Shown here: piece by piece, positions 1-64,000 of the stretch
How positions within the stretch are numbered: the first letter of the stretch is position 1
Layout of the letters: the number at the start of each line of letters is the position of its first letter
Source: Verrucomicrobiales bacterium
Lineage (GTDB): Bacteria; Verrucomicrobiota; Verrucomicrobiia; Verrucomicrobiales; DEV007
Assembly: GCA_029213195.1 (NCBI GenBank)
Contig: JARGNI010000007.1
Span: 1 to 64,000, forward strand
Direction: 5' to 3'
DNA: 64,000 nucleotides
Notes under the pieces: generated by a model
Databases searched by the model: none
Seen by the model: the letters and a program-made list of their open reading frames with translations, nothing else
Told to the model about the DNA's origin: nothing
Translations under genes and position numbers: made by a program

Positions 1-221
1 TCGTACAAGTCGAATTTCGCGTTTTCCCGAACTTCTTTCTGAGAATGGGTCTAATGGCTTTGAAGGACTTGAAGAAAGAAGTCAACCAGGAAGTGCGAGA
101 ACAAGTAGCCTATCAGGGAACAAGTGCAACCCCTCGACTCCTGCGCCATTGCCATCGCTCTTGCTATGATTCATCGCGCTTTTCCCTTGTTCCGGAATTC
201 TTCGCAGGTATAGATGGAGTC

Positions 222-1160
222 ATGAGGGTAATGACTTTGAGCCAGGCGTTACTTCTTCTTGTCTCATCCCTTGGCCTTGGGCAAGAGGAAGGAAAAATCC
301 CGGAAGAAGCGCAGAAGCTTGTTTTCGAGTTCGAAGTCATGGAAGAGGGAATCATTAGCAAGGCTCCTCTCGATTCCCTACTGACAAACTACGGCAAGCA
401 CCTGGAAAAACTCCAGGCAGCTCTGCAGGAGAAAGGAGATCTGGATGGGGCGTTGGCCTTGTCCAAGGAGCGAGAGACGATCGCGGCGGGGCAAGCCGGA
501 GAGGTCACCGAGAACGATCCTCCGGAACTGGCCAAGGCTCGCCATCTCTATGACGAAGCACGGGAAAAAATGATTTCTGAGGTTTCTGCAGAGGTTCTTC
601 CTCTACGGAAAAAACTGATCGAGGACCTTGGGACTGTGATTGAAGAACTTACCAAGGCCGGACGTATCGACGACGCCCTGGCAACGAAGGCGAGGTTTGA
701 TGCCGAGGTAGAGAAGCTGAACGAGGTTTCCCTACCGAAGCCAGCCCCTCGCGGCCTCTCCGAAGGACGGATCAGCTTCAAGCTGCAGATTGATGGACGT
801 TCCTACCTTCTCCTGAGAGGAGACGAGGTCTGGTATGATCACAGGGGAGGGGCCTGGACAAAACCCGGTCTCCATAATGGGAATTTCCCGACGACGATCA
901 ACCGCAATGTCGAATGGTTGCCAAAGTGGAATGACAAGGTGACCGAGCGTTTCGATGCAGACTTGGGATTGCCGACCGATGGAGATCCCTACACCGTGAA
1001 GGTTCGAGTTTCCAATGGGCGTGGTATCGCAAAAGTCATCCAGCCCCCAACTCCCGAGAATGATTGGACGACGAAGATCGAGCTCTTCGATGGCACCGAA
1101 GAAGGAAAGGGCTTTGGGAATTCCAGCTGGCTGGACTTTCGTGTCGACTGGGAGCGATAG
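222..1160 (+). CDS. Secreted coiled-coil protein of unknown function
   Basis: I do not recognise a named family. The open frame reaches back to 45, but the stretch before 222 looks non-coding. The ATG at 222 (or 231) is followed at once by a hydrophobic signal peptide ending near 'GLGQ'. The mature part has two amphipathic helical repeats with the pattern L-x2-L-x7-GDLDGAL-x3-KER, then a C-terminal half rich in aromatic and charged residues that looks like a beta domain. The same helix repeat occurs in the secreted protein at 60810-61829. Helices of this type are common in secreted hypothetical proteins of planctomycetes and verrucomicrobia (family knowledge). The gene converges on the minus-strand gene ending at 1164, leaving 3 bases between the stops. 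Confidence 0.7.
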   Translation: MRVMTLSQALLLLVSSLGLGQEEGKIPEEAQKLVFEFEVMEEGIISKAPLDSLLTNYGKHLEKLQAALQEKGDLDGALALSKERETIAAGQAGEVTENDPPELAKARHLYDEAREKMISEVSAEVLPLRKKLIEDLGTVIEELTKAGRIDDALATKARFDAEVEKLNEVSLPKPAPRGLSEGRISFKLQIDGRSYLLLRGDEVWYDHRGGAWTKPGLHNGNFPTTINRNVEWLPKWNDKVTERFDADLGLPTDGDPYTVKVRVSNGRGIAKVIQPPTPENDWTTKIELFDGTEEGKGFGNSSWLDFRVDWER

Positions 1161-1163
1161 CTC

Positions 1164-2456
1164 CTACTTTTCATGCACCGTGAAGAACACGGCAGAGCTC
1201 AGAAGCGATTCCCCATCTTCCGAGGGAACATTCTGGCAAACCACTCGCAAAACCGTTTTCCCGGAAACCTGGGGAGTTCGGAGGATCACCGACATTCCGT
1301 CGGACTCGATGACGGGTCGAATGGGAAGGGATGACTTCCCTCCATCCAGCCCGATGGCTTGCACGGAATAGCTCTCTGGTTTGGAGCCGGCAAAACGATC
1401 GATGGGCTCGGTGAAGTTGAGAATGATCCCACTTTCCACCAGCGCGACCGACTGGATCCGATAGACGTCCTGTTCTGATTTCTCGAGGGGAGTAAAACCC
1501 TTCGCCCCCCCCGCCAGGAGCTTGCCCGGGGCCATTTCGATCACGGTCTCGATCGGACTGGGCATGACGCGGCGGAGGAGAATGGCACCCTGCCAAACAG
1601 AGCCGGGACGGGAGGGGACAATTTCGATCAGTTGCTGGGTCTCGGGAACCACAAGAAGCAGCTTCTCCATGCCGTCTTCGTGAAAAAACGAGAGCTGAGT
1701 AGGAGTCCCGCCCTCGGTCATCTCGGCCGGAATGAGCAAAGATGGACGTGTGTGGGGAACTCTCTCGGGGGTCGCCGCAATGACCTCAGGAGAAGGTAGT
1801 TCAGTAAGGGAGATATAGTACCCGTCTTTGTATCCCGGCATGGAGAGCCGGGCAGCGAGAAGAGAATCTCGACTGATGGCAAAATCCGCAATGGGGAGCT
1901 GACTCCTTGTGACCACGGTCAATTCATCTGCCTCGGGTTGCCATGCCACCAGGGCTGCCTTCGGCTTCTCCTCTGCGTTTTCGGTGAAGGGCGATAGAGC
2001 AAAGAGAAGACGTCCATGAGCGTCGGCCACGGGTCCTGCCGTGATCCGCACCCCTTCACCTTTTCCCGCCCATTCGGAAATAATATTCTGGTAGAAGTCG
2101 ACACCGGGGTCTTCATCCGTGTCAAAAGCCTGGGTTACCTCTCTTGGGTTGGCAAAGATCAACGAATATTCAGGCCCGATGGCCAGATCGGAGTGGGCAT
2201 TCCAGTGGATCTCCGAATACGGCTCCCAATCGATGAGGCTGAGTCCGGGGGAGAATTTCGCAACTCCGACCCCGCCACGCTCTGTCAGGAAAAACACATT
2301 GGTATCATCGATCGGAGCGATGGCTCTCACCGAAGGTGGAGTTTTCTTCTCGGCGATCTCAGTGACCACTCGATCCTTCGAGTTGGTCTGGGCGTTGACG
2401 AACCCAGCGAAAGAAAAGGCCAGGACGAGCGCGTGGAGAAGATGGGATGGAATCAT
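1164..2456 (-). CDS. Secreted protein of unknown function, probably beta-propeller-like
   Basis: 430 residues with a clear N-terminal signal peptide (cleavage after 'FVNA'). The body shows evenly spaced beta-strand segments, including 'AIAPIDDTNVFFLTERGGVGV' -like strands near residues 44-64 and repeated 'LLAGGAKGF'-type turns, consistent with a propeller. The last 100 residues ('LNFTEPIDRFAGSKPESYSV...') resemble an Ig-like module. Similar architecture is seen in large verrucomicrobial secreted proteins and haem-binding proteins, but no haem CxxCH motif is present here. Its start overlaps the stop of the upstream gene by 4 bases (ATGA), so the two are translationally coupled and probably work together. 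Function is unknown. Confidence 0.7.
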   Translation of the reverse strand: MIPSHLLHALVLAFSFAGFVNAQTNSKDRVVTEIAEKKTPPSVRAIAPIDDTNVFFLTERGGVGVAKFSPGLSLIDWEPYSEIHWNAHSDLAIGPEYSLIFANPREVTQAFDTDEDPGVDFYQNIISEWAGKGEGVRITAGPVADAHGRLLFALSPFTENAEEKPKAALVAWQPEADELTVVTRSQLPIADFAISRDSLLAARLSMPGYKDGYYISLTELPSPEVIAATPERVPHTRPSLLIPAEMTEGGTPTQLSFFHEDGMEKLLLVVPETQQLIEIVPSRPGSVWQGAILLRRVMPSPIETVIEMAPGKLLAGGAKGFTPLEKSEQDVYRIQSVALVESGIILNFTEPIDRFAGSKPESYSVQAIGLDGGKSSLPIRPVIESDGMSVILRTPQVSGKTVLRVVCQNVPSEDGESLLSSAVFFTVHEK

Positions 2457-3328
2457 TCGCTCTTCTCTCCTTCCGGTGTTGGCACCTCATTCCCGAGACG
2501 GTAGGTCAACCGGACTTCTCCCGCCTCTTCCTTGTCGACCGTGAGTCTGCCTTCGTCCCATTCTCCCCGATCCGAAGTCACTCTCTGGCGCCAGGCCTCT
2601 GGAATCTCGAGGACTAGGGAAGAATTCATGTCGCGAAGGGTGAACTGCTGTTGCAGTGTTTCCCCTCCATTCTCCAGCCAAAGGCGTTCTTCGATGAGGA
2701 GACTTCCTTGCTCGTAGAGAAACTCGGGTTTTCCATCGATCAGCCGCACGCCGAAGAAGGAGGCTTCGCCGCTGCCTCCCGCAGTGCCGCCGAGCGGGGG
2801 CCGACCTCCTGCGAGCAGGAAAAAGGGAGAAGGAGGAGATTCTGGCTCGGAATCGAGGGGCACGTCTTTCTCACTGCCTTCAGCTCGCTCGCCTTTGTCG
2901 ATTTCGGTTTCCGCTGAGGCGGTCTCGTCGCCATCCGCTTCATCGGTTGGGGCTTCAACTGGATCCGGCTCGAGATCCAGCACCCCCAGCAAACGACAGG
3001 TGAGGGGATCCCAGAAAACGGCGTAGCGACTGGAATTGGCTCCGATCGTGAACACCCCTTCGAGAGTCGCCGTTTCGGACTCGCTTCCCGTTGAGGCGTG
3101 AACTGCGGCGAGCGTTTCGTCTACCAGGAAATTGGGAACGGTCTTCCGCGAGATCGACAGCTTCGGCACGACTCCAACTCCCGCGAACTCCCCAAGTGGC
3201 TTCTCCGATTTCTCCGATTTCTCCGATTTCTCCGTATCAGGTGTTTCCTCCTGCGCTCGAACGTGGCCGGGCCAAGCCAACGCGAGTGCGAGAAAGCCAG
3301 GAAGCAAACAAAGACGGGAAAACGGCAT
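2453..3328 (-). CDS. Secreted low-complexity protein of unknown function
   Basis: 291 residues. A signal peptide ends near 'HVRAQ' and is followed by an acidic linker with an EKS tripeptide repeat, encoded by a 9-base tandem repeat at about 3201-3236. A second Glu/Asp-rich linker lies around residues 125-170. Between and after the linkers are strand-rich segments ('NSSRYAVFWDPLTCRLLGV', 'SFFGVRLIDGKPEFLYE'). These recall the first module of verrucomicrobial and planctomycete secreted proteins in which a 'crude oxide/haem' region follows (weak resemblance, my inference). It is coupled to the downstream gene by an ATGA overlap. Function is unknown. Confidence 0.65.
   Translation of the reverse strand: MPFSRLCLLPGFLALALAWPGHVRAQEETPDTEKSEKSEKSEKPLGEFAGVGVVPKLSISRKTVPNFLVDETLAAVHASTGSESETATLEGVFTIGANSSRYAVFWDPLTCRLLGVLDLEPDPVEAPTDEADGDETASAETEIDKGERAEGSEKDVPLDSEPESPPSPFFLLAGGRPPLGGTAGGSGEASFFGVRLIDGKPEFLYEQGSLLIEERLWLENGGETLQQQFTLRDMNSSLVLEIPEAWRQRVTSDRGEWDEGRLTVDKEEAGEVRLTYRLGNEVPTPEGEKSE
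3201..3236. repeat. 9-bp tandem repeat coding for (EKS)n
   Basis: Four units of the nonamer TTCTCCGAT, the last one imperfect (TTCTCCGTA), lie inside the secreted protein gene 2453-3328. They encode the EKS-type linker just after the signal peptide. A change of one unit would add or remove three residues without a frameshift. Confidence 0.85.
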
Positions 3329-3337
3329 GAGGTGTCA

Positions 3338-4123
3338 TCAGGCAGAAGCCGGCGGTTTGTCTCGGGTAAAGATCCACTCCTGTCCCTCGCTTAGTTTCGG
3401 GTTGAATTGATATCCATCAACCCCAAAACGCTTCAGATCTTCCGGATCTTTGATCCGCTCCTGAATCATGAAATCACACATGCTCCCCCGGGCCTTCTTG
3501 GCAAAAAAGCTGATAATGCGATATTTCCCATTCTTGAGATCCTTGAACTGCGGAGTCACGATCTCGGCGTCGAGCGTCTTGGGATCGACCGCGGAAAAAT
3601 ACTCTTTGGAAGCGAGGTTGATCAGGACATTGGATCCCGATGTCTTGAGGGCTTCACCCAGTGCTTCCGTGACCGTCGACTTCCAGAAGTCGTAGAGATT
3701 CTTTCCTGCCGGATTCTTCAACGCCGTTCCCATTTCCAGCCGATACGGCTGCATTAGATCAAGAGGGCGGAGCAACCCGTAAAGACCTGAGAGAATCCGC
3801 ACCTGCTTCTGCGCAAACTGCAGATCCCGCTTCCCGTAACGGTCGAGTTCGAAACCGGTATAGACGTCGCCTTTGAATGCGAAAAGCGCTGCTCTGGCGT
3901 TATCTTCCGAAAAGGGGCGCGACCAGGACTGGTAGCGATCGTGGTTGAGATCTGCCAAATTCTCACTGATCCCCATGAGTTCCTGCAGTTGGGGGCGAGA
4001 TTTTTTTCGGAGGATCTGGATGAGTTCTGCTGACTGATCGAGGAAAGCGGGCTCGGTAGGTGTGTGCGCGGGAAGCTCAGACTCGTAGTCGAGGGTCTTG
4101 GCAGGGGAGAGAATGGCGAGCAT
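3338..4123 (-). CDS. yaaA: Peroxide stress protein YaaA (DUF328/UPF0246)
   Basis: 261 residues, the usual length for the family. The N-terminus 'MLAILSPAKTLDYES' and the internal 'FKGDVYTGF', 'ILSGLYGLLRPLDLMQPYRLEMG', 'NLASKEYF' and 'KKARGSM' blocks are diagnostic. In E. coli YaaA lowers intracellular unincorporated iron during peroxide stress and binds DNA, and the protein is cytoplasmic (family knowledge). The gene ends 10 bases from the start of the secreted-protein pair downstream, but the functions look unrelated. The upstream gap to the next gene is AT-rich. Confidence 0.95.
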   Translation of the reverse strand: MLAILSPAKTLDYESELPAHTPTEPAFLDQSAELIQILRKKSRPQLQELMGISENLADLNHDRYQSWSRPFSEDNARAALFAFKGDVYTGFELDRYGKRDLQFAQKQVRILSGLYGLLRPLDLMQPYRLEMGTALKNPAGKNLYDFWKSTVTEALGEALKTSGSNVLINLASKEYFSAVDPKTLDAEIVTPQFKDLKNGKYRIISFFAKKARGSMCDFMIQERIKDPEDLKRFGVDGYQFNPKLSEGQEWIFTRDKPPASA

Positions 4124-4278
4124 GTCGATAGGTTACTTCTGAAAGAAGAAAACGGATGGGAACGTAGTCAACCGAAACAAGCGGATAATCCCGGTTCATC
4201 AAACCAAGGATCCACCACTCAATAATTTTAGTAAAATTGTTTCTTTTTTATTAAACTTTGTTAATATTTAATTTAATT

Positions 4279-4590
4279 ATGGAATTTCTGGTCGACTTTG
4301 ATCCTTCCGCTGCCAAGGTTTTCGGATACTTTTTTACTTTTTCTTTCGCGACTCTCGCTCTAATCCTCATGATCGGGCTGATCGGGAAACTCTCGCATTT
4401 CCGTCGCGCGATTCGACAGATGATGGCGAGGCGGACTCGAAAGCATCGGATGCTCGCAGACGTGAAGCAGCTTCGCGAAGACGCTTTGAAGCTCGAGGGG
4501 ATCTACCTTTTCGAAGAGTCGGCGGAAGGACTTGATCCTGAGGAGGTCTATGCTGAGACCGCAGGAAGACGCTCCTCGGATGCCGCCTGA
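4279..4590 (+). CDS. Small membrane protein of unknown function
   Basis: About 103 residues from the ATG at 4279; a TTG at 4258 is the alternative start. One transmembrane segment (about residues 11-36, 'VFGYFFTFSFATLALILMI') is followed by a strongly basic stretch ('RRAIRQMMARRTRKHRM') and an acidic helical tail. By the positive-inside rule the C-terminal part would be cytoplasmic. The last 43 bases overlap the 3' end of the minus-strand dus gene tail to tail. The region before the start is unusually AT-rich and no ribosome binding site is visible. I recognise no family. Coding potential is plausible but not certain. Confidence 0.5.
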   Translation: MEFLVDFDPSAAKVFGYFFTFSFATLALILMIGLIGKLSHFRRAIRQMMARRTRKHRMLADVKQLREDALKLEGIYLFEESAEGLDPEEVYAETAGRRSSDAA

Positions 4591-5567
4591 ACTCGATCGA
4601 GATACTCGGCGGCAATCCCTTCCAGTTCAGTGATGGACGAGACCGTCGAAAAGCTCGTCCTCAGTGATTTCCCCTGCGGCAATCCCTTGGAGTAGGCCAT
4701 GAGTCGGGAACGCAGGGACTGCATGGCGAATTTTTCGTGAGAGAACTTTCCCCACTCGACGAGGAGTCGCGCGTGGCGGAGGATCAACTCCCATCGCTCC
4801 TCGAGCGGAACCGGGTCGGGTTGTTCCCCGGTCTCGAGATAGTGTTTCGCATCGCGAAAAACCCACGGATACTGCATCGCTGCGCGTCCGATCATCACCC
4901 CGCTGACTCCCGTGGTGGATTTCCGTTTCTCGACATCAATTCCGCTGGAGAGGTCGCCATTCCCGACCACGGGAACGGAAACAGTTTTGCTGCACTCGTC
5001 GATCACCTCCCAATCCGCTTCGCCAGAATAGCCTTGTGCCCGAGTTCGGCCGTGGATCGCTATCGCCTGCATCCCTGAGTTTTCGAGGATGCGGCAGACC
5101 TCCGGAGCATTGATCAGGTTTTGATCCCAACCAATCCGGATCTTTGCCGTCACAGGCACTTGATCACCCACACCCTTGTGAATCGACTCGGCGACATGAG
5201 CGAGCACCGGACAGTCTTTGAGTAGAGAAGATCCGCCATTTCGGGAAACCACCTTTTTCACCGGGCATCCGAAATTGATATCGATGAAGTCGGGCTGTTT
5301 CCAATCAATGATCTTTTTCGCAGCTTCCGCCATGCGCGGGCCATCGGCCCCGAAGAGCTGTACTCCGACGGGACGTTGCGCTTCATCGAATTCGGTATAG
5401 ACCCGAGTCCGCTCATCGGCCTGGATGATTCCCTCGGCGGAGACAAACTCGGTAACCATCACATCCGCTCCCAGTTCCTTGCAGATCCGTCGGAACACGA
5501 GATCGGTCACTCCCGCCATCGGGGCGAGGTAGAGAGGGAACTGACCATTCTGGAACCAGGGGAGCAT
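4548..5567 (-). CDS. dusB: tRNA-dihydrouridine synthase (Dus family)
   Basis: 339 residues with an FMN-binding TIM barrel. Diagnostic segments are 'LYLAPMAGVTDLVFR' near the N-terminus, 'DINFGCPVKKVVSRNGGS' holding the catalytic Cys at residue 101, 'AIAIHGRTRAQGYSG' and 'VMIGRAAMQYPW'. The enzyme reduces uridines in the D loop of tRNAs with NADPH. The pattern fits the DusB subfamily best, but subfamily assignment by eye is not secure. Its 3' end overlaps the small membrane-protein gene on the other strand. Confidence 0.92.
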   Translation of the reverse strand: MLPWFQNGQFPLYLAPMAGVTDLVFRRICKELGADVMVTEFVSAEGIIQADERTRVYTEFDEAQRPVGVQLFGADGPRMAEAAKKIIDWKQPDFIDINFGCPVKKVVSRNGGSSLLKDCPVLAHVAESIHKGVGDQVPVTAKIRIGWDQNLINAPEVCRILENSGMQAIAIHGRTRAQGYSGEADWEVIDECSKTVSVPVVGNGDLSSGIDVEKRKSTTGVSGVMIGRAAMQYPWVFRDAKHYLETGEQPDPVPLEERWELILRHARLLVEWGKFSHEKFAMQSLRSRLMAYSKGLPQGKSLRTSFSTVSSITELEGIAAEYLDRVQAASEERLPAVSA

Positions 5568-5642
5568 GCGAAGTCGGAAGGTTGGCGGGCCTGCACTCGC
5601 TGTAGAGAGTGCGGAAGACGAGCAAAGACCCGAAGAATAGGC

Positions 5643-6341
5643 TCAAATTGCGCTGGATTCAATGGGGGAGGAGTCCGCCTCGGCGTCCTCATACCATTTC
5701 AGGGGCTTCGGCAGATCCGAACGCCTCGCGTATTCGAAATGGAGAACTCGACGCCGTGAGGGAGATTGAGATCGCTTGGAAGAATGCAGGAGCAGGGGAG
5801 ACATCCGTAGGACGTCCCCCGGTTGACAGGAGACGGTGACGATTGGGCCCCGGCTGAATTCTTCAATCGCTGTCGAGTCGAGAAATCCCAACTGATGACT
5901 GCCGGGGCATACGAGCAGCGGTCCGTTGTCCTCGGGAGTCGGATCCAGGTGGATGCGCAAGGTCGCCATCGATTCGAGGAGTGAGGGCGGCGGTTCGACA
6001 TGCGGAATGCCAGTCTTTTCGCTCCACGGTCCGAAGCCTGCGATCTCTTTGCGAGAGGCCACCGCAATGCTTCGGTCCTGGTGCCAGGCCACCGGCCAGT
6101 TTTTTTCCGCGGTCTTGTCGAAGAGCAAGCTCCGGACTGGGCGATGCTCTTCGGGAGGAAGAAGCGCTCTCAACTCGCAAGAGAGCGCCAAATTCCGGAT
6201 TGCATCCGATCGAGCGAAGAGGTTCCTCGCGCCGGCCCTGTCATCTGCCCCCTTGAGTCGCTCCACCTCTTCCCTCAGGGATTCGACGAGAGAGAAAGGG
6301 AGGCAGTCCCGGAAGAGCTCGAACCCGGGATTTTCCTCCAT
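5643..6341 (-). CDS. Phytanoyl-CoA dioxygenase (PhyH) family oxygenase
   Basis: 232 residues, short for the family but with the complete iron/2-oxoglutarate set. The HxD motif is at His87/Asp89 ('AWHQDRSIA'), the distal iron His at 186 ('LLLHSSKRS') and the 2-oxoglutarate-binding Arg near 198. 'CPGSHQLGFL' is the typical PhyH strand. Members hydroxylate small molecules and some act on secondary metabolites, so the substrate here is unknown. It sits 33 bases downstream of a radical SAM gene and an aldolase on the same strand, which may form one operon. A bifunctional or primary-metabolism role cannot be excluded. Confidence 0.85.
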   Translation of the reverse strand: MEENPGFELFRDCLPFSLVESLREEVERLKGADDRAGARNLFARSDAIRNLALSCELRALLPPEEHRPVRSLLFDKTAEKNWPVAWHQDRSIAVASRKEIAGFGPWSEKTGIPHVEPPPSLLESMATLRIHLDPTPEDNGPLLVCPGSHQLGFLDSTAIEEFSRGPIVTVSCQPGDVLRMSPLLLHSSKRSQSPSRRRVLHFEYARRSDLPKPLKWYEDAEADSSPIESSAI

Positions 6342-6374
6342 GGGGCAAAATCAGGTGTAAAAACGAGAGGTAGC

Positions 6375-7601
6375 TCACTTATCCTGTGTGGCTTCCATCT
6401 CATCATAGACGCCGAAATCATTAAACCAAATCCGCTTGGCCCAGCGATAGACTGGGTGCTTCTCGGGAATCTCGTCGCCGGTAGGGAGCCATTGGCTGTT
6501 CCGGGGCGTCATCGCTTCGAGTTCGGCGATCGCCGTTTTCCGGATCGTGGTGTCGGTTGCCGAGTGCTTCTCGGCCAACTCCTTGACCAGGTCGGGACGC
6601 TCGAGGACGATGCATCCACGAGTGTGCTTGGCTGCCGTTTCTCGAAAGTCCTTCATGAAAGCGGATTGCGTCAGGGTCTCAAAGACCGAGCCGTCTCGCA
6701 CATTCTCGGTCGCAAACTGGATGATGGGGCAGGGTTCGATGCCTCCGGTGGGCGAAATGTGATGAGAAATGCCATTCGCCATCGGGCAAAGCGCTTTCCC
6801 TTCGCCATCGTAGTAGGCATCGATGATTCCGAGAGGGAGTTTCGTTCTCATGTTAACGACAAATTCCCGGACCCGGCGGGCCTGCTCCGGGGTCAGGGCA
6901 AGATCTTCATTGGGCTGGGGGCCCACTGGACGATAGGTGTGATACCAGGCGTAGTGAACCCCGCGATCGATCAGCTTGCGTAGCCATTCCTCGGTCAGCA
7001 GATCATCGATATTGGTCTGGCAGAGGCTGGTCGCAACTCCGGTGAGGAGTTTGTTGTCGAGACAGTTGTCGAGTCCACGGAGAGTGCGATTGAGAACATC
7101 CTTGCCGCCTCGACGCTCGTTGGCGACGATTTCGGTTCCTTCGATCGAAATCAGCGGGGTGGCGTTCCCGAGCTGGCGCAACTGCTTGGCCTTCTTCTCG
7201 GTGATCATTTGTCCGTTGGTGAAAACCTGGAAAAAGCAGTCCTGATGTTCCGCAAGGAAATCCAGCAACTCGGGATGCATGAACGGCTCTCCACCGAGAA
7301 TTCCAAAAAAGGAATTTCCGTGCGACTTGGCGTCATTGACGATGTTGTTGAGATCTTCGAGGTCGAGCTTCACCTGGGGTTTGTCGACGTCGACCCAGCA
7401 GCCCTGGCAACGAAGGTTGCAGCTGTTGAGGATGGAAATGTAAAGGAAGGGCGGAAAGTAGACCCCGTCCTTCATCCGCTTCTTGAAGAGATTGACGGAG
7501 CGAACGCCCTTCACTCCGAAGTTCCACATGAACTTGGCCAGATGTCGGGTGTCGGCCGTTCGGAGAATGCGGCCAGCGTATTGGAGAGAGGGGACAATCA
7601 T
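6375..7601 (-). CDS. Radical SAM protein
   Basis: About 408 residues from the chosen ATG at 7601; the open frame extends to 7766, but that would overlap the upstream aldolase by 137 bases. The [4Fe-4S] motif CNLRCQGC (Cys61, 65, 68) follows 'YISILNS', and 'GILGGEPFMHPELLDF' is the conserved S-adenosylmethionine-binding GGEP segment. A later region has further cysteines ('GKALCPM', 'IEPCPI', 'HTRGCIV') suggestive of an auxiliary-cluster or SPASM-like domain. The N-terminal 45 residues look like a membrane-associated helical lead. No ribosome binding site decides the start. The substrate is unknown. It lies 28 bases after the aldolase gene and before the PhyH gene. Confidence 0.85.
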   Translation of the reverse strand: MIVPSLQYAGRILRTADTRHLAKFMWNFGVKGVRSVNLFKKRMKDGVYFPPFLYISILNSCNLRCQGCWVDVDKPQVKLDLEDLNNIVNDAKSHGNSFFGILGGEPFMHPELLDFLAEHQDCFFQVFTNGQMITEKKAKQLRQLGNATPLISIEGTEIVANERRGGKDVLNRTLRGLDNCLDNKLLTGVATSLCQTNIDDLLTEEWLRKLIDRGVHYAWYHTYRPVGPQPNEDLALTPEQARRVREFVVNMRTKLPLGIIDAYYDGEGKALCPMANGISHHISPTGGIEPCPIIQFATENVRDGSVFETLTQSAFMKDFRETAAKHTRGCIVLERPDLVKELAEKHSATDTTIRKTAIAELEAMTPRNSQWLPTGDEIPEKHPVYRWAKRIWFNDFGVYDEMEATQDK

Positions 7602-7629
7602 CGGGGAGAGGAGGAGGAAAGCTTGCACT

Positions 7630-8421
7630 TCAGGAGAAAACGAGTTTCGCGGCCGATTCGACGCTCGCATCTTCGTGGACGACGGCATAGAGCGCTTTTG
7701 CAATTCCCGCGGGGTTGGCGTGTTGCCAGACGTTTCGTCCCACGGCGATCCCGGCGGCACCTCCATCGATGGCTTTCTTCACCATGGAGAGAAGCGCTTC
7801 ATCATCGCCCATGGCCGCGCCTCCGAGCACGATAACAGGAACAAAGCAGGCATCGACGATGTCCTTGAACTCTTCAGCGCTCGCCCCGGTCGGGAAGGCC
7901 GTCTTGACGATATCGGCTCCGAGCTCCGCCGCAGCTCGCACCGTGAACCCGATGTTTTCTACCGTGTACTGGTCCGGGAACCCAATCCCGAAAGGCAGGG
8001 CTTCGAGGATGACTGGAATGTCGGTTTCGAGACTTTCCCCAATCAACTCGGCGGCTTCTCGTGTGATCCCAACCTCGTTGGAGTGATGCGTGTAGAGCAT
8101 GTTCATCATCCCGTGAGCTCCGACGGTGAGAGCTTCGTCGGCGCCGTAGAGCCGGTAGCTGCCTTCGTCGAGGTTGTCTCCATACTTCGGCTTGTAGCTA
8201 TCGGTGCGGAGACAGATCCCTTTTTCCGAGAGAGCATCTGCTGCGGAGAGCGCCACTCCCAGGTTGACCACGTAGCCATCTACAATAGGGTTGAGTGCTT
8301 CGATCAACCCTGTCGGGTCTTCCAAACCAGGCACTGGAATGGCGGTTCCGTGATCAATGGGAAGGATGACGGTGCGGCCATCGGACTGAAGGAAACGGGA
8401 AAGATTCTGATCTCGAGTCAT
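7630..8421 (-). CDS. DhnA/LsrF-type class I aldolase
   Basis: 263 residues forming a DeoC/FbaB-type TIM barrel. The start '[13 protein letters not shown]' and the Schiff-base lysine in '[12 protein letters not shown]' (Lys173) are the family hallmarks, and '[15 protein letters not shown]' is the phosphate-binding loop. Relatives include archaeal fructose-bisphosphate aldolase, the archaeal aromatic-precursor enzyme ADH synthase and LsrF, so the exact substrate cannot be fixed from sequence. It is the first gene of a likely operon with the radical SAM and PhyH genes. Downstream of the start on the other strand lies the decayed fasciclin remnant. Confidence 0.85.
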
Positions 8422-8547
8422 ACCCGAACACTGGAACCCTTTCCGCCCGAATAATCAAGACACGGGTGTATCGGCAACGAGAGATTTCGGGACGGAGAAA
8501 AGGAACCGGATTCGGGTCCTATGTCAGTCTTTGGAAGGTTTGGGGGT

Positions 8548-8740
8548 TATGTCGAGCTGCTTGCTAAGGTCATGGCTGCAGACGTCAAGGCTGGCAAAGT
8601 CCCTACCGTTCAACGGAGCCGAGGCAACCGTAACGACCGAGGGTGGCGTAAAGATTGATGACGCGACGGTCGTGAAAACCGACATCGCAGGCAGCAACGG
8701 AGTCATCCACGTGATCGACTCGGTCATCATGCCGAAGTGA
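8548..8740 (+). pseudogene. Decayed 3' end of a fasciclin (FAS1) domain gene
   Basis: The reading '[17 protein letters not shown]' (frame starting at 8548) continues, after one extra C at 8614, as '[19 protein letters not shown]' and then '[16 protein letters not shown]' up to the stop at 8738-8740. This is the last third of a FAS1 domain, including its H2 signature '[10 protein letters not shown]'. The first two thirds, including the H1 region, are absent from the upstream sequence, and the segment just before 'KVMAADV' fits the expected 'YHVV.GK' only with small indels. I read it as a truncated, frameshifted remnant. FAS1 proteins are secreted adhesion domains (family knowledge). A sequencing error could explain the frameshift but not the missing 5' part. 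Confidence 0.75.
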
Positions 8741-8779
8741 TTTTTTCCAAGTAGACCTCCTCCTTACTAGGAAATCAGG

Positions 8780-8810
8780 GCGGCCATCCTTCGGGGTGGC
8801 CGCTTCTTGT
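8780..8810 (+). terminator. Rho-independent terminator with UUCG loop
   Basis: A 10-bp stem (GCGGCCATCC / GGGTGGCCGC, one G-T pair) closes on a TTCG tetraloop at 8790-8793 and is followed by TTCTTGTGTT. It sits 40 bases after the stop of the fasciclin remnant and would have ended that transcript. Confidence 0.75.
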
Positions 8811-8938
8811 GTTCGCGGTGTCTTCCAAGGAAAGCCTAAATCGGAGAAGTTCTTCGTTTCGCTTGCAGGACGGCCCGGAGGAGTCTCAGTTGAACGTGGA
8901 GAATCTGGCCCACGAGAAGGCACCTTTCCGCAAATCCA

Positions 8939-10321
8939 ATGTCCGAAGAGCCCATTCCAGCCCCAACCCAGGATCGCCCCTGGGAGGCGATTGATGATCA
9001 CCTGGAGGCATCGGAACTCTCCAAAGCGGCAAAGGTTCTCGATGGGTTACCAGGGGAGGAGCAGCGACTCGCAATGGCGCACCTGTCCGGGAGATCCCAG
9101 GCCACCCTGGTCGAATCCTTGACTCCTGAGAACGCTGCCGAGCTGCTGGAGCGCTTGCCTGAAGCCCAGGCCGCTGACATCTTGGAGGACATGTCCCCGG
9201 AAGCGGCTGCCGATGTGGTCGAGGCTCTTCCGGAAGAGACCGGTGCCGATTTTCTCCGGGAAATGCGGGCAATCGAGTCGGAAGCCTTGCTGGCCGAGTT
9301 GGATGATCCGGACGAAGCGGACAACCTGCGAGAACTCACCTCCTACCAATGGGACACGGCCGGGGGACTGATGACCCACGCCTACGCCGCCTTTTCCGAA
9401 ACTTCCCAGGTGGGAGACGTCCTCAACGAGCTCAGCGAGGAAGCCGAGCGATATGCGGACATGGATGTCCAGTATGTCTACGTAACCGATTCCGAGGGAT
9501 TGCTTCGCGGCGTGCTGCGACTACGAGATCTCGTTCTGACACCTCGAAGCCGACCTGTCGCCGAGATCATGCTGCAGGACCCGGTCCACGTTTCGGTCGA
9601 GGACGATTTTGAGAAACTCCGCAATACCTTCGAGGAACGAAATTACGTAGGACTCCCCGTGGTCGCCCCAAATGGATTGCTTCTTGGTGCGGTGACACAG
9701 AAAGCCGTCCGCGAAGCGACCGCCGAACATCAGACGGAAGACTATCTTCACTCGGCAGGAATCCTGGGAGGTGAGGAGCTTCGCAGTATGCCAATGTTGG
9801 CCCGATGTGGCCGTCGTCTCGCCTGGTTGGCACCCAATATCGTGCTCAACATCGTCGCCGCCAGTGTCATCGCGGTGTACGAAGACACTCTGCAGGCCGT
9901 GATCGCCCTGGCGGTCTTTCTGCCCATCGTCTCAGACATGAGCGGATGCTCGGGGAATCAGGCCGTTGCCGTCAGCATCCGGGAACTCACGCTCGGATTG
10001 ATCCGTCCGACCGAGTTTCTCCGCATCGTGTGGAAAGAAGGGATACTCGGTATGATCAACGGGTTCGTCCTCGGCTGCATCCTCGGGACACTGGCCGCAA
10101 TCTGGAAAGACAACATCTATCTGGGACTCGTGATCGGAGGCGCACTTTTCCTCAACACGATTCTCTCCGTTCTCCTCGGCGGCTGTGTCCCCTTGTTCTT
10201 GAAGCGCCTCAAGGTGGATCCCGCTCTCGCCTCGGGCCCGATCCTGACGACCTGCACCGACATGTGTGGGTTTTTCCTCGTTCTCAACCTGGCTTCCGCG
10301 GTGCTGTCGAAACTGACCTGA
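8939..10321 (+). CDS. mgtE: Magnesium transporter MgtE
   Basis: 460 residues, full length. The cytoplasmic N domain of helical MgtE repeats (about 20-140: 'LTPENAAELLERLPEAQAADILEDM') is followed by a pair of CBS domains (about 150-265) and a five-helix membrane domain (about 295-455). The membrane domain carries the pore signature 'VFLPIVSDMSGCSGNQAVAVSIREL', where the family usually has 'P...GMGGNAG.Q'. Cytosolic Mg2+ bound between the N and CBS domains closes the channel (family knowledge). It is monocistronic here and faces the convergent tRNA-Ala. No ribosome binding site or Mg riboswitch is evident upstream. Confidence 0.95.
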   Translation: MSEEPIPAPTQDRPWEAIDDHLEASELSKAAKVLDGLPGEEQRLAMAHLSGRSQATLVESLTPENAAELLERLPEAQAADILEDMSPEAAADVVEALPEETGADFLREMRAIESEALLAELDDPDEADNLRELTSYQWDTAGGLMTHAYAAFSETSQVGDVLNELSEEAERYADMDVQYVYVTDSEGLLRGVLRLRDLVLTPRSRPVAEIMLQDPVHVSVEDDFEKLRNTFEERNYVGLPVVAPNGLLLGAVTQKAVREATAEHQTEDYLHSAGILGGEELRSMPMLARCGRRLAWLAPNIVLNIVAASVIAVYEDTLQAVIALAVFLPIVSDMSGCSGNQAVAVSIRELTLGLIRPTEFLRIVWKEGILGMINGFVLGCILGTLAAIWKDNIYLGLVIGGALFLNTILSVLLGGCVPLFLKRLKVDPALASGPILTTCTDMCGFFLVLNLASAVLSKLT

Positions 10322-10426
10322 TTTGGTCAGGACCACTTCCCGCGTGGAGTCGATTCTCGAGGAATTCGGCCGTGGGCAGATCGAGACCTTTGCCTGAAGA
10401 GGTAGGGTAGAGGAGCAGAAGAAACG

Positions 10427-10499
10427 TGGAGCATAGCGGATTTGAACCGCTGACCCCCTGCATGCCATGCAGGTGCTCTACCAACTGAGCTAATGCCCC
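10427..10499 (-). tRNA. tRNA-Ala(GGC)
   Basis: The reverse strand gives a complete 73-nt cloverleaf. The acceptor stem GGGGCAT/ATGCTCC contains the G3-U70 pair that identifies alanine tRNAs. The D arm is GCTC-AGTTGGTA-GAGC, the anticodon arm CCTGC-ATGGCAT-GCAGG with anticodon GGC, and the T arm AGCGG-TTCAAAT-CCGCT. The discriminator base is A. CCA is not encoded. Confidence 0.97.
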
Positions 10500-10531
10500 G
10501 TTTCTTTCTCCGTCCTTGCGGACGGGTCGGG

Positions 10532-10560
10532 ATCATAATTTCAGATCACAGAATCGGCAA
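10532..10560 (-). promoter_or_regulatory. Probable sigma-70-type promoter of tRNA-Ala
   Basis: On the minus strand a TTGCCG box (10555-10560) and a TATGAT box (10532-10537) are separated by exactly 17 bases. The boxes would start transcription about 25 bases before the tRNA 5' end. Match to consensus is 4/6 and 5/6. It is supported only by sequence pattern and position. Confidence 0.45.
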
Positions 10561-10606
10561 CCGGAAAATCCGGATCAGGTTCATTTTCGAGAATCGACCC
10601 CATCTC

Positions 10607-13600
10607 CTACCAGCCGGAACTGGAAAATCCGGAACCGGAAGAAAACCCGGAACTGGAGAATCCGGAACCGGAAGAGCTCGAGAAACTCGAACCTCCCCCA
10701 AAACTGCTGGAAAAGGAAGATGTCGAAGAACTGGAAGACTCGAACAGGGCCGCCCGCCTCGCGGCTGCTGCCGCGGCAATCGCCTGCGATTCTCGGGTCT
10801 GGGCTTTCTTCAACTCACGCAGTGCCTCTCCCGAGGCACGAACCGAGCTTGTCCGTGCCGAGGCGTAGTTCCCCACCGCCAGGGCCTGCTTGGCCTCGAG
10901 GAGATGCTTGTTTCCGGCGCGACGATTGATGAAGACCCCGTGCGAACTTCGCCATTTCTGGAGCGAACGCAGAGAGGCCGTCGCCGACTTCATCTGGGAA
11001 ACGGCATCTCGGGCCGCTTTCAATTCCTCTTCCAAGGTGGCGCGAACCTTCGAGGTTTCGCCGATGACTCCGTTGATCTGCTCGAAAAGTTGCCCCCAGT
11101 CCTGGTGGGGCGTCTTGAGGGCGGCGCAAAGGCGATCGAGTTCCTTTGACAATTCCTCGTGACGCTGAATCGCCCGCGTAAGTGCTCGGCTATCAGGGAT
11201 TCCGTCCTGGTGAGCTTCGCGAAGATAAGTATGGCAGAAAGTCAGGCCGGCACGAGCCCCTGTAGAAGTCGAATCCGCGAGACCGTGGGCTTCCCAGTCG
11301 GCCTTGATCCCGTCCTCGAGACTTCGCAACAGAGTCTTGAGGTTCTCCGCCAGGTGAGACAGCTGAAACGGGTCACTCTTCTCCTGCGATCGGCTCGCGG
11401 CGAAGGCGGCCACCTGCTCCTTTGCCGACTGCAGATTCGCGACCGTATCGGGACCGGTCCGAGGATCGGCCCCCGTGATCTGTAGATCCCGCTCCCATGC
11501 CTGCAACCGTTGCTCGGACTTCTCGTTCTGTTCCTCGGCCTCGCGAAGCGCTCCATGCTGATCTCGGACCAGCTCCAACTGGTGACGAGCGAAGCCAAGT
11601 TCGTTGGCGATGGCTTCGAGAAGACCGGACGCGCGAATCAGCGCCCCTTCCTGATAAGCCTGCTTGGACTCCTCGATATCTTGGAGACCCTGGTCAAGGC
11701 GACGACGGGCTCGGTCGATGCAGTTCACAATCGACTGCTGACCTTCGATTTCTTCTCCGAAACGCGAGGAAAAAAGCAGGACCGAGGGAGCATACCCGGT
11801 TTGCAGTTCCTCGAGGAGCTGGGAAGTAGGATCAACTTCTGCGAGGAGCGTCTCCCGAAAGTTCTCGAGGGCTGCGATTCTCTCGGCATGTTCTTTCACA
11901 CAGCGACGGCTCATGGCGATCATGAGAGAGGCATCATCGAGGCATTTCTCGGCCTCGGCGAGATCGGCCTGCGCGGCTTCTGCTTCGCCATGGTCGATCG
12001 CACTGAGTGCCGCTTCAACTCCACGAGAAGCCTGTGCAACCAGTTCGCCGGGGGAGAGGTCGGGTTCCGAGAGCAGGGCGTCGGGAGAAAGGGAAGTCGC
12101 CTCGCTGAGCTCTTGTTTCGCCGCATCAACTTCTGCCGAAGCGGTTTCGATACGGGGACGAAGTTCAGTCTCGACCTGATCTACCATCTTGAAGGAACTC
12201 GTCACCCGTCCTTTGAGTCGAATCAGGTCATCCCGGAAGTCGGCAAGGGCTTCCACGGTGCTTTCCGCCAAGGTTTGTCGAGCGAGGGATTCGCTTCTGG
12301 CCGACGCGGTTCGGAGGGATTCTCCGATCCACCCTACCTTGCGTTTCTGATTCGCGAGGGTTTCTTTGCCCTCCACGATAGTAGCGAGGTCGATGGCCCG
12401 AAAGGACTCGACATGATGGGCGAGGGTTCTCGCCTCGACCGCGAGCCGCGTGGATTCGGGAAGCTCGTTTTCGAAGGCGGCCAACGGATCGTTCTCTCCC
12501 AGTCCTCCGAGATCCTCGAGAGTCTTCGCGACGGCAGGGAGGAGCTCCTGTCGGTGAGCGATGAGGGGGAAAAAGGTATCTTCACCCGCCTGCAACGCGA
12601 GGCGGTCGGCGAGTCCTCGAACCTCCTCGTAGTCACTCCAGAGCCGCTGAAGACTCAGGGGCAGCCCATCGATTCCGGCCTCGAGTCGGGCGAGGTCCTC
12701 CTGCGCCTGGGTCTGACGCTGGTCGTATTCGAGGATGAGTTTCTCGAACGAGATCCTGAAGGGTTCGTAATCTTCCTTCTCTCCCAGCAAGAGTTTCCCC
12801 GTCGCCCGGTCCAGATCCGACGAGGAACCCGCCGGGGAGAGAATCGCTTCGAGATGATCCTCCTGGTCGAAACCGATGGGCTCCGACTCGAAGAGATCGA
12901 TCGCCTTGCGGTAGCGACGAGAGGAAAAGCCGTTGAAGAGACGAGCGAAAAAGGAGGAAGGCTTGAGCAGGTCGTTCACCTCTTGGATGACCTGATCTGT
13001 GGCCGCCGACATGATAAACAGCTCATCGACCGATCGGATCGTGCGTAGGCCGACCTCTCTCGTGGTGCCCTCGAGTCCATTGGAAAGCAGATCCGTTCGA
13101 GAGCCAACGACGACCCCGGTTCGATCCATGAGAGAAAAGAGGGCATCGAACTTCCCGCGCAGTTCCTCCTGCCAATGAGCGAGAAGCTTCTCGGCTTCCT
13201 TCTTGGCGGGTCTCCGCATCCGATTCGATACGATCAGGAAAATGAGAAGAGAGAGCGCTACGATTGAGAAGATCGCGATTCGAATTTGTCGTTGCTGTCG
13301 CTCGTTCTGAACCCAGGTCCGATAATAGACCCGTGCATTCGAGAGCTCTCGCTCCGCTTCCTCCATCTGGCTGGTGTAGAGCGGTTCGCCGATCTCGTGG
13401 TTCTTTGTCGCCGAGGCGAGGGCGACTCGGGCTCTGGCGAGATGACCATCGACCGCGAGAGCACCGTCAGGGAGGGGATGACTCTGGATCTGCTGATCGA
13501 GGAAGGCGATCGTTTCCGGAGCTTTCTCCCATTCTCTCAACGTGCCACGAAACTCCCGGATCGCTTCGAGAGTCTCGCCAAAGTGTTTCTGGGCATTCTT

Positions 13601-14398
13601 CGTATCGCCCTGCTCAGCAAGGCGGGCGATGGTCTCACGAGCGGAATTCCATGCCGCAAGATCCGGGTGAATGACAGGGCCGATCAGGTTGGGATGGCTG
13701 GCACGGAGTTCTCCGACCCGTTTCTGCACTTCCTCGATCTCGACTCGCAACTGGTCCGGGTATCCCTTGGCCTCCTCGATCGCCTTTTGTCGGGCCACTT
13801 CCGCGAGTCTCTTGCGATTCTCCTCTTCCCGAATCGATTTGGTAAGCGAACTCTCGATCTGGGTAATCGTGTCTTTCACCGCATCTACGATCCGACCTCC
13901 ACTCCGCATCGCTCGCACTGCTGGCTGATCAAGTCGTCCGACCCAGTATCGCTCCCCCAACCTCCTCGAATCGTGAGCCTCCGACGCGAAGTAGGAGAAT
14001 TTTCGCTCGGAAAGGAAAAGGGCAAAGATCGCTCCATTGGCCTGTCCCGTTCGGGAATCCACCAGCTTGGAAAAATCGGTCTGGTTCGGCAGCCCTTTGC
14101 CGAGAGCGTGCTCGACGGCGCGGACACCTCGGTGGTTGTCGTATTGCTGCCCCTGGGCGTCCTGCATGAGGACGACCGTCCAGTTGGGGGCCTCTGCATC
14201 GAGCCATTTCTCCAGCTCCGCCAGCTTCCCCGGTGCCAGGTTCAGAGATCCCTTGTTCCAGAGGTGCTGGCCGGGAGACCAGTTTTGAACCACTTCCTGG
14301 ATCGCCTGGAAAGAACGAGGATCATCACCCGAATGTGCTGACGAAAGAAAGCCGAAGAAGAGCAGGAGGATGAATAAGGAGCGAGGTAGCGGTTTCAC
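10607..14398 (-). CDS. Giant TPM-like membrane protein with coiled coil and Ser/Gly tail
   Basis: 1263 residues. A signal peptide (1-22) precedes an extracytoplasmic region whose residues 60-180 fit the TPM fold ('NWTVVLMQD', 'NGAIFALFLSERKFSYF', 'GGRIVDAVKDTITQI'). A helical stalk follows, then one transmembrane helix at about 373-391 and a very long charged helical region of about 800 residues. The end is a tail of about 45 residues made almost only of Ser, Gly and Phe and finishing in Trp. TPM proteins usually have the same order (exported TPM domain, membrane helix, Gly/Ser-rich tail) but are 250-600 residues long. The expanded cytoplasmic coiled coil is the odd feature. Role is unknown; an envelope scaffold is possible. 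It is transcribed toward tRNA-Ala and has no operon partner. Confidence 0.75.
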   Translation of the reverse strand: MKPLPRSLFILLLFFGFLSSAHSGDDPRSFQAIQEVVQNWSPGQHLWNKGSLNLAPGKLAELEKWLDAEAPNWTVVLMQDAQGQQYDNHRGVRAVEHALGKGLPNQTDFSKLVDSRTGQANGAIFALFLSERKFSYFASEAHDSRRLGERYWVGRLDQPAVRAMRSGGRIVDAVKDTITQIESSLTKSIREEENRKRLAEVARQKAIEEAKGYPDQLRVEIEEVQKRVGELRASHPNLIGPVIHPDLAAWNSARETIARLAEQGDTKNAQKHFGETLEAIREFRGTLREWEKAPETIAFLDQQIQSHPLPDGALAVDGHLARARVALASATKNHEIGEPLYTSQMEEAERELSNARVYYRTWVQNERQQRQIRIAIFSIVALSLLIFLIVSNRMRRPAKKEAEKLLAHWQEELRGKFDALFSLMDRTGVVVGSRTDLLSNGLEGTTREVGLRTIRSVDELFIMSAATDQVIQEVNDLLKPSSFFARLFNGFSSRRYRKAIDLFESEPIGFDQEDHLEAILSPAGSSSDLDRATGKLLLGEKEDYEPFRISFEKLILEYDQRQTQAQEDLARLEAGIDGLPLSLQRLWSDYEEVRGLADRLALQAGEDTFFPLIAHRQELLPAVAKTLEDLGGLGENDPLAAFENELPESTRLAVEARTLAHHVESFRAIDLATIVEGKETLANQKRKVGWIGESLRTASARSESLARQTLAESTVEALADFRDDLIRLKGRVTSSFKMVDQVETELRPRIETASAEVDAAKQELSEATSLSPDALLSEPDLSPGELVAQASRGVEAALSAIDHGEAEAAQADLAEAEKCLDDASLMIAMSRRCVKEHAERIAALENFRETLLAEVDPTSQLLEELQTGYAPSVLLFSSRFGEEIEGQQSIVNCIDRARRRLDQGLQDIEESKQAYQEGALIRASGLLEAIANELGFARHQLELVRDQHGALREAEEQNEKSEQRLQAWERDLQITGADPRTGPDTVANLQSAKEQVAAFAASRSQEKSDPFQLSHLAENLKTLLRSLEDGIKADWEAHGLADSTSTGARAGLTFCHTYLREAHQDGIPDSRALTRAIQRHEELSKELDRLCAALKTPHQDWGQLFEQINGVIGETSKVRATLEEELKAARDAVSQMKSATASLRSLQKWRSSHGVFINRRAGNKHLLEAKQALAVGNYASARTSSVRASGEALRELKKAQTRESQAIAAAAAARRAALFESSSSSTSSFSSSFGGGSSFSSSSGSGFSSSGFSSGSGFSSSGW

Positions 14399-14603
14399 GA
14401 TCCGAGATTAGCACAGGGAACGAGGAACCCGGCGATACAAAATGCGTGGAAAATCGGAACCCGATCGGGAAGGGGAAACGAGGAACTGCGGTGATTCGAC
14501 ATTCCTGGTCGAGGGCCTGAAGATCGATTCGACCGCGAAAGAAGGCTTGTCGAACGAGATCACTTCCGGAAAACTCAGCATGGCTTGATGCTACTGCTCC
14601 GAA

Positions 14604-15458
14604 ATGAAAACCCCTCGATTCCTCTGGATCCTTCTTTTTCTTTTCACCTGTTCCACGATCTCCGAGGCGGAAGAACTCTCGGCCATGTCCTTCAACATCC
14701 GCTATGGAAAAGCAAAGGATGGGGACAACGCCTGGCCGCATCGCAAGGAGCTCGTCGCAGAAACCATCCAGCGGTTCTCTCCCGATCTGCTGGGACTCCA
14801 GGAGTCGCTTGATTTTCAGGTCGACTTCCTCGCCAAGCAACTTCCCGAATTCGAAGTCTACTCGGTTCCCCGAACACCAGACGGAGGAGAATCCTGTGCC
14901 ATCTTTTTCCGAAAATCCCGCTTCGAGAAGCTGGACGAGGGCACATTCTGGTTGAGCGAAACTCCTGACCAGGTAGCGTCGAAGAGCTGGGATTCAAGCC
15001 TGCCCCGCATTGTGAGCTGGGTCCGACTCCAGGACCGGAAAAACGACCGAGAACTCTTCTTTGCCAACACGCATTTCGATCACCGCGGGACCATTGCTCG
15101 TGAGATGTCTGCAAAATTGATCCGGAAACGACTCCCGGAACTCGCCGGCTCGACGCCGTTTCTTCTCACGGGGGATTTCAACTGTATCGATGGCAGTCCA
15201 CCTCAGGAAGCACTCCTCGGCGACGACGGGAAGTTTCTGGATACCTATCGGGAAATCCACCCCGAGATCGCCGCGGGCAAGGAGGGGACTTTCACTGGCT
15301 TTCAGGCTACGGACAATGGTAAGCGAATCGATTGGATCCTCTGCTCTCCCGGTTTCACCATCGAATCGGCCGCGATCGATCGATTCCGGAAAAACGGACG
15401 AGTGCCGTCCGATCACTATCCCGTGACTACCGTGCTGCGGTTTGCCGAGAAAAAGTAG
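14604..15458 (+). CDS. Secreted endonuclease/exonuclease/phosphatase-family hydrolase
   Basis: 284 residues with a signal peptide (about 1-22). All motifs of the EEP fold are present: 'MSFNIRYG', 'LLGLQES' (metal-binding Glu), 'FANTHFDHRG', 'LTGDFNCI', 'RIDWILCS' and 'SDHYPV' with the catalytic His. The family cleaves phosphodiesters in DNA, lipids or inositol phosphates; secreted members of this short type are often annotated as metal-dependent hydrolases. Substrate is unknown, and phosphate scavenging is plausible outside the cell. It converges on pyrC with a 17-base gap. Confidence 0.88.
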   Translation: MKTPRFLWILLFLFTCSTISEAEELSAMSFNIRYGKAKDGDNAWPHRKELVAETIQRFSPDLLGLQESLDFQVDFLAKQLPEFEVYSVPRTPDGGESCAIFFRKSRFEKLDEGTFWLSETPDQVASKSWDSSLPRIVSWVRLQDRKNDRELFFANTHFDHRGTIAREMSAKLIRKRLPELAGSTPFLLTGDFNCIDGSPPQEALLGDDGKFLDTYREIHPEIAAGKEGTFTGFQATDNGKRIDWILCSPGFTIESAAIDRFRKNGRVPSDHYPVTTVLRFAEKK

Positions 15459-15475
15459 CGCATCGCGCCCAACTC

Positions 15476-16570
15476 CTACCCAATCGACCAAGTCAGCTCC
15501 AGGTCCATTCCCTCAGGGAGTGCCACCACCGGTCCCTCGGGCAGGTCACGGGATTCCGTCCGGGAAGGGGATTTCTCGAGAAGAAAGGTCTCGGAACTCG
15601 GAGTGAACTCGTAGAAGGCTGGGCCGTTCGAGCAAAGAAACCGTTGAAACGCATCCTGGCCTTCCGAGGAGGAAAGGTCGGCCCCGGCTTCTTCAAAAGC
15701 CATCGCGTAGAGCTGGGGAGCGCACCCTCCCGTGTAACACCCAGCAGCGCAGCCACACTCCGTTGCCTTGGTCGTATGAGGGGCGCTATCAGTGCCTGCA
15801 AAGAACTTCGACTGCCCGACTTTCCGAACGGCATCGCGGAGAGCCGCGCGATCCGTCTCGAATTTCACGACGGGGAGACAGTAGAGATGATACCTCAGTC
15901 CCTGGATCAAATGGCCCACGGTGTAGAGAAGATGCTGCGGCGTGATCGTTGCCCCGACATGACTTGGCGCAGCTTCGACAAAATCGACGGCTTCCTGGGT
16001 CGTGATATGCTCGCAAACGATCCGGAGCCGAGGGTGAGCCTCCAGGATACGAGGAAGAACTTCGGTGTAAAAAACCGACTCCGCCGTCTGATTTTCATCG
16101 AAATAAGCAGATCCAGTCAGCGCGTGCTGTTCTCCATGGATACAGAGTACGACACCATGTTCCTCCATCGCGCGAAAGACGCCTCCACCGATCCACTCCC
16201 CCATGGGAACGCCATGCTCGGAGTTGGTGGTTCCATGAGGAGGGTAGTACTTGCAGGCTTCGAGCAGTCCGGATGCGGCACCCTGAGCGATCATTTCCGG
16301 GGTCGTATCCCGGGTCAAGTAGAGGGGGACAATGAGTCGATCAAACGCATCGGCTCCTGCCTCGAGTAGATCCTCGCGATACGCCTCGATCGACCACGAG
16401 CTCTCCGTCTTGGGTCCAACGATCGCGGAAACGGGAGGCTTCGTGTTGGGCATCGCCAGGGCCCCGGCACAGCCCATTGCAAGGTGGTCGGCGATGTATT
16501 CAGCAACATTGGCACCCTGGCGAAAATGGGTGTGCAGGTCGTACCAGCGAGGAAGGGTCAGGGTCGTCAT
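15476..16570 (-). CDS. pyrC: Dihydroorotase
   Basis: 364 residues from the ATG at 16570 (an in-frame ATG at 16579 is also possible). The metal-binding 'DLHTHFR' (His13, His15), the carbamylated Lys107 in 'ACKYYPPHGTTNSEHG', 'CIHGE', 'CEHITT' and the catalytic Asp in 'AGTDSAPH' are all in place. The order and length match the class II (E. coli PyrC-like) enzymes. The enzyme closes carbamoyl aspartate to dihydroorotate in pyrimidine synthesis, in the cytoplasm. It stands alone with no other pyr gene nearby. Confidence 0.95.
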   Translation of the reverse strand: MTTLTLPRWYDLHTHFRQGANVAEYIADHLAMGCAGALAMPNTKPPVSAIVGPKTESSWSIEAYREDLLEAGADAFDRLIVPLYLTRDTTPEMIAQGAASGLLEACKYYPPHGTTNSEHGVPMGEWIGGGVFRAMEEHGVVLCIHGEQHALTGSAYFDENQTAESVFYTEVLPRILEAHPRLRIVCEHITTQEAVDFVEAAPSHVGATITPQHLLYTVGHLIQGLRYHLYCLPVVKFETDRAALRDAVRKVGQSKFFAGTDSAPHTTKATECGCAAGCYTGGCAPQLYAMAFEEAGADLSSSEGQDAFQRFLCSNGPAFYEFTPSSETFLLEKSPSRTESRDLPEGPVVALPEGMDLELTWSIG

Positions 16571-16633
16571 GGGGAGCACCGCATCCTAGCGATATGAGGA
16601 CGAGGAGCAAGGTCGGGCCGATAGGAAAATTTC

Positions 16634-18055
16634 CTACTTTGCCTTGGTGCCACGACGTTTTTTCAACCAGTCCCCATATTCCGGGCGTTTCTGGAACTCT
16701 TCGAGATACTCCTGGTAGGCCTCGTCATCATGCCAGAATCGACGCTCGGGCTGGTTCGGATCGACTTTGCCTTCCGGATAATCCTTTCCCTGGGCCGACC
16801 TTTCCACGGTTTCGTTCCAGGCTTCCCATTTCGCGATCCACTGCTCGACGATTTCTGGCTTCGTATCGATCAGGTTCGTTGTCTCAGCAGGGTCTTCGAT
16901 GAGGTCATAGAGCTCGAATTTCCCTTTCTGCGAGAGGATCTTGTAGCGCTCCCCGATCAATACGCCTCGCTGGTCATGCCGAAAGGGCAGGGGGTGTTCC
17001 CGGCTGGGGTCGGCTCCTTCGATCAAGGGAAGCAGGCTCATCCCATCCTGGGGTTCGATCCACGAAGTCTCAGGGAGGCCCACGATGTCGGCCAGGGTCG
17101 GAAAGATATCCACAGTCCCGGAGGGGAAATCGGTGATTCTCCCTTCGGGAACTTTCGCTGGCCATTCGAGGATGCCAGGGACGCGAAGCCCCCCTTCATA
17201 CATCGTGTTCTTCGATCCACGAAGTCCTCCCATGGTATCGGGACCGAACCCATTCAGCCCGCCATTGTCGCTGCAATACCAGACCATCGTGTTCTCCTCG
17301 ATCTTCATCTCTCGCAAGGCCGAGCGGAGACTGCCCACGCTGCGATCGAGAGCAAGAATCTCCCCATACTGATGCTGGTGTCGCTCCGACAGCTGGGCGA
17401 AAGGAGCCCGGTCTTCGTCGGAGGCAACCATGGGATCGTGCGGAGTCCCATACCAGATGACCGTAAAGGTGGGGCTGTCGGGGGCATGCTTGCGGATGAA
17501 TCGAATGGCCTCGTCCATCGCAACTTCGGAGGAATCGCCCTCGAAATCCTCGAATTTCCCCTCTCGGCCGAGAAGAGGATTGCGATCAAAGTAGTTGGTG
17601 ACGGTCAGCCATTCCGAGAAACCAAAGGCCCCAGGATGGTGGGTATCGGTCTCGAGGACGGGAACGCCGGGTCCGCGCAGCCCGTTGAGATGCCATTTTC
17701 CAAAATGCCCCGTGACATAGCCTGCCTCCCGCAAGGCCTGGGCGATGGTTTTCTCCTGCAACCGAAGAGGGTAGCCATGATTGAGGACTCCCGTCCGGTC
17801 ATTGCTGCGCCCTGTCAGGACCGTGGCCCGACTGGGCGAACAGTTCGACGCCCCCGCATAGAAGCGATCGAAGCGCAGGCTTTCCGCCGCCATTTCATCC
17901 AGGTGAGGCGTGAGGATGTCCGGGTGCCCCTGGTAGCCCATTTGCCCCCAACCCTGGTCATCCGCCATGACAAGAATGATGTGTGGCTTTGCATTTTCGG
18001 CCTGGGAAAACAGACCGAAAACGAGGAGGAGGCAGACGAGAATAGGCGCTTTCAT
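16634..18055 (-). CDS. Secreted sulfatase (family S1), first copy
   Basis: 473 residues from the ATG at 18055, which gives a clean signal peptide ('MKAPILVCLLLVFGLFSQA') and avoids overlap with the divergent gene; an upstream frame to 18172 looks spurious. The formylglycine motif is C-S-P-S-R at Cys72 with 'ATVLTGR' after it. Metal ligands are in 'VMADDQGWG' and 'YCSDNGGLNGFG'. It would remove sulfate esters from polysaccharides or related substrates in the periplasm after Cys maturation by an enzyme not seen in this window. It is divergent from the DUF1080 gene with only 40 bases between starts. Confidence 0.93.
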   Translation of the reverse strand: MKAPILVCLLLVFGLFSQAENAKPHIILVMADDQGWGQMGYQGHPDILTPHLDEMAAESLRFDRFYAGASNCSPSRATVLTGRSNDRTGVLNHGYPLRLQEKTIAQALREAGYVTGHFGKWHLNGLRGPGVPVLETDTHHPGAFGFSEWLTVTNYFDRNPLLGREGKFEDFEGDSSEVAMDEAIRFIRKHAPDSPTFTVIWYGTPHDPMVASDEDRAPFAQLSERHQHQYGEILALDRSVGSLRSALREMKIEENTMVWYCSDNGGLNGFGPDTMGGLRGSKNTMYEGGLRVPGILEWPAKVPEGRITDFPSGTVDIFPTLADIVGLPETSWIEPQDGMSLLPLIEGADPSREHPLPFRHDQRGVLIGERYKILSQKGKFELYDLIEDPAETTNLIDTKPEIVEQWIAKWEAWNETVERSAQGKDYPEGKVDPNQPERRFWHDDEAYQEYLEEFQKRPEYGDWLKKRRGTKAK

Positions 18056-18095
18056 GGAGCTTGTCAGGGAGAGGGGGAAGTGATACATCGCAGGA

Positions 18096-18797
18096 ATGAA
18101 ACGATCGATTCTTTTCTCTAGCGCAATTCTGGGGCTGCTCACCTCTTCTGTTCTCGCCGACCACCATGGCAAGAAGCAAAATCAACTGACCGACGAAGAG
18201 AAGCAAGATGGTTGGGAACTCCTCTTCGACGGAAAGGACCTTTCACAATGGCGCAACTTCAAGGGTGAAGGCATCCGCGACCAATGGATCGTCAAAGATG
18301 GAGCGTTTACTCTCACCAAGAAGGGCGGGGGAGACATCCTGACAAAAAAGCAGTTTGGCGCTTTCGAACTCAAGTTTGACTACAAGATCTCCAAGGGAGG
18401 AAACAGTGGTTTCATGTATCATGTCACCGAGGAGGAAAATACGCCCTGGAAAACAGGCCCCGAGGTGCAGATCCAGGACAATGTCGACGGCCACGACCCG
18501 CAGAAAGCAGGGTGGCTTTACCAACTCTACGCTGCCGAGACCGATGCGACCAACCCTGCGGGAGAATGGAACACGATGCACATCATCATCACCCCCGAGA
18601 AGTGCGTCCACTACATGAACGGCACCAAGTATGTCGAGTATGTCAAGGGATCCAAGGACTGGGACGAAAAGGTCGCAGCGAGCAAGTTCTCGAAGTTTCC
18701 AAAGTTCGGTAAGCCGACCAAAGGACACATCAACTTCCAGGATCACGGCAACGTGGTCTCGTTCCGCAATGTGAAGGTCAAGGACCTCGATTCGTAG
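18096..18797 (+). CDS. Secreted DUF1080 (3-keto-disaccharide hydrolase-type) protein
   Basis: 233 residues with a signal peptide (about 1-21). The segments 'GWELLFDGKDLSQWRNFKG', 'FELKFDYKISKGGNSGFMYHV', 'GPEVQIQDN' and 'INFQDHGNVVSFRNVKVKDL' define the DUF1080 concanavalin-like fold. Some members hydrolyse 3-keto-glycosides, and many are only predicted to act on or bind sugars. It is divergent from the first sulfatase, suggesting joint use on a sulfated glycan. A strong terminator follows. Confidence 0.93.
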   Translation: MKRSILFSSAILGLLTSSVLADHHGKKQNQLTDEEKQDGWELLFDGKDLSQWRNFKGEGIRDQWIVKDGAFTLTKKGGGDILTKKQFGAFELKFDYKISKGGNSGFMYHVTEEENTPWKTGPEVQIQDNVDGHDPQKAGWLYQLYAAETDATNPAGEWNTMHIIITPEKCVHYMNGTKYVEYVKGSKDWDEKVAASKFSKFPKFGKPTKGHINFQDHGNVVSFRNVKVKDLDS

Positions 18798-18824
18798 CAC
18801 GAATCGAATCCAAATACTCCAGGA

Positions 18825-18852
18825 ACGGCCGACTATTCCGTCGGCCGTTTTC
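18825..18852 (+). terminator. Rho-independent terminator after the DUF1080 gene
   Basis: A perfect 9-bp stem (ACGGCCGAC / GTCGGCCGT) with a 6-nt loop is followed by TTTTCG. It starts 28 bases after the stop codon. Confidence 0.85.
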
Positions 18853-18905
18853 GTTTCCAGCCTTCTCGAATTCCTCGGCTGACTGGGGCTTGTGGACCTA
18901 CGGGA

Positions 18906-20258
18906 TCAAAGCATCTCGGAGAATCCGGAAAGACGTCGCAGGACGACCTCTTTTCCAAGCAGGGACAGCACCGGAACGAGGTCCGCGCCCGAGGTGCTGC
19001 CCATGACACCAACCCGACAGGGGAACATCAGCGCCCCCATTTTGACGCCGAGGGACTCCGCCCCCGCGACAATCCCGGCCTTGATGGCGTCATCGCTCCA
19101 GTCTTCGACCTGCTCCAGCCCTTCGCGGAGCGCCGAAACCGCTTCCGCAGCGCCTTCGCGACTTTTCACTTTCTCGACGGAACTCGGGTCGTAGGTCGGG
19201 AGGTCGACAAAGATCGTTTCGATGATCGCCGGAATCTCGGACAGCAGCTGAACCCGGTCCCGGGCGAGTTCGAGCGCGGCGGGGATTCGGTCGTCGTCGA
19301 CAGGGAGACCAGCCTTTTCGAGGAAGGGACGACTCGCTTCGAGGAGGGCTGCAGGAGAGAGCTGCTTGAGGTGTTCCGCATTGACCCACTTGCACTTCTC
19401 GAAATCGAACTTCGAATTCGACTTCGTGATACCACTGAGGTCGAACTTGCCGATGAGCTCTTCCATGGAGAACACATCCTGGTCTTCCTTTCCTGACCAT
19501 CCCAGCAAGGCCATGTAGTTGTTCACCGCATCGGCAAGAAACCCGCTCTCGCGGTATTCGTGAATCAGGGCGCCCTGGTCGCGTTTGCTCATCTTGGTCC
19601 CGCTCGGATTGAGGTTGAGAGGGATATGAGCAAAGACCGGCGGCTCCACGCCGAAAGCCTCGAAGAGCGCGAGGTGCTTCGGAGTGTTGGAAAGGTGGTC
19701 CTCACCGCGAATGACGTGAGTGATGCCCATCTCGATATCATCGACCACATTCACGAAGTGAAAGATATAGCCTCCATTGGGACGTTTGATCACGAAATCG
19801 GGATTGGCTTCGACCTCCTTCTTGAGCTCGGCATCATAGCGACGGGACCCGGCAGCCTTCAGGTTGGTCGTCACATCGCCACAGACTTCATCGTGCACCG
19901 TGAATTCCTTGTCCGGAACTCGAAAGCGAATCGCGCCCTCATCTTCATAGACGAGCCCGGCTTCTTCGAGACGGGAAAGATAGCGATCGTAGATCGCGAC
20001 TCGTTCGCTCTGATTGTAAGGGCCACGATCTCCGCCGACGCCCGGACCTTCGTCCCAATCCAGCCCCAGCCACTCCAGGCCATCGAGAATAATCTGCATC
20101 GATTCCGTTGTGCTTCTCTCCGCATCCGTGTCCTCGACTCGAAGAATGAACTGCCCTCCATGGTGGCGAGCATAGAGCCAGTTGTAGAGAGCCGTGCGAG
20201 CTCCACCGATGTGGAGAAAGCCGGTTGGGGATGGGGCAAAACGGGTGCGAACACTCAT
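18906..20258 (-). CDS. gltX: Glutamyl-tRNA synthetase
   Basis: 450 residues. The class I HIGH-type motif appears as 'GFLHIGGARTALYNW', the 'FILRVEDTDAERS' block binds the tRNA end, and the second signature is 'GTKMSKRDQG'. 'VIRGEDHLSNTPKH' and the C-terminal anticodon-binding helices are present. It charges tRNA-Glu (in many bacteria also tRNA-Gln, which Glu-tRNA amidotransferase then corrects). No zinc-binding cysteine set of the E. coli type is visible. Upstream lies the MITE-like element, 52 bases before the start, so the element sits in the likely promoter region. Confidence 0.96.
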   Translation of the reverse strand: MSVRTRFAPSPTGFLHIGGARTALYNWLYARHHGGQFILRVEDTDAERSTTESMQIILDGLEWLGLDWDEGPGVGGDRGPYNQSERVAIYDRYLSRLEEAGLVYEDEGAIRFRVPDKEFTVHDEVCGDVTTNLKAAGSRRYDAELKKEVEANPDFVIKRPNGGYIFHFVNVVDDIEMGITHVIRGEDHLSNTPKHLALFEAFGVEPPVFAHIPLNLNPSGTKMSKRDQGALIHEYRESGFLADAVNNYMALLGWSGKEDQDVFSMEELIGKFDLSGITKSNSKFDFEKCKWVNAEHLKQLSPAALLEASRPFLEKAGLPVDDDRIPAALELARDRVQLLSEIPAIIETIFVDLPTYDPSSVEKVKSREGAAEAVSALREGLEQVEDWSDDAIKAGIVAGAESLGVKMGALMFPCRVGVMGSTSGADLVPVLSLLGKEVVLRRLSGFSEML

Positions 20259-20299
20259 GGGGAGGAAAGTGCCGCAAAGCTGAGGTTCGTCAATCGCGG

Positions 20300-20310
20300 A
20301 TCAAGCTGCC
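20300..20310. repeat. Left direct repeat (target-site duplication) of the MITE-like element
   Basis: ATCAAGCTGCC is found immediately before the left terminal inverted repeat and again at 20517-20527 immediately after the right one. Identical 11-bp flanks are what a staggered insertion leaves. Confidence 0.8.
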
Positions 20311-20516
20311 GGGTGTGAATGAAAGTGTGTGCTATGCGGGGTCCTTGAGACCGCTGTTCCTGCCTCGGCGGCTTTGTCTGAGTTGGAGGGACAACGTCCT
20401 CGTTGTCCGCAATCTATGGGCTGTCGGACGTGGGTGAGCGAACGGACTGGGTCCCACGGACCGCGGGGACGCGGTCCCTCCAAATCGGATTACCATCCTT
20501 CACTTTCATTCACACC
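20311..20516. mobile_element. MITE-like non-autonomous palindromic element (206 bp)
   Basis: Terminal inverted repeats GGTGTGAATGAAAGTG (20312-20327) and its exact complement (20501-20516) bound the element, with 11-bp direct repeats outside. Inside are two hairpins. The first is 20389-20408, stem GGACAACG, loop TCCT. The second is 20458-20477, stem GGACCGC. An outer inverted repeat TTGGAGGGA / TCCCTCCAA spans 20383-20483. There is no transposase gene in it, so mobility would need a transposase acting in trans. Small palindromic elements with this 'GGAGGGACAACG' core are, to my recollection, repeated in related genomes; I see no second copy in this window. It lies between gltX and the esterase gene. 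Confidence 0.75.
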
Positions 20517-20527
20517 ATCAAGCTGCC
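20517..20527. repeat. Right direct repeat of the MITE-like element
   Basis: An exact second copy of ATCAAGCTGCC, flanking the right inverted repeat. With the copy at 20300-20310 it marks the probable insertion point. Confidence 0.8.
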
Positions 20528-20549
20528 TGCCGCGCAGGAGCAATCTGCC

Positions 20550-22664
20550 TCACTTCGCCTTTTCTGTTCCCATGGCCTCTCGGATCTGAACTTGCTTGGC
20601 GGGCCATTCGAAGGCCTTGGCGTGCTGGGTGAGGTAGCTCCAGTCTTTGGGCTTTGCCGAGTAGATGCGCAGTTGACTCCGCTCTCCCACCATGGCTGCT
20701 ATTTGAGGAAGATCGGTGAAGCGCAGCACGTTGAGATACGTGGGCCCGTCGCGATGGCTCGCAGGAAGCTCATGAAGATCGAGGCGATGAATATCGGGCT
20801 CGAACAAAGCGGCATAGAGGGCATTGCCCCCCATCGCTCCAGAGGCCTGGACCCACAGCTGAGGCTCCGCGCTTCCTTCCATCTCTCGGAAAGCCTGGAT
20901 CCCGCGACGGATATCCCAGACCCTCATCGCGTCCAGGGTCTGCCCAAGAAGCGCGAATCGCCGACGAATATGAATCTGCTCCTTCGCGTCGTCGGTCCAT
21001 GCGGTAGGCCCAATGCCGCGAGGCGGAAGATAGAGCATTCCCCACTTCTGGGCGGCATGCATCTTCCTCTCCGAGGCGAAAGCGACTTCATCCAGGTCGG
21101 GCAGGTTTTGTTCGGGGAAAGCTTCGGGAAACGCCGCGCCGATTCCACCCAGGAAATCCACCCATCCCTCCTCATCCAAGGCATTGATGACGACCAGATC
21201 CAACTCGGCGAGAGAAGTGCCCTCACGAGCTGCCAGGTAAAAGGGCAGTCTCACTCCGCCCTGGCTGTCAAAACTCCACTTGGAGAAGGCGATCCCATCG
21301 CGCTCTGCGGAATACTCCTGCGAGAGGGACAAATCCTCATTGCCTCCGGGCCATCCTCGGAAACTGCGGGAACTGAGTCGGTTCATGATCAAGGCCCGCT
21401 CCGAGACCCAATCGCTTTCGGTCGTTGCGACCTGGAGACTGCGCGGAACCCGACGGGTGAAGTAATCATCAATGAAGGTGTTCCGTTGATTCTCCGGAAT
21501 CTCGGAGAGCACTCTCAAGTCATCGGGCTCATACGGTTTCGGGGCGATCGTGTTTTCCATCTCGAAATCAATCGACTTCCCCTTGAGGTGTCGTTCGAAC
21601 CAATGAAAAGCAGGAACCCGAAGCGGCTGAGTGTCCTTGTGCCCGCCCTGGTAGAGCGCAAGCCCGAGCCGATCGCGAGCACCCAACTTCTCGTAGACCC
21701 CCCTCGTTTTCGAAAAGACATCGACCACGCCATCGAGCGGGAAAATCCGATCGTCATCCGTGTTCACGATCAGGAGCGGACGGGGAGCAATCAAGGACGC
21801 CAAAAGCGGAAAATCCCACCGATAGGTATTGACCATGAACATGCAATCGCAATGCCCTTCGATGCACCCACCGACAACATGATTCGCCATCGAGGTAATG
21901 CCTGCGACTGGCACGGAAACTTGGATTCGTTCGTCCAGTGCCGAGATCCAGAAGGTGTAGGCACCACCGCCGGAACGTCCGGTCGCGCCAATCTTATCCG
22001 CATCGACCTCTTCGCGAGTTTCGAGATAGTCCAAAGCGCGGATCGAGTTCCAGGCCTCGACGCCTGCCGGGGTGTAGCCCCGGGCATTCCACCACCATTT
22101 CCCATTCCGATGCGTGCCGTGGTGCTCTCCCTCGATCTCACCCAACTGGAGGGTATCGATCGTGAGACAGTTGTAACCGTTTCTCGCGAACAAGTTCCCA
22201 TGATGCTGATAGTGCACTTTGTTTCCGTAGCTGACTCCGTCGATCTTCACTTTCCCATGTCCGCACAGGTAGAGAACGGTGGGCAGGGGACCTTCCGCTT
22301 TCGCAGGTCGGTAGAAATTTGCGGTGACGTAGAGTCCGGGCCGCGACTGGAAAACGATGTTCTCGACGATGACCCCGTCACGTTCCACGGTTCCCGTGAC
22401 CTTGGGCTTGAGAGGGGATCGAGCCGGCAGCGGTTGGAGGCCGAGCATCTCGAAGAGTTGCCGACGGAGCATTGCCTTGGTCGAGGGCCAGTCCTCGGCG
22501 TTCTCGATGAGCGCACTGGTCCGGGCAGCCACCTTGCGGGTCTCCTTTTCAAAGTAGGACTCCAACATGGCGTCCCCCCGTGTGGATTCGCCAGGAATGT
22601 CCGAAAAATCGGCTCCCCACAACAGGCTGCTGGTGAAAAGAAGAACAAGAAAGAGTCGACTCAT
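20550..22664 (-). CDS. Secreted AXE1-type esterase / alpha-beta hydrolase
   Basis: 704 residues from the ATG at 22664, which places a signal peptide ('MSRLFLVLLFTSSLLWG') at the N-terminus. The catalytic serine is in 'GRSGGG' (Ser231). A likely catalytic Asp is in 'LIVNTDDDRIFPLDG' and His in 'LYQGGHKDT'. The first 400 residues resemble acetyl xylan esterases (AXE1/CE7 type), and the last 300 form a second domain of unknown role. It would remove ester groups from plant or algal polysaccharides outside the cytoplasm. Its neighbours tdh and gltX are unrelated, and it is divergent from tdh by 147 bases. Confidence 0.85.
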   Translation of the reverse strand: MSRLFLVLLFTSSLLWGADFSDIPGESTRGDAMLESYFEKETRKVAARTSALIENAEDWPSTKAMLRRQLFEMLGLQPLPARSPLKPKVTGTVERDGVIVENIVFQSRPGLYVTANFYRPAKAEGPLPTVLYLCGHGKVKIDGVSYGNKVHYQHHGNLFARNGYNCLTIDTLQLGEIEGEHHGTHRNGKWWWNARGYTPAGVEAWNSIRALDYLETREEVDADKIGATGRSGGGAYTFWISALDERIQVSVPVAGITSMANHVVGGCIEGHCDCMFMVNTYRWDFPLLASLIAPRPLLIVNTDDDRIFPLDGVVDVFSKTRGVYEKLGARDRLGLALYQGGHKDTQPLRVPAFHWFERHLKGKSIDFEMENTIAPKPYEPDDLRVLSEIPENQRNTFIDDYFTRRVPRSLQVATTESDWVSERALIMNRLSSRSFRGWPGGNEDLSLSQEYSAERDGIAFSKWSFDSQGGVRLPFYLAAREGTSLAELDLVVINALDEEGWVDFLGGIGAAFPEAFPEQNLPDLDEVAFASERKMHAAQKWGMLYLPPRGIGPTAWTDDAKEQIHIRRRFALLGQTLDAMRVWDIRRGIQAFREMEGSAEPQLWVQASGAMGGNALYAALFEPDIHRLDLHELPASHRDGPTYLNVLRFTDLPQIAAMVGERSQLRIYSAKPKDWSYLTQHAKAFEWPAKQVQIREAMGTEKAK

Positions 22665-22811
22665 GGAGTCAGTGTAGAGATTTCCCCGGAAATCCCTCAA
22701 GCGAATTCCCATGGGAAAGACGTGTCCACTCCGAGGAGTTCATAGCGTCCCTCCTGTATGACGGAGCCGCCTCTCGACTTTGGAACCGCATTCGATCATC
22801 TTGTTCTGATC

Positions 22812-23834
22812 ATGAAAGCACTCGTGAAAAAGCATTCGAAGCCGGGCTTGTGGATGGAAGACGTCTCAGAGCCGACGGTCGGGATCAACGATGTTCTGAT
22901 CGAGATCGATCGAACCGGAATTTGCGGCACCGATGTCCACATCTACAATTGGGATGCGTGGGCCCGGAAGACCGTTCCTGTGCCCATGGTGGTGGGACAC
23001 GAATTTGTGGGGGAGATCATCGAGGTCGGCTCCAATGTGGCGGATTTCAAACCGGGTGACGTTGTTTCGGGAGAAGGGCATGTCGTCTGCGGTCGATGTC
23101 GGAACTGCATGGCAGGTCGTCGCCATCTCTGTGCGGATACCAAAGGGATCGGTGTCAATCGTCCAGGCGCATTTGCCGAGCGGATCGCTCTGCCCATGAC
23201 CAACGTCTGGCACCATGCGGACGATATCGATCGCGATCTGGCTTCGATTTTCGACCCCTTTGGCAACGCCGTCCATACGGCGCTCACCTTTGATCTCCTT
23301 GGCGAAGATGTCCTCATCACGGGAGCCGGTCCGATCGGCTGCATGGCGGCGGCAGTGTGTCAGTATGCGGGCGCACGCTATGTCGTGGTCACCGATGTGA
23401 ACCCCTGGCGTCTCGATCTCGCGGCAAAGATGGGCGCCACTCGCGTCGTCGATGTGCGTGAGCAACGAATCAAAGATGTGCAGGAGGAACTGGGAATGGC
23501 AGAGGGATTCGACGTCGGTTTGGAGATGTCGGGGCATCCCAATGCCTTTCGGGAGATGCTCGAAAACATGTGTCACGGTGGGAAAATTGCGATGCTCGGA
23601 ATCCCGTCCGAAGAAATTGCCATCGACTGGAATACGGTCGTCTTCAACATGCTCACCATATCCGGAATCTACGGTCGCCGAATGTATGAAACCTGGTATA
23701 AAATGACCGTCATGCTTCAGGGCGGGCTCGATATCTCACCCGTCATCACTCACCACTTCGATGCTGCCGATTTCGAGAAGGGATTCGAGGTGATGAATAG
23801 CGGAGAGAGTGGCAAAGTCATCCTGAACTGGTAG
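22812..23834 (+). CDS. tdh: L-threonine 3-dehydrogenase
   Basis: 340 residues from the ATG at 22812 (an upstream frame from 22758 adds 18 unlikely residues). It is a zinc-dependent medium-chain dehydrogenase. The catalytic zinc set is Cys38 in 'GICGTDVH' and His63/Glu64 in 'VVGHEFVGE'. The structural-zinc lobe is '[15 protein letters not shown]', and NAD binds at '[14 protein letters not shown]'. The enzyme oxidises L-threonine to 2-amino-3-ketobutyrate. It lies 33 bases before kbl, the next step of the same pathway. Confidence 0.96.
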
Positions 23835-23867
23835 CAGAACCGACCACGCCCTGAAACAAACGATCCC

Positions 23868-25055
23868 ATGGCCATCGACTTTCAAACCCACCTTCAGAAT
23901 ACTCTCCAATCAATTCGAGAGGACGGACTCTACAAGTCCGAGCGCATCCTGACCTCCCCGCAAGCTCCCCATGTTCAAGTCGGGGATGGAAGAGAGGTGC
24001 TGAATCTCTGTGCAAACAACTACCTCGGTCTCTCGGATCACCCGGAGGTCGAGACCGCAGCCCAGGCCGCGATCGATGAACGGGGATTCGGGCTCTCCTC
24101 CGTGCGATTTATTTGCGGAACACAGGATCTTCACAAGGAACTGGAGAAGACTTTGAGCGATTTTCTCGGAATGGACGACACGATTCTCTATTCGTCCTGT
24201 TTCGATGCGAATGGAGGACTCTTCGAAACCATTCTGGGACCCGAGGACGCCATCATTTCCGACGAGTTGAACCATGCCTCGATCATCGATGGAATTCGAC
24301 TCTGCAAAGCGAGCCGCTTTCGCTACAAGAACAACGACATGACCGACCTCGAAGCCCAGCTCCAAGCGGCCTCGGAGTCTCGATTTCGACTAATCGCGAC
24401 CGATGGCGTCTTTTCCATGGATGGATCGATCGCCGATCTCGCCTCCATCTGCGATTTAGCTGATCGCTATGACGCACAAGTGATGGTCGACGATTCGCAT
24501 GCCGTGGGCGTCATCGGAGAGACGGGACGGGGATCCCACGAGCATTGCGGAGTGATGGATCGAATCGACGTCATGACCGGCACTCTTGGGAAAGCTCTCG
24601 GAGGGGCCAGCGGGGGATACACCAGCGGGAAAAAGGAAATCATCGAGTTGCTCCGGCAGCGTTCGCGCCCCTACCTGTTCTCCAATTCTGTGGCCCCGGC
24701 CATTGTCGCGGCATCGTTGAAAGCGATCGAGTTGCTGACCGCTTCTCCCGATCTCCTGAATCGACTGCGGAGCAACACTCGCTTTTTTCGAGAAGAAATG
24801 GAGAAAAGTGGACTCGATCTGCTTCCCGGAGAACATCCCATCGTTCCCGTGATGTTGGGAGACGCGCGACGCGCGACCGGCATGTCCGATCTTCTTCTCG
24901 AAGCAGGAATCTACGTGATCGGTTTCTTCTTCCCCGTCGTGGCGAAGGGGAAAGCAAGAATCCGGACCCAGATCTCGGCGGCGCATACGAAAGAAGACCT
25001 GGCCTTTGCCGCGGCTGAGTTTGCCAAGGCAGCAAAGCGTCTTCCCGCTTCCTGA
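23868..25055 (+). CDS. kbl: 2-amino-3-ketobutyrate CoA ligase (glycine C-acetyltransferase)
   Basis: 395 residues of a PLP-dependent alpha-oxoamine synthase. '[14 protein letters not shown]', '[20 protein letters not shown]', '[15 protein letters not shown]' and the PLP lysine in 'GTLGKALGG' match Kbl closely. It cleaves the Tdh product with CoA into glycine and acetyl-CoA. Order tdh-kbl and short spacing point to an operon, reversed from the E. coli order kbl-tdh. It converges on the helicase gene. Confidence 0.96.
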
Positions 25056-25075
25056 ACTCTGATCTTGCCGTGGTG

Positions 25076-27097
25076 CTACCAGACCGAGCCAACATTCCAC
25101 TCCTCGACGAGTTCGGTGGGAATGTCCTCGATAAACCGGGACGGTCTCTGCAGGACCTCACCATCGAAGGCCCCGTGCCAGAGAAGGGGGTAGGTGAGAT
25201 ACAGCTCGTCGCGAGCCCGGGTGACCGCGACATAAAAAAGCCGGCGTTCTTCCTCAAGGCCTGTGTTGTCTTCTTCATCCTCATCAAGCACCCGACTACT
25301 CGGGAAACGCCCATCGGCGAGCCAGACGACGAAGACAACACGCCACTCGAGCCCCTTGGCCTGGTGGACGGAACTGAGGGCTACGGCCTCCTTGTCTGGT
25401 TCGGCCTGGGACGCGTCGAGCGTGTCCTGACCTGCAAGCAGACTGAGCTGGCTGAGAAATTCCTCGAGGTCATCGAATTTCTCCGCATAGCGCTCGAGTT
25501 GAAGCAAATCCTGACGACGAGCATCGAAGTTGGTGAACTTACTCCGCATGTAGTCCTCGTAGACTCCACCGAGGATGGAGGGCATCATCGGGCTGGGCGG
25601 CTTGGGCTTGCCCTCACTCGTCACCAGTTCATCGAGAGTGTAGGCAAATTGCTCCCACGCTGACTTGGCCTTGGCGGGAACCTTGAAATCGAGCATGGAC
25701 TCCGAAAAAGAAGTGATCCCTTCTGCCGAATACCCTGGGCTCTTCACCCAGGAGGCCCAAAGGTTGTCGGCGGTCTTCGCCCCCACTCCCGGCAGCATCT
25801 TAGCCATTCGCTTGAAAGCGACCTCGTCCCTGCGGTTGCAGACGAATTTCATGAAGGAAGCGACGTCCTTGATGTGGGCCTGCTCGAAGAAGCGTAAACC
25901 GCTCGTGATCTCGAAAGGGATCCCGCGATTGGTCAGTTCCAACTGGATCTCCATGGCGTGAAAATGAGCCCGATAGAGAACCGCAATCTCGTGGAGTTCG
26001 ATCCCTTCATCCCGAAGCTCGAGAATCCGTTGTGCAACAAAGGCCGCCTGGGTGTTGGGATCCTGGAGTGGAGCGAGAGCCGGCAATTCCTGTCGATACG
26101 GCCGCCAGGGGGCGAGATCTTTTTTGAACTGCTTCGTATTCGGGGCAATCGCTGCGTTCGCGAGGCTGAGAATCTCGGGAACGGATCGGTAGTTGGTCTC
26201 GATGACATACTTCTTCGCACCCTCGTATCGCTCGGGGAACTCGAGGATGTTTCGGAAGTCGGCCCCGCGCCATGAGTAGATCGACTGGGCGTCGTCTCCC
26301 ACAACCATCACATTTTTCTGAGGGGCCGCCAGTACATCGATCAGTTCGGCCTGCAGGGTATTCGTATCCTGATACTCATCAACGAGAAGCCACTCGAACT
26401 GTCGCTGGTATTGCTCTCGAATGATCTTGTTCTGCTCGAAAAGCTGCAGGGGTTTCTCGAGCAGATCATCGAAATCCATCGAATTCGTCTGCTTCTTCTT
26501 TTCCTCGTAACGCTCCTGCATCCTCTCGATCACCGCAGCATGGTGATGAAAATACGGATAGCGATCGTGAAGAAGGTCGACGATCTCCGCCCCGGTGTTC
26601 TGAGCGAGACTGAAAATATCCCCGAGCACCTCGGGCTTGGGAAACCGGCTTGCCTTGGTGTCGATGTCCTCTTCGGCGATCACTGCGCTGAGGACCTCCT
26701 TCTGATCCTCCCGGTCCATGATGGAGAAATTTCGCTCCCATCCGAGTTCGTTGGCATGCCTCCTCAGGATCTTGTTTCCGATCGAGTGAAAGGTCCCGCC
26801 CCAGAGGTCCCGGGTGTCATAGGGCACCAACTCCTCGACCCGCTCCAGCATCTCGCGAGCGGCCTTGTTGGTGAAGGTGAGAAGCAGGATGTTTTTCGGC
26901 GCAATTCCGTTGTCGAGTAGATAGGCGACCCGATAGGTGAGGGTGCGCGTTTTCCCCGACCCGGCACCCGCAATGACCAGGGAAGGCCCCGGAGGAGCCG
27001 TCACTGCGGCAAACTGTTCCTCGTTCAGTTCCGCAGCGTAGTCGATCTCCGACTTCGCATTTCTCGGTACGCGTTTGACAGTATAATCACGAGCCAT
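25076..27097 (-). CDS. UvrD/Rep/PcrA-family DNA helicase
   Basis: 673 residues of superfamily 1A. Motif I is 'GAGSGKTRTL' near residue 44, motif Ia 'LLLTFTNKAAREML', motif II 'LLVDEYQDTN', motif III 'VVGDDAQSIYSWRGA', motif IV 'ETNYRS', motif V 'LSSVHQAKGLEW' and motif VI 'VAVTRARDEL'. All are intact. The protein unwinds DNA 3' to 5' during repair or replication restart. It is shorter than E. coli UvrD (720) and lacks a long C-terminal tail, so Rep/PcrA cannot be distinguished from UvrD by eye. Confidence 0.93.
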   Translation of the reverse strand: MARDYTVKRVPRNAKSEIDYAAELNEEQFAAVTAPPGPSLVIAGAGSGKTRTLTYRVAYLLDNGIAPKNILLLTFTNKAAREMLERVEELVPYDTRDLWGGTFHSIGNKILRRHANELGWERNFSIMDREDQKEVLSAVIAEEDIDTKASRFPKPEVLGDIFSLAQNTGAEIVDLLHDRYPYFHHHAAVIERMQERYEEKKKQTNSMDFDDLLEKPLQLFEQNKIIREQYQRQFEWLLVDEYQDTNTLQAELIDVLAAPQKNVMVVGDDAQSIYSWRGADFRNILEFPERYEGAKKYVIETNYRSVPEILSLANAAIAPNTKQFKKDLAPWRPYRQELPALAPLQDPNTQAAFVAQRILELRDEGIELHEIAVLYRAHFHAMEIQLELTNRGIPFEITSGLRFFEQAHIKDVASFMKFVCNRRDEVAFKRMAKMLPGVGAKTADNLWASWVKSPGYSAEGITSFSESMLDFKVPAKAKSAWEQFAYTLDELVTSEGKPKPPSPMMPSILGGVYEDYMRSKFTNFDARRQDLLQLERYAEKFDDLEEFLSQLSLLAGQDTLDASQAEPDKEAVALSSVHQAKGLEWRVVFVVWLADGRFPSSRVLDEDEEDNTGLEEERRLFYVAVTRARDELYLTYPLLWHGAFDGEVLQRPSRFIEDIPTELVEEWNVGSVW

Positions 27098-27162
27098 CTT
27101 CGGGGGACTCTAGACCCCGAAGACAACCTTTGCGCAAATAAAAAGCGGAACGCTCTTCCGGC

Positions 27163-28719
27163 TTACATCTTCGTTGCGGCCGCCTCCGCCAACTCGCTGC
27201 GCTCTCCGCGCTCCAGAGTGACGTGCGAGCTGCAGGACTCATCACGGAGACGGTCGCGAGTGTAAACAAGGCCATTACTAAGTCGATCGACATAGGGATT
27301 ATCAATTTGAGCGGGATCTCCGATGAGCACGAGTTTGGAACCTTTGGCCATACGGGTCACAATGGTCTTGGCTTCGAGCGGGGTGAGTTGCTGTGCTTCG
27401 TCGAGAATGAAATAGCGATTGGGAATCGAGCGTCCTCGGATGTAGCAAAGCGCCTCCACCTCGATGAGTCCGGATTCAATGAGGGGATCGTAGGACTTTT
27501 TCCCTGCGGTGCTGTGCTGCGGATCCTGAACGCCTTTCCGATTTCGCGCCTGCTTTCGTTTCGGTCCATTCTGGTCCGGAGTCAGGATAAATTCCAAGGC
27601 GTCGAAGATCGGCTTGAGCCAGGGATCGAGTTTCTCTTCCAGCGAACCCGGAAGAAACCCCAGGGTATCGCCGAGTGGGATGACGGGCCGGCTCACGGTG
27701 ACTCCGTTGTATTCCCCTCCAAACGTAGCGTGGAGAGCGGATGCGACGGCGAGCAGGGTTTTCCCCGTTCCCGCCTGCCCGTAGCAGGTGACGAGGGTCG
27801 CCTCGGGATTCAGCAGGGCGTCAATGAAACACTGCTGTCCCAGATTGAGCGGCCGAATCGCGGTGCCTTTCTGGATCCGGATCTGATCGGGGATGTAGAG
27901 CTTGTGAAAGAGACCGTCGGCGCCCATTCGGGCAGGCATCGTCCGCTTCTCGCCTGCTTTCAAGAGGACGTATTCGTTCGGGAAAACCTTATTGACCGTC
28001 ACACCCCCATCGAGTGTGCCGGAACTGGCGAAACGCTGCAGTTCGCTCGGTTTCAGGTCGATCACCAGAGGGGCTGTCTCTCCTACGATCTGGCTGTCCA
28101 CCTTGTCGTTCTGGTAGTCTTCGCAGGGAATCCCAACCGTATGAGCCTTGAGCTGCAGATTAAGATCCTTGGTCACGAGAACCGTAGGGCCGGAATTCTT
28201 CGATGCGATGCGGCTGGTGGTCAGGAGAATCCGATTGTCATTCGTCACCTGTCCCGGGAAAAGCGAGGTCAGCTGCTCCAGCTTGGCGTCCCGCTCGCCG
28301 GAAGCTCCCTGACCGGGGACCAGCCGGATCGATCCTCCTCCCGGCGTAGGGATCCCAACGGTCGCCGTCCCGGGATGCTCGGAAAAGACTCCCGCAAGAT
28401 GGCGATGAACCGCCCTGGCATTCGCTCCGCGCTCGGTCTGTTCGCTCTTGAAGCGGTCCAGTTCGCAGAGAACTTCCAGGGGGATGCAGATATGGTTGTC
28501 GCCAAACCGATCGAGACTGTCCGGGTCGTGAAGAAGCACGTTGGTATCGATCACGAAGTTCTTTCCGAGGGAGGACGGAGCCTTGAGCCCGTCGCTGTAT
28601 TTCTTTCGCGGCTTGGGGCGCGATTTCTGCGAAGCCCCGTTCGCTTTGAACATCTCGACCTGAACGGTCCCTTCGGAAGATGTTCCACCCGCACCAAGAT
28701 CGGATTGCAGATCACTCAT
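27163..28719 (-). CDS. PIN domain-PhoH ATPase
   Basis: 518 residues. A PIN nuclease-like domain comes first (about 53-185: 'KNFVIDTNVLLHDPDSL', 'ELDRFKSE', 'LVTKDLNLQLKA'), then a PhoH ATPase domain (about 290-500) with Walker A 'CYGQAGTGKTLLA' and Walker B 'RYFILDEAQQLTPLEAKT'. This PIN-PhoH arrangement (YlaK/PhoH2-like) is reported to act as an RNA helicase-nuclease. A short linker between domains contains a basic segment ('PKRKQARNRKG'). The gene is alone after the helicase, which starts 65 bases further on. Confidence 0.92.
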   Translation of the reverse strand: MSDLQSDLGAGGTSSEGTVQVEMFKANGASQKSRPKPRKKYSDGLKAPSSLGKNFVIDTNVLLHDPDSLDRFGDNHICIPLEVLCELDRFKSEQTERGANARAVHRHLAGVFSEHPGTATVGIPTPGGGSIRLVPGQGASGERDAKLEQLTSLFPGQVTNDNRILLTTSRIASKNSGPTVLVTKDLNLQLKAHTVGIPCEDYQNDKVDSQIVGETAPLVIDLKPSELQRFASSGTLDGGVTVNKVFPNEYVLLKAGEKRTMPARMGADGLFHKLYIPDQIRIQKGTAIRPLNLGQQCFIDALLNPEATLVTCYGQAGTGKTLLAVASALHATFGGEYNGVTVSRPVIPLGDTLGFLPGSLEEKLDPWLKPIFDALEFILTPDQNGPKRKQARNRKGVQDPQHSTAGKKSYDPLIESGLIEVEALCYIRGRSIPNRYFILDEAQQLTPLEAKTIVTRMAKGSKLVLIGDPAQIDNPYVDRLSNGLVYTRDRLRDESCSSHVTLERGERSELAEAAATKM

Positions 28720-28814
28720 ATCAACGTCTTGCCTCGGCTTTCCATGCAGCTTTCGGCGAGATCCATAATTCGACTTTGGCGAGTTTGATTAGCATTGTCA
28801 AAATATATGGGAAA

Positions 28815-29301
28815 TTAAAATTCTGCCAGGATATCGCGGTCGCAGCCAAGAGCATGACCGTCAAGGAGTGAACGCATTAACTGTTCCACTTCGGATTCGA
28901 CCATGGGAAGAGCGATTTCGGGAGGCACGCAGTCCCAATCCTTAATTTCCCAGTAGCGAACGCGATCGATCCACAGGGGGAACTCTTCCAGAATCATCGG
29001 CTCATGCTCCACTCGATTCATCGCCACCACGAGAGAAGATTCGCTGAGGTCCTCGACCTCCACCCCCCCGAGGCGACACTGTCCCGGTGGGAAGAGGGAT
29101 CAGGAGTTCCTCCAACCTTTTCTCAACGCAATGGGAGAGGGGCTCTGGAGCGAGATACGGCCGGAAACCTGCGGACCGCGCTCTCCATTCCAGCCCTTCC
29201 CGCAAACTGAGGTAGTTGAAGACGAACTCCGCGTGACGGCTTCGGTAGAAATTTGCAGTGCAGAGGAAGAGAACTTGCTGAAACGCTTTCACGTTTTGCA
29301 T
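28815..29301 (-). pseudogene. Frameshifted low-molecular-weight phosphotyrosine-phosphatase-like gene
   Basis: Two overlapping frames make one protein of about 160 residues. The N-terminal frame (29301 down to about 29070) carries a CX5R phosphatase loop ('LCTANFYRS') and 'ARSAGFRPYLAPEPLSHCVEKRL'. The C-terminal frame (about 29066 down to 28815) carries 'VEDLSESSLVVAMNRVEHEPM'. The join is a run of seven C at 29063-29069; six would restore the frame. It may be a real inactivating slip, a phase-variable tract or an assembly error. Intact members dephosphorylate tyrosine residues. The loop sequence CTANFYR departs from the usual CxGNxCR. It lies beside a response regulator and histidine kinase. 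Confidence 0.7.
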
Positions 29302-29357
29302 GCTCCGCGAAGGGGGCCCAAAAACCACTTAGGAAATGTGAGGTTTTTGGCAGGAAC

Positions 29358-29738
29358 TCAGGAAGCCTCGATCGACTCGTGAATGACACGCAGTAGAAGC
29401 GGGAAATTGACCGGCTTCGGCAACACGATCGAGGAACCGCTCTGAGCCACGGCACCGTCGGAGACCTCGGTCGAATCCACCAATGCCGTCAGCATGATAA
29501 CGGGGACACGAGAGAGGAAGGGGTCGCTCTCGAACTGTGCCTGCACATCTCCACCATCCATGCCTGGCATCACCACATCGAGCAGGATCAAATCCGGCCG
29601 AAAGCTCAACGCAGTCTCCCTTGCTTTCGTCGAGTCATTTTCAATCGCCACCTCGAACTCTCCATTTTTTTCGAGATTCATCTTCAGCAGTTCCGTGAAA
29701 CCAGCTTCGTCATCGATGAGAAGGATCTTGTGTGCCAT
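29358..29738 (-). CDS. Single-domain response regulator
   Basis: 126 residues, a stand-alone receiver domain. Phosphoacceptor Asp54 lies in 'DLILLDVVMPGMDG', the acidic pair is 'LLIDDE' at 7-11, and the switch residues are 'MLTAL' and 'LPKPV'. No output domain is present, so it works by binding partners, as CheY/Spo0F-type regulators do. It is transcribed just after the PAS histidine kinase (63-base gap), its likely phosphodonor. Confidence 0.93.
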   Translation of the reverse strand: MAHKILLIDDEAGFTELLKMNLEKNGEFEVAIENDSTKARETALSFRPDLILLDVVMPGMDGGDVQAQFESDPFLSRVPVIMLTALVDSTEVSDGAVAQSGSSIVLPKPVNFPLLLRVIHESIEAS

Positions 29739-29801
29739 AAGGGAAATTCAAATAGAGGATGAACGGGTAGAGGGTCGCGAATCGAGAGCTGTGATGTCAA
29801 T

Positions 29802-31067
29802 TCAATTTCCGGTTTTCCGTGGTTCTGCAGGAACAGGTTCGATAGGTTCCTTGAGAGAGACTTTTCCGGTATCCAGTTTCGTTGGAAGCATAATCGTTGC
29901 CACCGCTCCTTTTCCGATACTGCGATTTTTCACGGTCAGTTTCCCTCCGTGGAGTTCCACGATCTTTCGCGAGACGGAAAGTCCGAGACCGGTTCCCACT
30001 CCGGTCGCTTTTGTCGTGAAGAAAGGATCGAACACTCGAGACGCATCCTTGCTCTGGATCCCGGTCCCATTGTCGAAGATTTCCAGCGTCACGACGCGAT
30101 CCCCAGTCCGAAAGACTTCATACTTCCGCGCGCCTTCGTTCTTTTTCACCTCATCAAGAGAGTCGCAGCGCGCATGGATCTGCAACTTGGGGCTCTTGGC
30201 CTTCGACATCGCATGCACAGCATTGATCACGAGATTGATCAAGACTTGCTCGAACTTGGAAAGATCGAGGAAGACCGGAGGAAGTTCCTCGGGGAAATCG
30301 ATCTCCACCTTGGTATTCGAGCGAGTCAGCTCATGCTTTGTGAGAAGGAGGACTTCATCGATCACAACCCGAAGAGAAATCGGCTCGCGACTGAGCGCAC
30401 GTTGCGAAGAAAAATCGACGAGCCCTCGGACGATGCGATCGGCTCGCTCCACGGCCTCCCTCATCTGCTTGAGGATCTTGTCCACATTGGCATCATCGGG
30501 ATCGATTCCCTGGGAAAGGTAATCCACTCCGAGAAGGAGCAGGGCGAGGGGATTCTTCACTTCGTGAGCAACCCCCGCGGCCAACCTCCCGATCGATTCG
30601 AGCTTCTCGGCCTGGATCAGCTGGAGCTGCGTCTCCTGCAACTCCTTGTTCGCAGCCATCAGGTTCTTGTTGAGGCTCTCCAGCTGCTGCCGTGACTTGA
30701 CGTTCTCCGTGATATCCTCGCTGATTCCCACGATCAGGCGACGCCCCGTCTCGTCCTCGATCACCGGGATCTTGACCGTGCGCAGGTGGATGTCATCTCC
30801 GGTCCGCGATTCGATGATCTCTTCTGGAACACGTAAAAGGGAGCCCCTCTTGAGGACAGCTTTGTCTACGCTGCGGAAATAGTCTGCGGACTCCTCTGAA
30901 AAGAGCGCATAGTCATCCTTTCCGATGGCCTTGGAGGCTTTGATCGTGGTGATCTCCTCCTGCTTTTTGTTCCAGAGGACAAAGCGGAAGTCATCGTTCG
31001 CATCCTTGGCGAAGACGGCCACAGGAAGGTTATCAAGGACGGACTCGACGACGCTTATCTTTTTCAT
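29802..31067 (-). CDS. PAS-domain sensor histidine kinase
   Basis: 421 residues with no membrane segment, so a cytoplasmic sensor. An N-terminal PAS domain (about 5-130, 'VLDNLPVAVFAKDAND', 'GISEDITENVKSR') leads through a coiled coil to the DHp helix 'AAGVAHEVKNPLALLLLGV' with the phospho-His and an HATPase_c domain ('QVLINLVINAVHAM', 'IFDNGTGI', 'GTGLGLSVSRKIVELHGG'). It would autophosphorylate in response to an unknown cue. It precedes the response regulator and is likely its partner. Confidence 0.93.
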   Translation of the reverse strand: MKKISVVESVLDNLPVAVFAKDANDDFRFVLWNKKQEEITTIKASKAIGKDDYALFSEESADYFRSVDKAVLKRGSLLRVPEEIIESRTGDDIHLRTVKIPVIEDETGRRLIVGISEDITENVKSRQQLESLNKNLMAANKELQETQLQLIQAEKLESIGRLAAGVAHEVKNPLALLLLGVDYLSQGIDPDDANVDKILKQMREAVERADRIVRGLVDFSSQRALSREPISLRVVIDEVLLLTKHELTRSNTKVEIDFPEELPPVFLDLSKFEQVLINLVINAVHAMSKAKSPKLQIHARCDSLDEVKKNEGARKYEVFRTGDRVVTLEIFDNGTGIQSKDASRVFDPFFTTKATGVGTGLGLSVSRKIVELHGGKLTVKNRSIGKGAVATIMLPTKLDTGKVSLKEPIEPVPAEPRKTGN

Positions 31068-31202
31068 TTTTCACGGCACCCCATTATCACGGGTAACAGG
31101 TTGCAGGAAAAATGAGAAGAAAAACCGACAGCACCCCGCTTGTGCCTCCGGCCAAGTGAAGAGGGAAAGGTAGCCTCTTCCGATATGCGATCTAGGACTG
31201 GA

Positions 31203-31397
31203 TCAGCGGACTGTGGATCGCGTCGCATTTCCCAATCCGGTGCTGAAGCGGGCGGTCTGCTCAACCGGAGTGGAGGGAGCAGGTCCGAAGTAGCCATCGC
31301 TGGTGGAAGAAGCGCCGGCATCCCCTCCGTTGGAAGTGCAGGAAGTCATGGTGGCAACAGCAAGGAACGTCAGTGCAAGGAAAAGTCCGATCTTCAT
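31203..31397 (-). CDS. Small lipoprotein
   Basis: 64 residues from the ATG at 31397; a longer frame would overlap mpaA. The N-terminus 'MKIGLFLALTFLAVATMTSC' is a lipoprotein signal peptide with the lipidated Cys in 'MTSC'. The mature part is short and rich in Ser, Gly and Thr, ending 'GLGNATRSTVR'. Similar small Ser/Gly-rich lipoproteins occur elsewhere in the window (63546-63728). Function unknown. Confidence 0.65.
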   Translation of the reverse strand: MKIGLFLALTFLAVATMTSCTSNGGDAGASSTSDGYFGPAPSTPVEQTARFSTGLGNATRSTVR

Positions 31398-31428
31398 GAG
31401 AAAAGCTTTGCCGAGCGTTCCTTCGCGG

Positions 31429-32163
31429 TCAACCAGAATCAGAAGCGCAATGGTTGCCGCCGGGCTCGAGCTTTTCGTGAGGAAGACACAGGCATTCCTC
31501 CAGGATCGGAACAAAGCGCCGGCTCAGCGTCTCGATCCCCTCGATCGGAAATTCCCAGGTTATGAGAGGGATGGACTGCTCCGCAGCCCAGGACCCCATG
31601 GAGCCGGGAGTCGGATAACCGATCTCCCGCACCAGGGGCGATCCGGTCTTTTCCGACAACCACCTTCCGAGCGGAGATGCTTCCGGATCGTCGATGCAGT
31701 CGAGTGGCCCATGGAGACTCAATACCTGTTTCGGCTTCCAGGTCAGGATCAGATCCTGCAAGGCTGCCGTTTCCGGTTCGGAGCCACTCGTAACGCCCGT
31801 AGCAATCGGGATTCCTTCCTCATCACCCACGTGCCAGCGACAGGAGGCCGGCTCCGGTCGCCAATTGGCGGAAGAAAAATTGCGGTTCAGATCGATCCCG
31901 AGAGCGTTTCCTCGTGTTCCTCGCGAAAGACCATCCGGGTTGGCACAAAGAATCGCTCCCGTGTTGGGCTGGATCTCGCGAGGGTCTCGAGATCGCAGGG
32001 CCCGGCTGAGAACGACCGTCGTGTCAGGTTCTTCTCCATGCAACCCTGCGACGAGGAGGAGATCGAGTTCTCCGCTCTGCGGAGGAAGCCAGAGCAGGGG
32101 AGCCCCGTCTACGGTTCGCCCGTACGCCTCGAGCGAAAGATTGAGTGAGGTCCGTCTCGGCAT
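31429..32163 (-). CDS. mpaA: M14-type zinc peptidase, MpaA-like murein peptide amidase
   Basis: 244 residues from the ATG at 32163, where a GGGAG stretch sits upstream. Zinc ligands are in 'VAGLHGEEPDT' (HxxE) and 'VLSLHGPLD'; the substrate Arg is in 'GIDLNRNF'; the catalytic Glu is likely in 'LITWEFPIEGIE'. It matches E. coli MpaA, which cuts the gamma-D-Glu-diaminopimelate bond of recycled murein tripeptide. No signal peptide, so cytoplasmic. Between a lipoprotein and a sulfatase gene, with no other recycling gene nearby. Confidence 0.85.
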   Translation of the reverse strand: MPRRTSLNLSLEAYGRTVDGAPLLWLPPQSGELDLLLVAGLHGEEPDTTVVLSRALRSRDPREIQPNTGAILCANPDGLSRGTRGNALGIDLNRNFSSANWRPEPASCRWHVGDEEGIPIATGVTSGSEPETAALQDLILTWKPKQVLSLHGPLDCIDDPEASPLGRWLSEKTGSPLVREIGYPTPGSMGSWAAEQSIPLITWEFPIEGIETLSRRFVPILEECLCLPHEKLEPGGNHCASDSG

Positions 32164-32182
32164 GGTGCGATCTCCCACCAGA

Positions 32183-33556
32183 TCAGGGATTCTCCCGCTG
32201 CCACGGGATCTTTCCTGCTTCGTTGATGTGAGCCATCAGTGCGCGGAACAACTCATTGTATTTCTGGGGCGCCTTCTGCCTCGGAATCTCCGTCGTCTCT
32301 CCGGAGTCGGTATCGAGCCGGAACATCTGGTAGGGCTCGAAGGGAGTGTTTCGAAGCAATTTCCAGTCTCCGATCTTTGCGGCATGGTAGGGGAGTCCTC
32401 CGTATTTCTGATTCCCCTCGAGCCGGACCCAGAAAAGCGGTCTCGGTTCGGGCTGATACGCCTCATCCATGAGAAGAGGCAGAAAGCTGCGACCATCGAT
32501 CTTGTGATCGATTGTGGCTCCCCCGATTTCTGCCAGGGTAGAGTAGAGATCCATGGTCATGAGATCGTGCTCATCGGTTATGCGCCCTTCCTCGATCGCG
32601 GCCGGCCACGTAACCGAAGTCCCGACTCGCAATCCACCTTCCCACATCTCCTGCTTGCCGCCTCTCCAGGGAATATTTCGGGCACCGACATTCGACTGGC
32701 CGCCATTGTCGCTGGTGAAGACGACGACCGTATTCTCCCAGAGTCCTTCCTTCTTCAGGGAATTCACGACTCGTCCGACACCGTCGTCGAGATGTTCAAT
32801 CAGGGCGACGAGGGCTGCCCTCTTGTCGCTGATTCCGGATTCTCTTTGCTTCACCTTCTCCAGCCAATCCCTCGGTGGCTGGATCGGGGTGTGGGGCGCA
32901 TTGTAGGCGAGAAAAAGAAAGAAGGGCTTCTCTGCCGATTTTCGTGAGGCGAGGTAGTCGACTGTCCAGTCGGTGAAGAGGTCGGTTGCGTGACCTTCAG
33001 GATGGATCGGCTCTTCGTTCTTTCGCATGTAATGCTTCCCATGGCGAAGGTGCTTGTAGTAGTCATCCATCATGTCGCCGAGAAATCCGTGGAAAAAGTC
33101 GAACCCCACATCGGTCGGCCGATCCGGGGCTTCGAGCCCAAGATGCCATTTCCCGATCAGCGCCGTGTCGTATCCGGCTTCGCCAAGAACGCTTGGCAAG
33201 CTGGGAACATCATTCCGGAGATTTCCCCAACTGGTCGATTGACCGGGGAGGGGAGTGCGAATGACCCCCGGGACACCGGCCCTATCCGGGTAGAGCCCGG
33301 TCAGAAACGAAGCGCGCGTTGGGGAACAGACCGGACAATTCGCGTAGAAGCTGTCAATCCGCAGCCCGGCCTCCATCAACCCATCAATATGGGGACTCTT
33401 CAGGTCAGGAGCTCCGTAGATCGAGAGATCCCCATATCCGAGGTCGTCGACCATGATGACGAGCAGGTTGGGTTTGGTTTTTTCCTGGGAACAAACCGAA
33501 CCCGAGCCGAAGCAAAACAGGAGAGCTAGCGCAAAAGGGGTGAAAAAGGACTTCAT
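32183..33556 (-). CDS. Secreted sulfatase (family S1), second copy
   Basis: 457 residues with a signal peptide ('MKSFFTPFALALLFCFGSGSVC'). The formylglycine motif is C-S-P-T-R at Cys77 followed by 'ASFLTGLYPDRAG'. Metal ligand segments are 'VIMVDDLGYGD' and 'VFTSDNGGQSN'. A Thr replaces the usual Ser in the motif, which is tolerated in the family. It lies 39 bases from the divergent SGNH hydrolase start. Confidence 0.93.
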   Translation of the reverse strand: MKSFFTPFALALLFCFGSGSVCSQEKTKPNLLVIMVDDLGYGDLSIYGAPDLKSPHIDGLMEAGLRIDSFYANCPVCSPTRASFLTGLYPDRAGVPGVIRTPLPGQSTSWGNLRNDVPSLPSVLGEAGYDTALIGKWHLGLEAPDRPTDVGFDFFHGFLGDMMDDYYKHLRHGKHYMRKNEEPIHPEGHATDLFTDWTVDYLASRKSAEKPFFLFLAYNAPHTPIQPPRDWLEKVKQRESGISDKRAALVALIEHLDDGVGRVVNSLKKEGLWENTVVVFTSDNGGQSNVGARNIPWRGGKQEMWEGGLRVGTSVTWPAAIEEGRITDEHDLMTMDLYSTLAEIGGATIDHKIDGRSFLPLLMDEAYQPEPRPLFWVRLEGNQKYGGLPYHAAKIGDWKLLRNTPFEPYQMFRLDTDSGETTEIPRQKAPQKYNELFRALMAHINEAGKIPWQRENP

Positions 33557-33595
33557 GGCAGTAGTCTTGTCGTCTTACCTTCCGTTCGACAAGTC

Positions 33596-34789
33596 ATGAG
33601 ATTCTCTTTTTTCGCCATTCCATTCATTTGCTGTCTGCTCTTCGCTGGAGCCCGGATCTCGATTGCCGCTCCAGAGGGCGCCGTCATCGAGATGGGCAGT
33701 CGAGGGGTTTCCAATTTCATGGCCAGGATGGAGAAGGAGCGAGAGGCTCATGTCCTGTTTCTCGGCGGCTCGATTACCGAAAAGAAAACCGGCCACTCTC
33801 AAATGGCGGGCGACTGGTTGAAGGAGAAATGGCCAGACGTGGATTTTACGTTCACCAATGCAGGGCTCAGCTCGACCTGTTCGGTCAGCGGCGCTTTCCG
33901 CCTGAGCCGAGATGTCCTCGCAAAGGGAGGGGTCGACCTTCTCGTGGTCGAGTTTGCGGTCAACGATGACCAGGATGCAGGACACGACCGGAAAACTGCG
34001 ATTCGTGGCCTCGAGGGAGTGATCCGTCAGTATTTTCAGGCCAATCCCAAGGGAGATGTGATATCCGTCCAGTTTGTGAATCCTTCCATTCTCGAAAAAT
34101 TCCAGGAGGGCGAAACCGCGGTCAGTGTCGGGGCGCACAAGGAGGTCGCTCGTCACTACGATGTGCCCATCGTCGACGTGGGACTCGCACTCGCAAAAGA
34201 AATCGAGGCGGGCTCCATGACCTGGAAGGAAAACTACGGCGGCACCCATCCGAACGGAGAAGGCTACACCTTTGCCACGAATCTCATCACCCAGGTCATC
34301 GAGGACACCATCTCGGGCGAGACTCCGCAGATTGTCTCCCTCCCGGAGCCTCTCGATCCCGGATCTTATTTCTCCGCATCGACGATGGACCCGCAGCAAA
34401 TGGCGTGGCTTGGTGGGTGGAAGTTTGCACCCGTGAGCCGTGACCTGCTCCCCGTGGGGCAGATCCGTTCGCAGTACGAGAAATACGAAGCACTGCGCTC
34501 CGATGAATCGGGGAACCACCTCTATGGCACCTTCAGTGGGACGATGCTGGGGGCTTTCGTCCTCGCCGGACCCGATGCCGGCACACTCGAGGTCTGTATC
34601 GATGGGGGAGAGTGGAAGCCCGTCGAGCTCTATCATCACTACAGCTCGGGCCTGAACTACCCACGGAGCGTGATCCTTGCCGATGATCTCGCCGATCAAT
34701 TTCACTCCGTTGCGATTCGAGTCTCGGACGAGAAGAATCCGAAGAGCAAAGGAAACACGGCGACGATACTTCGCTTCCAGGTCAACTAG
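33596..34789 (+). CDS. Secreted SGNH/GDSL-type hydrolase
   Basis: 397 residues with a signal peptide (about 1-24). Block I reads 'VLFLGGSITEKKTG' (Ser59), block III 'VVEFAVNDDQDAG' and block V 'ENYGGTHPNGEGY' with the catalytic His. In block V the usual Asp three residues before His is a Gly. The C-terminal third has beta-sandwich features ('GTFSGTMLGAFVLAGPDAG'). SGNH enzymes remove acetyl or other esters from sugars. Its pairing with a sulfatase supports a carbohydrate esterase, but the altered block V leaves activity uncertain. Confidence 0.85.
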   Translation: MRFSFFAIPFICCLLFAGARISIAAPEGAVIEMGSRGVSNFMARMEKEREAHVLFLGGSITEKKTGHSQMAGDWLKEKWPDVDFTFTNAGLSSTCSVSGAFRLSRDVLAKGGVDLLVVEFAVNDDQDAGHDRKTAIRGLEGVIRQYFQANPKGDVISVQFVNPSILEKFQEGETAVSVGAHKEVARHYDVPIVDVGLALAKEIEAGSMTWKENYGGTHPNGEGYTFATNLITQVIEDTISGETPQIVSLPEPLDPGSYFSASTMDPQQMAWLGGWKFAPVSRDLLPVGQIRSQYEKYEALRSDESGNHLYGTFSGTMLGAFVLAGPDAGTLEVCIDGGEWKPVELYHHYSSGLNYPRSVILADDLADQFHSVAIRVSDEKNPKSKGNTATILRFQVN

Positions 34790-34827
34790 GTGCTCCGTTC
34801 TCGCACCGAGAGGCGTAATCCCTCTCG

Positions 34828-35466
34828 ATGAAGCGTGAGAAGATTATCCGCAAATACATTCGGCAGGTTCTTAAAAAGGGACATCCTCCCGCGTCGGTTC
34901 ACGCCTTCGCAAGTAAGCTGGAGATCAGTGAGCGAGAGTTCTTCGAAGAGTTCGCTTCTTTCGAGTCCCTCGAATCCGCGATTTGGGAGAAGGTCGTCAC
35001 CGACAGCATCGAGGAAATCGAAAAGCAGGAGGACTGGGAAGCCTTCAATGCTCAGCAGCGCCTACTCAGCTTCTACTACCAGCTCTGCGATACGATCCTC
35101 GATCATCGCTCCTTCTTCCTTTCCCGTTTCCCTCGCATCTCTCGGACGGAGGCGCCTCCCCGAGTGCTTTGCGGCATGCGACGGGCGTTCCAGGAATTTG
35201 CCGAACATATCCTCGAGACCGGGAAAGAAACGGGCGAAGTGGCTTGTCGGGGGGCGCTCACCCGAACCTATCCCCTCGGACTTTTCGGCCATCTCCTCTC
35301 GGTGATCGAGTTCAATCTCTCGGACACGAGCCAGGGATTCGAGCGCACGGATGCCTATATCGAGAAATCCGTTCGCCTCGCTTTCGACGTCATCGGGACC
35401 CAGGCGGTCGACTCCGCCTTTGACCTCTTCCGTTTTCTCAGCGGGCGAAGCTGGGGGCCGCGCTGA
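34828..35466 (+). CDS. TetR-fold protein
   Basis: 212 residues. The N-terminus fits the TetR helix-turn-helix pattern ('SVHAFASKLEISEREFFEEFASFESLESAIW') and the remainder is an all-helical ligand-binding type domain. A DNA-binding regulator is the default call. It ends 21 bases before an ABC1/UbiB kinase gene on the same strand. COQ9 also has a TetR fold and works with the ABC1 kinase COQ8, so a lipid-binding partner role is an alternative (inference). No operator is evident around its own start. Confidence 0.75.
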   Translation: MKREKIIRKYIRQVLKKGHPPASVHAFASKLEISEREFFEEFASFESLESAIWEKVVTDSIEEIEKQEDWEAFNAQQRLLSFYYQLCDTILDHRSFFLSRFPRISRTEAPPRVLCGMRRAFQEFAEHILETGKETGEVACRGALTRTYPLGLFGHLLSVIEFNLSDTSQGFERTDAYIEKSVRLAFDVIGTQAVDSAFDLFRFLSGRSWGPR

Positions 35467-35487
35467 ACCAGTTCCCCAAACGTCACG

Positions 35488-36795
35488 ATGAGCGTCTCCG
35501 AACAATCCTCCATTCCTTCCAGCCGTGCTTCCCGAGTGGCTGCTCTCGCAGGGGCAGGCGCCCGAGTCGGTGTGAACTATGTGAAGCACTACGGGAAGAA
35601 GGCGACGGGACAGAAAGTCGCCCCAACCGATTTGGAGGAAGCCAATGCAGGGGCCATCTATGACACATTTTCCCGACTCAAAGGTGGCCCACTCAAGCTG
35701 GCGCAGATGCTCAGCATCGACCGGAACATGCTTCCCGAAGCATTTCGGGAGCAGTTTGCGCAAGCTCAGTACTCTGCGCCTCCGCTTTCCTATCCTCTTG
35801 TCGTGAAGACCTTTCGGAGAGAATTTGGAAAAGAACCGCTGGCGCTTTTCGACACGTTTTCCAAATCCGCTCTGCACGGCGCCTCGATCGGGCAAGTCCA
35901 TCGAGCCAGCAAAGGGAAGAAGGATTTCGCAGTAAAAGTGCAGTATCCCGGTGTCGCCGACAGTCTCGACAGTGATCTCGCCGTGGTGAAGCCGGTGGCT
36001 CTCCAGGTCTTGGGCTGGAAGGATGCCGAAGTGCAACCCTACTTCGCGGAAGTCAGGGAACGCCTCCTTGAAGAAACGGACTACAGCTTGGAACTCGAAC
36101 GCTCGGTCTCGCTATCCGAGGCTTCCAAAGAGAAAATCCCCGGGATCCGATTTCCGCGCTACTATCCGGAGTACTCCAATCGTCGGGTCCTGACCATGGA
36201 TTGGATCGAAGGGCGCCCCCTGGACCGCTTTGCTGCCGAGGTTCAAGATCCGTCGATCCGGAATCGCGTCGCACAGGCCATCTGGGACTTCTACCACTTT
36301 CAAATTCATCAACTGAAACGGTTTCACGCGGATCCTCACCCGGGAAACTTTCTCGTCGATGAATCTGGCGATGTCGTCGTCCTCGACTTCGGATGCACCA
36401 AGCAAATCGATCTCGACTTTCATCGGGACTACTTCCGCTTTCTCGATCCGGAGGTCGTGCGAGACCGAAAGGCGTTCGAGAAAGGCTTGTGGACACTCGA
36501 CATTCTTTCTGAAAACGACACCGAGAGGGAACGAGATCTGATTCTCGAGAATGCGCAGGCAGGCGCTGAGTTGCTCGGTCGCCCATTCTACGAGGGCTCG
36601 TTCGATTTCAGCGACGAAACCTACATGGCGGCGATCTTCGAGATGGGAGAAGCCCAGAGAAAGAATCGTGAATGGAAACAGATTCGGACCGCGAGGGGGT
36701 CGGCCGACAGCATCTACCTCAATCGAGCCTACTTTGGGCTCTATTCGCTGATGGGGCTGCTCAAAGCAAGGATCGAGACCCGTCGCGACGTCTGA
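35488..36795 (+). CDS. ABC1/UbiB-family (ADCK-like) kinase
   Basis: 435 residues. The family extension appears as 'GGPLKLAQMLSID', where the usual KxGQ is KLAQ. The 'GASIGQVHRA' (Ala-rich loop), ATP-binding Lys in 'DFAVKVQYPGV', catalytic loop 'RFHADPHPGNFLV' and metal-binding 'VVLDFGCTKQ' are all present. No C-terminal membrane helices are evident. Bacterial members support quinone or other isoprenoid-lipid synthesis, but no ubi or menaquinone gene lies nearby. Downstream of the TetR-fold gene; the two probably share a transcript. Confidence 0.9.
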   Translation: MSVSEQSSIPSSRASRVAALAGAGARVGVNYVKHYGKKATGQKVAPTDLEEANAGAIYDTFSRLKGGPLKLAQMLSIDRNMLPEAFREQFAQAQYSAPPLSYPLVVKTFRREFGKEPLALFDTFSKSALHGASIGQVHRASKGKKDFAVKVQYPGVADSLDSDLAVVKPVALQVLGWKDAEVQPYFAEVRERLLEETDYSLELERSVSLSEASKEKIPGIRFPRYYPEYSNRRVLTMDWIEGRPLDRFAAEVQDPSIRNRVAQAIWDFYHFQIHQLKRFHADPHPGNFLVDESGDVVVLDFGCTKQIDLDFHRDYFRFLDPEVVRDRKAFEKGLWTLDILSENDTERERDLILENAQAGAELLGRPFYEGSFDFSDETYMAAIFEMGEAQRKNREWKQIRTARGSADSIYLNRAYFGLYSLMGLLKARIETRRDV

Positions 36796-36813
36796 AACGC
36801 GGGGTGGATTCCT

Positions 36814-37884
36814 CTACGCGAGATAGGTCGCCCGTCGCTTTCGCACATCGGCGGCGAGCTGTTCGACCATCTCCACGGTGGTGTCCCAGCCGACACAGGA
36901 ATCCGTAACGCTGACGCCATACTCGAGATCATCGAGATTGGACTGCAGTTTTTGCGCGCCTTCGTGGAGGTGGCTTTCGATCATGACCGCCCGAATCGAG
37001 CTGTCACCAGAAGCGACCTGAGCACCGATCTCGGCGCAGACGCCCGGCTGATTGCGGAAGTCTTTCCCGCTGTTGGCGTGACTGCAATCGATCATGATGG
37101 CAGGCTCGAGGCCTTTTCCCTCGAGAGCTTCCCGGACCGCAGCGACATTTTCGCGATCGTAGTTTGGACCTGTCTTGCCTCCACGGAGAATGATGTGGCA
37201 ATCGTCGTTGCCGCGGGTCGCTACGATGGCAGAATCGCCGGACTTCGTAACCGAGAGAAAACGGTGCGGGTGATTGGCTGCCTGGATCGCATCCACTGCG
37301 ATCTGGAAATTGCCGCCAGTACCGTTCTTGAAGCCGACCGGCATACTCAATCCCGAAGCAAGCTCCCGGTGAAGCTGGCACTCCGTGGTCCGAGCTCCGA
37401 TGGCGCCCCAGCTGATGAGGTCTGCGTAGAATTGAGGGCTGATCGTGTCGAGAAATTCCGTTCCTGCCGCGATGCCTTTCTCGACGATCCCGAGGAGGAG
37501 TTTCCGGGCGATCGCGAGTCCTTCGTTGATGTCGTAGGACCCATCGAGATGAGGGTCATTGATCAATCCCTTCCACCCGACCGTGGTCCGGGGCTTTTCG
37601 AAGTAGACTCGCATGATGAGGAGAAGATCGTCCTCGACCTTCTTTTGCAATTCGGCGAGATGCTCGGCATAGTCCAGTGCCGCCTTTGTGTCGTGGATCG
37701 AGCAGGGGCCGACTACGGCGAGCAGGCGCTTATCTCTTCCCGCAAGGATATCGGCAATCTCCTTTCGAGAGGCGCTGACGGTCTCTGCGGCTTCAGGAGA
37801 AACCGGAACTTCCTCCATGAGAATGGTCGGAGCAATCAACTGACGCAGACTGTCGATTCGGATATCGTCGAGTGGGATAGACAT
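36814..37884 (-). CDS. aroG: 3-deoxy-7-phosphoheptulonate (DAHP) synthase, class I
   Basis: 356 residues from the ATG at 37884; the frame to 37914 adds 10 residues. Class I motifs 'VVGPCSIHD', 'YFEKPRTTVGWKGLINDP', 'GARTTECQLHRELASGLSMPVGFKNGTGGN' and 'IMIDCSHANSGKDFRNQ' are complete. It condenses phosphoenolpyruvate and erythrose 4-phosphate at the start of the shikimate pathway. The AroF/AroG/AroH isozyme type, and so its feedback inhibitor, cannot be told by eye. It converges on the ABC1 kinase. Confidence 0.95.
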   Translation of the reverse strand: MSIPLDDIRIDSLRQLIAPTILMEEVPVSPEAAETVSASRKEIADILAGRDKRLLAVVGPCSIHDTKAALDYAEHLAELQKKVEDDLLLIMRVYFEKPRTTVGWKGLINDPHLDGSYDINEGLAIARKLLLGIVEKGIAAGTEFLDTISPQFYADLISWGAIGARTTECQLHRELASGLSMPVGFKNGTGGNFQIAVDAIQAANHPHRFLSVTKSGDSAIVATRGNDDCHIILRGGKTGPNYDRENVAAVREALEGKGLEPAIMIDCSHANSGKDFRNQPGVCAEIGAQVASGDSSIRAVMIESHLHEGAQKLQSNLDDLEYGVSVTDSCVGWDTTVEMVEQLAADVRKRRATYLA

Positions 37885-38007
37885 GGGCGGGGGAATTAGC
37901 ATGCGTTCCCGCATTCATGAAAGGAAAAAAATGGGGTTTTTCCTCGGGAGAAACTACTTTCCATGATTGAGCGGAAGCGAATCCTCCCGTAGCCTCGACA
38001 AGAATTC

Positions 38008-39105
38008 ATGAGCAAAAGACGACATCTACGAAAGGACTCGAGAGACTTTACCGGAGGAGGGATTTTCGGGCTCCCCGGATCGCATGGATCCACCGGAGAC
38101 AAGGAAATGGACGAGCGGATCGAATCCCTCGTCAATGACTGGGCCTGCGAATCTTCCAACGCGCTCGTCCAGGAGCTCATCGTCACCGCACTGAAGATGG
38201 GGCGGGATTGCCTTCCCGACGGAGATCTCAAGCTCTACAATCGTGCCCTCAAGGAGATGCGCCGAACCAGTTCGGTTTTCGGCCCCTTCACCGACGAGCG
38301 TAAGCTGTCGATCTTTGGAAGTGCCCGAACAAAGCCAGACGAGCCCGAGTTCCAGGCCGCGGTCGCCTTCGCCCGTAAGATGCGCGAAGCGGGGTTCATG
38401 TCCATCACCGGAGCCGGTCCGGGGATCATGGAAGCAGCCCAGGAAGGCTCGGGACGAGACGGAAGCTTTGGATTGAATATCAAGTTGCCCTTCGAACAGG
38501 GGGCCAATCACCACATCGACGGCGACGAGAAGCTGATCGACTTCAACTACTTCTTCACCCGCAAACTGGCTTTCGTGAAAGAAAGCGACGCCATCGCCGC
38601 CTTCCCGGGAGGCTTCGGGACCATGGACGAACTCTTCGAAGTCCTGACCTTGATTCAAACCGGAAAAGCCCAGGTCGTTCCCATCGTCCTCGTCGATGCA
38701 GAGGGAGGGACCTACTGGAAAACCTGGATGCAGTTTGTGCAGGACCATCTCTTCCGGCTCGGATTGATTTCCGAAGATGACTTCCGACTTTTCAAAATCA
38801 CCACGGACCTCGATGAAGCCGTCGAGGAGATCGTGACCTTCTTTTCCAACTTCCACAGCTACCGCTACGTCGGAAAGAACCTGGTGATGCGCTTGCAGAA
38901 ACCCGTCACGAAAGAACTCCTCGCCAAGCTGAATTCCGAATACCTCGATCTCCTCGAAGACGGAGAATTTGAAGCCTGCGAGGCACGGCCCCAGGAAGCC
39001 GACGAGCCCCACCTCGCCGATCTTCCTCGCCTCATGTGCCACAAACGCCGCGGCATGGCGGGTAGATTCCGGGAGTTGATCAACGAGGTCAATCGCGTCC
39101 CCTGA
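38008..39105 (+). CDS. LOG-family protein
   Basis: 365 residues, longer than plant LOG or YvdD (190-220), with a 90-residue N-terminal and 120-residue C-terminal extension. The Rossmann core 'LSIFGSARTKPDEPEF', 'ITGAGPGIMEAAQEGS' and 'AAFPGGFGTMDELFEVL' holds the PGGxGTxxE phosphoribohydrolase motif. LOG enzymes release cytokinin bases or hydrolyse nucleotide monophosphates, and this long form is common in bacteria with an unclear role (PpnN-like, inference). It stands before rnhB with a 25-base gap. Confidence 0.9.
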   Translation: MSKRRHLRKDSRDFTGGGIFGLPGSHGSTGDKEMDERIESLVNDWACESSNALVQELIVTALKMGRDCLPDGDLKLYNRALKEMRRTSSVFGPFTDERKLSIFGSARTKPDEPEFQAAVAFARKMREAGFMSITGAGPGIMEAAQEGSGRDGSFGLNIKLPFEQGANHHIDGDEKLIDFNYFFTRKLAFVKESDAIAAFPGGFGTMDELFEVLTLIQTGKAQVVPIVLVDAEGGTYWKTWMQFVQDHLFRLGLISEDDFRLFKITTDLDEAVEEIVTFFSNFHSYRYVGKNLVMRLQKPVTKELLAKLNSEYLDLLEDGEFEACEARPQEADEPHLADLPRLMCHKRRGMAGRFRELINEVNRVP

Positions 39106-39130
39106 TCGCCCACTCCCACATCTCGATTCG

Positions 39131-39754
39131 ATGCCGGACCTCTCCCACGAACGAGCCCTCCAGGAAGAAGGATACAGCCGTGTCGCAGGGATCGATGAAG
39201 CAGGTCGCGGGCCCCTCGCTGGACCCGTTTCCGCCGCTGCTGTCGTGCTTCCTGACCATTATACTCATGACGTATTAACCGACTCCAAACAGTTGACCGA
39301 GAAGAAGCGAGAGGAAATCTACAAGGAGATCACTCAGCATCCCGAGATTCAATGGGCTTCGGCAATGATCACGGCTCCGGAGATCGATGAAATCAACATC
39401 CTGCAAGCCACCTGGAAAGCGATGCGAACCGCTTTTTCCAAGCTAAACCCTTCTGCCGACATCGCACTGATCGACGGCAAGCCGATCGGAGGATTCCCGG
39501 GCGAACATCGCGCCCTGATCAAAGGAGACTCTCTCAGTCTCTCCATCGCCGCCGCGAGCATCATCGCCAAGGTCGAGCGCGATCGCCTCATGCTTCGCTA
39601 TGCCGAGGAATTCCCCGCCTATGGCTTCGACCGGCACAAAGGCTACGGGACCAAGATCCATCGGGAAGCGCTGGAGAAGTACGGCCCGTGTCCCATCCAC
39701 CGCCAGAGTTTCGCGCCTGTCGCGCTGGCCCAACGCAAGCAGACCATGAAATGA
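39131..39754 (+). CDS. rnhB: Ribonuclease HII
   Basis: 207 residues. The catalytic DEAGRGP motif starts at Asp21 ('VAGIDEAGRGPLAGPV'); 'DSKQLTEKKREE', 'ALIDGKPI' and 'GYGTKIHREAL' complete the family. It removes single ribonucleotides and RNA primers from DNA. Its stop overlaps the yraN start by 4 bases (ATGA), a conserved gene pair. Confidence 0.97.
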   Translation: MPDLSHERALQEEGYSRVAGIDEAGRGPLAGPVSAAAVVLPDHYTHDVLTDSKQLTEKKREEIYKEITQHPEIQWASAMITAPEIDEINILQATWKAMRTAFSKLNPSADIALIDGKPIGGFPGEHRALIKGDSLSLSIAAASIIAKVERDRLMLRYAEEFPAYGFDRHKGYGTKIHREALEKYGPCPIHRQSFAPVALAQRKQTMK

Positions 39755-40230
39755 ACGGATTGTTTCGGCGACTTTACTATCGCTGGATCGATTGTGAACT
39801 CGATCATCCCATTGCAATTCCGGATTTCGACGAGGAGGAGTCCGGCGTCAGAAACCAATGGATTGGGGAAACGGGAGAACGCCTCGCTGCCAAGACGCTC
39901 TGGCGAAATGGACATCGCGTCCTCTATCGGAACTTCCGAGCACGGGGAGGAGGGGAACTCGACCTGGTCTCCCGGCACCGGGACACACTGGTCTTTTCCG
40001 AGGTGAAAACGCGGACCAGTGATCAGTTCGGTCGGCCCGCCGATGCCGTCGATCAGGAAAAACAGCGACTCATCATTCGAGGAGCGAACGCCTGGCTACG
40101 AGAATTGAACCATCCCGAGATCCTCTTCCGGTTCGACGTCATCGAAGTTCTCCTCCTGAAGGACGAAGTGCCCGAAGTCCGTGTCAACGAAGGCGCCTTC
40201 TCTTCGCCCCAGGTCGGTCTGGGGATGTGA
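39751..40230 (+). CDS. yraN: YraN-family (UPF0102) nuclease-fold protein
   Basis: 159 residues from the ATG at 39751, overlapping the rnhB stop; the frame to 39688 is inside rnhB. The conserved UPF0102 core is 'GETGERLAAKTLWRNGHRVLYRNFR', 'GGGELDLVSRHRDTLVFSEVKTR' with the PD-(D/E)xK-like Asp-x-Lys pattern. The function of the family is not settled; RNase HII linkage suggests DNA processing. A hairpin shared with the next gene follows. Confidence 0.93.
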   Translation: MNGLFRRLYYRWIDCELDHPIAIPDFDEEESGVRNQWIGETGERLAAKTLWRNGHRVLYRNFRARGGGELDLVSRHRDTLVFSEVKTRTSDQFGRPADAVDQEKQRLIIRGANAWLRELNHPEILFRFDVIEVLLLKDEVPEVRVNEGAFSSPQVGLGM

Positions 40231-40259
40231 GGAACACGGCTTCGCTTCGCCTCGCCACC

Positions 40260-40292
40260 CAACAGGGTAAAGCGGATCACTCAACCCTGTTG
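40260..40292. terminator. Hairpin between convergent yraN and DUF4407 gene
   Basis: CAACAGGGT and ACCCTGTTG form a 9-bp stem around a 15-nt loop, between the two gene ends. It has no T run on either strand, so it is a weak intrinsic terminator. Its stem matches that of the terminator at 56395-56425. Confidence 0.45.
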
Positions 40293-40304
40293 AATCGCCG
40301 GCCG

Positions 40305-42065
40305 TTACGCAGCTCCACGTGCCGCGGCATCACGAGCGGCGTTGTGATCGAAGAAGGACTCCATGCGCTTGTTCAGATCCTCGTAGAAGGTCTCCGAGAA
40401 CTGCTCGAGTCGCTTCGCACGAGTCTTGGCTCGCTGGTTCTTCTCGTCGGCGAGAAGAGCCTTCTCCGACTCGATTCGCTCCTCGAACGCGGTTTCGAGA
40501 TCGATCAGGTTCTCGACGAACTCCTTGGCTGCGCGAGAATTGTCGATGCCTTCGATCAACGCTTTCTCGAGAGGCTTGTTCTGGGTGAGGTGAAGCAAAC
40601 GGCCTGAAGAAAGCGATTCCATATACTCGTTGTAGCTCTTGAGCCAGGCCTCACGCTCGCGGGCAAAGCGGACCTCATCGCGATCGACGAGGGCATCGTA
40701 GGGGCCAGGCTGGGAGAAGAATTTCACGACGAGAGGGATCGTATCGATGAGCATGAAGAGACCGGCAAGGATGAGGTAGGCCATGAGGGCGAACTTCCCG
40801 CCTTCGTAGCCCTTCTCAAACAGGCTGTGGAGAGCGAGGGTCTGCGTGAGAATGTCTTTGCGAGGCTCTGCAGCAATCGCATCGATGCGTTCCTGTTCCT
40901 GGTCACCGATCGCGGCAAGTTCGCCCTGGAGACGCTCAAGCTCACCGAGACGGGTATCGATCTGTGCCGTGATCGTCGCGCGGATCGCATTCTGCTGCTC
41001 GACGAACTGGCTCGCCTGAGACTCCTGAACCTGCTGCTTCAGGGCAGCGACACGGTCACGTTCTTCTTTCAAGCGCTCTGCTTTCGCAGCGGCGATGCCT
41101 ACAAATTCTTCTTTCACGGCAGTCTCGATCGCCTTGACTCGGTCGGCATAGTCGGCGCGTTGATCGGTGAGATACTGAAGGCTGTCGGCGATCCGCTTTG
41201 CCTCGTCACGACGCCAGGCGAGCTGGTCATCCTGAATGCTCTTGGCTCTTGGTCCAAGTCCACGGATCCCACTGCGCTGTCCGTTGACCTCGCGTTCGAA
41301 CTCCTTCTGCCAATGATCGAGATCGACCTGCAACGTGGCGTATTGCCCCTGCAAATCGGTAAACTCGGCATCGATGGCCTCGATTCGGTTCTGGTATTCC
41401 GCAGTTTCTGCTGCGATGCGGATATCCATCTGCTCCCGCAAGTCGGCATCCATCTCCGCCGTGGGATCCAGTTCGCCTGCGGAATCGTCCGCGACGATAA
41501 ACTCGGCAAGAAAGGTGCTCTCGAACTTGGCGCGCTGATCGGCAATCTCTGCCTCCAGACCAGTGATCTTGGTTTCGACCTCTGCCTTGTCGACATTGGC
41601 GACATCGCGAACGGCTTCGATTTCGGTCTGCCGTTCTTCTTCCACCACGGTGGTGATGGTGTCATTGAAAAGCAGCAGGGTGAGAGGGTGCGAGATCGTA
41701 ATCCCCATGAGCGCGGCAACTACAATCCTGAGGAAAAACTGCCCCACCTTGCGATGGAATCGCTGGTAGGAGCGATAGATCGAGAGCAAGGCCCGGTCGA
41801 TCGTCATGATGATGAGTCCCCAGGCAATCGCGACGGGAAGAATCACCTTCCAGTTGTCCGTCAGGGTAGAGAGCGCATAGGCACAGGCGATGAAGGCAAA
41901 GACACTCGGGACAAGAACGGTAGCGCCGAAGGCGACGTATTTTCGCTGCTCCCATCCGGGACACTGTTCCAGTGTGTCGGCCCCAGCTCCGGAGAGCCAG
42001 AAGAAGATCTTGGTGATGGGACCGGGCTTGGCCGGGGTCATCTGTGAATAGGAGTGCGAGTTCAT
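40305..42065 (-). CDS. DUF4407 membrane protein
   Basis: 586 residues from the ATG at 42065. Three transmembrane helices in the first 150 residues ('YVAFGATVLVPSVFAFIACAY', 'VILPVAIAWGLIIMTID', 'FLRIVVAALMGITISHPL') are followed by a long charged coiled coil, a fourth helix near residue 430 ('FALMAYLILAGLFMLIDTIPL') and a helical cytoplasmic tail. This is the DUF4407 plan ('FFWLSGAGADTLEQCP.WEQRKYV'), reported widely with no known function. It is alone, with a long upstream gap. Confidence 0.9.
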   Translation of the reverse strand: MNSHSYSQMTPAKPGPITKIFFWLSGAGADTLEQCPGWEQRKYVAFGATVLVPSVFAFIACAYALSTLTDNWKVILPVAIAWGLIIMTIDRALLSIYRSYQRFHRKVGQFFLRIVVAALMGITISHPLTLLLFNDTITTVVEEERQTEIEAVRDVANVDKAEVETKITGLEAEIADQRAKFESTFLAEFIVADDSAGELDPTAEMDADLREQMDIRIAAETAEYQNRIEAIDAEFTDLQGQYATLQVDLDHWQKEFEREVNGQRSGIRGLGPRAKSIQDDQLAWRRDEAKRIADSLQYLTDQRADYADRVKAIETAVKEEFVGIAAAKAERLKEERDRVAALKQQVQESQASQFVEQQNAIRATITAQIDTRLGELERLQGELAAIGDQEQERIDAIAAEPRKDILTQTLALHSLFEKGYEGGKFALMAYLILAGLFMLIDTIPLVVKFFSQPGPYDALVDRDEVRFAREREAWLKSYNEYMESLSSGRLLHLTQNKPLEKALIEGIDNSRAAKEFVENLIDLETAFEERIESEKALLADEKNQRAKTRAKRLEQFSETFYEDLNKRMESFFDHNAARDAAARGAA

Positions 42066-42754
42066 AGCGAGCGAGGTTGGAGTGGTGATCAATTGTCCGA
42101 CAGAAGCCCTTCGAAACCGACCGAGTGACTGCTATCAACCAAAATACTTAAGTTTTCTTGACAATATGTAAACCCATATTTTCCGGGAACTCAGTAGGGT
42201 CGGGATAGCTCAAAGGGGCTACGAGGCCACTGAATCAGACCAATTCGCCCGAGGAAGGGGAGCCCGAGTAGAGCGCACGACTCGATTCGATCGAGGCCTC
42301 TTGCGGTAGCGCTACAATTTCTCCCAGGTAGCTTCCTTTCCAGACTAGCAAAAAGACTACCGATCCGAAACGGTGTTCGCCATGCGATGCCTTTCAGCGA
42401 GACACGGTGAGCTTCGCAAATCGCAAAACTCGTCCGGCAGTTTCTCGGTCGAGAACCAGCCTAATGAGCAACGAGCTGCGTTCTCTGCCCAGGCGTGCAA
42501 CGCAAATAGACTTCAGAAAAACGACCTTCGTCCGATCCATGCTCGATAGAGAAGGGCATGAAAAGCTCTCTGGCCAGAAGGTCTTAGAGCGGACGCCCCC
42601 GGCTGGGAAAACTCAACCGAACGAGCCTCTAGAGGCCACTTTCCAATTTTTAATCATTTTATAAAAAATTAATAAAATGAAAATTCAACGGCTCCACAGA
42701 GTTGCCGAGATGGGGCGCCGAGATGAAGAGAGGGCTGGGGCCGAACTCGCTATT
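42066..42754. other. Long intergenic region, no supported gene
   Basis: Between the DUF4407 start and the hrpB stop I find no convincing gene. An 85-residue frame at 42407-42664 has composition typical of chance frames. An AT-rich tract at about 42643-42690 holds an 8-bp inverted repeat (CATTTTAT at 42655-42662, ATAAAATG at 42672-42679). I recognise no tRNA, RNase P, tmRNA or 6S RNA pattern. It could carry the DUF4407 promoter, an unknown small RNA or old debris. Confidence 0.5.
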
Positions 42755-45316
42755 CTACGAATAGTCCGGCCACTCGTGCTTGGGATAGCGGCCTCGCAGT
42801 TGAGCCCGAACCGCTGAGTAGCTCCCGGTCCAGAATCCCGCAAGATTCTCGGTCACCTGGACGGGCCGATGATTCGGAGCGAGGACCTCGATCACCACGG
42901 GAACCTTTCCTTCGCAGACGGTCGGTGAATCGTTCAGCCCGAAGAGATGCTGAATGAGGACGGAGATTCGTGGCTTTTCCCCAGCAGTGTAACGCACCAA
43001 GCTCTCCCGGCCGTTGGAGAGTTTGATTCGCTCCGGGACGAGATGATCGAGCGGGCCCTTGAGATGGGACGGCAGCCACTCCTGGAGTGACGGCCAGACT
43101 TTGCGATCCTTGATCTGCTTATAGCTCGTCGCTCCTTCGCAGATCTGCTCAAGGATGAGCTGTTGCGAATCTTCGTCGATCTCGGGAAAATCGTATTCGG
43201 GAAAGTGCTCCGCGGCGAGGTTGATACGAGCGATCCAGGCTTCCACCTTGTCATCCCACGCCTTGAGATTGAGTTCGCCAGCAAGAACCCGCTCGGCGAG
43301 GAGAGCGGCAGCTTGATCGAGCGGGACTTCCCCGGAAGCTTTCGATTCGAGAACGAGATCACGAAAGCGTTTTTCCTTTCGCGCTTCGACGCGACGGAAA
43401 CGCTCATCGTAGACGGCACCCTCTTTCTCTTCGAAGAGAGATGGGAAGGAATCCTCGAGCCAGGATTCTTCGATTCGCGTGCAGAGCCCCAACTTCACCT
43501 GGAGATCTCGTCCTTCGATCTCGATCATTTCGGCTGCCACGAAGAGCCTGACATCCTTCTCGGCGGCGACCGAGTCCTTTTCCAGTTGCCCTCTTCGCTT
43601 TCCCACGACCGCGCAGGCGAGAGTGGAGCTGCTGTTCCGAACCGCGACCCGATCGGAGAAACCACTCAGGAAGACTCGTGCGAGTGTTTCGCCGCTGGGA
43701 TGAGGGTCTCGATTGGGCGAGGGATGCCAGCGAGAAGCGATCCGGGCGATCTGTTGGGACACGCGATCCACATCGCGACAGGCACCCGCGTGGATCCCGA
43801 GACGTTCCCCAACTTCGCGCCGGAATCCGTTTTCCTTCATCTGCGACCAGGCTCGCAGCAGGGACTGGAAGTCCGAGACATCCTCCTCCTGTGCGAAATC
43901 GACGGCCTGGAGATGATTGGCCTCTCGTTTTCGGGTCGGAAAGAGCGGTCTCGACTGGCTCAGCGCGACAATCCGGGCGAAAAGATCGAGGGAGCCGTAT
44001 TGGGCCGCTTCGTAGAGGATGCGTCCAAATCGGGGTGCTACGGGGAGATGACTGATCTGCTTGCCCAGTGATGTTAGCTGCTCCTCCTCGTTCAAGGCCC
44101 CAATATCCTTGAGTCGCTCGATGGCTTCTTCGAGTCCCGTGGGGTCGGGGGCTTCGAACCACCGGAAGGTTCTGACCGATTCTACGCCGCTGGAGGCGAG
44201 AATGAGGATGGCTTCGGTGAGATCCATCCTCCGGATTTCGGAAGGGATGCTGACGGCTCGCGACTCCTGGTCCCGCTCACTCCAAAGGCGGATGGCATGC
44301 CCGGGACCCGTTCGGCCGGCGCGGCCTGCTCGCTGATCCGCCGACGCCTGTGAAATTTTCTCGATATGCAGGGTGGTGATTCCCCGATGATGATCAAAGG
44401 CTGCTCTCCTTTCGAGTCCCGCATCGACGACCAGACGAACGCCATCGATCGTGATCGAAGTCTCGGCCACGTTTGTCGCAATCACGATCTTCGGCTGCGC
44501 CGATTTGGCCACCGCAGCATCCTGCTTGCCAGGAGCCAGCTCCCCATACAACTCGTGGATCTGGAATCCTGATGTCCAACTCGCCTTGCGGAGCTGCTGG
44601 GCGGTCTTCTGGATCTCGTAGCGACCGGGAAGGAAGATGAGGATGTGTCCTTCCACGCCCTCCTTGCGAAGAAAGTCTCGGATCGTTCTCGCGATGTGAT
44701 CCCAGAGCTCTCCCTTGTGTCTCTCCCGAGGCGGTGCGTATTGAATATCGACTGGGAAAGTCCTCCCCTGGGAGATCAGGTGGTGACAACCTTCCCCGAG
44801 GTATTCCTTCAGGGCACCCGCTTCCAGGGTCGCAGACATCACGACAATCTTCAGGTCGGGGCGAAGAGTTTTCTGCACTTCGAGACATCGGGCCAGGCTG
44901 ATATCCGCGAAAAAATGTCTCTCATGAAACTCGTCGAGGACCACCGCGGCCATTCCACTGAGGCTCGGGTCGTCGATCAGCTTGCGAATGAGAATCCCTT
45001 CGGTGACGAATCGAATCCGGGTCTCTTTCGACACACAATTCTCGAAGCGAACCTGATACCCCACTTCGTCTCCCAATCGGACCTCTCGCTCTTCGGCCAC
45101 CCGCTTCGCGAGCATGCGGGCAGCGAGGCGCCGTGGTTGCAGAACGAAGATCTCGCCGTCGCCGCAAAGACCAGAATCGAGAAGGAACTGGGGAATCTGG
45201 GTCGACTTTCCGGACCCCGTGGGCGCTTCGATGACCACTCGAGACGAGGGTTGCGAAATCGCGGCAGCCAGATCGATCTCTAGATCGAAGATGGGGAGAG
45301 AGCGATCGCGAGACAT
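42755..45316 (-). CDS. hrpB: ATP-dependent helicase HrpB
   Basis: 853 residues of the DEAH-box family. Motif I is 'EAPTGSGKSTQIPQFLL', motif II 'VLDEFHERHF' (DEFH), motif III 'SATLEAG', motif V 'ATNVAETSITIDGVRLVVDAG' and motif VI 'QRAGRAGRTGPGHAIRLW'. The HrpB C-terminal domain ends in 'RGRYPKHEWPDYS', the usual signature. The substrate of HrpB is not settled; RNA helicase activity is expected. The last gene of the minus-strand run that begins at hprK. Confidence 0.95.
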   Translation of the reverse strand: MSRDRSLPIFDLEIDLAAAISQPSSRVVIEAPTGSGKSTQIPQFLLDSGLCGDGEIFVLQPRRLAARMLAKRVAEEREVRLGDEVGYQVRFENCVSKETRIRFVTEGILIRKLIDDPSLSGMAAVVLDEFHERHFFADISLARCLEVQKTLRPDLKIVVMSATLEAGALKEYLGEGCHHLISQGRTFPVDIQYAPPRERHKGELWDHIARTIRDFLRKEGVEGHILIFLPGRYEIQKTAQQLRKASWTSGFQIHELYGELAPGKQDAAVAKSAQPKIVIATNVAETSITIDGVRLVVDAGLERRAAFDHHRGITTLHIEKISQASADQRAGRAGRTGPGHAIRLWSERDQESRAVSIPSEIRRMDLTEAILILASSGVESVRTFRWFEAPDPTGLEEAIERLKDIGALNEEEQLTSLGKQISHLPVAPRFGRILYEAAQYGSLDLFARIVALSQSRPLFPTRKREANHLQAVDFAQEEDVSDFQSLLRAWSQMKENGFRREVGERLGIHAGACRDVDRVSQQIARIASRWHPSPNRDPHPSGETLARVFLSGFSDRVAVRNSSSTLACAVVGKRRGQLEKDSVAAEKDVRLFVAAEMIEIEGRDLQVKLGLCTRIEESWLEDSFPSLFEEKEGAVYDERFRRVEARKEKRFRDLVLESKASGEVPLDQAAALLAERVLAGELNLKAWDDKVEAWIARINLAAEHFPEYDFPEIDEDSQQLILEQICEGATSYKQIKDRKVWPSLQEWLPSHLKGPLDHLVPERIKLSNGRESLVRYTAGEKPRISVLIQHLFGLNDSPTVCEGKVPVVIEVLAPNHRPVQVTENLAGFWTGSYSAVRAQLRGRYPKHEWPDYS

Positions 45317-45447
45317 GGGAAAAAGGGGGGTATCATTCCAGGAAAACCAGCTCTCGGAAACTTCTCCAGAGACGAACTCCCAATTTGCCTCTCACCTTCC
45401 TCCCATCAGGAATGGGAAGAAACAGCAGCCTGATATGAACAGGACGA

Positions 45448-45888
45448 CTAGGGGCGGGTCATTTGAAAGGTCCCGAGATCTCCCTTGCGGTTCGAATAGG
45501 TTGCGTCGAAGCGGTTCCCCGAAATCGTTGCCTTGTGCCCAAAAGTCCCGAAAAGCCCGAGACTCTTCTCGCCATTGGCAAGATACTTCGATCCAGATTG
45601 GGTCACCGGAAACCGAACCTTGTAGGCACCGGAGAAGATTTCCTTCCAGGTGGCATGATAGTGAAAGTCGTAGTCTCCGTTACCGCCTTTCGAAGGGCTC
45701 ACGATGGCTCGCAGGTCGCCGGTGTGCCCGTTGGTTTCGGTGGTCCAGGTTCCCGTCCAGGGGCCCGCCGGGGCCTGGGTCTCGCCAGCCTCATAGGCCG
45801 CCACAGCCTCATTCCATTTCTTTTCGTAGGTCACACAACCCGTGAAGCTGAAAGCAACCATCGCGAGGAGAAGGGGGAGCGTTCTCAT
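45448..45888 (-). CDS. Lipoprotein of unknown function
   Basis: 146 residues from the ATG at 45888 (45900 is also possible). The start 'MRTLPLLLAMVAFSFTGC' is a lipoprotein signal with lipidated Cys in 'FTGC'. The mature beta-rich region ('GPWTGTWTTETNGHTGDLRAIVSPS', 'DFHYHATWKEIFSGAYKVRFPV') resembles a small calycin-like or beta-sandwich domain. It is 150 bases downstream of murA and may be in the same transcript. Function unknown. Confidence 0.7.
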   Translation of the reverse strand: MRTLPLLLAMVAFSFTGCVTYEKKWNEAVAAYEAGETQAPAGPWTGTWTTETNGHTGDLRAIVSPSKGGNGDYDFHYHATWKEIFSGAYKVRFPVTQSGSKYLANGEKSLGLFGTFGHKATISGNRFDATYSNRKGDLGTFQMTRP

Positions 45889-46038
45889 GATTCGTAGCAT
45901 TTCATTCAAGCAGAGAACGTTTCGAACGCAAGATCCCGTATCGCGAAATGTCGATCGCTCGCATGAACGCCATTTCTCGAATCGGGCCCATTCCCAAGCC
46001 GCTACTCGATTCGAAAAGGAAATGCGTGAAGCAGGCAA

Positions 46039-47307
46039 TCAGGCCGGAAGGCGTTCGATTTCGGCTCCCAATCCGATCAACTTGTCGTCGATGTGCTCGT
46101 AGCCACGGTCGATATGATAGACGCGAGAAATCTCCGTCGCGCCTTTGGCCGTAAGTCCCGCGAGAAGAAGAGCAGCCGAGGCCCGAAGGTCGCTTGCCAT
46201 CACGGGGGCGGCACTCAACTGCTCGACGCCGTTGATGACCGCAGTTCCATCGGAAACTTCGATATTGGCCCCCATGCGTTTCATCTCGGAGGCATGCATG
46301 AATCGCTGTGGGAAGATCGTGTCTTTCACGACGCTGAGGCCTGGTGTCGTCGCAAAGAGAGCGCACATCTGGGCCTGCATATCCGTCGGGAATCCGGGGT
46401 AGGGCTCGGTGGTGATGTTGGCTCCGACGGGATTCTTTGCCTGTTGGATCGTCATGGACTTCTCGGACTGCTGGATTTCGCAGCCGCACTGCTCCAAGAC
46501 TTCGGTCACGCTACTGAGATGCTCCGGATTGACCCGGCGCAAGGTAATCCCTTCGGGAGCGGCCATCGCACCCGCAACAAGAAAAGTGCCGGCTTCGATT
46601 CGATCGGGGATGACAGTATGCTCGACTCCGCCCAGTTCGGAGACGCCTTCGATTTCGATGCGAGGTGTTCCAGCTCCGCTGATCTTGGCTCCCATCGCAA
46701 TCAGGAAGTTGGCCAGATCGACGACCTCGGGCTCGCAAGCAGCACCGTTGATCACCGTGGTCCCCTTGGCGAGAACGGCCGCCATCATGACGTTGTCTGT
46801 GCCAAGCACGGTAGCTCCATTCTTCCCCGCCATATCGAGAGTATCGCCATTGAGACCATAGCGGGCTTCGAGATGGACGTTTCCACCTTCGACCGTGACT
46901 TCGGCTCCCAAGCCCTCCAATCCTCGGAGATGGAGATCGATCGGGCGATCTCCGATGACACATCCACCTGGGAGAGAGACGTCGGCACGGTTGTGACGAG
47001 CGAGCAGAGGCCCCATCACACAGACCGACGCGCGCATTTTCCGCACCAGGTCATAGGGAGCTTCGTGCCCCCGAATGCGTTCACACTTGATGATGACATT
47101 TCCGCTGGCTCGCTCCACCTCTGCACCCAGATTATGCAGGATCTGAAGCATGTAGTTGGTGTCCGAGACATCAGGCACTCGCCGAATCACGCACTGCTCA
47201 CGAGTCAACAGGGTCGCCGCAAGGATGGGCAGCGATGCGTTCTTCGATCCGCTGATGTTGACGTTTCCCGAGAGCGAACTCCCGCCATGGACTACAAACT
47301 TTTCCAT
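46039..47307 (-). CDS. murA: UDP-N-acetylglucosamine 1-carboxyvinyltransferase
   Basis: 422 residues. Substrate residues Lys22/Asn23 ('SGSKNASLPI') and catalytic Cys116 in 'LPGGCVIGDRPID' are both present, and 'RASVCVMGPLLAR' and 'VIPDRIEAGTFLVAGA' match the family. It adds enolpyruvate to UDP-GlcNAc at the first committed step of peptidoglycan synthesis. The Cys (rather than Asp) predicts fosfomycin sensitivity of the enzyme (family knowledge). It follows prmC by 47 bases. Confidence 0.97.
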   Translation of the reverse strand: MEKFVVHGGSSLSGNVNISGSKNASLPILAATLLTREQCVIRRVPDVSDTNYMLQILHNLGAEVERASGNVIIKCERIRGHEAPYDLVRKMRASVCVMGPLLARHNRADVSLPGGCVIGDRPIDLHLRGLEGLGAEVTVEGGNVHLEARYGLNGDTLDMAGKNGATVLGTDNVMMAAVLAKGTTVINGAACEPEVVDLANFLIAMGAKISGAGTPRIEIEGVSELGGVEHTVIPDRIEAGTFLVAGAMAAPEGITLRRVNPEHLSSVTEVLEQCGCEIQQSEKSMTIQQAKNPVGANITTEPYPGFPTDMQAQMCALFATTPGLSVVKDTIFPQRFMHASEMKRMGANIEVSDGTAVINGVEQLSAAPVMASDLRASAALLLAGLTAKGATEISRVYHIDRGYEHIDDKLIGLGAEIERLPA

Positions 47308-47354
47308 TCTAAAATTTCAACATTGACTAAAAGAGGGGGCGAACACTAGCAGAT

Positions 47355-48209
47355 TCAGGAGATTTTGGTAGCGAAAAGAAAGCGGTCAATTCCGCTAAGG
47401 TCTCGCACGGATTCCACGGGGTGAAAGTTGTGGTCCTCTGCGAAGACTTTCAATCCCTCTGCCTGGTCGATCCCGTGCTCCAGGGCAAGCAACCCGCCAT
47501 CACAGAGCTTGGCGTGGGCCTGCCGAATGAGTTCTTCCATCATCTCGACCCCGCGTTCTCCGCCATAGAGCGCCAGAGCAGGATCACGTTGGACCTCCTT
47601 ACTCAGTTCGGTTTGTTGATCATCCGGGATATAGGGGAGATTTGCCACGATCCAGTCGAACTCGCCCGAGACGTCGCCAAGTAGATCGCTCTGAACGAAC
47701 TCGACCCGTTCTCCCAGCTCGAGTTTTTCCGCATTTTCCCTCGCCAGCGAAAGCGCTTCATCCGACACATCGGAAAGCATGACGGGAGAGGAAAGCTCCA
47801 GGTGATGGGCAAGGGAAAGTCCGATGACCCCGGAGCCGCAACCAACGTCGAGGATCCGGAGATCGCCGGGCTTCTCGTCACCCACCCTCGCCAAGAGGTG
47901 TTCGACCAGCTCCTCCGTTTCAGGACGGGGTATGAGGGCGCGAGCATCGGTGCGAAACTCGAGACCATGAAACTCGATCACACCGAGGAGGTGCTGAAGG
48001 GGCTCTCCTCGACTCCGGCGCTTGGTCAACTCTCGCAAAGTCTCCAGGTCCTCCTCGACCAGGGGGCGATCGAAATCGAGATAGAGCTGCATGCGCTCGA
48101 CCTTGAGAACATGGGCAATGAGATGCTCCATACTGAGCCGAGCTTCCTCGACTTCGTAATTCTCAAGATATTCCGTGCCCTTTTTGAGCGTATCGAGAAT
48201 GGTCGGCAT
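47355..48209 (-). CDS. prmC: Peptide chain release factor N5-glutamine methyltransferase
   Basis: 284 residues. A helical N-terminal domain precedes the Rossmann methyltransferase core with SAM-binding 'ILDVGCGSGVIGLSLA' and the substrate motif, which reads NLPY ('VANLPYIPDDQ') rather than the usual NPPY. 'LIPRPETEELVEHLL' is a PrmC hallmark. It methylates the GGQ glutamine of release factors. It sits between an MRJP-type gene and murA, often a prfA-linked neighbourhood, but prfA is not in the window. Confidence 0.94.
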   Translation of the reverse strand: MPTILDTLKKGTEYLENYEVEEARLSMEHLIAHVLKVERMQLYLDFDRPLVEEDLETLRELTKRRSRGEPLQHLLGVIEFHGLEFRTDARALIPRPETEELVEHLLARVGDEKPGDLRILDVGCGSGVIGLSLAHHLELSSPVMLSDVSDEALSLARENAEKLELGERVEFVQSDLLGDVSGEFDWIVANLPYIPDDQQTELSKEVQRDPALALYGGERGVEMMEELIRQAHAKLCDGGLLALEHGIDQAEGLKVFAEDHNFHPVESVRDLSGIDRFLFATKIS

Positions 48210-48227
48210 GAGGAGAGGCGACCAGGC

Positions 48228-49445
48228 TTAGAATCCGAAACGCGCCTTGTTGAGCGGGCGGGCTTTGAACAAAGAGAAGGGAGGGGCCGTGACATCTTTG
48301 CCACTGTTGAAAAACGGAGTGCGATGAAGCTGGTTGCTGAAGAAGTGCAGCTCCCCATCTGGCCCAACAAGGAGACCTCCGGGCCAGACGATCCGAGGAT
48401 CCTGGATGAGGAGACGGAGATTGAGGTATTTCTCATCGGGCGAGACGTAATCGATCGAACCACGGGAGATGTCGGCAAAGTAGATGACCCCCTTGGAATC
48501 GATGACCATGGAATCGCAGATTGGCTTGGGCGATACCCCTTGCACCTGGGCCTGAAGGTTGATTGGGGCAAGCTGCTGGTTTCGCAGCAAGTCCGTCTCG
48601 ATCTTGAAGAGGGAGGAACCATTGCGCGGTCCGTAGTAGAGCCAGGTGCCCCGGCGATCGATCGCGAGGGGACTCACTCCTGTCAGTGGAGTCGCAATGG
48701 CGCCATCGGGTCGGCGAGCCAGGACCGAGCGGCCATCGAGCTCCAGGGCGACGTTGGGCTCTTTCTGCACCGAGCGATGCCCTTCGAGAACCCGCCGAGT
48801 CAATCCCGTCTGGGTATTCACGACGAGAATGGCGGAGCTGACCCCATCGGCAGGATCGGAGATGTAGATATAAGGCCCGGCAGGATCGAGGACCAGGTTC
48901 TTGAGAAAGGAACGGGGAGAAAGTGACTGCGGATGGATGACGATGACCTGATGAAGTTCATCCTTCTTGGTATCCCACGCGACCAGCTTGGGCGGGGTAT
49001 CGCTGCGACGCCCATTGTCCAGCATCCAGACCACGCCACGTGTATCGCAAGCCATCCCGAGAACGGAGTCGAGGACCACGGGTGCCCCGGAGCCTGGCGT
49101 ATTCATCTCAAGGGTCGGAAAGGGAGTCCAGGTGCTCTCCTTGCGATTCCATCTCAGGACACGATGAGCCGGATTGAAGAACTGGTGACACGAAATGATG
49201 GGATCGCCCGAGGGAAGGATACACATCCCTCCAGGCCCCGTCGGTGCCTGCGCCGTTTCCTGCAGGAGATTGCCATCACGATTGAACAGCCCCTGAAAGG
49301 TCGGCAGCTTCAGATCCTTGAGATCCTTCAAATTTTGCCCCTGGACGAGCGAAATCGAAAAACCGAGAGCCAGTCCGACAAGAAGCATCTCCCGGCAGGA
49401 GAGCGACGGAACGGAGGACTGGAAAACCTTTCTGCGAATGAGCAT
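48228..49445 (-). CDS. Secreted Yellow/major royal jelly protein-family protein
   Basis: 405 residues from the ATG at 49445. The lead 'MLIRRKVFQSSVPSLSCREMLLVGLALGF' has basic residues then a hydrophobic core, so it is exported. 'GMACDTRGVVWMLDNG', 'YIYISDPADG' and 'LAIDRRGTWLYYGPRNGSSLF' are typical MRJP/Yellow propeller strands. Bacterial members are sugar- or amine-binding proteins with no clear activity. It lies 69 bases after ptsI and 18 before prmC. Confidence 0.85.
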   Translation of the reverse strand: MLIRRKVFQSSVPSLSCREMLLVGLALGFSISLVQGQNLKDLKDLKLPTFQGLFNRDGNLLQETAQAPTGPGGMCILPSGDPIISCHQFFNPAHRVLRWNRKESTWTPFPTLEMNTPGSGAPVVLDSVLGMACDTRGVVWMLDNGRRSDTPPKLVAWDTKKDELHQVIVIHPQSLSPRSFLKNLVLDPAGPYIYISDPADGVSSAILVVNTQTGLTRRVLEGHRSVQKEPNVALELDGRSVLARRPDGAIATPLTGVSPLAIDRRGTWLYYGPRNGSSLFKIETDLLRNQQLAPINLQAQVQGVSPKPICDSMVIDSKGVIYFADISRGSIDYVSPDEKYLNLRLLIQDPRIVWPGGLLVGPDGELHFFSNQLHRTPFFNSGKDVTAPPFSLFKARPLNKARFGF

Positions 49446-49513
49446 GGGGAGGGGATTTCGAGAGGGGTATTGTCGCGGAAAATCGAGATGGGTCAATGGG
49501 AGATCCTGGCCGC

Positions 49514-51292
49514 TCAGAGCAGAAGTTCCGGATAGGCCTGATCGGCCACTTCTTCACAGAGGCGCCTGATTTCACCCGCGGTGCCGATGCCCTTGAGTTT
49601 CTCGACCAGCTCGCGACAGGAGCTTTCCTTCAACTTGGAAATCGCCCAGCGCATTCTCAAGACCTGGGAAGATCCCACGGACAGTTCATCGACTCCCAGA
49701 CCGACCCAAACAGGCATAAGGGAGAGATAGCCAGCGGCTTCTCCACAGATTCCGCACCAGATTTGATTCCGATGAGCCGCCTCGACGGTCTCCCGAATCA
49801 TGGCGATGACGGCGGGGTGAGTGGGCTCATAGAGGTGGGCCACCCGGTCGTTGACTCGATCGACCGCAGTCGTGTATTGGATGAGGTCGTTCGTCCCTAT
49901 ACTGAAAAAGTCGACTTCCTTGGCAAGATGGTCGGCGATCATGACCGCACTGGGGATCTCGATCATGGCCCCGACCTCGATGTCGCGGTCGAACGCAATC
50001 CCTTCGGCCTCCAGTTCTCGCTTCGTGATTTCGAGCTGATCCTTCGCCCGCTGAATCTCTTCCACGGAGGAGATGAAGGGGAACATGATACGCGTTTTCC
50101 CGAAAGCACTGGCCCTGAGAATCGCTCGCAACTGGATCCGAAACTCGTGGCTGCGATCGAGGCTCAAGCGAATGCCTCGCCAGCCGAGAAATGGGTTGGG
50201 CTCGGGATGCTCCACCAACTCGGGCAGCAATTTATCGCCACCGATATCCAAGGTCCTTACGATGACCCCATGCGGGTCGGTCGCCTCGGCCACTTTCCGA
50301 TAGTTTTCGAACTGGTTCTCTTCCTCTCGTTCCTTCTTCTCCCGAAGATAGAAGAACTCGGTTCGATAGAGACCGATCCCTTCCGCATCCTGGCTGGCAA
50401 CTTCCCGGAGCTCTTCCACGAACTCGATATTGGCCGAAAGGGTCATCACCTTGCCATCCGCCGTGACGGTAGGCTTGCCTTTGAGGGTCTGGAGGGACTC
50501 GACGAGGGCATCATCTCGACGAGAAAGCTCCTCGTATTCCCGGAGAGTCTCCTCGGTCGGATTGAAAATGACTGTCCCATGATAGCCATCGATGATGACG
50601 AGATCGCCGACTCTCAAATCGTCAGGGATGCGGTGCAGCGCCACCACCGCAGGGATGTTCAGCGAACGGGCCATGATGGCCGTATGAGAAGTGGAGCTGC
50701 CGACTTCCGTGGCAAATCCTCGGACATTCGCGCGGGTCATAGTCACCGTGTCCGACGGGGTCAGATTGTGGGCGAGAACGATCTCGGTTCCCTCGCTCAT
50801 GCTGCCGACATCCTTGTTCTCTGCCGACCATCGCAGGTTCTTGAGGAGTCTTTTCGCGACATCTTCGATGTCCACGGCACGCTCTCGAAGATAGGGATCC
50901 GAGATCTTGCGAAGCGAATCGATGTAGCGCTTCACGACCGAGAAATAGGCCCAGTCGATGGATTTCAGCTGGGTCTCACAAATACGCAGGACCTCATTGA
51001 GAACCGTCGAGTCCTCGAGGAGCAAGAGGTGGGCATCGAAAATTCCGGCGTGATTTTCCCCCTCGGCATCGGCGATCTCCTGTTGCAATTCGATGATCTG
51101 ATCTCGAGTCGCCACCAGCGCGAGCGAGAGGCGTGCTTTCTCCTCTTCCACCTGGGTGCGGGAGATGGCGACGTTCTCAGGCTCCTCAAGAGACTTCCCC
51201 AGAATGTCTGCAGGCCCCCAGGAAACCCCCGGGGAGACGCCGATCCCGTCCAGACGGGTCTCGGTCTTTTTCGCGGTTTCTATCATCGACAA
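49514..51292 (-). CDS. ptsI: Phosphoenolpyruvate-protein phosphotransferase (enzyme I)
   Basis: 592 residues. The phospho-His is 203 in 'GSSTSHTAIMARS', with the N-terminal 'IGVSPGVSWGPA' and the PEP-binding barrel 'LYRTEFFYLRE', 'GIRLSLDRSHEFRIQLRAILRAS' and 'WCGICGEAAGYLSLMPVWVGLGVDELSV'. It takes phosphate from PEP and gives it to HPr. Full length, general cytoplasmic. It is in the run hprK-ptsH-ptsI, with no sugar-specific EII gene seen. Confidence 0.96.
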   Translation of the reverse strand: MSMIETAKKTETRLDGIGVSPGVSWGPADILGKSLEEPENVAISRTQVEEEKARLSLALVATRDQIIELQQEIADAEGENHAGIFDAHLLLLEDSTVLNEVLRICETQLKSIDWAYFSVVKRYIDSLRKISDPYLRERAVDIEDVAKRLLKNLRWSAENKDVGSMSEGTEIVLAHNLTPSDTVTMTRANVRGFATEVGSSTSHTAIMARSLNIPAVVALHRIPDDLRVGDLVIIDGYHGTVIFNPTEETLREYEELSRRDDALVESLQTLKGKPTVTADGKVMTLSANIEFVEELREVASQDAEGIGLYRTEFFYLREKKEREEENQFENYRKVAEATDPHGVIVRTLDIGGDKLLPELVEHPEPNPFLGWRGIRLSLDRSHEFRIQLRAILRASAFGKTRIMFPFISSVEEIQRAKDQLEITKRELEAEGIAFDRDIEVGAMIEIPSAVMIADHLAKEVDFFSIGTNDLIQYTTAVDRVNDRVAHLYEPTHPAVIAMIRETVEAAHRNQIWCGICGEAAGYLSLMPVWVGLGVDELSVGSSQVLRMRWAISKLKESSCRELVEKLKGIGTAGEIRRLCEEVADQAYPELLL

Positions 51293-51436
51293 CGCTTCTC
51301 TAACGGATCTTAAGCAATAATCTTATGATTTTGCCATAGAATAATTGAAACACCCTGGTTCCGATGTCCGGATCATCCCGGGGATGCAAGGGCTTTCCAC
51401 CCGGGTTTGTGCAGAGGAGCGCAAAAACGCTCCGAG

Positions 51437-51700
51437 CTACTCTTCGAAGCCGCTGTTGACCAGTGCACTGATCTTCGCGATCGCGTCATCCGCATCAGCG
51501 CCCTCTGCAGAGACCTCAAGGGTGCTTCCCTGGCCCGCGGCCAGCATCATCAAGCCCATGATGCTTTTCCCGTTGATCTCCTCGTCATCCTTCTTGACCC
51601 AGATTTCCGAAGCGAACTGGTTCGCCAACTTTACAAACTTGGCCGCGGGACGGGCATGGAGTCCGTCCTCGTTGGGAATCGTCAGTTCGCAGGTTGGCAT
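51437..51700 (-). CDS. ptsH: HPr phosphocarrier protein
   Basis: 87 residues. Phosphoacceptor His15 is in 'DGLHARPAAKF' and the regulatory Ser46 in 'NGKSIMGLMMLA'. The Ser46 site is what HPr kinase phosphorylates, and hprK lies 48 bases upstream on the same strand. It passes phosphate from enzyme I. A 144-base gap separates it from ptsI, which may therefore have its own start signal. Confidence 0.97.
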   Translation of the reverse strand: MPTCELTIPNEDGLHARPAAKFVKLANQFASEIWVKKDDEEINGKSIMGLMMLAAGQGSTLEVSAEGADADDAIAKISALVNSGFEE

Positions 51701-51748
51701 GAAGAAACAAAAGAGGAGCGCTCAAAAGAGGGGCTCCGGGAAAGCGGT

Positions 51749-52726
51749 TCAGACTACAGATTTACGTTCGTCCCTCATCTTTTTCAATAATTTCTTATTG
51801 AATTCCACGGCTGAATCATGTCCCAACGCCTTCAGTTTCTGGTCCAGGGCAGCCACTTCGACGAGCTGGGCCATATCCCGTCCGGGAGCGACGGGGAGCT
51901 CGATATGAGGGACATCCATGCCGAGGACATCGATCGACTCTCGATCCAGACCAACCCGCTCCATGTCGTTCATGTCCTCTTCCCGCCGAAGACTGACCAC
52001 GAGATCGAGACGTTTCTCGGTTCGAAAGGTGCCGACTCCAAAAAGGGCGGCCACATTGATGATCCCCAGTCCGCGGACCTCCATATAGCTTCGTCCCAGC
52101 TCCGGAGCCGTCGCAATCAGCTCGCGATCCTCGATGTTGCGCACCCGGACCATGTCGTCGGCGACGAGACTGGCCCCCCGCCGCAAGAGAGCGAGGACGG
52201 TTTCGCTTTTCCCCGTGCCGCTGTCTCCACGAATCAGGATCCCGATCCCCATGACATCGACCATGCACCCGTGCTCGGTCGTGGAGGGCGCAAACTCCCA
52301 GTCGAGACGAACTGTCGCTGCATTGATGTAGTTCATCGTGACCATCGAAGTCTGAAACACGGAGATCTCCGCTTCATTCGCGATTGCGAGAAGCGCATCT
52401 GGCAGAGCCTGATCGCGGCTCACGACGACACAGGGGATATTCTGCCGGCAGAGGTCGTGAAATCGCTTCTCGGCATTGGCCGCACTGAGGTGACGCAGAT
52501 AGGATCGCTCGGCAAGCCCGATGACCTGGATCCGGTGCAGGGCGAAATACTTGTAGAATCCGGTCAGCGCCAAGCCCGGACGGTTGATGGTCGGTTCGAG
52601 AATCTGGCGATCGTAGCCCGCCTTGGTTCCCACGCGTGTCATGTGCAGCTCCTGGGAGTGCCGGTGAAAGAAATCACCCACCTTGAGGGTGAGAGGACGC
52701 GGAGTCTTGCTGGAACGATCTGGCAT
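51749..52726 (-). CDS. hprK: HPr kinase/phosphorylase
   Basis: 325 residues from the ATG at 52726 (the frame from 52765 adds 13). The P-loop 'RGDSGTGKSETVLAL' and the family signature 'MEVRGLGIINVAALFG' are complete, and the N-terminal domain has the usual '.YFA..R.QVIG..E..YL' pattern. It phosphorylates or dephosphorylates HPr at Ser46 in response to ATP and phosphate levels. With ptsH and ptsI it forms the regulatory PTS set. Confidence 0.96.
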   Translation of the reverse strand: MPDRSSKTPRPLTLKVGDFFHRHSQELHMTRVGTKAGYDRQILEPTINRPGLALTGFYKYFALHRIQVIGLAERSYLRHLSAANAEKRFHDLCRQNIPCVVVSRDQALPDALLAIANEAEISVFQTSMVTMNYINAATVRLDWEFAPSTTEHGCMVDVMGIGILIRGDSGTGKSETVLALLRRGASLVADDMVRVRNIEDRELIATAPELGRSYMEVRGLGIINVAALFGVGTFRTEKRLDLVVSLRREEDMNDMERVGLDRESIDVLGMDVPHIELPVAPGRDMAQLVEVAALDQKLKALGHDSAVEFNKKLLKKMRDERKSVV

Positions 52727-52785
52727 GGGTGGAAAAATGATGTGCGGGGAGAAAGTATCCGCCATAGGGCCCTTTCCTGCGAACG

Positions 52786-52815
52786 AAAAAAGGCGGGACC
52801 GAAGTCCCGCCTTTT
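52786..52815 (-). terminator. Terminator of the porin gene with UUCG loop
   Basis: On the minus strand the stem GGCGGGAC-TTCG-GTCCCGCC (8 bp) is followed by a run of six T. The plus strand also ends in TTTT, so it could act both ways. It lies 43 bases after the porin stop. Confidence 0.9.
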
Positions 52816-52857
52816 ACCAAGGGTTGTTCCGATAAAATCGGAAAACAGGATAGAATC

Positions 52858-54174
52858 CTAGAAGTAGGTGCGAAGTGCGAGCATCCAAGTGCCCGACTCG
52901 ACAGAACCTGCGACTCCGTAGAGGTCACCAGTCGCATACTCGTATCCAGCCATAACCTTGAGGTTGTGGTCACAAACGTAGTAGTTCAGTCCTGCATAAA
53001 TCGTGTGGTAGTTCTCGACATTCAAACGATAGAAATCGTAGTTCGTGTCGCCAGGAACTCCGCTTGCAAAACGCTGGGTGCGCTGCTGCTCACCCTCGCT
53101 CATGTAGCTGTATTTGAACACGGCCTGAAGCTTGTCGGTGATGTCGTAGTAAGGCATGATGACAAGTCCCCACGTGTCATTACCCGCAGGAATGTCCCTT
53201 TCAACTGCCCAAGGAGAATCACCCTCGCGCTCACGGTTAACTCCGATGATGAAGTCCGTGATAAGGCCAAGGCGGCCCCACTCGGACTCGGTTCCGATAG
53301 CAAAGGTGTGCTCGTAGTTCGCCTGGTAGTTGTTCTGTGCACGTCCTCCGTTAACGAGGCCGTCAGAATTGTTGACGTAGACGTAGTCGAAAAAGAGCTC
53401 GGTAGCGTCACTGATCTCGACGGAGAAGTTGTAGCTTGCTCCACCGCGGCTGCGCGAGTCGGGCCAGTTGTTGAGACCTCCGTTAGGACCTGCTCCAAGG
53501 AGCCAGCCACCGATCTCGTGGTCGATTCCACCGAATTCGAACCCGATGGTAACACCCCAGGGCTTCTGGTCTGCTACCTCGTTGACGATAGGAGAACGCT
53601 CGACAGTGAGAATCTTTCGAGACGTAGTGCTGAACTCGCGGGTGATCGTCTGCTTCTGCTTACCAAGCTCAACATACTTGAGAACGAAATTCTTAGCAGG
53701 TGCTTTCGCATCGCTGTGATGCTCTGGCTCCCAGTCAAGGTAGAACTCATCCCAGTTGTTGAAAAACTCGGCGCGAGTCAATCCATGCCCGCTACCAGAA
53801 CCATCGGAGATGTTGGTCGAAGTCTTAAGGGTAACATTTCCAGCGAAAGCGATGTTTGCTCCGATACGAAAGCGGCGGTGCTGCCACTCGTGATATCCAT
53901 TCCGGATCGTGTTCCCGGCCGGGTCAGTGATTGTCTCATTCTGCGAAATTGCCTGGCCGTGGTAACGACCGTTGAGGCTAACTTTGCGAATGAAGCCATC
54001 ACCCTTGTAAAGGGTTCCGTATTCGAAGATGTCGCAAGGCGACCATGCTTCGATAGGGGCTTTGTCGTCGATAACGACTTTGCCGTAGTCCCCAGCGAAG
54101 AGAGAACCACCGGCGAGAATCGCTGCGGCACTCACACTGGATACGATGTTTCGTATGTGGTTGGATTGTGTCAT
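52858..54174 (-). CDS. Outer-membrane porin-like beta-barrel protein
   Basis: 438 residues from the ATG at 54174; the frame to 54279 adds implausible residues. A signal peptide ('SAAAILAGGSLFAG') is followed by many alternating strands with aromatic girdles and ends in Phe ('WMLALRTYF'), the usual recognition signal of outer-membrane barrels. Repeating segments ('FFDYVYVNNSDG', 'FKYSYMSEGEQQR') fit a phosphate-selective (OprO/P-like) porin, but I cannot confirm the specificity. Upstream is a regulatory region with a strong palindrome. Confidence 0.85.
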   Translation of the reverse strand: MTQSNHIRNIVSSVSAAAILAGGSLFAGDYGKVVIDDKAPIEAWSPCDIFEYGTLYKGDGFIRKVSLNGRYHGQAISQNETITDPAGNTIRNGYHEWQHRRFRIGANIAFAGNVTLKTSTNISDGSGSGHGLTRAEFFNNWDEFYLDWEPEHHSDAKAPAKNFVLKYVELGKQKQTITREFSTTSRKILTVERSPIVNEVADQKPWGVTIGFEFGGIDHEIGGWLLGAGPNGGLNNWPDSRSRGGASYNFSVEISDATELFFDYVYVNNSDGLVNGGRAQNNYQANYEHTFAIGTESEWGRLGLITDFIIGVNREREGDSPWAVERDIPAGNDTWGLVIMPYYDITDKLQAVFKYSYMSEGEQQRTQRFASGVPGDTNYDFYRLNVENYHTIYAGLNYYVCDHNLKVMAGYEYATGDLYGVAGSVESGTWMLALRTYF

Positions 54175-54241
54175 TGAATAGTTTTGGTGTTTGTCAGTGG
54201 TCTTTTTTAGTTGGTGATCAACGGATGAGCCAATCGGCATT

Positions 54242-54333
54242 TGTGACGTTTTCGCCATTCCTGCTTCAGGATCAATCACTGATGGGAAGATACTGCCCCT
54301 CTGTTCAAATCTCGCAAATCTATTTGTGTGACA
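54242..54333. promoter_or_regulatory. TGTGAC-type half-sites upstream of the porin
   Basis: TGTGACG (54242-54248) and TGTGACA (54327-54333) repeat the arm of the palindrome at 54344-54367. Three such half-sites in 110 bases suggest binding by one regulator. Confidence 0.4.
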
Positions 54334-54343
54334 AAATCAGGCG

Positions 54344-54367
54344 AAATGTGACGCATGCGTCACATTT
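54344..54367. promoter_or_regulatory. 24-bp perfect palindrome, likely operator
   Basis: The 24 bases read identically on both strands. The inner part is TGTGACGCATGCGTCACA and AAA/TTT extend it on each side. It looks like a Crp/Fnr-superfamily site (TGTGA...TCACA), but the spacer is 8 bases, not the 6 of the E. coli CRP site. It lies about 170 bases upstream of the porin start and 278 before the hydrolase start. Confidence 0.6.
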
Positions 54368-54644
54368 ATTCCTATTTGAAACACGTAATAAAACCCGCAC
54401 ACTTTTTAAAATGAGTATGTTACAATTGTATTTTGCATAACTTAACCGATTGGAAAATCCTCGTTTTTTCCCGAAAATTCTTCTAAGAAATTTCCAATGG
54501 CGCTCAAAAAGGCCTGTTTTTTGGGCTGGGGGGCCACTTCTACAGCGCGTTGATCCCTTTTCACTGCGATGATTCAACCCGAATCTTCTGGACACCGTTC
54601 ACTCACGTGATTGATTCTCGCGCCGAACAACCATTCTTTTTTCT

Positions 54645-55448
54645 ATGCCACACGTCGAAACCAACGGAATCCAAATGTATTATGAAGAGAAGGGGAGCGG
54701 TGATCCGCTCATCCTGATCATGGGAATCACCGCACGCGGTGAAGTCTGGGAAGCCCACGCCGAAGATTGGAGCAGCGAATTTCGCTGCATCATGGCCGAC
54801 AACCGCGGGGTCGGACTGACGGACAAACCGGAAGGGGACTACTCCAGCGAGATGATGGCAGACGACTACGCCGGTCTCATGGATGCCCTCGGAATCGAGA
54901 GCGCCCGGGTCGTAGGGGTTTCCATGGGGTCCATCATCGCCCAGCAGCTGTGCCTCCGGCACCCCGACAAGGTGAAGAGCGCAGTCCTGATGTGCCCGTG
55001 GTCCGAGTGCGATCGCTACGCCACCTCCGTCTTCGAACACATGAAGGCGTGCAAGGCCCATCTCGACAATCGCCAGTTCCTCGAATGGATCCAGCTCCTG
55101 ATCTTTACCAAGCCTTTCTGGGACAACGACGAGGCCTACGAGGGCTTGGTCACGGGTCGTGATGATTTTCACAACAATCCGATTCCGCAGCCTCTCCACG
55201 GGCTCGAGGGGCAGGCCGCAGCCTGTGTGAATCACAGTGTCACCGACCAGCTGGGGAACATCTCTGCGCCCTGTCTCGTGATCGGCGGAAAAGACGACAT
55301 CTTCACCCCCCTGTGGATGGGCGAGCAGGTCGCCTCGGGGATCCCGAACTGCGAGAGTCACTTCTACGACGGCGCGGGACACGCCTTCCACTGGGAAGTC
55401 ATGGACGACTTCAATCCACGAGTCCGCGAGTGGCTCAAGACCCACTAA
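54645..55448 (+). CDS. Alpha/beta hydrolase
   Basis: 267 residues. The nucleophile elbow is 'GVSMGS', the acid is in 'VIGGKDDIFTP' and the His in 'GAGHAFHW'. 'LILIMGITARGEVW' (oxyanion loop) and 'MADNRGVGLTD' fit the family. No signal peptide, so cytoplasmic. It lies 50 bases before the isomerase-type gene and may act in the same pathway. Substrate is unknown; ester, lactone or C-C bond cleavage are all possible. Confidence 0.85.
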   Translation: MPHVETNGIQMYYEEKGSGDPLILIMGITARGEVWEAHAEDWSSEFRCIMADNRGVGLTDKPEGDYSSEMMADDYAGLMDALGIESARVVGVSMGSIIAQQLCLRHPDKVKSAVLMCPWSECDRYATSVFEHMKACKAHLDNRQFLEWIQLLIFTKPFWDNDEAYEGLVTGRDDFHNNPIPQPLHGLEGQAAACVNHSVTDQLGNISAPCLVIGGKDDIFTPLWMGEQVASGIPNCESHFYDGAGHAFHWEVMDDFNPRVREWLKTH

Positions 55449-55458
55449 TCGCATCAAA

Positions 55459-55490
55459 CACCTTTTACTTTTTCCTTTTCACCTTTTACT
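55459..55490. repeat. Short direct repeat in a pyrimidine-rich leader
   Basis: CACCTTTTACT occurs at 55459-55469 and 55480-55490, a 21-base period, immediately before the isomerase gene. The leader is mainly C and T and has no Shine-Dalgarno sequence. Confidence 0.7.
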
Positions 55491-55498
55491 CTTACCTC

Positions 55499-56368
55499 AT
55501 GTCAAAAATCAAATTTGGATCTGAAGTGTACACCTGGTTCATGCAGGGAACCGGGAAGGGCTACGACAACAAGCTCGATCACATGATCAAGGTAGCTTCC
55601 GAAGCGGGATTCACCGGAATCGAACCCATGGTTCTCGAGATCTCGGAAAGCGCTCTTGGCTGCGGCAAATACTGGCTCGGAGACTTCTGCGACCCGATCA
55701 AGCTCAAGGACACCTTGCAAGCGCACAACATGGAGCTCGCCGGTCTCGCGCTGGTCTGCGCCTGGGACAACGAGGAGGAAACTCCGGAAGAACGCGCCGC
55801 AGCCGATTTCACGATCGACTTTCTCAAGCATTTCCCCGGGGCCATGCTCGGAACGGTGACGCTGCCAAGTGGCCGCGCCAAGGATCTCCAGCGTCGTCGC
55901 CTCAATATCGCCCGGAACGTAAACCGCGTTTCCGAGCGTGGAACCGATGCAGGGCTCGTCTGCTCCTACCACCCCAACAGCCCACCCGACTCCCTCGTCC
56001 GCACCCAGTTCGACTACGATGTCGTCCTCAGCTCGCTCGACCCCTCGGTGACAGGATGGACTCCCGACGTCGGGCACATCATCCGGGGAGGCATGGATGT
56101 CATCGAAACGATGAACAAGTGGCAGCACCTCGTGAATCACATCCACTACAAGGACTTCTCCGGAAACGGTCCCGAACCCTGGGCACAGATGGGAACCGGG
56201 AAGCTCGATTTCCACAAGATCACCGAGTGGTTGACCCTGCGTAACTACGAGGGGTGGATCATCTGCGAAGACGAAGCCCACGAAGCGGTCGACGATCCCG
56301 ATGGGATCACGATGCAGAACGGTCAGTGGTGCAAGGACAACCTCTATCCACTCGTCGGTCTCGAATAA
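55499..56368 (+). CDS. Sugar phosphate isomerase/epimerase-like TIM-barrel protein
   Basis: 289 residues from the ATG at 55499; the open frame extends upstream inside the hydrolase gene. The strand order 'FGSEVYTWF', 'AGFTGIEPM', 'GLVCSYHPNSPPDS', 'GWTPDVGHIIRGGMDV' and 'HIHYKDFSG', 'GWIICEDEAHE' is the xylose-isomerase-like fold with metal ligands Glu, Asp, His and Glu. Members include inosose dehydratases, tagatose epimerases and hydroxypyruvate isomerase. The exact reaction is unknown. A strong terminator follows. Confidence 0.85.
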   Translation: MSKIKFGSEVYTWFMQGTGKGYDNKLDHMIKVASEAGFTGIEPMVLEISESALGCGKYWLGDFCDPIKLKDTLQAHNMELAGLALVCAWDNEEETPEERAAADFTIDFLKHFPGAMLGTVTLPSGRAKDLQRRRLNIARNVNRVSERGTDAGLVCSYHPNSPPDSLVRTQFDYDVVLSSLDPSVTGWTPDVGHIIRGGMDVIETMNKWQHLVNHIHYKDFSGNGPEPWAQMGTGKLDFHKITEWLTLRNYEGWIICEDEAHEAVDDPDGITMQNGQWCKDNLYPLVGLE

Positions 56369-56394
56369 GGTTTTCTTTCGAACACGGATATTCC

Positions 56395-56430
56395 AACAGG
56401 GTTAGGTGCTGCACCTAACCCTGTTTGGTT
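56395..56430 (+). terminator. Terminator after the isomerase gene
   Basis: AACAGGGTTAGGTGC and its exact complement are separated by one base, giving a stem of about 13-14 bp with a tiny loop, followed by TTTGGTTTC. The outer stem matches the hairpin at 40260-40292. Confidence 0.85.
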
Positions 56431-56479
56431 TCAGGAAGGGCGCTTTTCAAATCATCTTGACCTGTATTCTTCCGCTTCG

Positions 56480-57865
56480 ATGAGCTTTCCCCTGATGACT
56501 GGCCTTTCCCGAAAATGGGAGAGCCTTCTTGCGGACCTTTCGGCACCACCGAGTGGTCCACGCTTCCTCCCGGTGCTTTGGGTGGCGCTTCCTCTCCTGC
56601 TTCTCGCCGCGGGAACGGGATTCGTTCGCCTGACCGACTTCGATTTTTCGTTTCAGAAAGCAATCTACCAGGCGGGAGGCAATTCCTGGGCGCTTGGCGA
56701 TCATCCTTTCTGGAATGCGCTGTATCGGTTCGGTACTCTCCTGCCGGCATTTGTCATCCTGGGATCGATGATCGGGCTGATTCTCGGCTTCTCCCGGGAC
56801 AGGTTTCGCAAATGGCGGAAGGTTTTCCTCTTCTGCATTCTCCTCGCGATCACCGGTCCTGGAGTCATCACAAACGGCCTGCTCAAGGAATACTGGGGGC
56901 GCCCTCGGCCTCGTCACGTCGAGGAACTCGGGGGACATGAAAAGTTCGAACCTATCCTGACGATCGATCGAACCTCGAAAGGCAAGTCATTCCCCTGTGG
57001 GCATGCCACGATGGGTTTTTACTTTCTCGGCGGATTTTTCCTCTTCCGTCGAAACCGGAGAAAACTGGCCGAGGGATTCCTGATCTTCGGATTGATTACC
57101 GGGGGGGTGATCGGCGTCGCCCGAATGGCACAAGGGGGGCACTTTTTCTCCGATGTGATCTGGGCCGCAGCGGTCTGTTATTTCACGGCCATGGGCCTCT
57201 ACTACTTACTTCGACTCGACCGAGGTTTGACACTCTCACCCGGAAGCGAGAAACCCATGCCGAGGATCGCAAAAGTGGGGAGCGCCCTGGCCGGAGCCGT
57301 CATGCTGGGCGGCATCCTCGTCGCCACTCCCTATCGGGACGAGCGAGACTTCGAGTTGTTGAACGACTACGCAAAGGAGGGGGATCTCCGCATCCACCTG
57401 ACACTCACGGTGGGAGAAGCCGACCTCGTTCCTTCCGATGATTTCACGGTCACGGGCAAGGCCTACGGCCACGGGGTTCCCACCTCGCAGATTGCGATCA
57501 ATTACCTGGAGTATGACCTCGAGGATCTGACCTATGTCATTTTCCAGGAACGAATGAGCGGTTGGTTTTTCGAGGTCGATGAGCAACTGCAGGTGCGCAT
57601 TCCCTGGGATCGAACTCGCGAGCTGTGGCTCCAACCGGATCGCTCTGAGTCCTGGCTGACACTTCCGGAAAGCCCCCGCGATACGACCCTCCGCATTATG
57701 AAAGGGGAAGGGGAAATCCACCTCGACACCAATGGGCAATCGATCCTGTTTGGAGATGGGCCTCGCCCGGATCCCTCGACGGTGAGGATCACGATCGACG
57801 ACGATTTTACCGGCAGCCTCTTCGTGGACGGAGAGAAACACCCGCCAAACGGCGAAGGGGAGTGA
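56480..57865 (+). CDS. PAP2-family membrane phosphatase with C-terminal soluble domain
   Basis: 461 residues. Several transmembrane helices flank the three PAP2 motifs: Kx6RP as 'KEYWGRPRP', 'PCGHATMG' where PSGH is usual, and 'ARMAQGGHFFSDV' with the catalytic His and Asp. The last 160 residues form a soluble beta-rich domain after the final helix near residue 275. Members dephosphorylate lipid phosphates or undecaprenyl-pyrophosphate. It precedes ppk1 by 51 bases, suggesting a link to polyphosphate or phosphate metabolism. Confidence 0.88.
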   Translation: MSFPLMTGLSRKWESLLADLSAPPSGPRFLPVLWVALPLLLLAAGTGFVRLTDFDFSFQKAIYQAGGNSWALGDHPFWNALYRFGTLLPAFVILGSMIGLILGFSRDRFRKWRKVFLFCILLAITGPGVITNGLLKEYWGRPRPRHVEELGGHEKFEPILTIDRTSKGKSFPCGHATMGFYFLGGFFLFRRNRRKLAEGFLIFGLITGGVIGVARMAQGGHFFSDVIWAAAVCYFTAMGLYYLLRLDRGLTLSPGSEKPMPRIAKVGSALAGAVMLGGILVATPYRDERDFELLNDYAKEGDLRIHLTLTVGEADLVPSDDFTVTGKAYGHGVPTSQIAINYLEYDLEDLTYVIFQERMSGWFFEVDEQLQVRIPWDRTRELWLQPDRSESWLTLPESPRDTTLRIMKGEGEIHLDTNGQSILFGDGPRPDPSTVRITIDDDFTGSLFVDGEKHPPNGEGE

Positions 57866-57916
57866 TTTTCACAAACTACCACTGGCGTTCCCCTTGCAGT
57901 TCGTTCACGTTTCTTA

Positions 57917-59959
57917 ATGAACAAAGATTTCCGAAGTAAGGAAACCAGCTGGCTCTCTTTCAATGCTCGAGTCCTGCAGGAGGCTGGGGATCCGGAGGTG
58001 CCTTTGTTCGATCGCATCAAGTTTCTCGGGATCTACAGTTCCAATCTCGATGAGTTTTTCCGAGTGCGGGTAGCGACTCTGAAACGTCTCGCATCACTGG
58101 GGGATGAGTGGAAGAAGCTCGACATTCCCAACCCGAACGAAACGCTGAAGAAGGTGACCCGACTCGTCGGGAAGCAGGCCGAGGACTACAACTCCGCCTA
58201 CTCACGGGTCAAAGAAGATCTCAACGAGAACGGGATCCGCTTGATCGATGAAACCGAGGTTCCGACCTCCCTCAAGAAGTGGCTGATCGATTATTTCCGC
58301 AACGAGGTCAGCACCCACATTTTTCCCATCATCCTCAAGGCATCGGCCAAACTGCCCAAGCTGAAGGATCTGCCCATGTATCTCGCGGTCAAGGCCTCGA
58401 AGGCCGATGGGACGGGACGCCCCATGCATGCGCTGATCGAGATCCCCGGAAATCTCCCGCGTTTCATCCCTCTGCCGAAGACCGGAGATGTCCAGCTCGT
58501 GATGTATCTCGACGACATCATCCGCTTCGGTCTCGACGAAGTCTTTGCCACCTTTCCCTACGACCAGTTCGATTCCTATGCGATCAAGTTTACGAGGGAT
58601 TCCGAGCTCGAGTTCGACGATGACTTTACCGAGAGTTTCTACGAAAAGCTCGAAGACAGCCTGAAAGCCCGCGAGGAAGGATTGCCGGTTCGGGCCAACT
58701 TTGATGAGAATTTCCCCAAGCCATTTCTGAACCTGGTCCTTCGGAAGCTGAACCTGGCTCGATCCGATTCGCTTTATCCCGGAGCTCGCTATCACAATCG
58801 CCGGGACCTCCTCGGATTCCCCAAGCTGGGGAAGACTGGCCTCAGCTACGACAAGTCGGAGCTCGTGCCGGTAAAGGGTATCGCCAAGAAGCAGGTCGGA
58901 CTCCTCGCCTCGATCCGCAAACGGGACATCCTCCTGCATATCCCGTATCAACCCTTCCGCCACCTCATCACCCTCCTGCAAGAGGCCTCGATCGACCCCC
59001 TGGTCCAGCGGATCTACATGACGCAGTATCGTCTCGCCAAGAACTCCTGCGTGGCCGCGGCCCTCCAGAGTGCCGCCCGGAACGGCAAGGAAGTGTTCGT
59101 GCTCGTCGAACCCCAGGCTCGGTTCGATGAGGAAGCCAACATCAAGTGGGCGAGTCGCTATCGCGATGCCGGAGTCACCGTCCAACTCGGCGTGCAAGGG
59201 CTGAAGGTCCACAGCAAACTGATTCTCATCGAACGACGGGAGTCTGGGCGAGACCGATTCTACACCGTTCTCGGAACGGGGAACTTCAACGAAGATACGG
59301 CCGAGATCTTCGCGGACCACCTCCTCATGACCTACAATCAAGAGATCGGTGAGGATGCGGATACGATTTTCTCTTTCTTTCGTCGCTCCTACAAGCCGCC
59401 GCGGCTAAACCACCTTCTCGCCGCTCCCTTCGACTTGCGGAGGTTCCTGGCAGAGAAATTCGAACGCGAGATCGAGAACCACCGAGCGGGCAAACCCGCC
59501 GGGATCTCGGTGAAGGTGAACAACTTCTCCGACTTGGAAACCAATGCGCTGTTTCGCAATGCCTCCGATGCCGGGGTGCGTGTTCGGCTCATCGTGCGGA
59601 GTATGTTCTCGATGGTGCTGGGGGAAGAAGAGAAGATCGAGGCCATCAGCATCGTCGATCGCTACCTCGAACACAGCCGGATGATCATCTTCGAGAACGA
59701 CGGCGATCCAGAAGTCTACCTGTCTTCGGCCGACTTCCTCCCTCGGAATTTCGACACCCGCGTCGAGACGATTTTTCCGGTCTACGACAAGAAGCTGCGG
59801 AAGCAGCTGATTCAGTGCTACGAGATCCAGTGGAGCGACAACTGCAAGGCGAGAATTCTCGATGAGGACCTCACCAACAAGTATCGTCCGCGGAAAGCCA
59901 AGACTCCCGCGGTCAGGGCACAATACGATATCGAGGAGTATCTTCGCGAAGCCAAGTAA
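57917..59959 (+). CDS. ppk1: Polyphosphate kinase 1
   Basis: 680 residues. The N-terminal 'KETSWLSFNARVLQEAGDPEVPLFDRIKF' and 'SSNLDEFFRVRV', the phosphorylated His432 in 'LKVHSKLILIE', 'GTGNFNEDTAEIFADH' and 'ISIVDRYLEHSRMIIFEN' (second His) define the enzyme. In the usual 'RG-x-CCL-x-PG' segment it reads 'VRSMFSMVLGEEEKIEAIS', shorter and without Cys or Pro. It makes polyphosphate from ATP, reversibly. Downstream of the PAP2 gene; the pair fits phosphate handling. Confidence 0.94.
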   Translation: MNKDFRSKETSWLSFNARVLQEAGDPEVPLFDRIKFLGIYSSNLDEFFRVRVATLKRLASLGDEWKKLDIPNPNETLKKVTRLVGKQAEDYNSAYSRVKEDLNENGIRLIDETEVPTSLKKWLIDYFRNEVSTHIFPIILKASAKLPKLKDLPMYLAVKASKADGTGRPMHALIEIPGNLPRFIPLPKTGDVQLVMYLDDIIRFGLDEVFATFPYDQFDSYAIKFTRDSELEFDDDFTESFYEKLEDSLKAREEGLPVRANFDENFPKPFLNLVLRKLNLARSDSLYPGARYHNRRDLLGFPKLGKTGLSYDKSELVPVKGIAKKQVGLLASIRKRDILLHIPYQPFRHLITLLQEASIDPLVQRIYMTQYRLAKNSCVAAALQSAARNGKEVFVLVEPQARFDEEANIKWASRYRDAGVTVQLGVQGLKVHSKLILIERRESGRDRFYTVLGTGNFNEDTAEIFADHLLMTYNQEIGEDADTIFSFFRRSYKPPRLNHLLAAPFDLRRFLAEKFEREIENHRAGKPAGISVKVNNFSDLETNALFRNASDAGVRVRLIVRSMFSMVLGEEEKIEAISIVDRYLEHSRMIIFENDGDPEVYLSSADFLPRNFDTRVETIFPVYDKKLRKQLIQCYEIQWSDNCKARILDEDLTNKYRPRKAKTPAVRAQYDIEEYLREAK

Positions 59960-59962
59960 GGA

Positions 59963-60766
59963 TCAGATCGAGTCTTTGAACTTCTCGAACTCGGCCTCCT
60001 CCATCCCAACGAGGTGGGACTCGGTCGGAAACGCCTCGTTCTGGACGTCGTTGATGTATTCCTGGAAGGCGGCGATCCGCTCGGCTTGCAGGCGGCGTTT
60101 CTCGGCAGCAAAGTCTCGGTAGGCCTTGGCATGACGAGGAAGTCGCTCGTCATAATCCCCAAGTATGTCATCGGAAAAGAGAAACTGCGTATCGCATCCC
60201 GTGCCGGAGCCAAGAGACATGAGGAGCAGAGAGGTTTGCGAGCTGAGAAAGGTCGCGAGACTGTGGGGAACGACCTCGAGTTCGGCAGCGTAGGCTCCCG
60301 CCGACTCGAGTTCCTTCATCTTTCGGAACAACTCGGCAGCCTCCTCGGCGGTCTTGCCAACCGCTCGATATCCGGTCCAAGTGACATGGCGGGGAACGAG
60401 CCCGAGATGTCCTACCACCGGAATTCCTTCGCGGGCCATCGATTCGACGAGCTGCGGACTCCCGCTGCAGTAAACAGAGCTCGCCCCGATCTCGAGCGCC
60501 TCGAAGGAGATGCGAATGGCCTCCTCGGGAGAGGCCATGCCGTGAGGAGTCGCGCACGAAAGAAAACTGTTGGGAGCCGCCTCGACGAGGCGAGGCAAAC
60601 GCGCCTGGGCCTCTGGAGAATCGAAGCTGCAACTCATCAGGTCGACTCCGGCCGCCTCGGCCGCTGCCGCCTCTTCAGGAGACTTGACATGAATATGGGT
60701 AAGGACGCGCTTCCCCTTGAGCTGCTGAAGATCGTAGACGGTGTATTTTTTGCGGGGGCGTAACAT
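59963..60766 (-). CDS. PanB-like protein (ketopantoate hydroxymethyltransferase fold)
   Basis: 267 residues from the ATG at 60766. The barrel resembles PanB ('YTVYDLQQLKGKRV', 'GHLGLVPRHVTWTGYRAVGKT', 'AELEVVPHSLATFLSS', 'GSGTGCDTQFLFSDDILG'). In PanB the segment before this normally reads VKLEGG with catalytic Lys and Glu; here it is 'SSVYCSGSPQ', so both are missing. This may be a different aldol enzyme, not the pantothenate one. It lies 43 bases after the coiled-coil secreted protein. Confidence 0.75.
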   Translation of the reverse strand: MLRPRKKYTVYDLQQLKGKRVLTHIHVKSPEEAAAAEAAGVDLMSCSFDSPEAQARLPRLVEAAPNSFLSCATPHGMASPEEAIRISFEALEIGASSVYCSGSPQLVESMAREGIPVVGHLGLVPRHVTWTGYRAVGKTAEEAAELFRKMKELESAGAYAAELEVVPHSLATFLSSQTSLLLMSLGSGTGCDTQFLFSDDILGDYDERLPRHAKAYRDFAAEKRRLQAERIAAFQEYINDVQNEAFPTESHLVGMEEAEFEKFKDSI

Positions 60767-60809
60767 GGGAGTAGCTCTGTATGGGAAGGGGAGAATGAAG
60801 GAGCGCAAC

Positions 60810-61829
60810 CTACTGCGCGGGGCGTTCGAGAAGAAAGATATCGGTGAAGTCGGTGCGACCAGGAGACCATCCATCTCCTCCGCTGAATTCGATCCGGTCA
60901 AGGGGACCTGCGATCCTGGTCTCTCGACGCTCGAGGAGGCGATCGTTCACATGCAGCTCGACGAACTCCGGATCGACAATGAGCTTGATCCTCAGCTTCC
61001 GGTCCCGGGCATAGGGATGAACCTTCTTGGGTTCCGTTTTGGGATGAAGGCGCAACGCGAAATCATAGCCATCGTGCTGAATGACCATCTTGCCAAAATA
61101 GAGCCGTGGGCGTTGTCCCTCCTCGACTTCCTGACCAAAGGTGAGTTCGAAAGGGGGCGAAATCTTCTGCTCGTAGGCAATTCGGCTGTTTCCTTCTCCA
61201 ATGAGGGTCTCTTTCCGAAAGGTCCAGTCGCCCCGAATGACCCGCCAGTGTTTCCGCTGCGACTCGTCCAGCAAATCCACCGGTTCCGGAGGAAGACCGG
61301 CGGAGGCGATCTGATCCGCATCCCCCGTGAGCTTTGCGATCTCATTGGATAGCTGCTGCCTGAATTCTCTCACCTCGAGAGCTCCTTCCAGGTCTCCCGC
61401 CTTTGTCCGTTGCTTCTGCACGACCTCGAGATCTTCGAAGCTGCGCTGATTCAGCGTCGTGAGCCCTCGAATCAGTCGAGTTCGCATTTCCTTGAAGACT
61501 TCCCAAAGAGGTGGCCAGGTCGTGGCTTGAGGGAGCCCCTCGGGAAGCTCTTTGAAATCCGCGTGCTTTTCCTGGAGCAACCACTGCTTCGTTGCTCCGA
61601 TCTCGTCCTTCACCTCGGTGGCCCCATCGAGGTCTGCTGCTTCCAGTCTCCCTGCGAGGAGCTCCTCGAGAACTTCCAGGTAGTCGGTCAGCACCTTCTC
61701 GACCCCCGCATCTCGGGCGGCATGGTAATCCTCCCCGGGTTCTCCCACTGCCGCGTGCGTCGCGATTTGAAAAGACAGGGCGGCCAGCAGAAGGAGCGGG
61801 GAGGTATGAGTGCGGAAACAGCGGCTCAT
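60810..61829 (-). CDS. Secreted coiled-coil protein with DUF1080/LamG-like C-terminus
   Basis: 339 residues with a signal peptide. Residues 25-180 are helices with the 'RLEAADLDGATEVKDEI' and 'TKAGDLEGALEVREFRQQL' repeats, related to those of the protein at 222-1160. The C-terminal third ('WRVIRGDWTFRKETLIGEGN', 'LRIKLIVDPEFVELHVNDRLL', 'DRIEFSGGDGWSPG') resembles a concanavalin-like DUF1080 or LamG fold. Extracytoplasmic binding of glycans is plausible. Divergent from the third sulfatase by 136 bases. Confidence 0.8.
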   Translation of the reverse strand: MSRCFRTHTSPLLLLAALSFQIATHAAVGEPGEDYHAARDAGVEKVLTDYLEVLEELLAGRLEAADLDGATEVKDEIGATKQWLLQEKHADFKELPEGLPQATTWPPLWEVFKEMRTRLIRGLTTLNQRSFEDLEVVQKQRTKAGDLEGALEVREFRQQLSNEIAKLTGDADQIASAGLPPEPVDLLDESQRKHWRVIRGDWTFRKETLIGEGNSRIAYEQKISPPFELTFGQEVEEGQRPRLYFGKMVIQHDGYDFALRLHPKTEPKKVHPYARDRKLRIKLIVDPEFVELHVNDRLLERRETRIAGPLDRIEFSGGDGWSPGRTDFTDIFLLERPAQ

Positions 61830-61965
61830 CGTGTCGTGATCGTAGGACGCGACAGCTCAAATGCAAAGATCAAAGACTATCGGGAACCCGGAAAAGAAAC
61901 AGAAAACGATCTCTTCGCCTCGCCGAACGGTTGACCACCTCACGAAGGCTCTCTAGGGTCAGCGC

Positions 61966-63507
61966 ATGCGTTTTCTCTCTCTTTCGACTCTTGCCCTTCT
62001 CGGCCTGGTGGGGTTCTTGGTAGCTCAAACGCCCATCAAGGCTGCGGACAAGCCGAATCTGCTCGTCATCCTGACCGACGACCACCGCTACGACGCCCTC
62101 GGCTTCCTCGATCATCCCTTTCTCGAAACGCCGACCCTGGATCGCATCGCGAAGGAGGGCGTCTATTTCGAGAACGCCGTAGTCACGACGTCTCTCTGTT
62201 CCCCCAGCCGAGCCTCCATCCTCACGGGGCTCTACGCGCACAACCACCGCGTCGTCGACAACTACAATCCCATCCCCGAGGGACTCACCTATTTCCCCAG
62301 CTACCTGCAAGAGGGGGGATATGAAACCGCGTTCATCGGGAAATGGCACATGGGCGGCGAAATCGATCATGTCCAACCTGGATTCGATCACTGGGTCGCC
62401 TTCAAAGGGCAGGGCGTCTATTTCGGAGATCCGGCCGACGCCAAGGTCAAGGGGCGCTATGTCCCCCAAGTCAATCGCGATGGATTCAACGTGAATGGCA
62501 CCCGTGTCCCGCAGGAGGGATACATCACGGACGTGCTGACCGATTTCGCGACGGATTGGCTGAGCAACCGCGAATCCGACAAGCCGTGGATGCTCTATCT
62601 TTCCCACAAAGCCGTTCATGCCGACTTTCTCCCCGCAAATCGTCACGCCTACGACTACGAGGATGAGACCTTCGTTCCTCCGGTGACCTGGAAGGAAGCT
62701 CCCGAGAAATTTCGCGATGTTCCGATGTGGGTGCAGAATCAGCACAACAGTCGTCACGGTTCCGAATTCGCCTACTACACCGATCTCGATCTCGGGACCT
62801 TCTACAAGCGGTATTGCGAAACCATCAAGGCCGTCGATGAAAGCACTGGCAACCTCCTCCAGCATCTCGAAGACAGCGGCGAACTCGACAACACGGTGAT
62901 CATCTACCTCGGAGACAACGGGTTTCTCTTTGGTGAGAAGGGGCTCATCGACAAGCGGAACGCCTACGAGCCCTCCGTGAGAATTCCGATGTTGATGCGC
63001 TATCCCGAGGGCGTGAAGGCCGGCCAGGTCCGAAAAGAGGTCGTCGCGAACATCGACGTCGGTCCGACGCTCCTCGACTTCGGGGGTGTCGAAATTCCAG
63101 CGCACATGGACGGAGCCAGTTTCAAAGATCTCGTCACCGGAGAATCGGAAGACTGGCGCGACTTTCTCCTCTACGAATACTACTGGGAGAGAAACTACCC
63201 CCACACCCCGACGACCCACGCCTTGCTCGGGGAACGCTACAAATACATTCGCTACCACGGCATCTGGGATGTCGACGAGCTCTTCGATCTCGAAAACGAT
63301 CCGGAAGAACGCATCAACCTGATCAATGACCCCAACCATGCCGAAAAAGTAAAAGAGCTGAACGCGCGGCTTTTCGAGCTGCTTGAGGAAACGAAGGGGA
63401 CCGAGATGCCCATTCTCAAGGATCGAGGCACCAAGTTCCTGCACCGAAAAGCGGGTGGCAGTCCCGCCGCGAAATTCCCGGACTGGTTCTACAAGCAACC
63501 GGAATAG
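61966..63507 (+). CDS. Secreted sulfatase (family S1), third copy
   Basis: 513 residues with a signal peptide ('MRFLSLSTLALLGLVGFLVA'). The formylglycine motif is C-S-P-S-R at Cys78 with 'ASILTGLYAHNHRV' after it, metal ligands 'VILTDDHRYDALG' and 'IYLGDNGFLFGEKGL'. The last 60 residues are a helical tail. The 'DDHRYDALGF' pattern differs from the other two copies, so it probably has a different substrate. Divergent from a coiled-coil secreted protein. Confidence 0.93.
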   Translation: MRFLSLSTLALLGLVGFLVAQTPIKAADKPNLLVILTDDHRYDALGFLDHPFLETPTLDRIAKEGVYFENAVVTTSLCSPSRASILTGLYAHNHRVVDNYNPIPEGLTYFPSYLQEGGYETAFIGKWHMGGEIDHVQPGFDHWVAFKGQGVYFGDPADAKVKGRYVPQVNRDGFNVNGTRVPQEGYITDVLTDFATDWLSNRESDKPWMLYLSHKAVHADFLPANRHAYDYEDETFVPPVTWKEAPEKFRDVPMWVQNQHNSRHGSEFAYYTDLDLGTFYKRYCETIKAVDESTGNLLQHLEDSGELDNTVIIYLGDNGFLFGEKGLIDKRNAYEPSVRIPMLMRYPEGVKAGQVRKEVVANIDVGPTLLDFGGVEIPAHMDGASFKDLVTGESEDWRDFLLYEYYWERNYPHTPTTHALLGERYKYIRYHGIWDVDELFDLENDPEERINLINDPNHAEKVKELNARLFELLEETKGTEMPILKDRGTKFLHRKAGGSPAAKFPDWFYKQPE

Positions 63508-63545
63508 TCCCATACGACACTCCCGACAACGACATCAATTCTCCC

Positions 63546-63728
63546 ATGAAATTTCCTCTTGTCCTCATTCTCTTCGCCCTTTCCTCTTTGGCGTTTACCA
63601 GCTGCACGACTTCCAGTGCGCCTCGCTCTTCGGGCAGTTACAACAGCGGAAATTCTGGGGGAGGATACTTCCAAAGGTCTTCCGACGACTCCTGGCAGGA
63701 TCGGACCTTCCGACCCAGCGGTTATTAA
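63546..63728 (+). CDS. Small lipoprotein
   Basis: 60 residues. 'MKFPLVLILFALSSLAFTSC' is a lipoprotein signal peptide with lipidated Cys. The mature part is Ser/Gly-rich ('SSGSYNSGNSGGGYFQRSS'). It lies 38 bases after the sulfatase. Function unknown; compare the lipoprotein at 31203-31397. Confidence 0.65.
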   Translation: MKFPLVLILFALSSLAFTSCTTSSAPRSSGSYNSGNSGGGYFQRSSDDSWQDRTFRPSGY

Positions 63729-63782
63729 TTTCTATAACTACTAGACCTTTCGGATCTCTTAAGCGATACTTCGGAGCCGCTC

Positions 63783-64000
63783 ATGACTCCGGACCAAATC
63801 CTTGCCTACGTTCTTCCCGCCTTCGCCTTTGCCATTGGTGCCAGCATTGGATCGTTTCTCAATGTGGTCATCTACCGCGTTCCCAATGGGCTGAGCGTCA
63901 ACGAGCCCAAGCGTTCTTTCTGTCCCAACTGCAAAACGCAGATTCCGATGCGGTTGAATATTCCGCTCGTGACTTGGCTGATGTTGCGAGGGAAGTGCAA
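63783..64000 (+). CDS. pilD: Prepilin peptidase (partial, 5' end)
   Basis: The first 72 residues, cut by the window end. 'AFAIGASIGSFLNVVIYRVPNG' is the first transmembrane segment, and 'SFCPNCKTQIP' starts the zinc-binding pair that continues past the end ('LRGKC'). PilD/GspO-type enzymes cleave the leader of type IV prepilins and methylate the new N-terminus. A CGGAG sequence sits 8 bases before the ATG, one of the few Shine-Dalgarno-like sites in the window. Confidence 0.93.
   Translation, partial: MTPDQILAYVLPAFAFAIGASIGSFLNVVIYRVPNGLSVNEPKRSFCPNCKTQIPMRLNIPLVTWLMLRGKC

Follow-up and report, generated by a model that had tools for sequence, protein, structure and literature searches.

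Results

The window, the whole 64-kb stretch of DNA analysed here, carries on its minus strand gltX, which encodes glutamyl-tRNA synthetase (18906–20258; PF00749, E 2.4e-74; PF19269). Upstream of it on the same strand lies a gene for an alpha/beta-hydrolase of the glucuronyl esterase/AXE1-like type (20550–22712; PF22244, E 6.5e-10; PF05448). Between the two genes, at 20311–20516, is a 206-bp MITE to which neither a coding capacity nor a strand was assigned. It is separated by 33 nt from the stop of the hydrolase gene and by 52 nt from the start of gltX, a distance correctly given in the original prediction.

The MITE separates two direct repeats of ATCAAGCTGCC (20300–20310 and 20517–20527, plus strand). 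Its left terminal inverted repeat (TIR), GGGTGTGAATGAAAGTG (20311–20327, plus strand), pairs with the right end at 16/17 positions, and the right TIR (20495–20516, minus strand) reads inward as GGTGTGAATGAAAGTGAAGGAT and fits the family consensus GGTGTGAATGAAAGTGaAGGAC. Within these ends, GGTGTGAATGAAAGTG at 20312–20327 and its exact complement at 20501–20516 form an inverted repeat of 16 bp without mismatches. An additional G at the left end (GGGTGTG...) is without a partner on the right (CACACC followed by A). Since the right ends of relatives read CACACCC, the true inverted repeat starts with GGG and is at least 17 bp long. MITEs have TIRs at both ends, measure about 70–400 bp and carry no transposase gene; here, 206 bp are bounded by 16/16 TIRs and contain no transposase ORF. 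The two exact 16-mers of the TIR had no further matches in the window. Elsewhere in the window, at positions 3201–3234, the 9-bp unit TTCTCCGAT is repeated perfectly in tandem (3.8 copies).

The interior contains two REP palindromes. REP 1 (20385–20408, plus strand) consists of a GGAG tail and the hairpin GGACAACG-TCCT-CGTTGTCC, and REP 2 (20458–20481, minus strand) is inverted, with a GGAG tail and the hairpin GGACCGCG-TCCC-CGCGGTCC. Both have a perfect 8-bp stem, a 4-base loop and a directly attached GGAG, and no other hairpin in the 64 kb is built in this way. As two inverted REPs with a tetranucleotide tail, they are a REPIN-like pair. The exact 16-bp TIRs, the 11-bp direct repeats and the two internal hairpins had all been predicted with correct coordinates and letters.

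The host genome (G000; 5.9 Mb, 115 contigs, 95% complete) contains other copies, as the original prediction had proposed to check. In pattern searches, from which all copy counts in this genome derive, the TIR 16-mer gave 23 matches with at most 2 mismatches vs 0 for the reversed control, and on inspection these resolved to about 13 related loci. Besides the copy in the window (C97), they comprise C83, C47, C58, C72 (89 bp), C85, C90 and C89, and single or partial ends at C92, C111, C113, C77 and C88. The C83 copy was 93% identical by genome BLAST and 94% identical to C97 over 199 bp. At least three types of interior lie behind the same ends: that of C97/C83 with C47, C89, C92, C111 and C113, that of C85/C90/C77/C58, and that of C72/C88. 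At C83 (L124, about 1414–1985), two different MITEs of the family form a tandem. CGTAATTGG precedes the first and separates it from the second, and CGTAGTTGG follows the second; this arrangement is apparently the product of repeated insertion at one 9-bp target.

Copies at different sites have their own target duplications, whose lengths we counted from the GGG terminus. Exact 9-bp duplications were found in G004, G038 (C16, C63 and C134), G057, G002 and G108, and duplications matching at 8/9 positions at C58, C72, C85 and C90, partly by reading the flanks. The duplication is 10–11 bp long at C97 and C89. That of C97 was equalled in 0/2000 shuffles, and those of most other members in few or none; the duplication of the G042 copy was not significant vs shuffles (P 0.08). 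The letters of the predicted 11-bp duplication are thus exact, but its length is an outlier because the usual duplication of the family is 9 bp. It may represent a 10-bp duplication with an altered terminal base.

The gltX neighbourhood was located in 29/34 genomes of the genus, host included. In three of them in which both neighbour genes aligned (G007, G022 and G025), the spacer is short and contains no such element, and at the level of the locus these are empty orthologous sites. The prediction had held that the same 206 bp at every orthologous locus in distant relatives would speak against a MITE; this is not the situation in the genus, and the MITE reading stands with both the copies elsewhere and the element-free loci. 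The other part of the proposed comparison, an exact pre-insertion site with one ATCAAGCTGCC, was not found among the gltX spacers of genus-mates because these are too divergent and no relative is close enough. Different repeats evidently accumulate in this spacer, since that of G018 and that of G031 (L109 and L107) hold other palindromic REP-like sequences, such as AAGGAGGGGTGACATTCCTGTCGC in the latter.

When 84,980 species genomes were scanned with GTGTGAATGAAAGTGNNGGAC, six records were returned, five of them from Verrucomicrobia. The remaining match, in Flavobacteriaceae (L037), lacks a partner end and probably arose by chance, about two chance matches being estimated for the scan. Single TIR matches in several relatives (e.g. 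G071 and G026) were also taken as chance, and the surroundings of the one in G071 read as protein-coding. The end sequence of G027 had no match in a plasmid collection, and the TIR pattern had none in viral contigs.

Although the original prediction regarded the parent transposase as unknown, it is identifiable as a member of the ISKra4 family through the ends found in G027 and G053. In the genus-mate G027, the left ends read GGGTGTGAATGAAAGTGAAGGACA and the left end runs on toward transposase sequence, while at three right ends (C8, C28 and C21) the GGGTGTGAAGGAAAGTG end follows immediately past the stop of the transposase gene. The reading-frame pieces match NF033572, the ISKra4 family transposase (E 5e-24, 3e-10 and 9e-7), and these ISKra4 copies with the ends of the MITE are decayed. 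In G053, of the same family, a 1,495-bp element has an intact 461-aa ORF (NF033572, E 1.5e-45, under the curated cut-off) and related 24-bp ends, GGGTGTGATTAAAAGTGGTGGGCA on the left and GGGTTTGATTTAAAGTGGTGGTCA on the right, where the contig ends. Of the transposases compared, that of G053 is nearest to the G027 fragments (43%, 41% and 30%; 41–43% across the two conserved pieces), and no ends of this class were found at the loci of the others. The G053 ORF is open (L129, C426, 477–1862) and reads GSGAVGG in place of the GSGETES of its G027 relative; for this reason its activity is doubtful, and by its sequence the protein is possibly inactive. The proposed search for an insertion sequence with the same ends was therefore successful in G027 and, with related ends, in G053, but not in the host. 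There, no NF033572 match was obtained in an assembly that is 95% complete in 115 contigs, so the host's own mobiliser is either absent or unassembled.

Duplications of 9–11 bp and GG-type ends occur in other transposase families too. The MITE could thus belong to another DDE family, e.g. of the IS256, ISLre2, IS4 or IS1 type, with convergent ends, and ISLre2 matched the same G027 fragments, albeit more weakly. We consider this improbable, as NF033572 is the best match of the transposase pieces, and the same ends adjoin ISKra4-type sequence at the three right ends in G027 and in G053.

The REPs are not confined to the MITEs. In the host genome, 92 occurrences of the strict motif GGAGGGACNNCGTCC (vs 2 for the control) group into 39 clusters. 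Of these, 32 lie outside and 7 within elements of the MITE family, vs 0.02 expected from total element length, although these 7 are not independent because several copy one another. G038 has a different REP (GTGGGGCAGAT...ATCTGCC) with 19 occurrences, eight in four MITEs and 11 outside, and G057, G002 and C58 have yet other hairpins, which are GTAG-tagged. REPs and MITEs are therefore separable yet repeatedly combined, since the REPs occur both inside and outside the elements and vary between genomes. The two predicted internal hairpins are thus present, and the prediction is extended in that they are REP palindromes of a type with copies outside the MITE as well.

REP tandem arrays were also observed in the host. 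At C113 (L118, 11734–12400), a REP pair has grown into a tandem array with a 124-bp period, which adjoins the right end of a MITE on its inner side; part of the array reads N. On C57, GGAG-tagged REPs form an array with a 167-bp period (L119, 99932–100602), with no TIR in the stretch read, and another with about 97-bp spacing (221281–222335).

Two inverted GGAG palindromes inside the MITE, the 92 REP sites and three RAYT-like Y1_Tnp matches in the host genome could also suggest a REPIN/BIME-type repeat mobilised by a RAYT (Y1 tyrosine transposase), with the outer inverted repeats incidental. Several observations make this very improbable. Target duplications are not known from Y1 transposition, whereas members of the MITE family have duplications of 9–11 bp. 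The 199-bp homology of C97 and C83 runs across the REPs to the outer ends. Related MITEs with the same ends have different or no obvious REPs, and the 89-bp C72 has none. Furthermore, no REP of the GGAGGGACNNCGTCC type lies within 1.5 kb of any of the three Y1_Tnp genes, and none of them is a REP-flanked cognate RAYT. A RAYT was rejected as the mobiliser on the basis of the duplications, the REP-free C72 and the lack of REPs beside the Y1 genes.

The gltX side of the insertion contains a putative -35 box, TTGACG (20288–20293, minus strand), 17 nt from the left end of the MITE and 35 nt from the gltX start. TTGAC is found 34–36 nt before the gltX ATG in 12/12 genomes (35 nt in 10/12), and a second conserved stretch lies between this box and gltX, just 5' of the ATG, in the 12 genomes. 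The core promoter of gltX is probably intact because the MITE ends 17 bp upstream of the conserved box. It had been predicted that the element may supply or disturb this promoter. Neither is evident: no sigma-70-like promoter was found in 20200–20620, and the TTGAC box stands intact between the MITE and gltX.

TnGBS-type elements insert 15–17 bases upstream of -35 boxes, and part of the ISKra4 group has the same upstream-of-promoter specificity, with predicted promoters 13–17 bp from the junction (Guerillot et al., PMC3942029). The 17 bp at gltX lie within this 13–17 bp range upstream of a sigmaA -35 box. We compared 57 element ends with 3000 shuffles for TTGACA-like boxes at 15–17 bp. Boxes with at least 5/6 matches to TTGACA were present at 7 of the 57 ends vs 0.70 in shuffles, and those with at least 4/6 at 18 vs 5.9; at both thresholds, 0/3000 shuffles attained the observed count. 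However, three of the matches (C97, C85 and G002) had already been noticed when the test was made, and the 17 ends retrieved later did not give a significant result by themselves (3 vs 2.0, P 0.34; 1 vs 0.25, P 0.22). For this reason, promoter-proximal insertion is likely for the MITE at gltX but suggestive as a rule of the whole family.

In the sense of the transcript, the inserted DNA folds at -94.2 kcal/mol (z -7.0 vs shuffles), a value far beyond the shuffles, such as any long inverted repeat would give. That the element is a selected terminator/insulator or attenuator of gltX, its repeats due to chance, is hardly credible: it sits between two same-strand genes and has this strong RNA fold, but genus-mates lack it, copies lie at unrelated loci, Rfam has no match to it, and the one terminator-like site in 20200–20620 is weak and on the opposite strand.

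Discussion

In this study, we found a known kind of element whose lineage is newly identified. The 206-bp MITE has ends in common with ISKra4 sequences, a staggered-insertion footprint and multiple copies, and is absent from orthologous loci. With its TIRs, its flanking duplication and the 94% identical copy at C83, it was annotated as an ISKra4-type MITE. Its parent is very probably an insertion sequence of the ISKra4 family (p-MULT4, prokaryotic Mutator-like); the MITE was likely inserted close to a promoter, and its cargo is REPIN-like.

An ISKra4 transposase acting in trans would bind the GGGTGTGAATGAAAGTGaAGGAC ends and, by the promoter-proximal targeting of its group, insert the MITE 15–17 bp upstream of the gltX -35 box, after which the core promoter would stay working. 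The insertion is probably near-neutral for gltX initiation. An insertion upstream of the core promoter would account for the lack of obvious damage after 217 bp entered the region ahead of an essential gene. As RNA, the inserted DNA is predicted to fold into a strong nested hairpin located between the hydrolase gene and gltX, and it may dampen read-through from the former. The REPIN-like GGAG pair appears to have travelled with the MITE at least once, as judged from the C97 and C83 copies.

These findings name the parent of a MITE family, and in the literature searched we found no described MITEs for Verrucomicrobiales. The gltX site clearly exemplifies what is apparently an insertion of the ISKra4 type immediately ahead of a core promoter. 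A DDE-type MITE and REP palindromes, although they are unrelated classes of repeat, move here as a single unit. We propose tentatively, as a possibility rather unlikely on balance, that promoter-targeting MITEs with ISKra4 ends have repeatedly served as vehicles of REPINs in Verrucomicrobiales and that genera loaded their own REP pairs independently. If so, REPs would gain a second, RAYT-independent route of spread and would land beside promoters.

The p-MULT elements have inverted repeats of 18–39 bp and duplications of 8–9 bp (Guerillot et al. 2014, PMC3942029). The MITE shares with the ISKra4 group a terminal G/C residue, near-perfect inverted repeats, duplications that are mostly 9 bp in the family, and insertion 15–17 bp upstream of -35 boxes (PMC3942029). 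Unlike the members of that group, it is only 206 bp long, lacks a transposase and has a 10–11 bp duplication, and no ISKra4 transposase was detected in the assembly of its host.

The cargo resembles REPINs and the GTAG-superfamily REPs (PMC3116915, PMC3733652 and PMC2817692) in its two inverted palindromes with 8-bp stems and a 4-base tail, and in that the REPs of the host are present in many copies and in tandem clusters. It differs from them in that the tail is GGAG, the pair is enclosed by the TIRs of a MITE and no cognate RAYT was identified. We found no description of REP cargo in a MITE of a DDE transposase in the literature searched, which is not proof of absence. Another repeat class inside a MITE is known from BrickBuilt of Porphyromonas gingivalis (PMC4596501), whose cargo is a 23-bp minisatellite, whereas the MITE at gltX carries a REP pair and that at C113 a tandem array of such pairs with a 124-bp period. 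The ISKra4-type MITE is a known kind of element, of which the form with REP-pair cargo is a variant.
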